This document shows positions 1-46,117 of a stretch of DNA of 46,117 bases, one piece after another. The notes beneath the pieces are model-generated. The model ran no database searches, was not told the origin of the DNA, and was given only the letters and a program-made list of their open reading frames with translations. This DNA comes from Acidiphilium sp. 37-60-79. Its GTDB lineage: Bacteria; Pseudomonadota; Alphaproteobacteria; Acetobacterales; Acetobacteraceae. Position 1 is the first letter of the stretch. The number at the start of each line of letters is the position of its first letter. The stretch covers positions 1-46,117 of the forward strand of contig NCBV01000039.1 of NCBI GenBank assembly GCA_002279355.1. Direction: 5' to 3'. A program made the position numbers and the translations under genes.

Positions 1-263
1 GCTCCGCATTTCTCTCCCCACCCACCTAAAATTGGAGCGAAAACCCCAAAAACCCCGCAAACCCCGCCCTAAATCGGAGCGAAAATCAGCGCGAAAACCA
101 CCACTCACGCTCCTGGAGCATCTCCTCCAAAAATACCCTCCGCTCCCGCCCCGCCCCACACTCCCCGGCCATCGCTACGCTTTCTCTCCACCCTTCAAAA
201 ATCGCCCCTAACCGCACAGCGCATAGGCGCCAAATAATTGTTACGATATCATAACAAATTGAA
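1..263. other. Left-edge stretch with no supported gene
   Basis: I see no convincing gene here. Short open frames exist but lack recognisable domains and plausible starts. The stretch holds A/C-rich low-complexity sequence, with the decamer GGAGCGAAAA at 33-42 and again near 77-86. It also has a near-perfect 20-bp palindrome at 238-257 (one mismatch) that could be an operator for a gene to the left of the window. Confidence 0.5.
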
Positions 264-299
264 CCAAAAAAATGGCGCGGAGCAAAACTCCGCGCCATT
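264..299 (-). terminator. Rho-independent terminator after glcB
   Basis: Perfect 12-bp arms (271-282 and 288-299) enclose a 5-nt loop. On the minus strand the GC-rich stem is followed by a run of seven T, the classical intrinsic terminator layout. It lies just past the malate synthase stop codon at 304-306. Confidence 0.85.
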
Positions 300-303
300 G
301 ACT

Positions 304-2469
304 TTACGAGGCGCGCTTGGCCTCGCGCCGACGTTCATGCAGCACAAACTCGGTATAGCCATTCGGCTGTTCGCGCCCCTTAAAGACCAAATCACACGCC
401 GCCTGGAACGCGACCCCATCATAACCCGGCGCCATCTTGCGATAGAGCGGATCATCCTCATTCTGCCGATCCACGACCACCGCCATCCGCCGCAACGTCT
501 CCATCACCTGCTCTTTACTAACAATGTCGTGATGCAGCCAATTGGCAATATGCTGAGCCGAAATCCGCAACGTCGCCCGGTCTTCCATCAGTGCGACATT
601 ATGAATATCCGGCACTTTCGAACAACCCACCCCTTGATCAATCCAACGCACCACATAACCCAAAATCCCTTGCGCGTTATTATCCAACTCCTGCGCAATC
701 TCTGCAGGCTGCCAATTCGGCCGGTCCGCTAACGGAATGGTCAATAAATCGTCAAGCGAGCCCATTTTGCGTGAACGCAACGAAGCCTGACAATCATGCA
801 CATCCACTGCATGATAATGCAGCGCATGCAACGTCGCTGCGGTGGGCGATGGCACCCAAGCGGTATTCGCCCCCGCCTTCGGATGGCCGATTTTCTGCTC
901 CAGCATCGCCGCCATCGCATCCGGCGCCGCCCACATGCCTTTGCCAATCTGCGCATGGCCCGGCAAACCGCAGGCAATACCGATATCGACATTGCGATCT
1001 TCATAGCTTTTGATCCAAGGCGTCGATTTGATCTCAGCCTTACGAATCATCGGCCCCGCTTCCATCGAGGTATGAATTTCATCCCCGGTGCGATCCAAAA
1101 ATCCGGTATTAATAAAAAACACCCGCTCACGCGCCGCGTCGATGCATGCGGCCAAATTCGCCGAAGTCCGCCGCTCCTCATCCATAATGCCCATTTTGAT
1201 CGTGTTGCGCGGCAAACCCAACAAATCTTCGGTGGCAACAAACAACGTGGTCGCATAAGCCACCTCATCAGGCCCATGCAATTTCGGCTTGACAATGTAA
1301 ATCGAGCCCGCCGCCGAATTGCGCCGGCCAGACCGCCGCAAATCATGCATCGCGCATAACGATGTCACCACCAAATCAATAATCGTCTCCGGCACAGGCT
1401 TGCCCGCCGCATCGGTGATCACATCGGTATAAATATGATGCCCAACATTGCGCACCAACATCAGCACCCGCCCCGAGAGTGCGAGGGTCGATCCATCCGG
1501 CGCGGTATAAACCCGGTCCTCCGCCAATCGGCGGGTAAAGCGCTTGCCGCCCTTCTCAACCGTCTCCTCAAGCGTGCCCGCCATCAGCCCGAGCCAGTTA
1601 CGATACACCAACACCTTATCCTCGGCATCGACCGCCGCAACACTATCCTCCGCATCCATGATCGTGCTGATCGCTGATTCCAAAATCAGGTCAGACACCC
1701 CCGCCTTGTCGGTCTTGCCAATCACACTCGCCGGGTCGATCACGATTTCCAAATGCAAATGATGATGCTTGAGCAAAATCGCCGAAGGCTGCGCCGCATC
1801 GCCCCGATAGCCGACAAACGCCGCACCATCGCGCAACCCCACCGCGCCACTGGCCAGCGTCACCGCCAAATGACCATGCTCAACCCGGTAAGCCAGCGCA
1901 TCCGCATGGCTCCCGGTCGCCAGCGGCACATACGCATCAAGCACCGCCCGCGCCCGAGCAATCACCGCCGCACCCCGCGCCGGATTATACCCAGCCCCCG
2001 GCGCCAGCGCGCCGGTCTGCTCGATCGCATCGGTGCCGTAGAGCGCATCATACAAGCTACCCCAACGCGCATTCGCCGCATTCAGCGCATAACGCGCATT
2101 CATCACCGGCACCACGAGCTGCGCCCCCGCAATCGTGGTGATCTCCGGATCAACCTGCGCCGTACTCACCGCAACCGAAGCAGGCTCAGGCCGCAGATAC
2201 CCAATCTCGCGCAAATACGCCTGATAAGCGACGGGATTGATCGTCTGACCCCGCTGCGCTTTATGCCAATCATCAATCGCCGCCTGCAGCCGGTCCCGCT
2301 CTGCCATCAAGTCGGCGTTGCGCGAAGCATGGGTCTCGATCAAATCGGCCAAGCCGGACCAGAACCGGTCCGCCACCAATCCGGTGCCCGGCAGGGCTTC
2401 GGTCACAATGAAATCATAAAGCGGCTTGGCCACATGCAGGCCAGCAACAGATAGCATGGTTTCGGTCAT
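304..2469 (-). CDS. glcB: Malate synthase G
   Basis: Condenses glyoxylate with acetyl-CoA to give malate and CoA in the cytoplasm, as part of the glyoxylate/glycolate route. The 721 residues match the usual length of isoform G (about 720). Family landmarks are visible: the segment around [11 protein letters not shown], the magnesium-ligand regions [10 protein letters not shown] and [12 protein letters not shown], the GCSKVPDI loop, and [10 protein letters not shown] with Asp630 at the position of the catalytic base (Asp631 in the E. coli enzyme). The ATG at 2467-2469 is preceded at good spacing by GGGAG. It is transcribed alone and ends at a strong intrinsic terminator. No isocitrate lyase is present in the window, so the pathway partner cannot be judged here. 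Confidence 0.97.
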
Positions 2470-2619
2470 AATCTTCTCCCGTTACGTCTTGCCCCCGCTA
2501 ATGCAACCTCCCGCGCCGCCTGTCGAGGCCAGGGCCGCCCGCCGAGGGGTCGCCTCCGGCCACGCGGTCTGATACCAGCATCTCATGCGCCGAGACCATT
2601 CAACCCCAGCCTGCATCGC

Positions 2620-5571
2620 ATGACCGGCCGGCGCCGCCTCGCGCTCATCCTTGGTTCAGTGCTCCTGGCCCTCAGCCTGATCGTGCTGGCCGGGCGCGCC
2701 ATCCTCTCGGGAACCTATCATCGCGCGGGCATCGAGCGGTTGGCCAGCCGGGTCGCCGGCCAGCGCGTCACCATCAAAGGCCCGATCAAACTCGCCTTGA
2801 TCCCCGACCCGCAATTGATCGCCGAGCGCATCACCATCGGCAATCCGCAAGGCGGCTCGGTGCGCGCTAAAACCCTGAAACTCGATCTCGCCGCCGGTCC
2901 GTTGCTGCTCGGCCAATTGCGTGCAACCCGCCTGACCCTGCGCAGCCCGATCATCGATCTCCCTTGGCCCTTGCCCGGTGGCGCCAGCGCACTAGCCCCG
3001 CCGCCTTGGCTGGCCTCGCTGCACGCTTCGGTCGAAAACGGCACGATCGAACTCGGCACGCTGCGCCTGACCAACGCCAACCTATCAATCTTCACCGGCG
3101 CCCCGAACGCCGTTCTCGCTGTCGGCGGCAATGCGATGATCGGCACCCGGCCGATTCATCTCACCTTCGATCTGAGCCATGCCACCGCCGCCGCCGCAAC
3201 CATGGCAGCCTCAATCAGCCTGATCGCCCCGAGCGGCCAGCCCGACGCGACGATGAATTTCGTCGGCCAGTTCAATGATCGCAGCGTGCTGACCGGCCAA
3301 ATCACCAGCCAATCGAGGGTGGCACTGCCCGGCTGGCAAAGCACCCCAACGCAACTCCAAGCGACGCTGCACGCCGATGGCAACATGATCGCATTGAGCA
3401 ACCTGATCCTCCAGCACGGCAAGGGTCGCATCACCGGCACGGCGCAATTTCACGGCACCACCGCCGCACTGGATCTGACCGTGCGCAACCTCAACATCGC
3501 CCCGCTCTGGCAAAATGCGAGCGCGGCTTTTGCGCCGTCGCGCATCACCTTAAAACTCCACCTGCACCAAGCCCGCTTCGCCACCACCGCACTGCCCGAC
3601 CTGACCAGCCGCCTGCACATCACCCATCAGCACATCGAGATTTTGGCCTTGCAGGCCCCCGTCGCGGGCGGCGAGCTCAGCCTTACCGGCACCGCAAGCC
3701 CGACCGGCCGATTGAACGGCCCATTCACCCTCGCCGTTCCGCATCTCGCAACCGCCATCACCGCGTGGCACCAGCTCGACCCAACATTGCCGCCCTGGCT
3801 CGTCAAGGCCCCATGGAGCCAAGCGCCGCTAACCCTAAACGGGCATATCGATCTCAGTGCGCGCGGCTTTCACCTGAGTCATCTGCAAGGTCTGATCGGC
3901 ACCGGCCCCACCCGCAGCGATTTCACCGGCGCCATCGACAGCCACGGCCAATATCGCGCGATCGGGCTGCGCTTCGGACATCTCGCACTCGGCTCGCCTG
4001 ACTGGGCGCAACTCATCGCCGCACGTGCGCGACCCCCCGGCCGTGCCGCAAAACTCAATCTACGCCTGACCGCCCAACACATCGCGTTCAGCCACGGCAA
4101 AACCAACCTCACCGGCACCAATCTGCTGATTGACGCTGCGATCGGCCGGTCGATCAATCTGCGCGTGGGCGGCGTGACCCTGGCGGGGGCTATGCTCAAC
4201 GCCCATGGCGCCTTCAGCCCGGCCGATGGCTTGAGCCACGCCCAACTGACCATCGCGGGACCGCACGCGACATCGACAATTCTAACCATCGACCCCAGCC
4301 TCGCCGCCCTCATCGGGCACCCGCCGATGATCCAGCAGCGTTTTGCCCTGGGGCTGCGCGGCAGCGGGCCGGTCACCGCGATCACAACGCAATGGCATAT
4401 CGATCTCGGGCAGGATCGCACCGCCATGGCGGCGGAGGCGTACCAACAGATCAATCTGACCGAGCAAACCGCCCAAGGTAGTTTTGTGCTCCGCGCCCCT
4501 AGCGCAATCGCGTTGCTCGGCGGTGTCGGGGTCAAAGCCGGACTGACTTGGCCCGGCGCCGGATCGGTTGGGGTGCGCATCGGCGATCATTTAAATGCTC
4601 AGCAAATCACGCTCGATAATGCGGTGGTCAGTTTCGGCGCGAGCACCCTGACCGCCCGGCTCAAATTGGCGCTGACACCCACCCCCGCCCTCACGGGCCG
4701 TATCGATGCTGATCGGCTAGCCCTGCCCGAGCCAGCACGGTTGATCGACGGCGCGATGGCGCTGATGCAGCATGCAGTCGCGGTCCAATTCACCGCCCGC
4801 CATGTCGAGAGCGGCGGCGCAAAAATTGCCAACGACCTCTCCGGTGATTTTTCGGCGGGGTCGAAAACCGTGCCGACCCTGTCGGTCGCGGTGAAGGCGA
4901 CGCCCGCGATGGGGGGTGCTTTGACCGCCCAAGCCAAGCTAATGGCCCAACCCCAGCAAAAACTGCATCTGGCCCTCGGCATCACGATGAAAGGCGCACC
5001 GATTGCGCCGCTGACGCAGATTGCCCAGCACGCGGGCCTTCATCTGCCATTCACCGGCGGCACCGCGGATTTGGTCACCGCCCTGGCGGCAACCGGCCGG
5101 TCCAGCGCCGCCTGGATCAAGAGCGCGACCGGCAGCTTCGCGGTGACCGCGCATCAAACACAAATTTCAGGGATCAATCTGACCGGCGCGGCTATGGCGT
5201 TGAGGGCAGCGCGCGCGCCGCTGCACCGGATCAGCCGATTGACCGCAGCGGATCGGCTGCGCCGGGCGCTGGCGATCGGGTCAACCCCGGTCAGCACCGG
5301 GCAAATTGCCGCGACCTTGGCGGCTCACCACATGACCATCGATTACGCGCATTTCGTCGGTCCTGCTGGCGCGGTGCGGCTCAGCGGCACGATCAACCGG
5401 GCCATGTCACGCCTGAAGCTCTCCGCGCAGATCCGCCTGAGCGATGGGAAAACACCAAGCCTGCCCGCACTCGATGAGCAAATTCTCGGCACAGCCATAT
5501 CGCCTTGGCATCATGCGGGCTTGACGCGGGCGATGCGCTGGATCGATGCGCCACCCCCGCCAAAACCGTAA
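2620..5571 (+). CDS. AsmA-family envelope protein
   Basis: A 983-residue protein with one N-terminal membrane anchor (about residues 6-28), followed by a long, beta-rich, Ala/Thr/Gly-rich periplasmic region. The segment after the anchor (ASRVAGQRVTIKGPIKLAL, then LIPDPQL and ITIGNP) is the characteristic start of AsmA domains. A second AsmA-like C-terminal region is suggested by the GSFAVTAHQ and INLTGAAMAL segments. AsmA-like proteins belong to the family of bridge-like proteins implicated in phospholipid transport between inner and outer membranes; that role here is inferred from the family. The ATG has no clear ribosome-binding site. The gene converges on hemW across a repeat-bearing spacer. 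Confidence 0.85.
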   Translation: MTGRRRLALILGSVLLALSLIVLAGRAILSGTYHRAGIERLASRVAGQRVTIKGPIKLALIPDPQLIAERITIGNPQGGSVRAKTLKLDLAAGPLLLGQLRATRLTLRSPIIDLPWPLPGGASALAPPPWLASLHASVENGTIELGTLRLTNANLSIFTGAPNAVLAVGGNAMIGTRPIHLTFDLSHATAAAATMAASISLIAPSGQPDATMNFVGQFNDRSVLTGQITSQSRVALPGWQSTPTQLQATLHADGNMIALSNLILQHGKGRITGTAQFHGTTAALDLTVRNLNIAPLWQNASAAFAPSRITLKLHLHQARFATTALPDLTSRLHITHQHIEILALQAPVAGGELSLTGTASPTGRLNGPFTLAVPHLATAITAWHQLDPTLPPWLVKAPWSQAPLTLNGHIDLSARGFHLSHLQGLIGTGPTRSDFTGAIDSHGQYRAIGLRFGHLALGSPDWAQLIAARARPPGRAAKLNLRLTAQHIAFSHGKTNLTGTNLLIDAAIGRSINLRVGGVTLAGAMLNAHGAFSPADGLSHAQLTIAGPHATSTILTIDPSLAALIGHPPMIQQRFALGLRGSGPVTAITTQWHIDLGQDRTAMAAEAYQQINLTEQTAQGSFVLRAPSAIALLGGVGVKAGLTWPGAGSVGVRIGDHLNAQQITLDNAVVSFGASTLTARLKLALTPTPALTGRIDADRLALPEPARLIDGAMALMQHAVAVQFTARHVESGGAKIANDLSGDFSAGSKTVPTLSVAVKATPAMGGALTAQAKLMAQPQQKLHLALGITMKGAPIAPLTQIAQHAGLHLPFTGGTADLVTALAATGRSSAAWIKSATGSFAVTAHQTQISGINLTGAAMALRAARAPLHRISRLTAADRLRRALAIGSTPVSTGQIAATLAAHHMTIDYAHFVGPAGAVRLSGTINRAMSRLKLSAQIRLSDGKTPSLPALDEQILGTAISPWHHAGLTRAMRWIDAPPPPKP

Positions 5572-5600
5572 CGCCGCTGATTTGAATTGATTAGATCAAT

Positions 5601-5640
5601 ATTGGTTTAGGTTGAATCGAAAAATTCGACCTAAACCAAT
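5601..5640. terminator. Long hairpin after the AsmA gene
   Basis: Two 17-nt arms (5601-5617 and 5624-5640), complementary except for one G-U-type mismatch, flank a 6-nt loop. It lies between the convergent AsmA and hemW genes and partly overlaps the dispersed repeat at 5631-5681. No T-run follows on the plus strand, so it may be a repeat-borne hairpin rather than a canonical terminator. Confidence 0.6.
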
Positions 5641-5681
5641 GAAATTGATCGGCAAACAAAGGCCAGAGCGTGATTGATGAT
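5631..5681 (-). repeat. Dispersed intergenic repeat, copy 1
   Basis: Positions 5631-5666 are the exact reverse complement of 33937-33972 (36 of 36). Positions 5637-5681 match the reverse complement of 41601-41645 at 43 of 45 positions. Its outer part forms one arm of the hairpin that contains the hemW stop codon. There is no coding capacity and no transposase. Confidence 0.85.
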
Positions 5682-5696
5682 AAGCAATCACGCTCT
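5665..5696 (-). terminator. Hairpin overlapping the hemW stop codon
   Basis: Perfect 12-bp arms (5665-5676 and 5685-5696) around an 8-nt loop. The hemW stop codon (5695-5697 on the minus strand) lies at the foot of the stem. It may act as a terminator or 3'-end protector for hemW and is part of the repeat copy. Confidence 0.6.
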
Positions 5697-6843
5697 AAAG
5701 GATCAATGCCGCGAGCAACGAGTCCAGCCGCTTGCGGCCCTCGGCGGTCGCGATCAGGCGGGTCGGGGTGAGGCTGATATAACCGGCCAAGAGCGCCTGA
5801 TCGACGATGTCAGGATCGAGCAAATCAGCGAGGCGATACTGGGTGCGGGCAAAAAATGCTGCGCAATCGATGCCTTCGGTGAGGCGCAGACCCATCAGCA
5901 AGGCTTCGCGCGCGCGCTCCGGCGGATCGATGGCCAACTCCTCGGTGCTGCCATGGCCGCGCGCTTGCACCAAGGACGCCCATTCCTCCGGCGCGCGGTG
6001 GCGGCGGGTGGCGAGCAATTGATCGCCGATGGTGATGCGACCATGCGCGCCGGGGCCGATTCCGGCGTAATCCTGATAGCGCCAATAGGTGAGGTTATGG
6101 CGCGATTCCTGGCCAGGGCGGGCATAGTTGGAGATTTCATAAGGGTGCAGGCCGTGCTCGGCGGCGACGTCGGCGGTCGCGTCGTATAAGGCGGCGGCGT
6201 CATCATCATCGGGGAGCGAAAATTCGGCGCGGGCGAAGCGAGTGGCGAATTGGGTGCCAGGTTCAATGGTGAGTTGATAAAGCGAAAGATGATCGAGGCC
6301 GACCGCGAGGGCGCGGCTTAACTCCGCACGCCAAGAAGCAAGGGTTTGGCCGGGGCGGGCATAAATGAGGTCAAAACTGACGCGCGGGAAAATGCGGCGC
6401 GCGAGGGCGACGGCGGCCATCGCCTCAGCGCTGGAATGGCCCCGGCCCAGAAACGCGAGCGCTTGATCATCGAGGCTTTGCACGCCGATCGAGACGCGGT
6501 TGACCCCGGCGGCCCGATAGCCAGCGAAGCGCTCGGCCTCGATGCTGGTCGGGTTGGCTTCCAGGGTGATCTCAATATCAGGGTCGGGCGTAAACAGCCG
6601 CACGGCATCATCGATTAAGGCGGCGACGCTCGCCGGGGCCATCAGGCTCGGCGTGCCGCCGCCGAAAAAGATCGAGCCGAGGTGGCGCGGGCCTAGGCGA
6701 GCGGCCTCATAGCGCAGTTCGGCGCGCAACCCTGCTATGATTGCGGCTTCGGGGATCTGCGCCCGGACATGGGAGTTAAAATCGCAATACGGGCATTTGC
6801 TCAAGCAAAATGGCCAATGGATATAGAGGGCGAGCGGTTGCAT
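5695..6843 (-). CDS. hemW: Radical SAM heme chaperone HemW
   Basis: A 382-residue radical-SAM protein of the HemN/HemW group. The CX3CX2C iron-sulfur motif is at Cys13, Cys17 and Cys20 (FCLSKCPYCDF), directly after the YIHWPF signature. This short spacing from the N terminus is typical of HemW rather than coproporphyrinogen III dehydrogenase HemN. GGGTPSL and GVQSL motifs follow, and the C-terminal HemW region is complete. HemW is thought to insert heme into respiratory enzymes; the gene is often mis-named coproporphyrinogen oxidase. The ATG at 6841-6843 is the natural start. The stop codon lies inside a repeat-borne hairpin. Confidence 0.93.
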   Translation of the reverse strand: MQPLALYIHWPFCLSKCPYCDFNSHVRAQIPEAAIIAGLRAELRYEAARLGPRHLGSIFFGGGTPSLMAPASVAALIDDAVRLFTPDPDIEITLEANPTSIEAERFAGYRAAGVNRVSIGVQSLDDQALAFLGRGHSSAEAMAAVALARRIFPRVSFDLIYARPGQTLASWRAELSRALAVGLDHLSLYQLTIEPGTQFATRFARAEFSLPDDDDAAALYDATADVAAEHGLHPYEISNYARPGQESRHNLTYWRYQDYAGIGPGAHGRITIGDQLLATRRHRAPEEWASLVQARGHGSTEELAIDPPERAREALLMGLRLTEGIDCAAFFARTQYRLADLLDPDIVDQALLAGYISLTPTRLIATAEGRKRLDSLLAALIL

Positions 6844-6952
6844 CGGCGCGGTCTAGCATGGAAAGGCCGGGGACATAGTGCGGCGGTGTTGCGTTGCGGC
6901 GCAAGACATTGCATATCGGGCACGCGTCGGATGTTTCTGACGCAAATCCACA

Positions 6953-7039
6953 CACGGAGCGCCTTTCCCGGTTGACCGGGTCCGGTGCCTTTTGGCGCAG
7001 CTCCGTGGAGGCTCAACCGGACGATCCGCCTAGCGGATC
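6953..7039 (+). promoter_or_regulatory. Structured 5' leader of rpsB (candidate S2 autoregulatory RNA)
   Basis: The segment upstream of rpsB can fold extensively. A long-range helix pairs CACGGAG (6953-6959) with CTCCGTG (7001-7007), extended by a GCC/GGC pairing across a small bulge. Inside it is a perfect 6-bp hairpin (6967-6980). A separate 7-bp hairpin lies at 7023-7039, just before the ribosome-binding site. S2 operons are commonly controlled by a leader RNA that binds S2. Assignment to a known motif class needs a covariance search. Confidence 0.45.
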
Positions 7040-7060
7040 ATGTATGAAAGGACTTCGCCG

Positions 7061-7791
7061 ATGGCGACACCTCAGGTTTCTTTGCGTCAGCTGCTCGAAG
7101 CGGGCGTGCATTTTGGTCATAATACCCGCCGCTGGAACCCGCACATGGCGCCGTTCCTGTTTGGCGTGCGCAACCAAGTGCATATTATCGATTTGCAGCA
7201 GACCGTGCCGTTGCTCGAGCGCGCATTGCGCGAAGTGCGCAATGTCACGGCAGCCGGTGGGCGCGTGTTGTTTGTTGGCACCAAGCGGGCGGCGGCTGAT
7301 CATGTGGCGGATTCCGCCAAGCGCTGCGGGCAATATTATGTTAATCACCGTTGGCTCGGCGGCATGCTGACCAATTGGAAAACCATCACCAACTCGATCC
7401 GCAAATTGCGCCAACTCGAAGATATGTTGAGCGGCGAGGCGCAGGGCTTGACCAAGAAGGAACGGCTGAACCTATCGCGTGAGCGCGACAAGCTCGACCG
7501 GGCGCTCGGCGGGATTAAGGAAATGGGCGGGTTGCCGGATATTCTGTTCAGGTGCTGGATTCCAATTCCGATCCGGCCGGCATCACCTATCCGATTCCGG
7601 GTAATGACGATGCGATCCGGGCGATCACCCTCTATTGCGACCTGATTGCCGGAGCGGTGCTTGATGGCATCAGCGCGGAAATGGGCGCGAGCGGCGCTGA
7701 TTTGGGCGCAGTTGAGGAAATTCCGGATGTGGCGCTCGATGAAGTCGCCATCGAAGATATCGCGAGCCACGGCGAGGCCGCCGCACTTTAA
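7061..7791 (+). pseudogene. rpsB: 30S ribosomal protein S2, internally deleted and frameshifted
   Basis: The first 163 codons ([19 protein letters not shown] through GGLPDILF, ending at 7549) are an ordinary S2. After two stray bases the reading continues in another frame from 7552 as [20 protein letters not shown] to the C terminus at 7791. The conserved core strand and helix that should lie between (normally VIDTNKE to GIPVVA, about 23 residues) are missing, so roughly 67 nt are absent and the frame is lost. In the first frame translation would run to 7645 with an unrelated tail. The ATG at 7061 has AAAGGA upstream. S2 is essential and normally single copy, so this is either an assembly or sequence error or a second intact copy exists elsewhere. 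Confidence 0.9.
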
Positions 7792-7839
7792 GGCGCGCCG
7801 CGCCCTATTGGTTGCCTTATTGGATGGAGGAGCAAAAAA

Positions 7840-8748
7840 ATGGTTGAGATCACCGGAGCGATGGTGAAGGATCTGCGCGAGAGCACGGGCGCAGGCATGA
7901 TGGATTGCAAAAAGGCGCTGGTGGAAGCTGGCGGCGACATGAATGCGGCGGTCGATTGGCTGCGCAAGAAGGGCCTGGCGGCGGCGGCAAAAAAATCAGG
8001 CCGGGTCGCGGCGGAAGGCTTGGTCGGCGTTGCCCATGACGGCAAAAAGGCGGCGATGGTCGAGGTGAATGCCGAGACCGATTTCGTTGCGCGCAACGAA
8101 GCCTTCCAAAATTTCGTGGAAACCGTGACCAAGCTGGCGCTGAGCGTTGGCGAGGATGTCGAGGCGTTAAAATCCGCACCCTATCCCGGTGCTGATCATG
8201 ATGTCAGTGCGGAATTGACCCATTTGGTCGCAACGGTGGGCGAGAATATGACGATCCGCCGGGTTGCCGTGGTGAGCGTGCAAACTGGCACGGTGGCATC
8301 CTATGTGCACGGCGCGCTGCGTCCGGGCTTGGGCAAGATCGGCGTGTTGGTGGGGCTGGAAGGCCGCGCCGATGAGGCGGTGTTTGCGCTGGGCCGCCAA
8401 GTTGGCATGCATGTCGCAGCGACGCGGCCGGATGCGGTGGATATCACCGATGTCGACCCGGCGGCGCTCGAGCGCGAGAAGGCGATTCTCTCCGATCAGG
8501 CGCGCGCCTCGGGCAAGCCCGAAGCGATCATTGAGCGCATGGTCGAAGGCCGGGTGAAAAAATATTACGAGGATGTGGTGCTTCTGGAGCAAATCTGGGT
8601 GCATGACGGCGAAAGCAAAGTGCGTACGGTGATCGACAAAGCAGGGGCGAAATTAACCCGCTTCGTCCGTTTCACCCTGGGCGAAGGCATCGAAAAAGAA
8701 ACCACCGATTTCGCCGCAGAGGTTGCGGCGGCGGCGGGAACCAACTGA
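7840..8748 (+). CDS. tsf: Translation elongation factor Ts
   Basis: The nucleotide-exchange factor that regenerates EF-Tu-GTP. It has 302 residues, with an N-terminal UBA-like module carrying the diagnostic [19 protein letters not shown] motif (about residues 8-26), the TDFVARN core motif, and a complete C terminus with [12 protein letters not shown] strong GGAGGAG ribosome-binding site precedes the ATG. It follows rpsB at 48 nt, the classical rpsB-tsf operon, and is closed by an intrinsic terminator. Unlike rpsB, it shows no damage. Confidence 0.98.
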
Positions 8749-8777
8749 TTGCGCTTTCGCTCCTATCGCATTTTACC

Positions 8778-8819
8778 ATAAATGAGCGTCCGAATCGTGA
8801 GATTCGGGCGCTTATTTAT
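8778..8819 (+). terminator. Rho-independent terminator after tsf
   Basis: Nineteen-nt arms (8778-8796 and 8801-8819) with two mismatches around a GTGA loop. The GC-rich inner stem is followed by a T-rich tract, with A-rich sequence on the other side. It ends the rpsB-tsf transcript. Confidence 0.85.
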
Positions 8820-8949
8820 ATTGTCTCGTCCAGATTTTATTCGCCGCAACAAACCTTAATTTTCCCTTCTTTCTAGGAATATTATGCGATAACATTGCTC
8901 AGGGTGGCGTGCGCCCGCCGTTGTATGAAATCCAACTCTGGAGCATTCG

Positions 8950-11900
8950 ATGTCTTTTGAGCTCTTTTTCTATTATGCAGTCTGGAACCCCACCATTAGC
9001 AATGGAAACTGGTTCGCAACGCAAACGATTGCCGGGTCATCCATCGGCGCGACGGAGACGCAAAATTGGTATCGCTACGATAGCGCAATACAGAAGGATG
9101 TTGGACCCCTCACCTTCGTGCCGGGATCGACGCTCGGCCCCCAAGAAGGAAGCTCGCTATTCGGCAAATATTTTAATGTCGGCGTCGAAATTGGTGCCGA
9201 TACTGTAACGTTAGCGGATTATCTGACTCCCTCGAACGGACCGGCTATTATAGTGCCGACGACGATCGCACCCGTTGACCCGATCGAGTCCACCAGCTTT
9301 GGCATCGTTCTCGGCTATGACAAAAGCGCTGCTGTTACCTCGACGCTGATCGCCAACGATGTCGCATTCGCCAAGGGTGTGACAATCAAAAATTTTTATC
9401 AAGGAGGCTATGGTGGCCAACCCGCCATCGTCGGCAACGGCACCCTGCTCGTCGAGAACGTCGTCACCAATGACGGCGTGATTCTCAACCAGGGCGGCGG
9501 CGCGGTTGCGATCGTGACCACGCCCGGTGGGACTTTTATCAATCGCGGGGCCATCCAAACTCAAAAATACACCACGATTTCCCTGGGCAACAGCGGCGCT
9601 TCCAGCGGCATTTTCAACTACTCTTCGATTGATGCTTACGGCGGCGAGATCATCATTGGCAGCTCGGTTTATGGCAGCAAGACATTTAGTGTCGGCCAAA
9701 CCGGCACCTTCGCCATGGGCAATGCAGGCACCTTCGTCCTGAACGCACCCGTCAATGGCAGCGAATATATTCAGTTCACCGACGGCAATGGCGACAGGTT
9801 GGGCGTCAATACCAACCCGACCCTGATCAGCGGCGCGACCATTGGTTTTCACCTGCCCCCCATCGGTGGTTTCGCCAATTCAGTCGCCGGGTCGCCGCTC
9901 AGCCAAAGCGGCAATATGATCACCTTGAACAGCAACGCGATACAAGGCGAAGTCACCGGCTACTCGATCATCACCGGCAGTAACAGCCAAACCTTGCTCG
10001 TCGATGAAACCCTGCCCAATGGTGGCAAACAAACCGTCGCCCTCAGCTTCGCGGGCACCACCTCGCTCGATCATCTGACCATCGTGCAAACCAATGGCGT
10101 CACCGAGCTGATCAGCGGCGGCGTCGATTTCTTCAGCGGCCCCACCTACGCCACGGGCACGTCGGCGAACTTCCTCAACCCGGCCTATTGGGATCTCGGC
10201 GCCACACCGGGCGGATCGTTCGGCGTGGCCATCAACAGTCTTGGCGCCAAGACCACGATCAGCGCGCCCACTATCGCCGAAATCGCCGGTTCCAGCGTGT
10301 ATCTCTCCTCAACCGCCACCAGCTATGCCGCCCCCACGACCCTGTCGAACATGACGATCGGCCTGCTCGGCTCGGTCAGCAACGGCATCACCACCGGCGG
10401 CACGCTGCAGCTCGACAGCGTCAATATCGGCGCCAACAGCACCATCATCACCGGCATCGGGCACAACCTGCTCCATGCCAGCGGGTCGGTCACCAATTTC
10501 GGCACCATCGAGGCCGCCGGCACCAGCGCGAAGGATGGCGTCGCCATCGCCACCGGAACCGGCAGCACCTTCACCAATGCCGGGTTGATCGAAGCCGTCG
10601 GCGGGCTCGATCCTGCGACGATTGGCAGCTACGCCTCGCCCGCCACCACCTTCATTAATAACGGCACGTTAGAAGCCAATGGCACCCTGACCGGAACATC
10701 CCCCAGCAATGCTGGGGAATTGGTGATCAATGACTATATCACCGCGAGCTCCGGCAGCACCGGCACCATCCTGATGACCAATGGCGGTATTGTCGAGTTG
10801 AATGCCGGGGCTGCGGCCAATCAGTCGCTGGTGTTCGGCGCGCAAGGCGGCACGCTCGATCTGAGCACCACCGCCGATGTGGCAGGCGGGGTGCTGATCC
10901 CGACCATAACCGGCTTTGGTTATTTGAGCGCGATTGACCTGACCGGCGCGCTCTATGCGAGCGCCGCCAGCGACTCCATCATCACCGGCACGGTCAACAC
11001 CACAATGGTCGTCACCGAAACGATCGGCGCTGGGAGCTATACCAGCTTCAGCTTGGTATTTGCCGGCCATCCGCAAAACCTGACTTTCACCAATAACACC
11101 AGCGTCACGCTTGATGGCGCGACCCAATCGGCCATCGTGATCACTGCACCCTGCTTTGCCGAGGGCACGCGGATTCTCACCCCGCGCGGTGAAATTCCGA
11201 TTGAGGCGCTGCGTGCCGAGGATCAAGTACTAACCATTGATCGTGGCACATGGCGCGCCGCGGCCATTCGCTGGCGCGGTCAGCGGCATGTGCGGCTTGC
11301 CCGGCATCCGGCGCCTGAGCGGGTGGCGCCGATTGTGATCGAGCCGGGCGCGTTAGGGGATTCCACACCGCATCGCCGCCTCGTGGTCTCCCCCGATCAC
11401 GCGCTGCTGCTCGATGGGGTGTTGATCGAGGCTAAAAATCTGGTCAATGGCGTGACGATCCGGCAGGATTTCACCTATCGCGCCATCACCTATCACCATC
11501 TCGAGCTTGATCGGCATAGCGCGATTCTGGCCGAAGGGGCGGCGGCGGAAACTTATCTGGAATCGGGCAACCGTCATCAGTTTGACGGGCAATCGGCGTT
11601 CGCGATGGTCGCGGATTTTGCCGCCACCCGCAGCCTCCTGCGGTTCGCCCCGCTTTGTGGTCCCGGGCCGATGCTGGCGGCGATTCGCCGTCGGCTTGCC
11701 GCGATTGCCGAGGCGGCGGGTTATCGCGTTATGCACGCCAACGCATCGACCGCGAGCGGGTTGATCGCCAGCGGATTGATCTTTGAGGCGGACGGACAGA
11801 GAATTGAAGGCGAGGCCACCGGCGCTGGACGGGTGGTGTTTCATGCGCTCGCACCGTTCCGGCAGGTGCGGTTGCAGGCACCGGCGGGGGTACCCGCTGA

Positions 11901-12162
11901 AATTGATCCGGCCGCGACCGACCGACGGCGTTTGAGCCTCGCATTTCGGGGTCTTCAATATGGCGAACAGACGGTAGCGCTCGACGATGCTTGTTTTGCC
12001 ACCGGGTTCTTTGCTGCCGAAGCAGGATTCCGCTGGGCTGGGCCTCACGCAACGCTTGATTTTTCACATCTGGCCCCAGCTTCGCGGCTCACCATGCTGG
12101 TGCATGATGTGGCGCCGCGTTGGGTGGCTCCGCAGCGCCAATACCGGATGAAGGTGGCTTGA
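8950..12162 (+). CDS. Secreted beta-repeat protein with C-terminal Hint domain
   Basis: A 1070-residue protein. Residues 1 to about 730 are low-complexity, Gly/Thr/Asn/Ser-rich, with recurring short motifs (GTFINRGAI, TLEANGTLTG, GGIVELNAGA) typical of parallel beta-helix or adhesin-like passengers. From Cys735 (APCFAEGTRILTPRGEIPIE) a Hint domain of the bacterial Hint_2 type begins, with the VVSPDHALLLDG block placing a histidine at 817. About 190 further residues follow the Hint core. Hint domains cleave the peptide bond before the leading Cys or Ser; here this would release the beta-repeat region. There is no classical signal peptide, so type I or another leaderless export is possible (inference). 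The start is supported by GGAG seven bases before the ATG. Confidence 0.85.
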   Translation: MSFELFFYYAVWNPTISNGNWFATQTIAGSSIGATETQNWYRYDSAIQKDVGPLTFVPGSTLGPQEGSSLFGKYFNVGVEIGADTVTLADYLTPSNGPAIIVPTTIAPVDPIESTSFGIVLGYDKSAAVTSTLIANDVAFAKGVTIKNFYQGGYGGQPAIVGNGTLLVENVVTNDGVILNQGGGAVAIVTTPGGTFINRGAIQTQKYTTISLGNSGASSGIFNYSSIDAYGGEIIIGSSVYGSKTFSVGQTGTFAMGNAGTFVLNAPVNGSEYIQFTDGNGDRLGVNTNPTLISGATIGFHLPPIGGFANSVAGSPLSQSGNMITLNSNAIQGEVTGYSIITGSNSQTLLVDETLPNGGKQTVALSFAGTTSLDHLTIVQTNGVTELISGGVDFFSGPTYATGTSANFLNPAYWDLGATPGGSFGVAINSLGAKTTISAPTIAEIAGSSVYLSSTATSYAAPTTLSNMTIGLLGSVSNGITTGGTLQLDSVNIGANSTIITGIGHNLLHASGSVTNFGTIEAAGTSAKDGVAIATGTGSTFTNAGLIEAVGGLDPATIGSYASPATTFINNGTLEANGTLTGTSPSNAGELVINDYITASSGSTGTILMTNGGIVELNAGAAANQSLVFGAQGGTLDLSTTADVAGGVLIPTITGFGYLSAIDLTGALYASAASDSIITGTVNTTMVVTETIGAGSYTSFSLVFAGHPQNLTFTNNTSVTLDGATQSAIVITAPCFAEGTRILTPRGEIPIEALRAEDQVLTIDRGTWRAAAIRWRGQRHVRLARHPAPERVAPIVIEPGALGDSTPHRRLVVSPDHALLLDGVLIEAKNLVNGVTIRQDFTYRAITYHHLELDRHSAILAEGAAAETYLESGNRHQFDGQSAFAMVADFAATRSLLRFAPLCGPGPMLAAIRRRLAAIAEAAGYRVMHANASTASGLIASGLIFEADGQRIEGEATGAGRVVFHALAPFRQVRLQAPAGVPAEIDPAATDRRRLSLAFRGLQYGEQTVALDDACFATGFFAAEAGFRWAGPHATLDFSHLAPASRLTMLVHDVAPRWVAPQRQYRMKVA

Positions 12163-12225
12163 CCTAACGTGATTTTATCTGTGTAACGATTACATCGAAT
12201 AACAATTCCGTGATGGAGCGAAAAT

Positions 12226-12681
12226 ATGGTTGATCTACCGCCGATCAAAAAGCCCGGCTGGGTTGGTGAGTTTCAAGCGTTTCTGATGCGCGGCAACGTG
12301 GTCGATCTGGCCGTCGCCGTGGTGATTGGCGCTGCGTTCACCAAAATCGTCAATTCGCTGGTCGCTGATCTGATCAACCCTTTGATCGGGCTAGTTACCG
12401 GCGGCGTCGATTTCTCCAATCATTTCGCCACCCTCTCCGGCAAGGTCGAACCAACCTTGGCCGCCGCCAAAAAAGCCGGGGCCGTCACCCTGAATTATGG
12501 CGTCTTCATCAATGCGGTGATCAATTTTGTTATCGTCGCGTTCGCGATTTTCTGGCTGGTGCGGATGATCCAAAAACTCTACGCAAAGCCTGCCGCGCCC
12601 GCAGCGCCACCGCCGCCCACCGTGTCAGAGAGTTTGCTCACCGAAATTCGCGATTTGCTGAAATCTGCCGAAGCGAAATAA
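12226..12681 (+). CDS. mscL: Large-conductance mechanosensitive channel MscL
   Basis: An osmotic safety valve in the inner membrane. The N-terminal FLMRGNVVDLAVAVVIGAAF segment is the MscL signature leading into TM1. TM2 is about residues 92-115 (GVFINAVINFVIVAFAIFWL), followed by a proline-rich linker and a charged C-terminal helix. The 151 residues are slightly longer than E. coli MscL because of the periplasmic loop and linker. GGAG precedes the ATG. Its TAA stop at 12679-12681 directly abuts the stop codon of the convergent sensor kinase gene, with no base between them. Confidence 0.97.
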   Translation: MVDLPPIKKPGWVGEFQAFLMRGNVVDLAVAVVIGAAFTKIVNSLVADLINPLIGLVTGGVDFSNHFATLSGKVEPTLAAAKKAGAVTLNYGVFINAVINFVIVAFAIFWLVRMIQKLYAKPAAPAAPPPPTVSESLLTEIRDLLKSAEAK

Positions 12682-14190
12682 TTACGCGACCACCGATTTG
12701 CGCCGAGTGGCGGAGAGAAGCCGCTCGCGCAATTTGGCGGAGGGTTTGGGATTGTCGCGCGGCAGCACCAGCACCGCGCGCAATCCCGGATGATTATCGT
12801 CGAGCCTGATTCGGCCATTATGCAGCTGCGCAATCGCGGCGACCAACGCGAGGCCAAGGCCGGTGCCGGGCGTATTACGCGCTGCTTCGGCGCGGTAAAA
12901 TCGCTCGGTAGCGCGGGTGCGATCCGCTTCGGGAATACCGGGGCCGTTATCGGTGATGTGGATTTCGATCGATTCGGCATCGCGGCGTGCGGCCAGATGC
13001 ACCACCCCGCCATCAGGGGCGAACTTGATGGCATTATCGAGCAAATTGGCAATCGCCTGCTGCAACATATCGACATCACCGATCATGTTAAGCGCGTCCG
13101 GCCAACTCGCATCAAACGTGATGCCGCGCTCTTCGGCGGCAGCCTCGTAAAACTCGGCTAAATCCGCGATGACGGGGGTAAGATTAATCGCGGCGAAGGC
13201 GGAACGGCGGGCACCCGCCTCGATTTCGGCAATGCGCAACAGGGCCTGGAACACCCGCACCACGCCATCGAGCTCGCCCGTTGCGCGCTCAATCGCAATG
13301 CGCAATTCATCGGCATCCGTGCTATGCGAGGCGGCAAATTCGAGGCGGGTGCGCGCCCGCGCGATCGGGGTGCGCAAATCATGCGCGATGGCGTTCGAGA
13401 CTTGGCGCACCCCATCCATCAGCCGGGCAATACGATCCAGCATGTCATTGATCGTCTCGGCCATGATATCAAACTCATCGCCGGTATAATCGCGGCGGAC
13501 GCGCTTGCTCAGATCACCGCGCGCAATCGCCCGGGTGGTGGTGGTGATATCGCCAATCGAGCGGCTGAACAGGCCGCGCACCACCAGCGCGCCGACCACG
13601 CCAAGCCCGACCATCGCGGCGAGCGCCCAGATCATCGCGTCGCGCAAAATCCGCCGAAGCTTGACCTGCATTTCGATATCACGGCCCACCAGCAATTGAT
13701 CGCCGTCAGGCAATGCGTAGGCCCGGAGTTGGGCGGCGGAGCTTTTGTGAAAATGCTCGATCGGCACGCTATAGAGCACATTATCCTGCTTCACCGCCTG
13801 CGGCCAACCTGACATATTACCGATCACCCGATTGCCGAGCGGATCAACCAGCAGATAAATTGCGGAATCATCAGGATTTTCGCGAATCCGGTTGCGGAGC
13901 GCGAGCACCATCCCGGGAATGCCGCCGGTGCGGTAATGGTTTAACAACCCGGCTCCATCGGCACGGATCGCCACTTCGGTTTGCCGACTGAGCAGGCCAA
14001 GCGTGGTGTAGCGCAGCGACGCCGCAAGTACGATGGTGGAGATCCCGAACACCAACCCGTACAACACGGCAAAGCGCACGCTCGCCGAACGCAGCACCGT
14101 GCGCCGCCGAACAACCGGCTCCGCCTCCAGCGGACGCGGGGCCAGCTCGGTTCGGTCCTCCGGCGCGTCGCTGTCGGGCAGATCCGCCAT
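12682..14190 (-). CDS. Sensor histidine kinase (HAMP, HisKA, HATPase)
   Basis: A 502-residue inner-membrane kinase. It has a cytoplasmic N tail, TM1 about 38-58, a periplasmic sensing region of about 125 residues, TM2 about 185-207, a HAMP linker (about 210-260), the H box with phospho-acceptor His270 in AIAHDLRTPI, the N box NLLDNAIKF, and ATP-lid motifs ITDNGPGIP and GTGLGLALV. Its start is 6 nt past the response-regulator stop codon, so the two are a cotranscribed pair, with the HtrA-type protease gene upstream in the same operon. The signal is not readable from the sequence; linkage to a periplasmic protease suggests envelope stress (inference). Confidence 0.93.
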   Translation of the reverse strand: MADLPDSDAPEDRTELAPRPLEAEPVVRRRTVLRSASVRFAVLYGLVFGISTIVLAASLRYTTLGLLSRQTEVAIRADGAGLLNHYRTGGIPGMVLALRNRIRENPDDSAIYLLVDPLGNRVIGNMSGWPQAVKQDNVLYSVPIEHFHKSSAAQLRAYALPDGDQLLVGRDIEMQVKLRRILRDAMIWALAAMVGLGVVGALVVRGLFSRSIGDITTTTRAIARGDLSKRVRRDYTGDEFDIMAETINDMLDRIARLMDGVRQVSNAIAHDLRTPIARARTRLEFAASHSTDADELRIAIERATGELDGVVRVFQALLRIAEIEAGARRSAFAAINLTPVIADLAEFYEAAAEERGITFDASWPDALNMIGDVDMLQQAIANLLDNAIKFAPDGGVVHLAARRDAESIEIHITDNGPGIPEADRTRATERFYRAEAARNTPGTGLGLALVAAIAQLHNGRIRLDDNHPGLRAVLVLPRDNPKPSAKLRERLLSATRRKSVVA

Positions 14191-14196
14191 ACGGGA

Positions 14197-14880
14197 TTAG
14201 GGTTCCTCGACCCTCAGCATATAGCCCGCATTGCGCACGGTATGGAGCAAGGTCGACTCGAATGGTTTGTCGATTTTTTGCCGCAGCCGCGAGACATGCA
14301 CGTCAATTACGTTGGTTTGAGGGTCGAAATGATAGTCCCATACGCCTTCGAGCAGCATGGTGCGGGTGACCACCTGGCCCGCATGGCGCATCAGATATTC
14401 GAGCAAGCGGAATTCACGCGGCTGCAAATCGATTTTCTGCCCAGCGCGCTTCACCCCGCGCGAAAGCAAATCCATTTCCAAATCGCCTACCATCAGCCGG
14501 GTCGTCGGCCCCTCGCCTTTGCCGCGCCGGGCCAGCGCTTCGACCCGCGCGAGCAGTTCGGCGAAGGCGAAGGGCTTGGTCATGTAATCATCGCCACCGG
14601 CTTTGAGGCCCTTCACCCGGTCATCGACCTGACCGAGGGCGGAGAGAAACAGCACCGGGGTGGCGTTATCCTGCGCGCGCAGCGTCTCCAGCAGGCGCAA
14701 GCCATCGATCCCGCCGGGCAACATTCGATCCAGAATGATCGCGTCGAAATTCTCCGAGGCGGCGAGGAACAAGCCATCCCGGCCATTATCGACATGTTCA
14801 ATGGTGTGGCCTGCTTCGCGCAGCCCTTTCACCACGAACCCGGCTACGTCTTTATCATCTTCAACCACAAGAATGCGCAT
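14197..14880 (-). CDS. OmpR/PhoB-type response regulator
   Basis: A 227-residue two-domain regulator. The receiver domain has the acidic pair in VVEDD, phospho-acceptor Asp51 (IILDRMLPGG) and Lys in MTKPFAF. The C-terminal winged-helix DNA-binding domain shows the LQPREFRLLEYLMRHAGQVV and DVHVSRLRQKID motifs of the OmpR class. Its ATG overlaps the protease stop codon by one base (TAATG), indicating translational coupling. It is the likely phosphorylation target of the adjacent sensor kinase, and the three-gene operon may be autoregulated (inference). Confidence 0.95.
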   Translation of the reverse strand: MRILVVEDDKDVAGFVVKGLREAGHTIEHVDNGRDGLFLAASENFDAIILDRMLPGGIDGLRLLETLRAQDNATPVLFLSALGQVDDRVKGLKAGGDDYMTKPFAFAELLARVEALARRGKGEGPTTRLMVGDLEMDLLSRGVKRAGQKIDLQPREFRLLEYLMRHAGQVVTRTMLLEGVWDYHFDPQTNVIDVHVSRLRQKIDKPFESTLLHTVRNAGYMLRVEEP

Positions 14881-15953
14881 TATTCGCTCCTGAGTTCGGC
14901 CGGTCGTCGGCCAATGGTGACCGGCAAGGCATAGAGCCTGCCGTGTCGTTCAACTTCGAGGCGATCACGCCGACCGGGCGGGCTGGCCGCAATGATCCGG
15001 GTCAAGTCATTCGCATCCACTACTTTATGGTGATTGAATGCCAAAATAACATCACCGGGTGCCAATCCCAATCCGCCCGCAGGCCCTTTCGGATCAACGC
15101 CGGTAATTTGAGCACCTTGTGCAGCCCCTGCGCGGTCGGTCACGCTGACGCCGAGCCAGCCGCGCGCGATGCTGCCATGGGCGATCAAGGCGGCAATGAC
15201 GCGACGGGCGAGATTGGACGGGATAGCAAACCCAATGCCCACCGAACCCCCGGAGGGCGAGACGATCGCGGTGTTCACCCCAATCACACGGCCACGCATA
15301 TCAAAGGACGGTCCGCCGGAATTGCCAGGATTGATCGGCGCATCGAGCTGGAAAAACCGATCAAACGGATCATCATCGATTTGGCGGCCACGCGCCGAAA
15401 TGATGCCAGCGGTAAACGACGTGCCAAGATCGAACGGATTGCCCGCGGCCAAAATCCAGTCACCGACCTGCATATGCGCGGAATCGCCCCAGCGAATAGT
15501 CGGTAAATTGTCACCAACATCGATTTTCACAATCGCGAGATCGGTGAGTTGGTCGGTGCCAACGACATGAGCGGGCACTTGCCGGCCACTATCCAGCGTG
15601 ACGACGATTTGCCGCGCATTGCCCACCACGTGATTATTGGTGACGATAATCCCTGCCGGGGTGACCACGAAGCCTGACCCCGCCGCCTGCACGGCGCGCG
15701 GCCCTCGGGGCGGGGCACCGACGGTGGCATGGTTACGTTGGTCAGGCAATTCGAGGCGCGGCAGCGACGGGGCGGGGCCGGAATATTGGATGACCGAAAT
15801 CCCCACGATCGACGGAGCGACCGCACGCACCAAAGGCGCGAAACTTTGCGGCGCCAACCGGACATCCACACCATGCGCCATCGCCCGATGAAACAGCGCG
15901 CTGGCGCCAATCACCGGAAGCGACGCCATCACCCTTCGGCGCGAAAGCCTCAT
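14880..15953 (-). CDS. HtrA/DegP-like serine protease
   Basis: A trypsin-fold periplasmic protease. Counting from the ATG at 15953, the catalytic triad is His108 (VTNNHVVGN), Asp138 (TDLAIVKID) and Ser212 (NPGNSGGPSF). One PDZ-like domain follows (GWLGVSVTD onward, LGLAPGDVILAFN). The N terminus, MRLSRRRVMASLPVIG, looks like a twin-arginine signal, suggesting export by Tat. With about 357 residues and a single PDZ domain it resembles DegS-size members rather than DegP. A GTG at 15962 is an alternative start. It heads the operon with the response regulator and sensor kinase, which fits envelope protein quality control. Confidence 0.92.
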   Translation of the reverse strand: MRLSRRRVMASLPVIGASALFHRAMAHGVDVRLAPQSFAPLVRAVAPSIVGISVIQYSGPAPSLPRLELPDQRNHATVGAPPRGPRAVQAAGSGFVVTPAGIIVTNNHVVGNARQIVVTLDSGRQVPAHVVGTDQLTDLAIVKIDVGDNLPTIRWGDSAHMQVGDWILAAGNPFDLGTSFTAGIISARGRQIDDDPFDRFFQLDAPINPGNSGGPSFDMRGRVIGVNTAIVSPSGGSVGIGFAIPSNLARRVIAALIAHGSIARGWLGVSVTDRAGAAQGAQITGVDPKGPAGGLGLAPGDVILAFNHHKVVDANDLTRIIAASPPGRRDRLEVERHGRLYALPVTIGRRPAELRSE

Positions 15954-15962
15954 AATCCGCAC

Positions 15963-16218
15963 TCACGATTAATCATACTTGGACATGGCATCAGCCGGGC
16001 ATCGGCGCAAGATTCCTCATCATTTCGCTCATTCTATGCAACTTCGCCGGTGATCCATGAGGGTCGGCGAGTCGCACCACGTGACGTTATCGCAACAGCG
16101 GAATCAATTCACTGATCGGCGGCGCGGAATGGCCTAAAATATCAATTTTTTCATCAGACGCCGAGATTGCGGCAACCCCCTCTTTCGCTTTCGCCTAAAA
16201 CTTGCCACAATCGAAAAC
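15963..16218. other. Divergent control region between the protease operon and hprK
   Basis: A 256-bp spacer with no credible gene. It must hold promoters for both the minus-strand protease operon and the plus-strand hprK operon. An A/T-rich patch at about 16133-16158 is the most promoter-like part, but I cannot assign -35 and -10 boxes with confidence. Confidence 0.45.
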
Positions 16219-16221
16219 GTG

Positions 16222-16635
16222 ATGCGAGTGCATGCCTCTTGTGCCGCGCTGAACGATGATGCTGTTCTGTTGGTTGGACCGCCCGGATCGGGCAAGTCTG
16301 ACCTGCTATTGCGGCTGATCGATCGCGGCTTTGTTCTGGTCGGCGACGATCAGATCATGATCGAAGCCGGGCGAGTGCGCCCGTGCATTGCAATTGCCGG
16401 GGTGGTTGAATTGCGCGGATTAGGGTTGTTTGAGCTAGACTATCGGCCTTCGGCGACGTTGCGGCTGATTGTGCAGCTTGGCCGCGATGCGCCACGCTTG
16501 CCGGGCGTCGCGCTGAACGAAATACCAACCATCACGCTCGATCCAACCCTGCCCTCAGCCGCCATTCGGGTGCATTGGGCACTTGATGCCACATGCGGCC
16601 GCCGCACCCAGCGTTGCGGCGCGTTTGCCGCATGA
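16222..16635 (+). CDS. hprK: HPr kinase/phosphorylase, short alphaproteobacterial form
   Basis: A 137-residue protein corresponding to the catalytic C-terminal half of HPr kinase. It has the P-loop GPPGSGKS (residues 19-26) and the VGDDQ segment that follows in the family. The N-terminal domain found in Gram-positive HprK is absent, as is usual in alphaproteobacteria. It phosphorylates a serine of HPr, here probably Ser56 of the HPr encoded 1.4 kb downstream. An in-frame GTG lies one codon upstream. It is followed by rapZ, EIIA, HPr and enzyme I, forming a regulatory cluster. Confidence 0.9.
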   Translation: MRVHASCAALNDDAVLLVGPPGSGKSDLLLRLIDRGFVLVGDDQIMIEAGRVRPCIAIAGVVELRGLGLFELDYRPSATLRLIVQLGRDAPRLPGVALNEIPTITLDPTLPSAAIRVHWALDATCGRRTQRCGAFAA

Positions 16636-16645
16636 GGAATGCGAT

Positions 16646-17555
16646 ATGACCGATCCTGCACGCATCGTGGTGGTGAGTGGCTTGTCCGGTGCTGGCAAAA
16701 ACTCGATTATGCGCAGCCTTGAGGATATCGGCTTTGAGGCGGTGGATAATGCACCGCTGAAATTGCTCGACTCGCTGATCCACACCGATCACCGCACCGC
16801 GATCGGGATTGATGTGCGCACCCGCGATTTCAACGCCGCCGAATTGATCGAGACATTGGCAAGGCTGCGCGCCGAGGGCGTGCGGCTGGATTTGATTTTC
16901 GCGACGGCGGAATCCGATGTGCTGCAACGCCGCTATACCGAGACACGTCGGCGCCATCCGCTCGCCCCGCATGGCACCATTGCCGAAGGGGTCGAAACCG
17001 AGCGCGCCCTGACAATCGCGCTGATGAGTGCCGCCGATTGGCTGATCGACACGTCCGACCTGCCCTTGCCCAAGCTGCGCGAGATGATTGGCGCACGCTA
17101 TAGCGGCGCGGAGGATGGGCTTGCGGTCACGCTGGTGTCGTTCGCCTTTCCGAGCGGCACACCGCGCGATGCGGATTTGATGTTCGATGCGCGGTTTCTA
17201 CGCAACCCGCATTACATAGCCGATCTGCGCGCTTTGACAGGTCTCGATCCCGCCGTTCGCACCTATATCGAGATGGACGCAGATTATCTCGGATTTTTCC
17301 GCCGCTTGGCCGATCTGGTGGATTTTCTGCTGCCGCGCTTCCAACGGGAAAGCAAAACGTACGTGACCATCGCGGTCGGCTGAGCATCTGACCGGCCAGG
17401 GCTGGCGCATCCGCATTGAGCATCGCGCCTTGGGCCAAACCCGCGACGCCAAGGCCATGAAGGCCACAATCACGACAACCACAGCAGAATCGCTGGGCCC
17501 ATGGAACTCGATTTCAGCGGCAGAATCGCCGCACGCCTTTGGAGAAACACGATGA
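16646..17555 (+). pseudogene. rapZ: RNase adapter protein RapZ, internally deleted and frameshifted
   Basis: Codons 1-245 read as RapZ: P-loop region VSGLSGAGKNS (residues 10-20), EAVDNAPLKLL, SFAFPSGTPRDADLMFDARFL, ending YVTIAVG, then a TGA at 17381-17383. Immediately after, one frame over from 17382, the rest of the family resumes (EHLTGQGWRIRIEHRAL) to a stop at 17553-17555. The universally conserved CTGGRHRSV-type segment between them is missing, about 12 codons (roughly 35 nt), which breaks the frame. The upstream product would lack the C-terminal domain used for RNA and RNase binding in E. coli. The P-loop has Asn after Lys instead of Ser/Thr. Assembly error or a real lesion are both possible. 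Confidence 0.85.
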
Positions 17556-17568
17556 TCGGAGTGTCGAG

Positions 17569-17991
17569 ATGATCGGCCTCGTACTTGTAAGCCACGGCAC
17601 CTTGGCCGATGCGCTGCGCGACGCGATGGAGCATGTGGTCGGCCCACAGCGTAATGTAGCGACCGTCGCGGTGGGGGCCGATGCGGATATCGAGCAGCAG
17701 CGCGCGGAAGTCGCCGCCAGGGTCGCCGAGGTCGATACCGGCGATGGGGTGGTGGTGCTGACCGATATGTTCGGCGGCACGCCGTGCAATTTGGCAATGT
17801 CGATGCTGGCGCGTCCCGGCGTGGAGGTGCTGGCGGGGATGAATTTGCCGATGCTGGTAAAGCTCGCGAAAATTCGCGGCACCTATGGGCTGATCGAAGC
17901 CGTGCATTGCGCCGAGGCGGCGGGGCGCAAATATATCGCAAGCGGTTCCGATGTGCTGCATGCCAGCCTACCCCGCCGCGCCCTCGGTTGA
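17569..17991 (+). CDS. PTS EIIA component, mannose-family type
   Basis: A 140-residue EIIA-Man domain protein with the phospho-acceptor His9 in LVLVSHGTLADAL and the family motif DMFGGTPCNLA. It accepts phosphate from HPr. No EIIB or EIIC is encoded nearby, so it is more likely a regulatory phospho-sensor than a sugar transporter subunit. The ATG at 17569 is chosen because GGAG lies seven bases upstream and the homologous domain begins there. It sits 13 nt after the rapZ remnant and 9 nt before HPr. Confidence 0.93.
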   Translation: MIGLVLVSHGTLADALRDAMEHVVGPQRNVATVAVGADADIEQQRAEVAARVAEVDTGDGVVVLTDMFGGTPCNLAMSMLARPGVEVLAGMNLPMLVKLAKIRGTYGLIEAVHCAEAAGRKYIASGSDVLHASLPRRALG

Positions 17992-18000
17992 GCACCCAAG

Positions 18001-18300
18001 ATGAGTGAGGGCGGCGAGGCGTCCGCCTTACGATTGGTGCAGAGCGTGGTAATCCGCAATAAGCGGGGCTTGCATGCGCGGGCCGCCGCTAAATTGGTTA
18101 CCTTGGCTGAACGGTTCAGCGCCTCGGTCGAGGTGGGGCGCGAGCAGCAATTTGTTTCAGCGCAATCGATCATGGGCCTGATGATGCTGGGGGCTGCGCA
18201 AGGCTGCACCATCGAGATCGCTGCCGAAGGCTGGGACGCCAAGGAGGCGTTGGAAGCGATCGTGGCACTGGTCGAAGCAGGATTCAACGAATCCGATTGA
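18001..18300 (+). CDS. Phosphocarrier protein HPr
   Basis: A 99-residue HPr with active-site His25 (NKRGLHARAAAKLV) and the regulatory serine region VSAQSIMGLMML, where Ser56 is the candidate target of HPr kinase. It relays phosphate from enzyme I to EIIA. The N terminus has about ten extra residues compared with the typical 85-90-residue form. It is part of the hprK-rapZ-EIIA-HPr-EI operon. Confidence 0.95.
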   Translation: MSEGGEASALRLVQSVVIRNKRGLHARAAAKLVTLAERFSASVEVGREQQFVSAQSIMGLMMLGAAQGCTIEIAAEGWDAKEALEAIVALVEAGFNESD

Positions 18301-18318
18301 GTGTGTTAGGCCGACTCG

Positions 18319-20121
18319 ATGCGACAGGCCGATCCCTCACCCCGTAAACCGCGTCGGCAGATCACCCTGCCCGGCTCTGGCGTGGTGCCGGGTATTGCCA
18401 TCGGGCCGATTGCCTTTGCCGCTGAACCCAAGCTCGAAATCACCCGCCAGAAAATTGCCGCCGCTGACATTGCCGCCGAGCGTCGCAGGCTCGATGAGGC
18501 GGTGGTGCGCGCGCGCCAGCAATTGATCAAGCTGCGCGCAAGGCTGGCCCATTTGCCGGAGGAAAGCGAAGGCGAGTTAGGGCCGCTGCTCGATGCGCAT
18601 GTGCATATGCTGGATAAATCACGGCTGATGCGCGCGATTTATGCCGCGATTGAGGAAAAGCTCGTCTCAGCCACAACAGCGGTGCTCGATGTCAGTGAGG
18701 CCCAGGCCGCGTCGATTCTACAAAGCCCGCGGGCGGGCACCGATGATAGCGGGGCAGCCGCGCGGCAGGCGGAGGAGGTGCGCGAACTGGGGCGCCGGTT
18801 ACTGCGCAATTTGATCCATTTGCCATTCCGCAGCTTTGCCGGCTTGCCACCGGGCAGCCTGCTGGTGGCCGATGCGCTGCGCCCAGCCGATGCGGCGCTG
18901 ATCGCGCCCGATCATTTCGCCGGGATCATCACCGAAGAAGGCGGCGATGTGGGCCATACGGCGGTGATGCTGCGCGCCATCGGGATTCCGGCGGTGTTGG
19001 GCGTGAACGGGTTGATCGGAGCGGCGCGCGAGGGCAGCTTGGCCGTGCTCGATGGCACAACCGGGCAAATAACCCTCAATCCGGGGCCGCGCCTGCTGGC
19101 CGATGCCGCACAGAGCCGCACCCGCTTTGCCAGCGCCCAGCGCGGCCTGGCGCGGCTGCGGCGCCTCGCCTCTACCACCGCCGATCATCTGCCCATCGAG
19201 CTACAAGCCAATATCGAGCTGCCGTTCGAACTGCCGATGGTGGTGCGCTCCGGCGCGAGCGGCGTCGGGTTGATGCGCACTGAGTTCCTGTTCATGAATC
19301 GCGATAGCCTGCCCGATGAAGCGACCCAGCTTGCGATCTATCGCGACACGATTGAGGCGATGGATGGCGACCCGGTAACCATTCGCTTGCTCGATTGGGG
19401 CTCGGACAAGGAGGTCGAGGCGTTGGTCGCGGCCGGGCTGGTGCCAGAAACCCGCGAGGAAAACCCTGCCCTTGGCCTGCGCGGTGTGCGGCTCCTGGGC
19501 AATGCCCCCATGGTCCTGGAAACCCAACTCGCGGCGATGCTGCGCGCTGCGGTGTATGGACCCGTGCGGATTTTGATCCCGATGGTGTGCCGCCCCCGCG
19601 AAATTACCCTGGTGCGCGATGCGATGGATCGGGTCTGGCGCCGATTGGAGGCCGAGCATGTGCGCCTGCCCGCAACGAAACCGCCGCTGGGTGTGATGAT
19701 CGAAACACCGGCCGCCGTGATTGCTGGCGCGACCTTGGCGCGTTACGCCGATTTTTTCGCGATCGGCACCAATGATCTGACCATGTATGCGCTGGCAGCC
19801 GATCGCGGCTTACCCGCACGGTTTGGCCTGTATGACGCACTGGAACCGCCGGTGCTGCGGCTGATCGCCATGACCGTCGCCGCGGGCGATGTGGCGGGGA
19901 TCCCGGTGTCACTCTGCGGCGAACTCGCCAGCCGCCCTGAAGCGGCGCCCTTGCTGATCGGTCTTGGGCTGCGCAGCCTCTCGATGCATGGCGGGGCGAT
20001 TTTGCGGGTCAAGCGGGTGGTGCGATCGGTCACGCTGAGCCGATGCGAAGCCCTCGCCGCCGCTGCCCTCGGTGCCAGCGAGGCGAGCACGGTTCATGAC
20101 TTGCTCGACGCCTATAAATAA
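18319..20121 (+). CDS. ptsI: PTS enzyme I (PEP-protein phosphotransferase)
   Basis: A 600-residue enzyme that transfers phosphate from phosphoenolpyruvate to HPr. The N-terminal domain carries the phospho-His region GGDVGHTAVMLRAIGIPAV (His213). The C-terminal PEP-binding barrel has GLMRTEFLFM, the MIETPAAV segment, FFAIGTNDLTMY and the catalytic Cys in VSLCGELAS. There is no N-terminal GAF domain, so it is the EI type rather than nitrogen-type PtsP. Eighteen bases separate it from HPr. It is the last gene of the cluster. With no permease components nearby, the chain probably has a signalling role. Confidence 0.94.
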   Translation: MRQADPSPRKPRRQITLPGSGVVPGIAIGPIAFAAEPKLEITRQKIAAADIAAERRRLDEAVVRARQQLIKLRARLAHLPEESEGELGPLLDAHVHMLDKSRLMRAIYAAIEEKLVSATTAVLDVSEAQAASILQSPRAGTDDSGAAARQAEEVRELGRRLLRNLIHLPFRSFAGLPPGSLLVADALRPADAALIAPDHFAGIITEEGGDVGHTAVMLRAIGIPAVLGVNGLIGAAREGSLAVLDGTTGQITLNPGPRLLADAAQSRTRFASAQRGLARLRRLASTTADHLPIELQANIELPFELPMVVRSGASGVGLMRTEFLFMNRDSLPDEATQLAIYRDTIEAMDGDPVTIRLLDWGSDKEVEALVAAGLVPETREENPALGLRGVRLLGNAPMVLETQLAAMLRAAVYGPVRILIPMVCRPREITLVRDAMDRVWRRLEAEHVRLPATKPPLGVMIETPAAVIAGATLARYADFFAIGTNDLTMYALAADRGLPARFGLYDALEPPVLRLIAMTVAAGDVAGIPVSLCGELASRPEAAPLLIGLGLRSLSMHGGAILRVKRVVRSVTLSRCEALAAAALGASEASTVHDLLDAYK

Positions 20122-20137
20122 TAGCCATTAAGCCCAC

Positions 20138-20166
20138 AAAAAAGCGGCCGGTCTTATGCCGGCCGC
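20138..20166 (-). terminator. Bidirectional-type terminator between ptsI and the BI-1 gene
   Basis: Perfect 8-bp GC-rich arms (20144-20151 and 20159-20166) around a 7-nt loop. On the minus strand the stem is followed by six T, giving a strong intrinsic terminator for the BI-1 gene. On the plus strand the tail is weaker but may still serve ptsI. Confidence 0.85.
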
Positions 20167-20196
20167 CTGTTGCGATGGAGCTGCTTCAACCCGTGA

Positions 20197-20967
20197 TCAG
20201 TTCCGGCGATTGCCCATGAATTGGAGCAAGAACAGGAACAAATTGAGGAAGTTCAGATAAAGCTGCAGCGAGTCGAACACTGCGCGTTTGCCCGCAATAT
20301 CCTGGCCAAAGCGGCTGCCAAATTGGATATAATCGGCCTTGATCCGCTGGGTGTCATACGCGCACAGACCGGTGAAAATCAGCACGCCAAAGCCGCTGAT
20401 GATGTATTGGAGCGGCGCAGAGTTCATGAACATGTTGATCACCATCGCGATCAACAGCCCAATCACGCCCATGATCAAGAAGCTGCCGAACTTGGTCAGA
20501 TCTGTCCGGGTGGTGTAGCCATACAGGCTCATCGCACCAAAGGTGGCGGAGGCGGTGAGGAAGGTGGTCATCACCGAAGCACCGGTATAGATCAGGAAAA
20601 TATTCGACAAGCTCGCGCCCATCACCGCGCAAAAGGCCCAGAACATCGCCTGCACCTGCGTCGTGGAGAGCTTATTCACGCCAAAGCGCATCACCAGGAT
20701 GAAGCCGAGTGGTGCGACCATCAGCACATAAGCGAGGATGTTGGGCTGACGCACCATCGCCCCGCTGGAGTTTTGCACGAGCGGATAGAGGCTGTTGATC
20801 AGACCACTATTCGCAATGCCATATGAAACGAGGGCGGTCAGCAGCAAGCCGGACGCCATCCAATTATAAACGCGCAACATATAGGCGCGCAGACCTTGAT
20901 CGAGCACGCCCGTGCCCGCCATGGTTGCAGCACTCCGGTATGAGCGCATGTCAGGACCTTGAGCCAT
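20197..20967 (-). CDS. Bax inhibitor-1 / YbhL-YccA family membrane protein
   Basis: A 256-residue polytopic inner-membrane protein of the Bax inhibitor-1 family with about seven hydrophobic helices. It begins with a short cytoplasmic tail and has the RVYNWMASGLLLTALV segment, then YALI-type central helices, and LCAYDTQRIKADY near the C terminus, the conserved aspartate-bearing loop of the family. Some members act as pH-sensitive calcium leak channels; the bacterial role is unclear. It is monocistronic, with an intrinsic terminator downstream and a possible structured leader upstream. Confidence 0.93.
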   Translation of the reverse strand: MAQGPDMRSYRSAATMAGTGVLDQGLRAYMLRVYNWMASGLLLTALVSYGIANSGLINSLYPLVQNSSGAMVRQPNILAYVLMVAPLGFILVMRFGVNKLSTTQVQAMFWAFCAVMGASLSNIFLIYTGASVMTTFLTASATFGAMSLYGYTTRTDLTKFGSFLIMGVIGLLIAMVINMFMNSAPLQYIISGFGVLIFTGLCAYDTQRIKADYIQFGSRFGQDIAGKRAVFDSLQLYLNFLNLFLFLLQFMGNRRN

Positions 20968-21060
20968 GTATTACCAACGCTCCGTTCTGGGCGACACTAG
21001 CGCCACCCGCAAACCCCTATTTCGGCGGAATCGTCCGATTAATCAAGAGTTTTGCGCCGA
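20968..21060 (-). promoter_or_regulatory. Candidate ybhL-type leader RNA
   Basis: The transcript leader of the BI-1 gene contains GC-rich self-complementary sequence about 25-60 nt before the start codon, including GGCG...CGCC around CTAGTGT. A ybhL leader motif is known upstream of this same gene family in alphaproteobacteria, so a structured leader is expected here. I cannot confirm a match to the consensus by eye. Confidence 0.35.
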
Positions 21061-21088
21061 TTGGAAGATAATATCGACGTAACGACTA

Positions 21089-21120
21089 GGTTAATCTACG
21101 TATAGACCCGTAGATTAACC
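21089..21120 (-). terminator. Hairpin downstream of rpsO
   Basis: Perfect 12-bp arms (21089-21100 and 21109-21120) with an 8-nt loop, 40 nt past the rpsO stop codon. It is A/T-rich and lacks a clear T-run, so it may be a 3'-end stabiliser or processing signal as much as a terminator. Confidence 0.6.
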
Positions 21121-21160
21121 CATTAACACGATATAGTTACCTAAGGGTGCAAGGCTGCGA

Positions 21161-21430
21161 TCAGCGACGCAGCTTCAAGCGGCCAATCAGAGCCTCGTAG
21201 CGCTTGACGTCCTGGCGCTTGACGTAATCGAGCAGTCGGCGGCGGCGGCCAACCAGCATCAGCAAGCCCCGGCGCGAATGGAAATCCTTCGCATGGGTCT
21301 TCAAATGCTCAGTGAGGCTGGAAATCCGCTCGGTCAGCAGCGCGACCTGCACTTCCGGGCTGCCGGTATCGGTCGGGCCATTGGCAAAATCGGCGATGAT
21401 CGCCTGACGGCGTTCGGGCAAAGTCGACAT
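21161..21430 (-). CDS. rpsO: 30S ribosomal protein S15
   Basis: From the second of two adjacent ATG codons the protein is 89 residues, exactly the usual S15 length ([18 protein letters not shown], then [28 protein letters not shown] and [10 protein letters not shown]). That ATG has GGAG seven bases upstream; the ATG one codon earlier is too close. S15 binds 16S rRNA and nucleates the platform of the small subunit. It follows truB at 16 nt, the widely conserved truB-rpsO pair. Confidence 0.97.
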
Positions 21431-21446
21431 CATTATACTCCACAGG

Positions 21447-22388
21447 TCAGGGTTGCAGAAAACGCTCGGTGCGGAGCAGGCCATCGGCCATACGCCCCAG
21501 GGCAACGCAGCGGCTTTCCGCCATCAACCGAACCAACCCGTCTTCGGGATTAGCGGCCTCTGGAATCCGACCGATCAAGGTGACCAAGCTTAACGCAAGG
21601 CCCTGCTTGAGGTCGGCAATCTCGCGAGACGTTACGGCCAGCGCCGGGATGTCGGCCAGGGCGGTCGTAACGGACAAGACAAGGTTCGGATCAGCGATCG
21701 CGTCTTGCCCGATGTCAGCAAGCTTGTCCAGCGTGATCCCATGCTCGATGGTAAACGGGCCCACCGCGAGGCGGCGCAGCACCGCGATATGCCCAACCGT
21801 GCCGAGCGCATGCGCCAAATCCCGCGCCAAAGCGCGCATATAAACGCCCTTGCCCGAGGCCACATCAAAAATCGCATGATCCGCATCCGGCCGCTCGACC
21901 AGATCGAACCGGTCGATTTGCGCCGGGCGGGCAGCGAGTTCGGGTGGCGCCCCTTGCCGGGCAAGGTCATAGGCACGTTCGCCATTCACCTTGATCGCGG
22001 AAAAAGCGGGCGGCACTTGCATGATGGTGCCGCGAAATGCGCCGAGGGCGGCGCGGATCGCCGCGTCATCGGGCCGGACATCGCTGGTGGCGACCACCGC
22101 GCCATCGGCATCGTCGGAATCGCGCGCTTCACCGAATTTCAAGGTAAATCGATACAGCTTGGTGCCATCCATGATGTAGGGCACGGTTTTGGTGGCGGCG
22201 CCGAGCGCGATTGGCAACAGGCCGGTGGCCAGCGGATCGAGCGTGCCGCCATGACCAACTTTGGCCGCATCGAGGATGCGTTTGATCCGTGCGACCGCAT
22301 GCGCGCTGGTAATGCCTTGCGGCTTGTCGAGAATAATCCAGCCATCGATCGGCCGACCGCGCGACTGCCGTGATTGAGGCCGCCCCAT
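21447..22388 (-). CDS. truB: tRNA pseudouridine-55 synthase TruB
   Basis: Makes pseudouridine at position 55 of tRNA. The catalytic aspartate lies in [13 protein letters not shown]. Supporting motifs are [13 protein letters not shown] near the N terminus, [34 protein letters not shown] and [11 protein letters not shown]. Starting at the ATG at 22388 gives 313 residues. An upstream extension in the same frame would run back into metW and has no family similarity. A spacer of 47 nt separates it from metW. It precedes rpsO. Confidence 0.95.
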
Positions 22389-22435
22389 AGAATGATCCAG
22401 TTCGGTTGGTGAAAAACGGTTGATAGCGAAGCCGA

Positions 22436-23086
22436 TTACCGGCGAACAGCCCCACGGCGCAATAAAAACAAGCCTTGCTCGCCGAACAGATTGGCCAGTA
22501 GCGGGGCGCGCCGCCAAGGCGTGCTGCGCCCGGCTTCATCAGCCGCGAGCCATTGCTCGACCTCATAGCCCTCGGCGGCGCAGAGGGCGAAAAAATCGCG
22601 CATGGTGCAGGGATGGATGTTGGGGGTTTCATACCACATCCGCCCCCAAGTCGGCGTCATTGGCATGCGCCCGGTCACCAGCAATTGCCAGCGCAGGCTC
22701 CAATGGCCGAAATTGGGAAAACTGACGATCGCGCGCGTGCCGATGCGCAGCATTTGGCGCAGCACTTCGCGGGGCTTTTCCACCGCTTGCAGGGTGCGCG
22801 AGAGCACCACCACATCGAACGCATCATCAGGATAATGCGCCAAATCGCTATCAGCATCGCCCTGCATCACCGGCAGACCATGCGCGACAGCCCGCGTCAC
22901 CTCCGCCATGTCGATCTCCAGCCCGCGCGCATCACAGCCTTTGGTGCGAAACAAATATTCAATCAACGCGCCATCGCCGCAGCCAATATCGAGCACCCTT
23001 GCGCCCGGCGCGATCATCCCCGCGATCAATTCCAGATCGACCCGCATGGATTTGGAGACCAGCCGCACCGCCGCCCGCTCGGTCAT
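22436..23086 (-). CDS. metW: Methionine biosynthesis protein MetW
   Basis: A 216-residue SAM-dependent methyltransferase-fold protein with RVLDIGCGDGAL as the cofactor motif and the MetW-specific segments SFPNFGHW, RWQLLVTGRMP and YETPNIHPCTMRDF. MetW acts with MetX in methionine synthesis; in several bacteria it stimulates MetX acyltransferase activity. Its ATG overlaps the metX stop codon by one base (TGATG), so the two are translationally coupled. Confidence 0.94.
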   Translation of the reverse strand: MTERAAVRLVSKSMRVDLELIAGMIAPGARVLDIGCGDGALIEYLFRTKGCDARGLEIDMAEVTRAVAHGLPVMQGDADSDLAHYPDDAFDVVVLSRTLQAVEKPREVLRQMLRIGTRAIVSFPNFGHWSLRWQLLVTGRMPMTPTWGRMWYETPNIHPCTMRDFFALCAAEGYEVEQWLAADEAGRSTPWRRAPLLANLFGEQGLFLLRRGAVRR

Positions 23087-24228
23087 CAGACTAACCCCAG
23101 CGTTTCCGCGCAGCCCGCGAGAAACCCCGCAACACTACGCGCCAAATCCGGCTCATCGAGCAGAAACGCATCATGGCCTTTGTCGCTGATGATTTCGACG
23201 AACGAGACATTCGCGGCAACCTGATTGAGCGCGCGCGCGATGGCCCGGCTTTGGGCGGTGGGGAACAGCCAGTCCGAGCTGAACGAGACCAGCAAAAAGC
23301 GCGTTTGCGTGCCTTGAAACGCTTGCGCCAAGCTGCCGCCATGATCGGCGGCCAGATCAAAGAAATCCATCGCCCGGGTGATGCATAAATATGAATTGGC
23401 ATCAAAGCGGCGCACAAAGCTGGAGCCTTGATGTTCGAGATAGCTCTCCACCGCAAACCGATCACCGAACAAAGCGCCGCCGAGTGCTGCACCGCTTTGA
23501 ATACGGCGGCCAAATTTCCGCGACAAGGCGGTTTCCGATAAATACGTGATATGCGCCGTCATCCGCGCAACACCGAGGCCACGCGCCGGGATCACCCCGT
23601 GATCGCGGTAGCGGCCTTCATGGAAATCCGGGTCCGCCAGAATCGCTTGGCGGCCGACTTCATGAAAGGCGATATTCTGCGCCGAATGATAAGCGGCGGC
23701 GGCAATCGGCACAGCGGCAAACATTTTCTCAGGATACATCGCCGCCCACGCCAACACCTGCATGCCGCCCATCGAGCCGCCAATCACCGCAAAGAGCCGC
23801 TCAATGCCCAGCGCGTCGATCAGCGCCTTTTGCGCACGCACCATGTCCTGAATGGTCAAAGGCGGGAAATCGACCCCCCAAGGTGCAGCGCCCTCGGCGC
23901 GCGGGCTGGCCGGGCCGGTGCTGCCCATGCAGCCGCCCAGCACATTGCTGCAAATCACGAAATAGCGGTCAGTATCGACCGGACAACCCGGCCCGACCAA
24001 ACCACCCCACCAAGCCGGCTTGCCGGTAATCGGGTGGGTTTCGGCGACATATTGATCGCCGGTAAGGGCGTGACACACTAAAATTGCATTGCTGCGCGTC
24101 GCATTCAGCGTGCCATAGGTGCGATAGGCCAGCCGCACATCATCGAGCGTGACGCCGCAATCGAGCGTCAACCCATGGTCAAGGCGCAGCGATTGATGCA
24201 CAATCTCGGGCAGGGGCGTCAAATCCAT
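23086..24228 (-). CDS. metX: Homoserine O-acyltransferase MetX
   Basis: Acylates homoserine at the start of methionine biosynthesis. An alpha/beta-hydrolase fold of 380 residues from the ATG at 24228, with the nucleophile elbow [13 protein letters not shown], the family motif [15 protein letters not shown], the acid in SSDWLFP and the catalytic histidine in KGHDAFLLD. The open frame continues upstream, but homology begins at [14 protein letters not shown]. It leads the metX-metW pair, with truB-rpsO downstream on the same strand. The acyl donor (acetyl or succinyl) cannot be decided with certainty from sequence alone. Confidence 0.93.
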
Positions 24229-24394
24229 GGCGTCGCATATGCGCTGCTGTGCGTGCCACGACAAGCGGGCGCGTGTCGTGAGGCATTTGCGCTCTTGCCC
24301 TGTGCGCACCCTGCTGTATCAAGCCCGATCATGGCCATGATATTTCGTGGCTGCGGATCGATCATACTGTCTTATATCGCGAGTTGAGGACCCC
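24229..24394. promoter_or_regulatory. Divergent promoter region, metX / chorismate mutase
   Basis: A 166-bp spacer between divergent biosynthetic operons. It has a short dyad, CATGGCCATG (24329-24338), but no clear promoter boxes. A segment on the metX strand resembles a fragment of the SAM-II riboswitch core (GCAGCCACGAAAT) without the rest of the motif. Confidence 0.4.
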
Positions 24395-25291
24395 ATGGCC
24401 GAATCGGCAATACCCACCCCTGCGATCAAACCGAACGATGCGGCGGCGTTGCAGGCTTTGCGCGCCGAAATTGATGCGCTCGATGATCGGCTGCATGATT
24501 TGCTGATGGAGCGGGCGCGCATCATTGAGCGGGTCAAGCGCGATGGTGGCAAGCGCGGGGTGATGATCCGCCCGGGCCGCGAGGCGCGGATGCTGCGCCG
24601 TTTGCTCGCACGCCATCAGGGCGCCTTACCGCCGCAAACCATTATCCGCATCTGGCGCGAGCTATTCACCGGCGCGCTGACCATCGAAGGCGGGCTCACC
24701 ATTGCGGTGGATGATAAAAACGAAGATCTCGCCGCCGTCGCCCGCGAGCATTTCGGCCCGCTGGCGCCGCTGCGCAAACATCGTTCGGCCTCCCAAGCCC
24801 TGACCGATCTCACCAACGGCGCCGCCCAGGCCGCCGTCATGCCAATCCCGAACGAAGCCGATGAGGATAGTGCAGCCTGGTGGGTCGGGCTGATGCATGG
24901 CGGCGCACCGCGTTTGCAAATCATTGCCAAATTGCCGTTCTGGGGTCGGCGCAGCGACGGCGTGCCGACCGCCCCGGCCTATGTGGTGGCGCCGATCACG
25001 CTGGATGCGAGCGAGCATGATCACGGGCTGATCGGCATCGAAACCCCGCCCGACACCAGCACCGCACGGGTCACGGCGGCGCTGAAAGAAGCCGGGTTCG
25101 AGGTGGTGGCGGTGATGTCGCGGCGCAGTGAGCGCGGCGAGCCGCGCTATGCGCTGGCCGAGGTGATTGGGTTGATTGCGCTGGATGATCCGCGCATTGC
25201 CGCGCTGAGTGGCATTTTTCGCGCACCCGCGATGGTGCTGGGTGGTTTTGCCGTCCCGATCACCGAATTGCCCCAGGACGCCGCCCGATGA
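24395..25291 (+). CDS. Chorismate mutase (AroQ type) with prephenate-dehydratase-like C-terminal region
   Basis: 298 residues from the ATG at 24395, which has GAGG upstream. The N-terminal 95 residues are an AroQ chorismate mutase helix bundle ([42 protein letters not shown]). The rest ([22 protein letters not shown] onward, and an ACT-like [20 protein letters not shown]) resembles degenerate prephenate dehydratase/ACT regions without a clear TRF catalytic motif. It converts chorismate to prephenate. The stop overlaps hisC by 4 nt, and tyrA follows, so the operon supplies tyrosine/phenylalanine precursors. Confidence 0.88.
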
Positions 25292-26409
25292 GCACACCAT
25301 TATCGCAAAATGCGGCGCCGCAAGCGGGAGCGCCTCAGGCACGATCGGCAATTTTTACCGTCTCCCCCTATGTCGGCGGCGAATCCAAAGTCGCCGGCGC
25401 AAACCGGGTGATCAAGCTATCCTCCAATGAAGGCGCCTTCGGCCCGCCACCAGGGGCAATCAAAGCGATGGCCGCGCTGGCCACGCAACTGCATCGCTAT
25501 CCCGATGGCGGATCGTCGGCGCTGCGCGCCGCGATTGGCCAGCATTTCGGCCTCGATCCGGCACGGATCGTCTGCGGCAATGGCTCGGATGAGCTGATCG
25601 CCCTGCTGATCCAATCCTATGGCGGGCCGGGCAGCGAGCTGATCATGAGCGCGCACGGATTTTTGATGTATGAAATATCCGGCAAGCTCGCGGGCATGAC
25701 CGTGCGCAAAGTGCCGGAGCGCAATCTCACTGCCGATATCGATGCGATGCTGGCGGCAGTGGGCCCTGCGACCCGGCTGGTATTTTTGGCCAACCCGAAC
25801 AACCCGACCGGTAGCCTCGTGCCACACGCCGACATCGTGCGCCTGCGCGCCGGATTGCCGAGCGATGTGCTGCTGGTGCTCGATGCCGCCTATGCCGAAT
25901 ATGTCGATGATGCGAACTATGATCCGGGCATCGGGCTGGTCGATGCCGGGTCCAACACGGTGATGACCCGCACATTTTCTAAAATTTTTGGCTTGGGTGG
26001 CGCACGCCTCGGCTGGGCCTACGCGCCCGCCCCGATTATCGATGTGCTGAACCGCGCCCGTGGGCCGTTCAATGTGAACGCGACGGCGGTTGCCGCGATC
26101 GCCGCTTTGGCCGAGCCCGGTTGGGTTGCGCATAATCGTGCGCATAACCAGCAAGCGCGGGCAGCGCTCACGGCGCGGCTGAGCCAAGCGGGGCTCAAGG
26201 TCTATCCAAGCCATGGCAATTTCATCCTGGTTGATTTCGGCACAGCCGCCCGGGCCGACGCGGCGGATACGCATTTGCGCGCACGCGGCGTGATCGTGCG
26301 GGCCATGGCGGCTTATGATCTGGCGCGTTGTTTGCGCATCACCATCGGCACCGATGAGGAATGCGGCCTCGCCGCCGAGGCGGTTGAGGATTTTCTAGGG
26401 CATGGCTGA
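25288..26409 (+). CDS. hisC: Histidinol-phosphate / aromatic aminotransferase
   Basis: A fold-type I PLP aminotransferase of 373 residues. Lys232 in [18 protein letters not shown] is the PLP lysine. Substrate and cofactor motifs include [28 protein letters not shown] and LDAAYAEY. The family acts in histidine synthesis but often also transaminates aromatic keto acids. Its position between chorismate mutase and prephenate dehydrogenase, overlapping both, suggests it mainly serves aromatic amino acids here, possibly with dual use (inference). Confidence 0.93.
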
Positions 26410-27304
26410 GATAGAACCGAGTGCGCCGGTGTTCGATACGCTGGCGCTGATTGGCATTGGCTTGATCGGCTCATCGGTGGCACGCGTAGCCCGTGCGCGC
26501 GGCACCATCGCGCGGCGAATCGTAGCCAATGCCCGCTCCGAACGCACGCTGGCGCGAGTCGCCGAACTCGGCATCGCCGACGCATGCGAAATCGACCCGG
26601 CACGCGCCGTGGTGGACGCTGATTGCGTGATGCTGTGCGCCCCCGTCGGGGCCTATGCCGCACTCGCCGAAGCGATCGGCCCGCATTTGAAGCCAGGGGC
26701 GATCATCACCGATGTCGGCTCGACCAAGCAGTCCGTGATCCGCGATGTCGGGCCTTTCGTGCCGGAGGGCGTGCATTTCGTGCCCGGCCATCCAATGGCG
26801 GGCACCGAATTTTCCGGCCCCGATGCCGGGTTTGCCGAATTATTCGAGGGGCGCTGGACCTTGCTAACCCCGCCGCCCGGCACCAATGCGCAGGCGGTCG
26901 CACGGGTGCGCCTACTCTGGGAACGGATGGGGGCCAGCGTGTCGGTGATGGACCCGGCGCATCATGATCGGGTGGTCGCCATCGTGTCGCATTTGCCGCA
27001 TTTGATCGCGTTTACCATTTGCGGCACGGCGGATGATCTGGCCGATGAAACGCGCCAGGAAGTGCTGCAATTCGCCGCATCCGGCTTTCGCGATTTCACC
27101 CGCATCGCGGCCTCCGACCCGGTCATGTGGCGCGACGTATTTTTGAATAATCGCGAAGCCTTGCTCGAAATGCTGGCGCGCTTCACCGAGGATGCGCAAG
27201 CGATGGCGCGCGCGGTCCGGTGGGGCGATGGCGGCTATATCGAGGATAAAGTGTTGCGCGGGCGCAAAATTCGCCAAGCGCTGATCGACCTCAATCAGGC
27301 CTGA
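26402..27304 (+). CDS. tyrA: Prephenate/arogenate dehydrogenase
   Basis: A 300-residue NAD(P)-dependent enzyme with the Rossmann motif [19 protein letters not shown] near the N terminus and the family motifs [22 protein letters not shown] and [15 protein letters not shown]. It makes the tyrosine precursor from prephenate or arogenate. There is no fused chorismate mutase, which is supplied by the first gene of the operon. It overlaps hisC by 8 nt. Its TGA directly abuts the minE stop codon on the other strand. Confidence 0.92.
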
Positions 27305-27568
27305 TCAGCCGCCCTTCAAGTCCGGCGCGCCAGGCATTTCAATATCGATTTCCAAGGTGGACACCGAGCTCCCCCGATCGAGCTTCACATGCACCTTGTC
27401 CCGATCAACGGTGATATGCTTGGCGATCACCGCGAGAATTTCCTCCTGCAAAATCGCCGCCAAATCCGAGCGACCATCGAGCGCACGCTCATGCGCCAGC
27501 AAAAACTTCAACCGTTCGCGCGCGACCGGTGCGGTGCGCTGACGCGAGAAAAACCCGAACAAGCTCAT
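27305..27568 (-). CDS. minE: Cell division topological specificity factor MinE
   Basis: An 87-residue protein with the N-terminal membrane-targeting segment [20 protein letters not shown], the MinD-activating helix ([12 protein letters not shown]) and the beta-rich dimerisation domain ending in [10 protein letters not shown]. It stimulates MinD ATPase and drives pole-to-pole oscillation, placing the division site at midcell. The start overlaps the minD stop codon by 4 nt (ATGA). Confidence 0.97.
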
Positions 27569-28380
27569 GCCACGCTCCGTCCAAAGAGCCGGCTCATCAA
27601 GCCTTTGCGCTCGATCGGCACAACGATTTCAATGGTCTCCCCCATCAACCTGCGCGCCGCATCGGCATAGGCGCGGGCCGGAGCGGAAGCTGGATTATGC
27701 AGCGTGACCGGACAGCCCAAATTGGAAGCGCGCAACACCTCCTCGCTATCGGGAATGATGCCAAGGAGCGGAATCGCCAGAATTTCCAGCACGTCATCGA
27801 CCTTGAGCATTTCGCCACGCGCCGCCCGCCCGGCATCATAGCGGGTGAGCAGCAAATGTTTCTCGATTTTATCGCCCGCTTCCGCCCGTGCCGTCTTGGA
27901 ATCCAACAAACCGATAATCCGGTCGGAATCGCGCACCGATGACACTTCAGGATTGGTCACCACCACCGCAATATCGGCATGGCGCATCGCGAGGGTGGCA
28001 CCGCGCTCGATCCCGGCGGGGCTGTCGCACACAATCCAGTCGAATTTTTCCCGCAATTCGCCCACAACCCGCTCGACCCCTTCGGGGGTCAAAGCGTCTT
28101 TATCGCGGGTTTGCGAGGCCGGCAGCAGCGAAAGGCTCTCGACCCGCTTATCGCGAATGAGCGCCTGGGCCAGCTTGGCATCGCCCTGCACCACATTGAC
28201 CAAATCATACACCACCCGCCGCTCGGCCCCCATGATCAGGTCGAGATTGCGCAAGCCGACATCAAAATCGACCACCACCACATTCTGCCCCAACTGAGCG
28301 AGAGCTGCGCCCAGAGCGGCGGATGTCGTGGTTTTACCCACCCCGCCCTTGCCCGATGTCACCACCAAAACCTTGGCCAT
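27565..28380 (-). CDS. minD: Septum-site determining ATPase MinD
   Basis: A 271-residue ParA/MinD ATPase with deviant Walker [10 protein letters not shown] (Lys11 and Lys16), [11 protein letters not shown], the Walker B-type [13 protein letters not shown] segment, and a C-terminal amphipathic membrane-targeting helix ([11 protein letters not shown]). It recruits MinC to the membrane and oscillates with MinE. The ATG at 28380 is preferred; a TTG immediately precedes it. Fourteen bases separate it from minC. Confidence 0.97.
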
Positions 28381-28394
28381 CAATCCCTAATCCC

Positions 28395-29138
28395 TCATTC
28401 AAGCGCCGCGAGGCGCACCGATTCACCATCAAGCCAAGCCTGGGCGGGACGACCATGCAGCCCCTCCCCCCAATGTTCAGCCGTGCGATAAAGCCCGTCG
28501 ATCGCCAGCAACTCCGCAAAGAGCCGCCGACAAAAAATCCGCGCCGCTTGATTGCCCTGCACCCCGGCAACCGCCCGGCCCCGCAACGCGCCATAAATAT
28601 GGATCGACCCGCCCGCGATAATTTCAGCCCCCGAGGCGACCGAGCCGAGCACCGTCACATCCCCCGCCTCGAAAATGATCGATTGGCCGGAGCGAACGGG
28701 CCGCTCGACAATCAGATGGGTCTGGGCCGGCGGCTCCGTCTCAGGCACCGGCTCGGGCGCATCAGCGGGCGGTGGGTCATCGGGCACCAGCACCAGCCGG
28801 TCCCGGCTGGTCGCCCCCAGCACCCAGGCTTGTGCCCAGCGCGAGCCCTCAAGCACCGCCCGATCAATGCCTTCCACGCCGATGATATTCAGCCCACGGG
28901 TGGTGAGGTGCTCAAGAAATTCCAGCGGTGCGCCCACCTGATCCTGCACGGCGGCAAGATTAACCACCACCGGGCGGTCCACAAAAAATTGCCGTGAGCG
29001 AGCAATTTGCTCATCAAGTGCGGCGAGCCATGGCGCCAGCGGCGGCTCAGGCGCCACGATCAAGGCCATCAGCGAGCGACCCCGCACGCGGATCGGCGGG
29101 GTGGCGATCTCGGCATCAAGGGGGGCAGGGCGTGTCAC
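28395..29138 (-). CDS. minC: Septum-site determining protein MinC
   Basis: A 247-residue FtsZ inhibitor with an N-terminal MinC_N domain (about 15-115), a Pro/Glu-rich linker (about 120-138), and the C-terminal beta-helix domain (VERPVRSGQSI, DVTVLGSVASGAEIIAGGSIHIYGALRGRA), which is the MinD-binding and dimerisation part. It is first in the minCDE operon. The C-terminal domain is the best conserved. Confidence 0.95.
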   Translation of the reverse strand: MTRPAPLDAEIATPPIRVRGRSLMALIVAPEPPLAPWLAALDEQIARSRQFFVDRPVVVNLAAVQDQVGAPLEFLEHLTTRGLNIIGVEGIDRAVLEGSRWAQAWVLGATSRDRLVLVPDDPPPADAPEPVPETEPPAQTHLIVERPVRSGQSIIFEAGDVTVLGSVASGAEIIAGGSIHIYGALRGRAVAGVQGNQAARIFCRRLFAELLAIDGLYRTAEHWGEGLHGRPAQAWLDGESVRLAALE

Positions 29139-29257
29139 AGGAATGTGCTAGCGTTGCCCGCTTCTCCGCGTCAACACGAACCGCCCACCGATAAATTATA
29201 TCATCTTATTTCAATGTGTTGAATAAAATCAGCCCGCCAGCGCGACTCGGCGCCCGG

Positions 29258-30244
29258 TCAGGCTGGGGTGGCTGATTTGGTCATCAGGCCGCTCGCCTCG
29301 GCCCGGGCGCGGCTGGTCGCGATTGAGGCGCTGACATTCAGCGCCGCCTCCAGCGCCCAGCGACCGGCCGCCGCATCCACCAGCACCGGCGCGCCATCGA
29401 GGCACGATGCATAAAAGGCGGCATGCTCGGCGGCCAGCGCATCATGATCCTCCCAGCTCGATTGCTCCATGCCAAATTCCGCAAAACCCGGGATCGGTAT
29501 GCCCCGCTCGCGGCCAATGACCGTGAGGTTGCGGGCAGCGAAATCGATGGTGAGATAACCCGCTTCGGAAAAAATCCGCATCCGGCGCTCAGTTTTTTGC
29601 GCAATCCGGCTCGCGGTGATGGTGGCGACACAGCCATTGACGAAACGGACCCGCGCATTGGCGATATCATCATGCTGGCTCGCAACCGCCGCCCCCACCG
29701 CATCCACGCTCTCAATCGGCTGGTTCACCAAAGCGAGGATCAAATCCAGATCATGGATCATCAAATCGAGAATGACCGAAACATCCGTCCCCCGCGGCTT
29801 GAACGGGGCGACCCGCACGGCTTCGATATAAAGCGGCTTGCCCATCCGCGCCGTGACCGCGCCATGCGCGGCAGAAAACCGCTCCAAATGACCCACTTGC
29901 AGCACAGCACCGGTCGCCTGGGCCAAGGCAGCGAGTTGGTCCGCCTCATCCAGCGTGGCCGCGATGGGTTTTTCCACCAACACATGCTTGCCCGCCCGCA
30001 GCGCCTCGGCGGCCAGATCGAAATGCGCATCGGCCGGAGCGGCAATGATCACCGCATCGCAGGCCGCAAGAAGCGCCTCGCGCGCGAGCGGCACGCTCTG
30101 CGCTTCCGTGGCGAGGGTTTCGGCGCGCACCTTATCGTGATCGAACACGCCGACGAGTGCCGCACGCGTCGCATCGCGCAGCTTGAGCGCGTGAAAACGA
30201 CCGAAATGCCCGGCGCCGATTAATCCGACCCGCAATTGCGACAT
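29258..30244 (-). CDS. Gfo/Idh/MocA-family oxidoreductase
   Basis: A 328-residue NAD(P)-dependent oxidoreductase. The Rossmann motif GLIGAGHFGRFHA is at the N terminus from the ATG at 30244, which has GGGAG upstream. VLVEKPIAAT is the EKP catalytic-lysine motif, and MIHDLDLILAL lies in the C-terminal domain. An in-frame extension upstream is not homologous and runs into the secD promoter area. Many members act on sugars or UDP-sugars in envelope biosynthesis, but the substrate cannot be assigned from sequence. It is divergent from secD. Confidence 0.88.
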   Translation of the reverse strand: MSQLRVGLIGAGHFGRFHALKLRDATRAALVGVFDHDKVRAETLATEAQSVPLAREALLAACDAVIIAAPADAHFDLAAEALRAGKHVLVEKPIAATLDEADQLAALAQATGAVLQVGHLERFSAAHGAVTARMGKPLYIEAVRVAPFKPRGTDVSVILDLMIHDLDLILALVNQPIESVDAVGAAVASQHDDIANARVRFVNGCVATITASRIAQKTERRMRIFSEAGYLTIDFAARNLTVIGRERGIPIPGFAEFGMEQSSWEDHDALAAEHAAFYASCLDGAPVLVDAAAGRWALEAALNVSASIATSRARAEASGLMTKSATPA

Positions 30245-30364
30245 GATCTCGCTCCCTATCGACTTTTTCCGTGTCGATTCTGCCGCAACGGCGCAGCCCC
30301 TTGCGCGCCGTATCCTGGACCGCCATACCACCGCTGCTTCGGACTTGGGAGACCGCCGCTCGTC

Positions 30365-31945
30365 ATGCTGTATTTTACCCGACTGAAATCTCTTTTGATC
30401 GTGCTGGTGTGCGCGCTCGGCGTCGCTTTGGCGATCCCGAACCTGTTCGCCCGCCCCGCCGCCTGGGTGCCTTGGCCGCAAATTCATCTGGGTCTTGATT
30501 TGCGCGGCGGCTCCTATCTGCTGATGCAAGTCGATATGAAGGCGGTGGTCAAGCAGGATCTCACCGATCTAACCGATGAGGTCCGCTCAACCCTGTTCAA
30601 AGCGCATATCGGCTATACCAATCTCGGAGCGGATCCCCTCGCCAAGCGGGTGAGTTTCAACCTGCTCGATCCGAATGACGCCGCCAAGGTAAAGTCGCTG
30701 CTGGCCAAATTGATCACGCCGGTCACCGCCGCCAATGGCGCGCCGGATTTGGTGGTGGCCATCGCGCCCTCCGGCACCGTGACCTTGACGCTGTCGCGCC
30801 CCGCTTTGATCGCCAAAGCGAGCCAAGCCGTGGCGCAATCCATCACGATTATCGGGCGCCGCATCGATGGCACTGGCGTGGTTGACCCGCAAATCGCGCG
30901 CCAGGGCTCGGATCAAATCGTCATCCAACTGCCCGGTGTGTCAGACCCCAACCGGATCAAGCGCTTGATCGGCAAGACCGCCCACATGACCTTCCACATG
31001 GTCCCGCAGGGTGTTGCCGCCGCTAGCAAAAATTTGCCGCCGGGCGTCGAAGTGGTGCCAATGCTGAATAATCCCGGCGAAGCCCAGGCGATTTTCTCGC
31101 GGGTAGCGGTGGATGGCGCGGATCTGACCAACGCCCAGGCCGGGCAAGACCCGCAAACCGGGCAATGGGTGGTAAATTTCTCGTTTGACGGCACCGGGGC
31201 GCGTAAATTTGCAAAAATCACCACAGCCAATGTGGGCAAGCCTTTTGCCATCGTGCTCGATCATAAAATCATCGAAGCGCCCGTCATCCAGCAGCCGATT
31301 ATCACCGGCCAGGGGCAGATTTCCGGCCAGTTTACCGCCAAATCGGCCACCGATCTGGCGCTGCTGCTGCGCGCCGGCGCATTGCCGGCGCCGCTGAAAG
31401 TGGTGGAGCAGCAAAGCGTCGGGCCGGAATTGGGCACCGATGCGATTCGCGCCGGGGTGATTTCGCTCGCGGTCGGTTTCGTGCTGGTGATCGCCTTTAT
31501 GGCGAGCTTTTACGGGCTGTTCGGGTGGTTCGCCAATCTGGCCTTGGTGCTGAATTTGGTGATGATGCTCGGCGTGCTGTCGCTCATGGGCGCAACACTG
31601 ACGCTACCGGGCATGGCCGGTATTTTGCTCACGCTCGGCATGGCGGTGGATGCCAACGTGTTGATCAATGAGCGGGTGCGCGAGGAGGTCAAACTCGGGC
31701 GCAAGCCCCTCGCCGCCCTCGAAGCCGGCTACAAGCGGGCCTATGGCACGATCATCGATTCCAACGTCACCACCCTGCTCGCCCACGTCACTCTGTTCAT
31801 TTTCGGCTCGCCGCCCGTGCGGGGCTTTGCGGTGACCATTTGCGTGGGCATCATCACCACCTTATTCACTGCCACGGTCGTGACACGCCTGATCACGGCG
31901 CGCTGGTTTGTCGCGCGCCGGCCCGCCGAATTGCCCGTGTTCTGA
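30365..31945 (+). CDS. secD: Protein translocase subunit SecD
   Basis: A 526-residue RND-family inner-membrane protein that uses proton motive force to assist protein export by SecYEG. TM1 (MLYFTRLKSLLIVLVCALG) is followed by the P1 domain (GLDLRGGSYLLMQVD; RRIDGTGVVDPQI) and the C-terminal five-helix bundle with GMAVDANVLINERVREEV and GTIIDSNVTTLL, the conserved SecD motifs. The start is the ATG at 30365; longer in-frame versions lack homology. It is followed by secF at 25 nt. yajC, which often precedes secD, is absent. Confidence 0.95.
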   Translation: MLYFTRLKSLLIVLVCALGVALAIPNLFARPAAWVPWPQIHLGLDLRGGSYLLMQVDMKAVVKQDLTDLTDEVRSTLFKAHIGYTNLGADPLAKRVSFNLLDPNDAAKVKSLLAKLITPVTAANGAPDLVVAIAPSGTVTLTLSRPALIAKASQAVAQSITIIGRRIDGTGVVDPQIARQGSDQIVIQLPGVSDPNRIKRLIGKTAHMTFHMVPQGVAAASKNLPPGVEVVPMLNNPGEAQAIFSRVAVDGADLTNAQAGQDPQTGQWVVNFSFDGTGARKFAKITTANVGKPFAIVLDHKIIEAPVIQQPIITGQGQISGQFTAKSATDLALLLRAGALPAPLKVVEQQSVGPELGTDAIRAGVISLAVGFVLVIAFMASFYGLFGWFANLALVLNLVMMLGVLSLMGATLTLPGMAGILLTLGMAVDANVLINERVREEVKLGRKPLAALEAGYKRAYGTIIDSNVTTLLAHVTLFIFGSPPVRGFAVTICVGIITTLFTATVVTRLITARWFVARRPAELPVF

Positions 31946-31970
31946 GAACCCGTGTTCTGAGAGAAAAACC

Positions 31971-32939
31971 ATGAAATTCCTCACCCGCCCTGCGTTCCGC
32001 CTGGTGCCGGATGGCACCCGCATTCGCTTCATGAATGGCCGCTTCGCCGGGCTGATCGTCTCGGCGGTACTCTCGACGGCCTCGTTGATTTTGTTTTTTC
32101 ATCCGGGCCTGAATTTGGGCCTCGATTTCAAGGGCGGCGTGGTGATGCAGGTGGGCACGCCGAGCAAGCCGGATTTTGCCAAATTACGCACCGCCCTCAA
32201 TCAGAACCATTTGCCTGGCGCGGCGCTGCAAAGTTTCGGCCATGATAAGGGCGTTTTGATCAGCTTGGAGTCGCAAAGTAACGCGAAAGCCACCCAGCAA
32301 GCCCTCGACAATGCGCAGGCGGCGGTCAAGCAGGCATTACCAAACGCGAAAATCCTCGGCACCCAGGCGATTGGCGCGTCCGTCTCGGCGCAACTCTTCG
32401 ATCAAGGTTTGACCGCGCTCGGGCTCAGCCTGCTCATGATTTTGGGCTATATCTGGTTTCGATTCGAGTGGCAGTTCGCCGTCGGCGCGGTCGCGACCTT
32501 GGTGCTCGATGCGACCAAAACCATCGGTTTCATGGTGATTACCCGCATCCCCTTCGATCTCGTTACCATCGCAGCGATCCTGACGGTGATTGGCTATTCC
32601 ACCAACGATAAGGTGGTGGTGTATGACCGGGTGCGGGAAAATCTGCGCAAATATAAAACAATGAAGCTGCGTGACTTGATTGATCTATCGATCAACGAGA
32701 CCCTGAACCGCACCTTAGGCACCTCCGGCACCGTGTTTTTGGCCGCCTTGCCGCTGGCTTTGTTTGGCGGGGCCTCGCTCTCGGGCTTTGCGTGGGTCAT
32801 GCTGTTCGGCATCGTGGTGGGCACATCCTCCTCGATTTTCATCGCCGCCCCGATCTTGCTGCTGCTCGGCGATAATAAGCTACGGCGCGGCACGGCGAAA
32901 CCAACCGACGATCCGACGGTCGCGAAATCGAGGGCATAG
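31971..32939 (+). CDS. secF: Protein translocase subunit SecF
   Basis: A 322-residue partner of SecD, with TM1 after a short N-terminal segment (RFAGLIVSAVLSTASLILFF), the LDFKGGVVMQV periplasmic start motif, and the five-helix C-terminal region including TVIGYSTNDKVVVYDRVREN and NETLNRTLGTSGT. The ATG at 31971 is preceded by GAGA. It probably shares a transcript with secD. Confidence 0.96.
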   Translation: MKFLTRPAFRLVPDGTRIRFMNGRFAGLIVSAVLSTASLILFFHPGLNLGLDFKGGVVMQVGTPSKPDFAKLRTALNQNHLPGAALQSFGHDKGVLISLESQSNAKATQQALDNAQAAVKQALPNAKILGTQAIGASVSAQLFDQGLTALGLSLLMILGYIWFRFEWQFAVGAVATLVLDATKTIGFMVITRIPFDLVTIAAILTVIGYSTNDKVVVYDRVRENLRKYKTMKLRDLIDLSINETLNRTLGTSGTVFLAALPLALFGGASLSGFAWVMLFGIVVGTSSSIFIAAPILLLLGDNKLRRGTAKPTDDPTVAKSRA

Positions 32940-33049
32940 TCTAAAAAATGATAATATAGGCGAATTAATCGTCTAGAATTATTGCCAAAATTTTGTTAAT
33001 TATTCGTAAAACCATTGCGTTTCGTAACAGCGCGACTCTAATAGGCTAT

Positions 33050-33874
33050 ATGGATGGTTTGATTGATTCGGCTTACCTTACCTCGTTCGACGCGCCGGAC
33101 ATCGCCGCCGCGACGTTTGGGGCGGCCGATGTCGCCTGCCTCTATCAACCGATTGTGCGTCTGGCTGATGGGGCGGTCGACTCCGCCGAAATATTGGTGC
33201 GCCGCCGGGATCAGGATGGCGCGTTGCAGGGCGCCGCACAATTCGCTGAAGCCCTCTATGCCGGTGACCCCGCCCGTCGGCTAACCGGCCTCGTGGTGCG
33301 TGCGGTCATTGACGATGTCACGGCAGGACGCCTCTCGGGATTGCCGTTTTTGTACATGCTTAATTTACCGCTGCATGTGCTGCTTGACCCGACATTGCCC
33401 TCATGGATTGATCGGGCGTTGTCGGACGCGCACATATCACCGGATCGGCTCGGCTTCGAATTGACCGAGACCCGCCCGGTCGAGGATTTTGCCGAGGCCG
33501 CAATGGCGATCACCGCGCTGCGTTCGCAAGGCCATCACGTGGCGCTAGACGATATCACCGACGCGACAGCGGACCTTGATCGGTTATTTCAGCTTGATTT
33601 CAACGCGGTGAAGCTCGATTGCAGCGTGGTGGCTGCCCTCGATCATTCATCCGCAGCGCATGATTTCGTGCGCCGCACGGTGGCGGATTGTGCGGCAACC
33701 GGCAAGCAATTGATCGCCGAGGGTGCCGAAGATCCGGCGATGCTGGTGCGGCTGCATGATTTGGGCGTGGGCTACGCGCAGGGATTCATCATTGCCCGCC
33801 CCCTGACCGCACCGGCGCTGCGCCAATGGTTCAATGGCTGGGCGGATAATGCCCTGTTTCCGGTCGCGGGCTAG
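33050..33874 (+). CDS. EAL-domain protein (c-di-GMP phosphodiesterase family)
   Basis: A 274-residue stand-alone EAL domain with no sensor or GGDEF partner. The signature EAL reads EIL (Glu47). The other usual metal and catalytic residues are visible: Asn105, Glu137 (FELTE), Asp167-Asp168, Lys188, Glu224 (IAEGAED) and Gln244 (GYAQGFIIARPL). The loop after the aspartate pair is DDITDA instead of DDFGTG, so activity is uncertain and it may be a weak enzyme or a c-di-GMP receptor. A TTG 57 nt upstream is an alternative start. The TAG stop is the first base triplet of a long hairpin, and repeat sequence follows. Confidence 0.85.
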   Translation: MDGLIDSAYLTSFDAPDIAAATFGAADVACLYQPIVRLADGAVDSAEILVRRRDQDGALQGAAQFAEALYAGDPARRLTGLVVRAVIDDVTAGRLSGLPFLYMLNLPLHVLLDPTLPSWIDRALSDAHISPDRLGFELTETRPVEDFAEAAMAITALRSQGHHVALDDITDATADLDRLFQLDFNAVKLDCSVVAALDHSSAAHDFVRRTVADCAATGKQLIAEGAEDPAMLVRLHDLGVGYAQGFIIARPLTAPALRQWFNGWADNALFPVAG

Positions 33875-33922
33875 TGTCCTGCCCCTGAAATTCATTAGAT
33901 GAATTTGAGGGGCAGGACACTA
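33872..33922. repeat. Long hairpin containing the EAL gene stop codon
   Basis: Two 24-nt arms (33872-33895 and 33899-33922) with a single mismatch and a 3-nt loop. The first three bases of the left arm are the TAG stop codon of the EAL gene. It probably terminates or protects the transcript, and marks the left edge of a 270-bp repeat-rich interval. Confidence 0.8.
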
Positions 33923-33936
33923 ACTCATTGAATTTT

Positions 33937-33972
33937 CTGGCCTTTGTTTGCCGATCAATTTCATTGGTTTAG
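33937..33972 (+). repeat. Dispersed intergenic repeat, copy 2
   Basis: The 36 nt are identical to the reverse complement of 5631-5666. The first 30 nt also match 41616-41645 at 29 positions. It lies 14 nt after the EAL-stop hairpin and leads straight into the first of two larger repeat units. Confidence 0.85.
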
Positions 33973-34145
33973 CTCATCGTTTTGGCGAGCAACTTTTGGC
34001 GAGCAACTTCGTCCGATCCGATGAAATTATCTGATCGGATGTTGCTCTAGAGCATTGTCCGTTCGCATTGGCTCACGAACAATGCTCCAGCTCATTGTTT
34101 TGGCGAGCAACTTTATCCGATCAGGTGATTCCACCTGATCGGATG
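33971..34145. repeat. Two imperfect copies of a hairpin-bearing repeat unit
   Basis: Unit A (33971-34041) and unit B (34089-34145) share a 25-nt head with one mismatch (33971-33995 and 34089-34113) and both end in CTGATCGGATG after a dyad. Unit A additionally contains a 14-bp tandem duplication (33980-33993, 33994-34007). Between them (34042-34088) lies another hairpin built on GAGCATTG...CAATGCTC. There is no coding capacity, except that the end of unit B encodes the tail of the alcohol dehydrogenase. Confidence 0.75.
34115..34144. terminator. Hairpin overlapping the alcohol dehydrogenase stop codon
   Basis: Perfect 13-bp arms (34115-34127 and 34132-34144) with a 4-nt loop. The dehydrogenase stop codon (34121-34123, minus strand) lies within it, and the last seven residues are encoded by the stem. 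It lies in the outer part of repeat unit B. Confidence 0.75.
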
Positions 34146-35263
34146 ACTGCAGGATTATTCGCCGGACTGCCGGAGGCCAAAGCCTGATCAGCCATCACCG
34201 CGCGACGTGCTGACCATTGAGCGGGATCGATACCAAAGCCCGACGGGGTCGGCACCGCCAAATCCCGGTTGATCGCGGCCAGTTCAGCCACCAGGGCAGC
34301 CCCCGCACTTTGATCGGCGGCGTCAACCGGCGCAAAACCGGCGAGACGCGCCGCCTCGGCATAGCGCGGCAAAGCGGCATTGAGCGAATAATCGGTGATC
34401 GCGGGCAGCAGCATCGCGTTGGACATGCCATGCGGCACATGAAAATGGGCACCGATGGGCCGCGACATGCCATGCACCAGCGCCACCGAGGCGTTGGAGA
34501 ACGCAAGCCCCGCGAGCGTGGCGCCGAGCATCATCGCCTCGCGCGCCGCCCGATCGTCTGGTGTTTGATATACACGGCGCAGATGAGGGCCGATCAGCCC
34601 CAGAGCGGTGCGCGCATAGCCATCCGAAATCGGCGCGGCGCGGCGCGATACAAAAGCCTCGAGCGCATGGGTAAACGCATCGATGCCGGTATCGGCGGTG
34701 GTGCGCGCAGGCACGCTCAGCGTCAGCTCATAATCCACTAAAGCCGCCACCGGCAGCGCGCCAAGACCACCGATCAGCATTTTTTCATCGGTCTCGGTGT
34801 CAGTAATCACGGTAAAGCGCGTCGCCTCAGAGCCGGTGCCCGCCGTGGTCGGCACCGCAATCAGCGGCCAGGCCGCATGATCCGCACTCACCGGAACTTT
34901 GAAATCGCGCAATTTGGCGCCCGGTGCGGCCGCGAGCAAAATATTGATCGCCTTGGCGGTGTCGATCGGGGAACCGCCCCCAAAACCGATGATACAATCA
35001 ATCACGGTGCTGCGCGCCAGCGCCACACCAGCATCGATCACCGTGTCAATCGGCTCGGGCACGGTTTGCGAAAACACCGTGTAGCCAATGCCAGCCGCAT
35101 CGAGCGGATCGGTGAGTTGCCGGATCAGGCCGAGCTTGACCATCACCGGATCCGTCACGATCAGCGGCGCAGAAACGCCCAAGCGCGCGAGCAAAGCCGC
35201 AATGCGGGTAACCGCCCCGCCGCCAATATCGAGAAAACGCGGCGCAAAAAATTGGATATTCAT
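34121..35263 (-). CDS. Iron-containing alcohol dehydrogenase
   Basis: A 380-residue group III alcohol dehydrogenase. The nucleotide-binding motif is GFGGGSPIDTAKA, followed by PTTAGTGSEAT. The metal ligands are Asp and His in DTGIDAFTHALEAF and the two histidines in VHGMSRPIGAHFHVPHG. The start is the ATG at 35263, with a GGAGGGG tract upstream. The C terminus is odd: after SGSPANNP, where relatives usually continue with a helix of about 15 residues, it ends AVIRSGGIT, encoded by a repeat hairpin. The tail therefore looks truncated and replaced (inference). It is last in a prs-GST-phosphatase-ADH run. Confidence 0.92.
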   Translation of the reverse strand: MNIQFFAPRFLDIGGGAVTRIAALLARLGVSAPLIVTDPVMVKLGLIRQLTDPLDAAGIGYTVFSQTVPEPIDTVIDAGVALARSTVIDCIIGFGGGSPIDTAKAINILLAAAPGAKLRDFKVPVSADHAAWPLIAVPTTAGTGSEATRFTVITDTETDEKMLIGGLGALPVAALVDYELTLSVPARTTADTGIDAFTHALEAFVSRRAAPISDGYARTALGLIGPHLRRVYQTPDDRAAREAMMLGATLAGLAFSNASVALVHGMSRPIGAHFHVPHGMSNAMLLPAITDYSLNAALPRYAEAARLAGFAPVDAADQSAGAALVAELAAINRDLAVPTPSGFGIDPAQWSARRAVMADQALASGSPANNPAVIRSGGIT

Positions 35264-35299
35264 TCCGCTCGCCCCTCCCAAGGCGTTGATTGACCTATA

Positions 35300-35854
35300 T
35301 CAAGCGAGCGGCGTCGCCTGCCAGATGCGGCCCATCGGTGCGCATAGCATGGGCCGCGCATTGCCAGAAATCACATCCAGCTCCAGCCCCATCAACGCCC
35401 GCACCGAACGAAAAAACGCGCCATGCGACACGATCAGCAATGGCCCCGGATGGGCCAGCACCCGCGCCATCACCGATGCCGCGCGCTCGGTAAGCAGCTC
35501 AAAACTTTCCGCCCCCTCGGGCGTGAAGGTGCCATCGAGCCAGCCCGAGAACCAAGGGGCCAACGGCTTGCCTTCCTGACCCCCGAAAATCACCTCGCGC
35601 AAATCCGGCTCGACCATCATCGGCAGGTTCAGCGTCGCATTAATAATAGTCGCCGTCTCATGGGCGCGCAGCATCGGCGAGGTGACGATGCCAACGATGC
35701 CGCGCCCGGCGAGCACAGGCGCCGCCGCCTCTGCCTGGGCGCGACCCACATCATTGAGCGGAATATCAATCGCTCCTTGCGAAAGCCCCTTTGCGTTAAA
35801 ATCGGTCTGACCATGCCGCAGAAAATAAAATTCCCGCAACGGCAGACCGAGCAT
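35300..35854 (-). CDS. Histidine phosphatase family protein
   Basis: A 184-residue phosphoglycerate-mutase-like phosphatase with the catalytic motif FLRHGQTDFN, the proton-donor region around LREVIFG and the second histidine in LIVSHGAFFR. The substrate is unknown; members include sugar-phosphate phosphatases and broad-range enzymes. The ATG at 35854 lies two bases after the glutathione transferase stop, and a TTG just upstream overlaps that stop. It is probably cotranscribed with the GST gene. Confidence 0.88.
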   Translation of the reverse strand: MLGLPLREFYFLRHGQTDFNAKGLSQGAIDIPLNDVGRAQAEAAAPVLAGRGIVGIVTSPMLRAHETATIINATLNLPMMVEPDLREVIFGGQEGKPLAPWFSGWLDGTFTPEGAESFELLTERAASVMARVLAHPGPLLIVSHGAFFRSVRALMGLELDVISGNARPMLCAPMGRIWQATPLA

Positions 35855-35856
35855 GG

Positions 35857-36480
35857 TCAAACCAGCCCTTCCGCCGCCATCGCCCGCTGCACCGCCGGAC
35901 GGGCAAGCATGCGGGCATAATGCGCCGCGACATTGGGCGGCAAAGCGCAGGTTTTGCGGCCTTCGGCCCAGAATGAAACATAGAACAACGCCGCATCCGC
36001 AATCGAAAAATGGCCCAGCAAATAATCACGCCCGGCCAAGGCTTGGTCCATCAGGGCAAAACCTTCGGTGAATAATCGCAAGCCCTCGGCGCGCACGGCC
36101 TCCTTGCCGGCATCATCGGCGCCGGTGGCAAAACGCTCCGGGCGGAACATCCGGGCAAAGCCCTGGCCATGCATGACGCTATTAATATAGGCCATAATTT
36201 CTGTAGCCCGCGCCCAATCCAGCGGATCGGCGGGCACCAGCTTCGCACTCGGATTGGTAGCCGCGAGATAACCCGCGATGGCCAACCATTCGGTAAGAAT
36301 TTCGCCGTTATCGAGCTGCATCGCCGGCACTTTGGCTTTCGGGTTGACCGCGAGGAACTCCGGCTTGAATTGATCGCCCGCGCGCAAATTCACCGCTTGC
36401 ACATCATATCCCTTGCCGATTTCCTCGAAAATCACGTGAATACCCAATGAGCACGCGCCCGGCGCAAAATAGAGTTTCAT
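35857..36480 (-). CDS. Glutathione S-transferase
   Basis: A 207-residue GST with an N-terminal thioredoxin fold (MKLYFAPGACSLGIHVIFEE). The Cys in PGACSL is typical of the bacterial beta class. The glutathione-binding motifs KVPAMQLDNGEILTE follow, then an all-alpha C-terminal domain (LLGHFSIADAALFYV). It probably conjugates or reduces small electrophiles, with the substrate unknown. AAGGAG precedes the ATG. Cytoplasmic. Confidence 0.93.
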   Translation of the reverse strand: MKLYFAPGACSLGIHVIFEEIGKGYDVQAVNLRAGDQFKPEFLAVNPKAKVPAMQLDNGEILTEWLAIAGYLAATNPSAKLVPADPLDWARATEIMAYINSVMHGQGFARMFRPERFATGADDAGKEAVRAEGLRLFTEGFALMDQALAGRDYLLGHFSIADAALFYVSFWAEGRKTCALPPNVAAHYARMLARPAVQRAMAAEGLV

Positions 36481-36511
36481 GGTTTCGCTCCTTTTTTAGA
36501 GTGTATTATGA

Positions 36512-37444
36512 TTAGTCGAACAATGAGCTGACCGAGGTTTCGTCGGAAATATTGCGCATCGCGGCAGCCAGCAGCGGGGCAATGCTCAACACCCGCAAAT
36601 TTGCCGGCTGGGCGCGCGCGGTGGTCAGGCGAATACTATCGGTAATGGTCAAGGTTTCAATCGGGCTCGCTTCAATGCGGTCCAGCGCCTTGCCCGACAG
36701 CACGCCATGGGTCACGTAAGCCGAGGCCGACGCCGCGCCATGCTTGAGCAGAGCCTCGGCGGCATTGACGAAGGTACCACCGGAATCCACAATATCATCG
36801 ATCAGAATGCAGTTTCGCCCTTCAACATCACCAATCACATTCATCACTTCCGACACACCGGCCCGCTCGCGCCGCTTATCAATAATGGCCAAATCGCAAT
36901 CAAGGCGGCTCGCAATCGCGCGCGCACGCGCCACCCCGCCGACATCGGGGGAGACCATCATAATGTCGCGCCCAGCAAAACATTCCTTGATATCGCGGGC
37001 AAAGAGCGGGGCACCATACAAATTATCCACCGGAATATCGAAAAACCCTTGGATCTGGCCCGCATGCAAATCAACCGTGAGCACCCGGTTGGCCCCGGCC
37101 TCAGTGATCAAATTCGCCACCAGCTTCGCCGAAATCGGCGTGCGCGCACTGGTGCGCCGGTCCTGGCGGGCATAGCCAAAATACGGGATCACAGCGGTAA
37201 TCCGGCGCGCCGAGCTGCGCCGCAGCGCATCAAGCGTGATCAGCAATTCCATCAGATTATCATTGGCCGGAAACGAGGTGGATTGAATAACGAACACATC
37301 CTCGCCGCGCACATTTTCCTGCACTTCGACATGGATTTCCATATCGGCAAAGCGACGGATCATCGCGTTGGTCAATTTCATATTGAGGGCGGCGGCCACT
37401 GCCTCGGCCAGCGGCGGATTGCTATTGCAAGCGACAATTTTCAT
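36512..37444 (-). CDS. prs: Ribose-phosphate pyrophosphokinase
   Basis: Makes PRPP from ribose-5-phosphate and ATP, feeding purine, pyrimidine, histidine and NAD synthesis. It has 310 residues from the ATG at 37444, with [13 protein letters not shown], the catalytic flexible loop [20 protein letters not shown], and the PRPP-binding loop [13 protein letters not shown] longer in-frame start lacks homology. It is divergent from hisG, which consumes PRPP, across a 163-bp spacer. Confidence 0.96.
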
Positions 37445-37607
37445 CAGGCAGTTTCCAGCATGAGGGGAAGGATAGCGCATAGATCAAACGCTGCGCGCCC
37501 GATGTAGCAACCTGCCCCCCGCCTGTCCATCAGGCGCAGATAAGCGTGCATATCCGATCAGAGCACAGGCGATTGGCGGCGCAACACTTCGATGCTACGA
37601 GCCGCCA

Positions 37608-38339
37608 ATGACCGCGATCACGCCCCTGACTGCCAGCTCTGACCAGCAAACCAGCGCCCTCGTGCTGGCCTTGCCGAAAGGCCGCTTGCTGGATGAGTGC
37701 GCGCCCTTGCTGGCCGCCGCCGGCATCGCGCCGGATGCCGATTATGCCAAGGAATCCTCGCGGCGGCTGCGGTTTCCAACCAATCATCCGGGTCTCGATG
37801 TCATCCGCGTGCGGAGTTTCGATGTCGCCACCTTCGTCGCCTTCGGCGCCGCGCAAATCGGCATTTGCGGCGCCGATGTGCTGATGGAATTTGATTATCC
37901 GGAAATCTATGCGCCGCTGGATCTGGATATCGGCCATTGCCGGATCGCCGTAGCCGAACCAAAAGACGCCCAATATCGCACGGATTTGGCGCGCCTATCG
38001 CGGGTGCGCGTCGCCAGCAAATATCCCAACATCACCCGCAAACATTTCGCCGCGCGCGGCATCCAGGCCGAAATCGTGGCGCTGAACGGCGCGATGGAGC
38101 TGGCGCCGGGCTTGGGTCTGTCGCGCTTGATCGTCGATTTGGTGCAAACCGGCAGCACGCTGGTCGCCAACGGGCTGGTGGAAACCGAAGTGATTGCCCA
38201 TGCCTCCGCCCGGCTGATCGTTAATCGGATCGCGCTGAAAACCCAACCAGAACTCATTAGCCATTGGATCGGCCAGTTTCGCTTGGCCCAGTCTCGCACG
38301 GCCCAGTCTCGCACGGCAACAGCGCAAACCACCCGCTGA
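37608..38339 (+). CDS. hisG: ATP phosphoribosyltransferase, short form
   Basis: The first step of histidine synthesis, joining PRPP and ATP. At 243 residues it is the short HisG form without the C-terminal regulatory domain, which needs HisZ for activity; hisZ is not in the window. Family motifs are ALPKGRLLDE, IGICGADVLME, LNGAMELAPGLGLSRLIVDLVQTGSTLVANGL. The last residues (AQSRTAQSRTA) come from a 15-bp tandem duplication and look non-functional. The stop overlaps the hisD ATG. Confidence 0.94.
   Translation: MTAITPLTASSDQQTSALVLALPKGRLLDECAPLLAAAGIAPDADYAKESSRRLRFPTNHPGLDVIRVRSFDVATFVAFGAAQIGICGADVLMEFDYPEIYAPLDLDIGHCRIAVAEPKDAQYRTDLARLSRVRVASKYPNITRKHFAARGIQAEIVALNGAMELAPGLGLSRLIVDLVQTGSTLVANGLVETEVIAHASARLIVNRIALKTQPELISHWIGQFRLAQSRTAQSRTATAQTTR
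38285..38314 (+). repeat. 15-bp tandem duplication in the hisG tail
   Basis: Two exact copies of a 15-nt unit (38285-38299 and 38300-38314). It adds an in-frame AQSRT repeat to the C terminus of HisG, immediately before the hisD start. Confidence 0.85.
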
Positions 38340-39634
38340 TGCGCACGCTGATCGCCAACGATCCGGGGTTCGGCGCGGCTCTCGCCGCCTTGCTCGCGGA
38401 GCGCGCAGAATCAACCGACGTGACCGCCCCAGTCGCCGCCCTCATCGCCCGGGTCCGCGCCGAAGGTGATGCCGCCTTGGTGGCCCTCACCGCTCAGTTT
38501 GACCGTTTTTCCCTCACAGCCGCGCAAATTCGGGTCTCGCCTTCCGAAATTGCACAAGCCTGCGCAGCCATCTCCGCCGACCAGCATCAGGCGCTCGCAT
38601 TGGCCGCAGCCCGGATCGAAGCGTTTCACGCGGCGCAAATGCCGCAGGATTTAACCCTCACCGATGCGGTGGGCGCCCGCATGGGGTTGCGCTGGGGACC
38701 GCTCGATTCGGTCGGCCTCTACGTGCCGGGCGGCAAAGCGTCCTACCCGTCTTCGGTGTTGATGAATGCGATCCCAGCACGGGTGGCCGGGGTGGCGCGC
38801 ATCGCAATGTGCGTGCCAACGCCTGACGGCCAGCTCAATCCGCTGGTCTTGGCCGCCGCCCAGCGCGCCGGCGTCAGCGAAATTTACCGCATCGGCGGCG
38901 CACAAGCGATTGCCGCCTTAGCCTACGGCACCGCAACGATCGCACCGGTCGATCGGATCACCGGGCCAGGCAATGCCTATGTCGCCGAAGCCAAACGCCA
39001 AGTCTTTGGCCGAGTCGGCATCGATAATATCGCAGGCCCCTCCGAAGTGGCGATCATCGCGGATGCCACCCAAAACCCCGACCACATCGCCCTCGACCTG
39101 CTGGCCCAAGCCGAACATGACGAAGCCGCGCAAGCCATCCTGCTCACCGATAATGCCGACCTCGCCCGCCGCGTCGCCACTGCCATCGAGCAAGCCCTGC
39201 GCACCTTGCCCCGCGCCGCCATCGCCCGCCGCTCGATCGAGGATCACGGCGCGATTATCCTGGTGGATGATCTCGCCATGGCCGCAACCCTGAGCAACCA
39301 AATCGCCCCCGAGCATTTGCAAATCATGACCGCCGACCCGGACGCCCTGTTCGCCCAAATCCGTCATGCCGGCGCGGTATTTCTGGGCCGCTACACCCCC
39401 GAAGCGATCGGCGATTACATCGCCGGGCCCAATCACGTACTGCCAACCTCCGGCACCGCGCGCTTTGCCTCAGGCCTCTCCGTCTTCGATTTTCTCAAGC
39501 GCACCAGCTGGGTCGCCCTCGATGCCGCCAGCCTGCGCGCCATCGGCCCCGCCGCCGTCACCTTGGCCGACGCCGAAGGGCTCGGCGCCCATGCAAGCTC
39601 CGTCGCGATCAGGCTGGGGCAGAACCACCCATGA
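38339..39634 (+). CDS. hisD: Histidinol dehydrogenase
   Basis: The last two oxidation steps of histidine synthesis (histidinol to histidine, NAD+, zinc). It has 431 residues from the ATG that overlaps the hisG stop by one base (TGATG). Motifs are GLYVPGGKASYPSSVLMNAIPA, GPGNAYVAEAKRQVFG, IAGPSEVAIIAD, LLAQAEHDEAAQA and the zinc-site segment GDYIAGPNHVLPTSGTAR. Nothing unusual within the gene. Confidence 0.97.
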   Translation: MRTLIANDPGFGAALAALLAERAESTDVTAPVAALIARVRAEGDAALVALTAQFDRFSLTAAQIRVSPSEIAQACAAISADQHQALALAAARIEAFHAAQMPQDLTLTDAVGARMGLRWGPLDSVGLYVPGGKASYPSSVLMNAIPARVAGVARIAMCVPTPDGQLNPLVLAAAQRAGVSEIYRIGGAQAIAALAYGTATIAPVDRITGPGNAYVAEAKRQVFGRVGIDNIAGPSEVAIIADATQNPDHIALDLLAQAEHDEAAQAILLTDNADLARRVATAIEQALRTLPRAAIARRSIEDHGAIILVDDLAMAATLSNQIAPEHLQIMTADPDALFAQIRHAGAVFLGRYTPEAIGDYIAGPNHVLPTSGTARFASGLSVFDFLKRTSWVALDAASLRAIGPAAVTLADAEGLGAHASSVAIRLGQNHP

Positions 39635-39708
39635 TGGTTTTGCCGGCAAAACTTGACCGGGCGCGCGCAGCGGCCCATGTGATCGCCGATGCGACAACAA
39701 CGGATTGA
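39631..39708 (+). CDS. Possible 25-residue ORF between hisD and infA
   Basis: A small open frame (MMVLPAKLDRARAAAHVIAD, then a short tail) whose first ATG overlaps the hisD stop by 4 nt and whose TGA lies six bases before the infA start codon. It could be a translated coupling peptide, a remnant of a gene that relatives carry here, or chance. No domain is recognisable. Confidence 0.25.
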   Translation: MMVLPAKLDRARAAAHVIADATTTD

Positions 39709-39714
39709 GGATAG

Positions 39715-39933
39715 ATGTCGAAAGAAGACATGATCGAGTTTAACGGCATGGTGACCGAGCTGTTGCCGAACGCCATGTTTCGCGTGAAACTCGACAACGA
39801 ACACGAAATTTTAGCGCACACCAGCGGCAAAATGCGCAAAAACCGGATCAGGGTGCTCGCGGGCGACCGGGTGACGGTGGAAATGACCCCGTACGATCTG
39901 TCCAAAGGCCGCATCACGTTCCGCTTCAAATAA
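39715..39933 (+). CDS. infA: Translation initiation factor IF-1
   Basis: A 72-residue OB-fold protein, the usual IF-1 length, with [27 protein letters not shown] and the [21 protein letters not shown] core. It occupies the ribosomal A site during initiation. GAGG precedes the ATG. The TAA overlaps the maf ATG by one base. Confidence 0.98.
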
Positions 39934-40508
39934 TGCCGGCCCCGCCGAGGCTCATCCTCGCCTCGTCGAGCCCGCGTCGGCGTGACCTGCTCGCCCAAAT
40001 CGGCATCATCCCCGACGCGATCATCGCCCCCGCGATCGATGAAATGCCGCTCCGCGATGAATTGCCCCGGCTCTACGCCGCGCGCATGGCTGCGTCCAAA
40101 TGCGCCGCGATCACCGAGCCAGGCGCCTTCATCTTAGCCGCCGACACCGTGGTCGCCGCCGGTCAGCGCATCCTGCCCAAGGCCGAGGATGCGCCAACCG
40201 CCCGTCACTGCCTGGATTTACTCGCCGGCCGCCGCCACCAAGTCTTCTCCGCCATCACCATCCGCGCCCCCGATGGCCGGTCGCGCAGCCGCATCGTGCT
40301 CAGCCGCGTCGGCATCGCCCGCCTCGATGATCGCCAACGCGAAGCCTACCTCGCCAGCACCGAATGGCACGGCAAAGCCGGCGGCTACGCCATCCAAGGC
40401 CGCGCCGCCGCCTTCATCGATTTTCTCGCCGGCTCCTATTCCGGCGTGGTCGGATTACCGCTCCATGAAACTGCTAACCTGCTCCGCGGGCTGGGCTATT
40501 TCCCATGA
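39933..40508 (+). CDS. maf: Maf-family nucleotide pyrophosphatase
   Basis: A 191-residue house-cleaning NTP pyrophosphatase. The signature LILASSSPRRRDLLAQIG is at the N terminus, the acidic segment IDEMPLRDE follows, then ILAADTVVA and GGYAIQGRAAAFI. It hydrolyses non-canonical or methylated nucleoside triphosphates. It overlaps infA by 1 nt and the RNase gene by 4 nt, within a tightly coupled infA-maf-RNase-yacG run. Confidence 0.95.
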   Translation: MPAPPRLILASSSPRRRDLLAQIGIIPDAIIAPAIDEMPLRDELPRLYAARMAASKCAAITEPGAFILAADTVVAAGQRILPKAEDAPTARHCLDLLAGRRHQVFSAITIRAPDGRSRSRIVLSRVGIARLDDRQREAYLASTEWHGKAGGYAIQGRAAAFIDFLAGSYSGVVGLPLHETANLLRGLGYFP

Positions 40509-41440
40509 ACGACGCGCTGATCCTCGCGTCAGCCACCGGCAACCTCCTGCGCCTCGCCTTGCTCGAAGCCGGCACCCTGGTCGAATACACCCTGATCGAT
40601 CCCGCCCAACCCGACGGCGTCGGCGATCAGTACGAAGGCCGCGTCCTCGCCCGCGCCTCCGCCATGGGCGGCGTCTTCGTCGATCTCGGCAGCAGCACAG
40701 GCACCGGATTTCTCCCCGATAGCGCCGGCGGCAAAACCGCGACCGAAGGCGATGCCCTCAGCCTGCGCATCACCCGCGCCGCCCAAGGCGGCAAAGGCCC
40801 CCGCGTCGCAACCACGAGCATCCCGCCCCAAGGCGGCAAACCCGGCCTGCGCGCCCGCGGCCCCGGACCCCTCGGCGCACTCCGCGCGCTACACCCGCAC
40901 GCGCCCATCCACGCCGATCAATACGCCGTGCTCGCCACGCTGCGCCCCACCTATCCCGACGCCACCTATCAAGCCGCCTGCTTTGCCGCCCTCGAGGATG
41001 AAATCGCCGCCCTAGCCGAACCACAATGCCCGCTCCCCGGCGGCGCCATCGCGCATTTCAGCCCCACCCCCGCCCTCACCGCCATCGATATCGATGCCGC
41101 CGCCGCAACCGCCGCACGCGCCCGCAAAACCGAATCCCAAGCCCAGCTCAACCGTGGCCTCATCCCCGAACTCACCCGGCAAATCCGCCTGCGCAATTTC
41201 GGCGGCGCCATTCTGATCGATTTCGCCGGCATGAAAGCCACCGCCCGCCCCGCCCTCGGCCCAGATCTCGCCACCGCCCTCGCCCGCGATCCACAACACC
41301 CCAAGCTGCTCGGCTTCACCGCCCTCGGCTTTGCCGAAATCCGCCGCCCGCGCATTCGCGCACCCCTACACGAAATTCTCGCCCACCATCACACAACCCA
41401 CCATCACACAACCCAGCATCACGAGGCCCGCCAGCCATGA
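40505..41440 (+). CDS. RNase E/G family protein, short form
   Basis: A 311-residue ribonuclease of the E/G family with an N-terminal S1-like part (YEGRVLARASAMGGVFVDLG) and the metal-site acidic segments TAIDID and GGAILIDFAGM, which correspond to the magnesium aspartates of RNase E. It ends soon after the DNase-I-like subdomain and lacks the CPxC zinc-link and small domain of full-length RNase G. The C terminus is His-rich (HHHTTHHHTT), created by a tandem duplication. It overlaps maf and yacG by 4 nt each. Confidence 0.85.
   Translation: MNDALILASATGNLLRLALLEAGTLVEYTLIDPAQPDGVGDQYEGRVLARASAMGGVFVDLGSSTGTGFLPDSAGGKTATEGDALSLRITRAAQGGKGPRVATTSIPPQGGKPGLRARGPGPLGALRALHPHAPIHADQYAVLATLRPTYPDATYQAACFAALEDEIAALAEPQCPLPGGAIAHFSPTPALTAIDIDAAAATAARARKTESQAQLNRGLIPELTRQIRLRNFGGAILIDFAGMKATARPALGPDLATALARDPQHPKLLGFTALGFAEIRRPRIRAPLHEILAHHHTTHHHTTQHHEARQP
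41384..41413 (+). repeat. 15-bp tandem duplication encoding a His-rich tail
   Basis: Two exact 15-nt units (41384-41398 and 41399-41413), with a partial third that has diverged. The in-frame result is the repeat HHHTT at the end of the RNase E/G-like protein, just before the yacG start. Confidence 0.85.
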
Positions 41441-41601
41441 CCAATCCGCCCCCCGCCAAACCCTGCCCCATCTGCGGCAAACCGCCCGATCCCACCCACG
41501 CCCCCTTCTGCTCACCGCGCTGCCGCACCATCGATCTCGGCCGCTGGTTCAACGAAGATTACGCGCTCCCCGCCACCACCCCCCTCGACCCTGATAGCTG
41601 A
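41437..41601 (+). CDS. yacG: DNA gyrase inhibitor / zinc-ribbon protein YacG
   Basis: A 54-residue zinc-ribbon protein with Cys10, Cys13, Cys25 and Cys29 (CPIC and CSPRC) followed by the family motif RTIDLGRWFNEDYALP. E. coli YacG binds GyrB and inhibits gyrase. It overlaps the RNase gene by 4 nt (ATGA). Its TGA at 41599-41601 touches the third copy of the dispersed repeat. Confidence 0.95.
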   Translation: MTNPPPAKPCPICGKPPDPTHAPFCSPRCRTIDLGRWFNEDYALPATTPLDPDS

Positions 41602-41645
41602 TCATCAATCACCCTCTGGCCTTTCTTTGCCGATCAATTTCATTG
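41601..41645 (+). repeat. Dispersed intergenic repeat, copy 3
   Basis: Matches the reverse complement of 5637-5681 at 43 of 45 positions, and 33937-33966 at 29 of 30. It starts on the last base of the yacG stop codon. It lies between convergent yacG and the LOG-family gene. No long hairpin is evident at this copy. Confidence 0.85.
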
Positions 41646-41670
41646 ATCGAACCGACAAGTCCGACCCCGA

Positions 41671-42234
41671 TTAGCCCGCAACCCGCCCCGCATAACCAGC
41701 CAACCGCACCAAAATCGCCTCCACCCCCTCAACCACCTCGAACAAATCCCGCGCCGAACCCCGCGCAAACCCCGCCCGGATCACATGATCGATCAGCCCC
41801 ACCACCGGGCCCGCCCAACCCTGCACATCACACAACAAAATCGGCTTCGCATGCCGCTCAAGCTGCTTCCAGGTCAGAATCTCAATCAACTCATCCAGCG
41901 TGCCCAACCCCCCCGGCAACACCACAAACGCATCCGCCCGCGCAAACATCATCTCCTTACGCTGATGCATCGAATCCGTAATAATCAACTCGCTCAGCCC
42001 ATGAAACTCAACCTCACGCGCCCGTAAAAATTGCGGAATAATCCCCGTCACCGTCCCGCCCGCCGCCAAAGCCGCCCCCGCCACAATGCCCATCAGGCCA
42101 ACATTGCCCCCGCCAAACACCAAATGCAGGCCCGCACGCGCCAGCCCCACCCCCAGCGCCTCCGCCGCAACCCGATACTCCGGCGATGCCCCCGGCGACG
42201 ATCCGCAAAAAACCGTGACTGAAAAGTGACTCAT
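41671..42234 (-). CDS. LOG-family nucleoside 5'-monophosphate phosphoribohydrolase
   Basis: A 187-residue LOG/TIGR00730 protein with the N-terminal VTVFCGSSPGASPEY, FGGGNVGLMGI, and the signature PGGLGTLDELIE (residues 107-118). Relatives release bases from nucleoside monophosphates and, in some organisms, activate cytokinins; they were formerly mis-annotated as lysine decarboxylases. It is divergent from the LysM gene, and the possible longer starts of the two overlap slightly. Confidence 0.92.
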   Translation of the reverse strand: MSHFSVTVFCGSSPGASPEYRVAAEALGVGLARAGLHLVFGGGNVGLMGIVAGAALAAGGTVTGIIPQFLRAREVEFHGLSELIITDSMHQRKEMMFARADAFVVLPGGLGTLDELIEILTWKQLERHAKPILLCDVQGWAGPVVGLIDHVIRAGFARGSARDLFEVVEGVEAILVRLAGYAGRVAG

Positions 42235-42321
42235 ATGCCAAAAAACCTCTCAACACTTCCGATTCGCTTCACTTCGTGGCAGGAGAGAGAACACCACGCA
42301 AGCACATGGCGGGATTTTCCG

Positions 42322-43287
42322 ATGTCCGGCAAGATTGATGACAATTTCAAGAAAAAATCTTTTCCCGGTTGGGTCACCCCGGCGGCGATCGGCGCGCTCG
42401 GCCTGCTCGCCGTCATCGGGCTCATCCTCCTCGGCGGCAAAAAGCAATTCGCACCCACCGCACCCGCGAAACACCCCGTCGGCATCAACCAATCTTCCAA
42501 TACCAGCCCACGCTTTGACACCGTGCGCGTTGACGCCGGTGGCAACGCCGTCATCGCCGGTCGCGCCACCCCCGGCGCCACCATCACCATCGATGCCAAT
42601 GGTAAGCCCATCGGCAGCACCATTGTCGGGCTCGATGGCTCCTTCGCCTTCGTCACCACCAAACCCCTCACCCCCGGCAGCGCCAACCTCACCCTCACCG
42701 AAAAAACCCCGGACGGCGCAACCGCCACCAGCCACCGCAGCGTCGCCATCAACGTGCCCCAAGCCCCCAACGAAGGCGCCCTCGCCGTGCTCTCCGGCGG
42801 CGCCAACGGCACCTCCAAACTCCTCTCCGGCCAAGGCCCCCAGCCCGGCACCCTCGGCATCAGCTCAGTCGATTACAATAACGGCCACGCCCTCATCGCC
42901 GGCACCGCAAAACCCGGCGCCCAAATCTCGCTCTATCTCGGCAGCCACTATGTCGGCTCCGCCCTCACCGGCACCAATGGCCGCTGGACCCTGCGCGTCC
43001 CCACCTTGCCCAACACCCCCGGCACCTTCACCCTCGAATCCATCAAACCCGACGGCACCATCATCCAATCGATGAAAACCGCCTACGCCCCCACCCAACT
43101 CGCCAGCGCACAACCCGGCCGCGTCGTCATCAAACGCGGCGAATGCCTATGGGAAATCGCCCGCGCCAAATACGGCAACGGCGCCAAATATACCCTGATC
43201 TATAAAGCCAACGAAGCCTCAATCACCAACCCAAACCTCATCTACCCCGGCCAAAAATTCTCGCTCCCCCAACCCACCTCGAAATAA
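42322..43287 (+). CDS. LysM-domain envelope protein with two Ig-like repeats
   Basis: A 321-residue protein from the ATG at 42322 (GGCGGGA upstream; a longer in-frame start at 42226 lacks support). It has a short cytoplasmic N tail, one TM helix (about 18-38, PAAIGALGLLAVIGLILLGG), and two related beta-sandwich repeats with the pattern GGNAVIAGRATPGATITI and NGHALIAGTAKPGAQISL, each ending in a PDG motif. A C-terminal LysM domain (IKRGECLWEIARAKYG to NLIYPGQKFSLP) binds peptidoglycan. It probably links the inner membrane to the cell wall. Confidence 0.88.
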   Translation: MSGKIDDNFKKKSFPGWVTPAAIGALGLLAVIGLILLGGKKQFAPTAPAKHPVGINQSSNTSPRFDTVRVDAGGNAVIAGRATPGATITIDANGKPIGSTIVGLDGSFAFVTTKPLTPGSANLTLTEKTPDGATATSHRSVAINVPQAPNEGALAVLSGGANGTSKLLSGQGPQPGTLGISSVDYNNGHALIAGTAKPGAQISLYLGSHYVGSALTGTNGRWTLRVPTLPNTPGTFTLESIKPDGTIIQSMKTAYAPTQLASAQPGRVVIKRGECLWEIARAKYGNGAKYTLIYKANEASITNPNLIYPGQKFSLPQPTSK

Positions 43288-43319
43288 CCGCCCCACCCCC
43301 GCGCCCCACGCAGGCGCGG

Positions 43320-43345
43320 AAATACGGGAGCAAAAATACGGGAGC
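43320..43345 (+). repeat. Short tandem repeat downstream of the LysM gene
   Basis: Two copies of a 12-nt unit AAATACGGGAGC at 43320-43331 and 43334-43345 (period 14), in an A-rich spacer that resembles the A-rich start of the window. No function is evident. Confidence 0.7.
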
Positions 43346-43379
43346 GAAAACAAAGGCGCAAAAACAAAAGAGCAAAAAA

Positions 43380-43399
43380 CTGCTTTTTGAAAAAAGCAG
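43380..43399 (-). terminator. Intrinsic terminator of the repeat membrane protein gene
   Basis: A perfect 9-bp stem (43380-43388 and 43391-43399). On the minus strand it is followed by a run of six T, 13 nt past the stop codon of the repeat protein gene. The plus-strand LysM gene may also use it. Confidence 0.7.
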
Positions 43400-43412
43400 C
43401 AAAAACTTTTCG

Positions 43413-45344
43413 CTACTCGTCGCGTTTGACCAAGCCGGATAACACGGCGACCAATAATAAACTCGCGACCCAGCCGAACAAAGTCTCAAACCAAACCGCA
43501 ACTTGCACTGCCCGACCGAGCGGGGTCGATGTCATCGGCGACCAACTCGAAACCTGCCCCAAATCACCCACCGGCAGCAAAACATTGAGCGAATAAACCG
43601 GCGACACAAATGTCGTATAGGCTGGCGGTAACGCCTTACAGCGCGTCCAAATCGGATGCTTGTGCGGCCGCCCCCAACAAACCGCATCAGCGGGATTCTG
43701 ATAAATCGCCGGATTGGTCGGCGCAAACACGCCATGATTGGAACCAACTGCATAAAGCCCGGTGCAGACTAGCCAAACAATGGCCGCAAACATCAGCGAT
43801 ATCAGCGGACGATACCCATAGGAAGCCATCGCCCAATAACACCAATGCAAACCCTCCGCCACGCGCCGATAGCCTCCGCGCCACCAAGACCACAGCCAAC
43901 TGGGACACCAGCCCGGCCCGGTCTCGGACGAGCCACCAATCAACCCAATCCGCCGCTTATGCGTCTCAAACGCAATCCCAACCTCCCGCGCCGCCTCATA
44001 ATGCCCCATCTCCCGCAAAACCTTGCGCGCCTGAATCCAAGGCTGCGGCTTGAAACCATCGGGATTCTTGACATCGCCCGCACGGTCCTCGCGTCGCTGC
44101 TCCAGCCACTTAATCCGGTCTTTGCCGCTGACCGGCGCATCCTCTCCAAACGAATCATATACAAACCCGGTGAGATTGATCCGATCGGGCCATGATTTTG
44201 CTTGGTCGTGAAGCACCGCCACCCGCGCAGACGTAAGATCCAGCGCCTTGATCTGACCACCCAGATAAAACGCGCTATGAAAGCGCACGCGCGACAGGCT
44301 CACCTCGCCGTGAGCCTCGCACTCCATGAACACCTCGCCCTTAACCTCAGCGCCCTGCGCCTTGAGCGCATCGCCCTGCTCGTTCGAAAAAACGCCCCCG
44401 TCACAACTCCACTGCCCACCAATCTTCGCACCGGGCAGCCGCACCGCGCCTTCCGCGCTAAATCCCGCTCCCATCGACACAGTGCCAGCCACCTCGATCT
44501 GATCAGCACTCAGCGCATTACCTTGCGGATTGGCAAAAACGCCGTCGTTGCAAACCCACTGCCCGCCAATCTTCGCACCGAGCAGCCGCACCTCACCTTC
44601 CGCTCTAAATCCCGCTCCCATCGACACAATGCCAGCGACCTCGATCCCGTCAGCAATCAGTGCGTCACCCTGCAGATTAACAAAAACGCCCTCCTTGCAA
44701 CTCCACTGCCCACCAATCTTTGCCCCGAGCAGCCGCACCGCACCTTCCGCTCTAAATCCCGCTCCCATCGACACATTGCCAGCGACCTCGATCCCATCAG
44801 CACTCAGTGCGTTGCCCTGCGAATTGGCAAAAACGCCGCCATTACAATTCCAAGTCCCACCAATCTTCGCACCGCGCAGCCGGATTTCACCCTCACTCAT
44901 GAACCCCTGACCAAGGAACACAACGCCCGATATGGTCGCACGGTCCGCGGCCAGACTCGGCACGCGGCTGCCTTCAAGAATCAAATAACCATCGATCTTG
45001 GCGTCCTTGAAATTTGGCGCGACGTCGAAATGACAATGATCCAGCTGGAGATTGCAAATGACATTGGCGCTCGACAGATCGAGCGTGCCTTCGACATAAG
45101 CACCCTTGAGCCAAACGCCCCGCTCATGCACGGGGGCGCGATCATCGCCGCCCAGCGCCAGGAACCGGATAAATTCCGCGCGCACACAATTTTCGTCCGT
45201 CCTGTCTCTGGGTCGCTTTTCAGCGATCTTCGCGAACTCCCCCCGCCTAACCGCCGCGAGCAGCTTTTGCTCCGCAGGCAACAGCGGCTCAAAATCGGCG
45301 AGCGAACGACCGAACGGACGAGCAGGCAATGGATCGATTGACAT
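43413..45344 (-). CDS. Membrane protein with 49-residue beta-helix repeats
   Basis: A 643-residue protein. Residues 1-130 are an N-terminal domain starting MSIDPLPARPFGRSLADFEP. Residues about 135-330 are four units of a 49-residue repeat (GIEVAGNVSMGAGFRAEGAV, then RLLGAKIGGQWSC), the last three nearly identical and each with a single WxC. Residues about 340-500 are linker and helical region, and the C-terminal 130 residues carry two strong TM segments (about 512-532 and 612-638). Similar alphaproteobacterial proteins exist with the label membrane-associated oxidoreductase, but I see no cofactor motif. Function unknown; it may be a beta-helix scaffold anchored at the membrane. Confidence 0.75.
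   Translation of the reverse strand: MSIDPLPARPFGRSLADFEPLLPAEQKLLAAVRRGEFAKIAEKRPRDRTDENCVRAEFIRFLALGGDDRAPVHERGVWLKGAYVEGTLDLSSANVICNLQLDHCHFDVAPNFKDAKIDGYLILEGSRVPSLAADRATISGVVFLGQGFMSEGEIRLRGAKIGGTWNCNGGVFANSQGNALSADGIEVAGNVSMGAGFRAEGAVRLLGAKIGGQWSCKEGVFVNLQGDALIADGIEVAGIVSMGAGFRAEGEVRLLGAKIGGQWVCNDGVFANPQGNALSADQIEVAGTVSMGAGFSAEGAVRLPGAKIGGQWSCDGGVFSNEQGDALKAQGAEVKGEVFMECEAHGEVSLSRVRFHSAFYLGGQIKALDLTSARVAVLHDQAKSWPDRINLTGFVYDSFGEDAPVSGKDRIKWLEQRREDRAGDVKNPDGFKPQPWIQARKVLREMGHYEAAREVGIAFETHKRRIGLIGGSSETGPGWCPSWLWSWWRGGYRRVAEGLHWCYWAMASYGYRPLISLMFAAIVWLVCTGLYAVGSNHGVFAPTNPAIYQNPADAVCWGRPHKHPIWTRCKALPPAYTTFVSPVYSLNVLLPVGDLGQVSSWSPMTSTPLGRAVQVAVWFETLFGWVASLLLVAVLSGLVKRDE
44355..44942 (-). 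repeat. 147-bp in-frame tandem repeat array
   Basis: Four units with a period of exactly 147 bp (44942-44796, 44795-44649, 44648-44502, 44501-44355), all in frame within the membrane protein gene. The three units after the first are highly similar at DNA level, which suggests recent duplication or homogenisation. Confidence 0.85.
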
Positions 45345-45403
45345 TCCGTCAGCTTATCCGACCGAATCAGCCCCTGACAAGCGCGATAAACGAGCACAAA
45401 TCC

Positions 45404-45715
45404 TCACCCCGCCCCGCCCGGCCCGTCAAACACCGCCGGCAAGCGCGCCGGGCGCGTAATCCGCAGCTGCTTATTCACACTCATCCGCCCAAACACCACC
45501 TCAATCGCCGCCGCTGCAACCCCAAACTCCCGCGCCAAAAACCGCACCATATGATCGGTCGCCCCCCCGTCCTCAGGCGTCGCCGTCACACTCACCTTGA
45601 GCTGGTCGCCGCGCACCTTGCCAATCGCATCGCGCGACGCCTGCGGCTTGCCCAGAATATTCACCACCAACACATCGCCATCCCACCAAAAAAACCCCCG
45701 CGCCGCATCACGCAT
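45404..45715 (-). CDS. DUF167 / YggU-family protein
   Basis: About 103 residues from the ATG at 45715 (a GTG lies three codons upstream). The DUF167 pattern is seen: VVNILGKPQASRDAIGKVRG, LKVSVTATPEDGGATDHMVRFLAREFGVAAAAIEVVFG, then NKQLRI. The family is small, widespread and of unknown function. It has a free-standing position between the repeat protein and a small hypothetical gene. Confidence 0.85.
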   Translation of the reverse strand: MRDAARGFFWWDGDVLVVNILGKPQASRDAIGKVRGDQLKVSVTATPEDGGATDHMVRFLAREFGVAAAAIEVVFGRMSVNKQLRITRPARLPAVFDGPGGAG

Positions 45716-45772
45716 CGCACCCACCCAACAAACCCCTTTCGCAGCCCCCCACCCTTATGTCATACTAACTAA

Positions 45773-46066
45773 ATGTTGTCCCAACCCGACATATGGTGCC
45801 GCCCGCCCGCCGAGCGTTTCGCTGCGATCATCGCACTCCTGCGCCAGCTCATCGGCCCCCTCGGCCATCGCCGGGTCAACCCACTGCTCAACATCACCAT
45901 CTATGCCCGCCTCGGCTTTTTGCTCCGCCGCTTCGCCCAAATCCTCGCACGCCCAACCCCGCCCAAACCCCGCATCCGGCCCCACACCCCACAATCCCAA
46001 GCCGCAAAACCAGCCCCTCCCGTGCCGCGCGACAAACAACGTGAGAATGCGCGTCAATCAACGTGA
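45773..46066 (+). CDS. Small hypothetical protein
   Basis: A 97-residue predicted protein beginning MLSQPDIWCRPPAERFAAII, with a helical N-terminal half (ALLRQLIGPLGHRR to LLRRFAQILA) and a Pro/Arg-rich disordered tail. It resembles small hypothetical proteins common in this bacterial group, but no domain is recognised. There is no clear ribosome-binding site. Its last residues are encoded by one copy of a 12-bp direct repeat at 46037-46070. Confidence 0.4.
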   Translation: MLSQPDIWCRPPAERFAAIIALLRQLIGPLGHRRVNPLLNITIYARLGFLLRRFAQILARPTPPKPRIRPHTPQSQAAKPAPPVPRDKQRENARQST

Positions 46067-46070
46067 GAAT

Positions 46071-46117
46071 CTGGGGTGGGGGCTGTGAGGGCGTAGCCCG
46101 AGCAGGCCCCACCCCAG
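46071..46117. terminator. Hairpin at the right edge
   Basis: Perfect 11-bp GC-rich arms (46071-46081 and 46107-46117) with a 25-nt loop, at the very end of the window. It is probably the terminator of the small gene or part of a repeat continuing beyond the window. Confidence 0.5.

Follow-up and report, generated by a model that had tools for sequence, protein, structure and literature searches.

Short repeats at the 3′ ends of genes in Acidiphilium sp. 37-60-79 (Acetobacteraceae) are, judging from sequence comparison, very probably copies of a CIR-like MITE, a miniature element with no transposase of its own that derives from an ISRm2011-2-like clade of alphaproteobacterial IS630s. The repeats came to notice in a stretch of 46,117 nt (GenBank assembly GCA_002279355.1, contig NCBV01000039.1, positions 1 to 46,117), hereafter called the window. 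The ends of the element read TA-GAGC or TA-GATC, where the hyphen marks its boundary, and the weight for an IS630 origin is carried by this end sequence together with a GANTC that begins at base 21, the site methylated by CcrM, the cell-cycle methyltransferase of the class.

The element and its copies in the window

A first-pass annotation of this DNA had reported that the 36 nt at 5631-5666 recur exactly, as the reverse complement, at 33937-33972 and that the 45 nt at 5637-5681 recur at 41601-41645 with two mismatches. Both recurrences are present, and an inverted-repeat search of the window shows them as two pairs. The 36-mer makes up the central part of a TA-flanked element of 102 bp, built of two hairpins and a linker, which occupies 5594-5695. 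Only this first copy is whole; each of the other two is a fragment lying among other palindromes in a mosaic. The features are as follows.

5594-5695, minus strand: complete 102-bp element (GAGC...GATC) with TA on both sides; 108-nt match, 99% identity to the query
5696-5697, no strand: left copy of the TA target duplication; with 5695 it makes the hemW stop TAG on the minus strand
5592-5593, no strand: right copy of the TA target duplication
5665-5696, minus strand: hairpin 1, 12 pairs and a loop of 8, without GANTC (RNA fold, covarying pairs)
5651-5664, minus strand: linker GGCCTTTGTTTGCC, 14 nt; with the start of hairpin 2 it forms the core of the 36-mer
5594-5650, minus strand: hairpin 2, with a 3′ arm similar to IS630-clade left ends
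5614-5618, plus strand: GANTC (GAATC), beginning at base 21 from the right end of the element
5695-6843, minus strand: hemW (stop 5697-5695), whose stop TAG is the target TA plus the first G of the element (TIGR00539 match, translation, frame analysis)
33936-33975, plus strand: element fragment, query 32-71 of 108, in a mosaic between other repeat families
34050-34146, plus strand: second subfamily of the same build, read by eye as TA-GAGCATTG hairpin 1, linker, GAGCAACTTTATCCGATC hairpin 2 and GATTC tip, with the right end lost (also delimited as 34001-34146)
41437-41601: yacG (YacG models matched below their curated cut-offs)
41592-41645, plus strand: decayed element fragment, query 9-62 of 108, overlapping the last yacG codons

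The boundaries of the element were set by the empty sites of sister copies, and the TA duplication was likewise demonstrated at sister copies and carried over to the copy at 5594-5695. The RNA fold of this copy has an energy of -48.5 kcal/mol (z -11), and a covariance model of the family scores it at 126 bits. In the alignment of copies the base pairs covary, 17 of 23 having changes on both sides; in an alignment that was itself fitted to the covariance model, two-sided changes fill 149 cells vs a shuffle mean of 25. Up to an E value of 10 the model gives six matches in the window, two of which are other-strand re-hits of the complete copy.

The three copies had been described as intergenic, non-coding and adjacent to stop codons. 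This needs amendment: the first copy itself supplies the hemW stop, the last yacG codons and their stop (...DPDS and stop, 41592-41601) are read from the decayed third copy, and the stop of the EAL gene (33872-33874) belongs to a neighboring, different repeat. As for intergenic placement, the stop codon of a reading frame comes from the element at many copies, and the last codons of yacG are part of one fragment.

Other repeats were also seen. A different palindrome of the form TA-GTGTCC...GGACAC-TA (TAGTGTCC...) at 33872-33922 supplies the stop of the EAL gene, and its relatives adjoin copies of the main element elsewhere in the home genome (flanks of L008 and L012). The second-subfamily end TAGAGCAACATCCGATCAGGTGGAATC, which has GANTC at base 21 (GAATC in the home genome), or near variants of it, is listed five times in the home genome. 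At 44324-44911 there is a 147-nt tandem repeat (three 294-nt matches at a spacing of 147) that overlaps a 643-aa open frame on the minus strand.

Family size and distribution

The 35-nt core was found with up to three mismatches at 13 places in the 3.07-Mb home genome and its reversed-pattern control at none, while a 108-nt query gave 69 BLAST matches, many of them other-strand re-hits of one copy. A covariance model built from 34 full copies was run on 10 genomes at E ≤ 0.01 and gave 63 matches in the home genome, 75 in G005, 52 in G009, 40 in G010, 18 in G016, 83 in G030 and at least 150 in G035, with none in the same-genus genomes G001, G004 and G008; these figures are matches, re-hits included, and not copies. 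The earlier proposal of a multi-copy family, made from three sites, is thus well founded.

By DNA search, 6 of 60 genomes matched (home, G009, G010, G016, G030 and G035), including two of the 12 same-genus relatives (G009 and G010), and G005 was missed by this search and found by the covariance model. Several of the carriers are MAGs, a type of assembly that often lacks IS copies. With model R1, a search across the class at E ≤ 1e-5 matched 4 of 241 genomes, the home genome being one of them, and one match (L217) is an unconvincing element; because no more than these four match, the exact subfamily is narrow. Its pattern was found in 35 stretches of named records, and the holders of one exact pattern are Acetobacteraceae or MAGs, such as Acidiphilium iwatense, Acidocella aquatica, an Elioraea MAG and others. 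A plasmid search with three elements gave no match, and no literature on Acidiphilium with both MITE and insertion sequence was found. At two places in G035 (C93:13479-13688 and C103:18025-18234), adjacent matches have four bases in common, as would be expected had new copies entered the ends of resident ones.

Insertion at TA

The flanks of seven home copies were joined without the element and searched in 13 same-genus genomes (home included), and empty orthologues were obtained cleanly for two of the seven sites and nearly cleanly for one more. The L018 site is empty in G009 over 303 ungapped nt at 91% identity, where the filled junction GGT-TA[..]TA-ATGC corresponds to GGTTAATGC. The L016 site, next to a gene read by eye as an acyl-CoA dehydrogenase, is also empty in G009 (340 columns at 89%, with a single gap of 16 nt that lies about 16 nt beyond the junction); here the empty relative has the stop TAA and the filled site TAG, of which the G is the first base of the element. 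The third site, L017, is empty in G010 (328 columns, 84%, five gaps, one of them beside the junction), and its relatives in G002, G006 and G011 are without the element but do not keep the TA at that point. TA stands on both sides at filled sites and once at empty sites: insertion takes place at TA and duplicates it, at YTAR-like sites. As to direction, we infer insertion in the home genome and not precise loss in the relative.

A larger sample comprised 96 full-length copies from five genomes, the best-scoring among those listed and hence neither random nor, coming from relatives, independent. In this sample TA was present at the left end of 80, at the right end of 72 and at both ends of 61 copies, and the outer bases favored Y...R. 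IS630 elements target TA. TA duplication alone is not proof of IS630, because IS711 of Brucella, an IS5-family element of the IS427 type, also duplicates TA at YTAR.

An IS630 clade with similar ends

Matches to the IS630 transposase domain (DDE_3) are present in all seven carriers; in G035, the carrier richest in the repeat, the only one is a fragment that scores below the cut-off. L139, a complete IS630 of the same genus, has TA-GAGCGTGATTGG at both ends, and several complete IS630s in the genus have TA-GAGC ends. At least one end lies within two mismatches of TAGAGCGTGAT in 8 of 26 DDE_3 loci. Eleven IS630s have at least one TA-GAGC end and six have both, and in a tree of the 26 DDE domains all of them fall within one clade of 14, for three members of which (L127, L132 and L176) no GAGC end was read. 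Two IS630s outside the clade, L123 and L125, show the string TAGAGC on a single side; we discounted it because their inverted ends lie elsewhere. Since copies and ISs share ancestry, none of these counts represents independent events.

The GANTC end of the element agrees with 12 IS left ends at 16 to 23 of 29 positions, the best being the same-genus L139 (23) and L130 (22), and with eight IS right ends at 14 to 19 of 29; 20,000 shuffles never exceeded 20. The GANTC end would accordingly be the counterpart of the IS left end. Its outer nine bases (GATCAATAT) match those of the IS (GAGCGTGAT) at only 5 of 9 positions, which may mean that a closer helper has been lost. The other end of the element matches the left end of L139 at 18 of 22 positions and the right end at 17 of 22; because it fits both alike, that it stands for the IS right end is something we infer.

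The home genome holds remnants of the clade, namely a transposase fragment beside TA-GGGCGTG and an isolated left end that carries GAATC at base 21. This isolated end (L357, G000 C10:5056-5082) lies upstream of a frame that by eye resembles a thiamine-diphosphate enzyme, in a stretch with no transposase. Among the other carriers, G009 has a clade copy (L134) cut by the contig end and G030 has several, and no intact IS with exactly the ends of the element was found in the seven carriers. Since the home genome yielded only IS remnants, the home family is probably a fossil or dependent on a lost or unassembled helper. The same-genus genomes G004, G007, G011 and G012 have the IS and no element in the DNA search, and G004, the only one of these four also searched with the covariance model, gave none there either.

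GANTC at base 21

A protein search at E ≤ 1e-35 detected the clade in 30 of 289 genomes of the class, and a TA-GAG left end could be read in 20 of the 30 loci and not in 10. These 20 and eight from Acetobacteraceae make up 28 left ends, selected for their TA-GAG start, without regard to GANTC. In 26 of the 28 (the exceptions are L129 and L124) a GANTC begins at base 21, upstream of the transposase; of 27 IS right ends, seven short strings of which were re-read to 58 bases, none has one there. Bases 5-20 of the left ends hold at most 0.9 bit each, whereas bases 21, 24 and 25 hold 2.0, G21, T24 and C25 being invariant. Two further clusters of GANTC, around bases 31-37 and 53-59, precede the transposase start in left ends of the clade. 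Named plasmid copies, including ISRm2011-2 of S. meliloti, were read from 15 alphaproteobacterial loci, two of which gave no left end; GANTC stands at base 21 in all 13 readable left ends, which begin GAGC (10), GAGT (2) or AAGC (1). Two distant IS630s from outside the Alphaproteobacteria, of Hymenobacter and Piscirickettsia (the latter with uncertain ends), have no GANTC at base 21.

In the element, GANTC occupies base 21 of the right end in 74 of the 96 copies. Altogether 79 of the 96 hold a GANTC. With one exception, every occurrence belongs to the tip region of hairpin 2, where the stem adjoins the loop; the 41 that do not start at base 21 are found at the mirror position 30 (38), at 29 (2) and at 83 (1). 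The site is mostly GAGTC in G035 and GAATC elsewhere, so that the middle base varies and the site stays. Its retention of 0.77 at base 21 is a local peak, compared with 0.48-0.59 for the words at 14-20 and 0.54-0.65 for those at 22-24, although the outermost words of the element are kept as well as or better than the base-21 site. Another two-hairpin element, L333, also has GANTC at base 21.

The RAMA domain, which is the C-terminal domain of CcrM, is matched in all seven carriers, with a stop codon inside the matched frame in G010, and the home protein combines N6_N4_Mtase and RAMA. By hand count, TAGAGC-N16-GANTC has at least 10 matches in 53 of 387 genomes of the class vs 2 of 387 for the reversed pattern, the extreme genome having 181 vs 2 and the home genome 9 vs 1; these counts mix ISs, MITEs and chance. 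Titles and abstract openings of the CcrM, IS630 and MITE literature held no statement of GANTC in IS630 ends, which is no proof of its absence.

Stop codons

Ends with TA-G and at least 330 nt of flank were counted for stop codons. At 50 of 142 such ends (left 26 of 73, right 24 of 69) the TAG terminated, in frame, an open frame 100 codons or longer, against 13 of 284 for the other two frames together, and in some copies long open frames stop in this way at both ends. The bias toward gene 3′ ends that the first-pass annotation had proposed is therefore real. It arises in good part because insertion into stop codons rebuilds them, and selection against hits within genes may add to it. Insertions into the TA of a TAA or TAG stop would survive, as TA plus the G of the element re-creates TAG, and this survival would let the family pile up at gene 3′ ends. 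Stop-codon rebuilding would account for the bias without recourse to a host function.

Proposed mechanism

In the mechanism that we propose from the sequences, a transposase of the IS630 clade would act in trans, cutting at the ends of the element and inserting it at TA. By analogy with Dam in IS10, transposition might be coupled to DNA replication through CcrM methylation of the GANTC sites that lie at the ends and in the leader of the transposase. An analogy of this kind with Dam and IS10, IS50 and IS903 has been drawn for other ISs (PMC9296519). A wider proposal, for and against which we see the case as evenly balanced, is that an IS630 clade found across the Alphaproteobacteria and its MITEs, those of CIR type among them, would be wired to CcrM. 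The base-21 GANTC and the leader GANTC would restrict expression of the transposase, activity of the ends, or both, to the period after replication when the DNA is hemimethylated, as the CcrM counterpart of Dam control of IS10/IS50, and the MITEs would spread at little cost, as insertion into TAA or TAG rebuilds TAG. This raises a new and testable question, namely whether the alphaproteobacterial cell cycle gates transposition.

Alternative explanations

The repeat might instead be an element of any origin that the host has domesticated, its CcrM/GcrA sites or its 3′-end hairpins being kept for host benefit in regulation, as terminators or in mRNA 3′ protection. Better conservation of GANTC than of the flanking words, strong hairpins, a single terminator-like site in the complete copy of the window, where 0.4 are expected, and the copies with stops at both ends would all suit such a role, but we consider it unlikely: the distribution is patchy (by DNA search 2 of 12 same-genus relatives, with G005 added by the model and none in G001, G004 and G008), G009 lacks the element at L016 and L018, and the IS end accounts for GANTC at base 21.

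Derivation from an IS5-family element of the IS427 type appears improbable to a clearly greater degree. Such an origin could draw on IS711, which duplicates TA at YTAR and occurs in a Bru-RS1 element according to PMC3163539, and on PF13340 transposases in six of the seven carriers, home included. Yet when 25 of the 30 fetched PF13340 loci were scanned, by a method that is crude for this family, seven had a TA-flanked inverted pair of at least 11/18 and none combined GAGC ends with GANTC at 21. The closest locus, L386, has TA-GAGG ends without GANTC, and L392 has a weak pair (11/18, ends CCCC) with GANTC at 21 on one side. Because of these two loci and the ambiguous second end of the element, we slightly raised the IS5 origin and slightly lowered the IS630 one; the IS5/IS427 origin was nevertheless rejected, as none of the 25 loci in this crude scan fits.

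The first-pass annotation had likened the repeat to a REP/MITE-type element, and the MITE half of this comparison stands. A REP/BIME-type element moved by RAYT (REP-associated tyrosine transposase) would likewise be palindromic, mosaic and near gene 3′ ends, but it has very little to recommend it here, given the TA duplication and the 102-bp two-hairpin unit with TA-flanked ends. A RAYT/REP origin was rejected since the transposase (Y1_Tnp, PF01797) is absent from all seven carriers, while it occurs in four of nine other genomes searched, six of the nine being non-carriers by DNA search alone. It is just as hard to credit that the repeat is an sRNA or riboregulator family and not a mobile element, despite its very stable fold and covarying pairs, since copies lie in both orientations, insertion at TA is seen at empty sites, and the window has no Rfam match at the gathering threshold and chance-like ones only below it, on which ground the RNA-family reading was dropped. 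The annotation had also set a repeat family against copies that trace to known insertion-sequence ends. In a sense they do trace to such ends, those of the IS630 clade, but as a MITE family and not as IS fragments.

Comparison with known systems

RIME of Rhizobium has a size like that of the repeat and two palindromes. Compared by description, RIME and Bru-RS1 of Brucella, the latter 103 bp long according to PMC3163539, resemble it as short palindromic intergenic repeats of Alphaproteobacteria. The RUP of pneumococcus and the Correia/NEMIS MITEs share with it a length of about 107 bp and TA termini with target duplication, and RUP has been proposed to be moved by IS630-Spn1; unlike the repeat, they have a stem formed by pairing of the two ends and not two arms, live in other hosts, and have no GANTC reported in the review from which these comparisons are taken (PMC2229807). 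The ISRm2011-2 group of IS630 and the repeat have in common TA-flanked GAGC-type ends and GANTC at base 21, in the IS at the left end, whereas the repeat has no transposase, measures 102 bp where the IS has about 1,050 bp, and departs from it over the outer nine bases of one end.

The closest likeness is to CIR, the Caulobacter CcrM-associated intergenic repeats (Chen & Shapiro 2003, as given in the review PMC2229807). Both are about 110 bp long, with TA termini, two arms and a linker, and GANTC at the loop of one arm, going by the description of CIR in that review. The same 2007 review marks the target duplication of CIR with a question mark and wants more information on mobility, and a 2024 MITE review calls CIRs strictly intergenic (PMC10969869). 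The repeat differs from CIR in its Acetobacteraceae hosts, in having a target duplication and a mobilizer clade proposed for it, and in often touching stop codons. We call it CIR-like and not CIR because it was set beside CIR1-4 by description alone. If our reading of the repeat as an IS630-derived MITE is right, CIR-type repeats would gain a target, a likely mobilizer and a source, and the CcrM site would become a conserved part of a transposon end.
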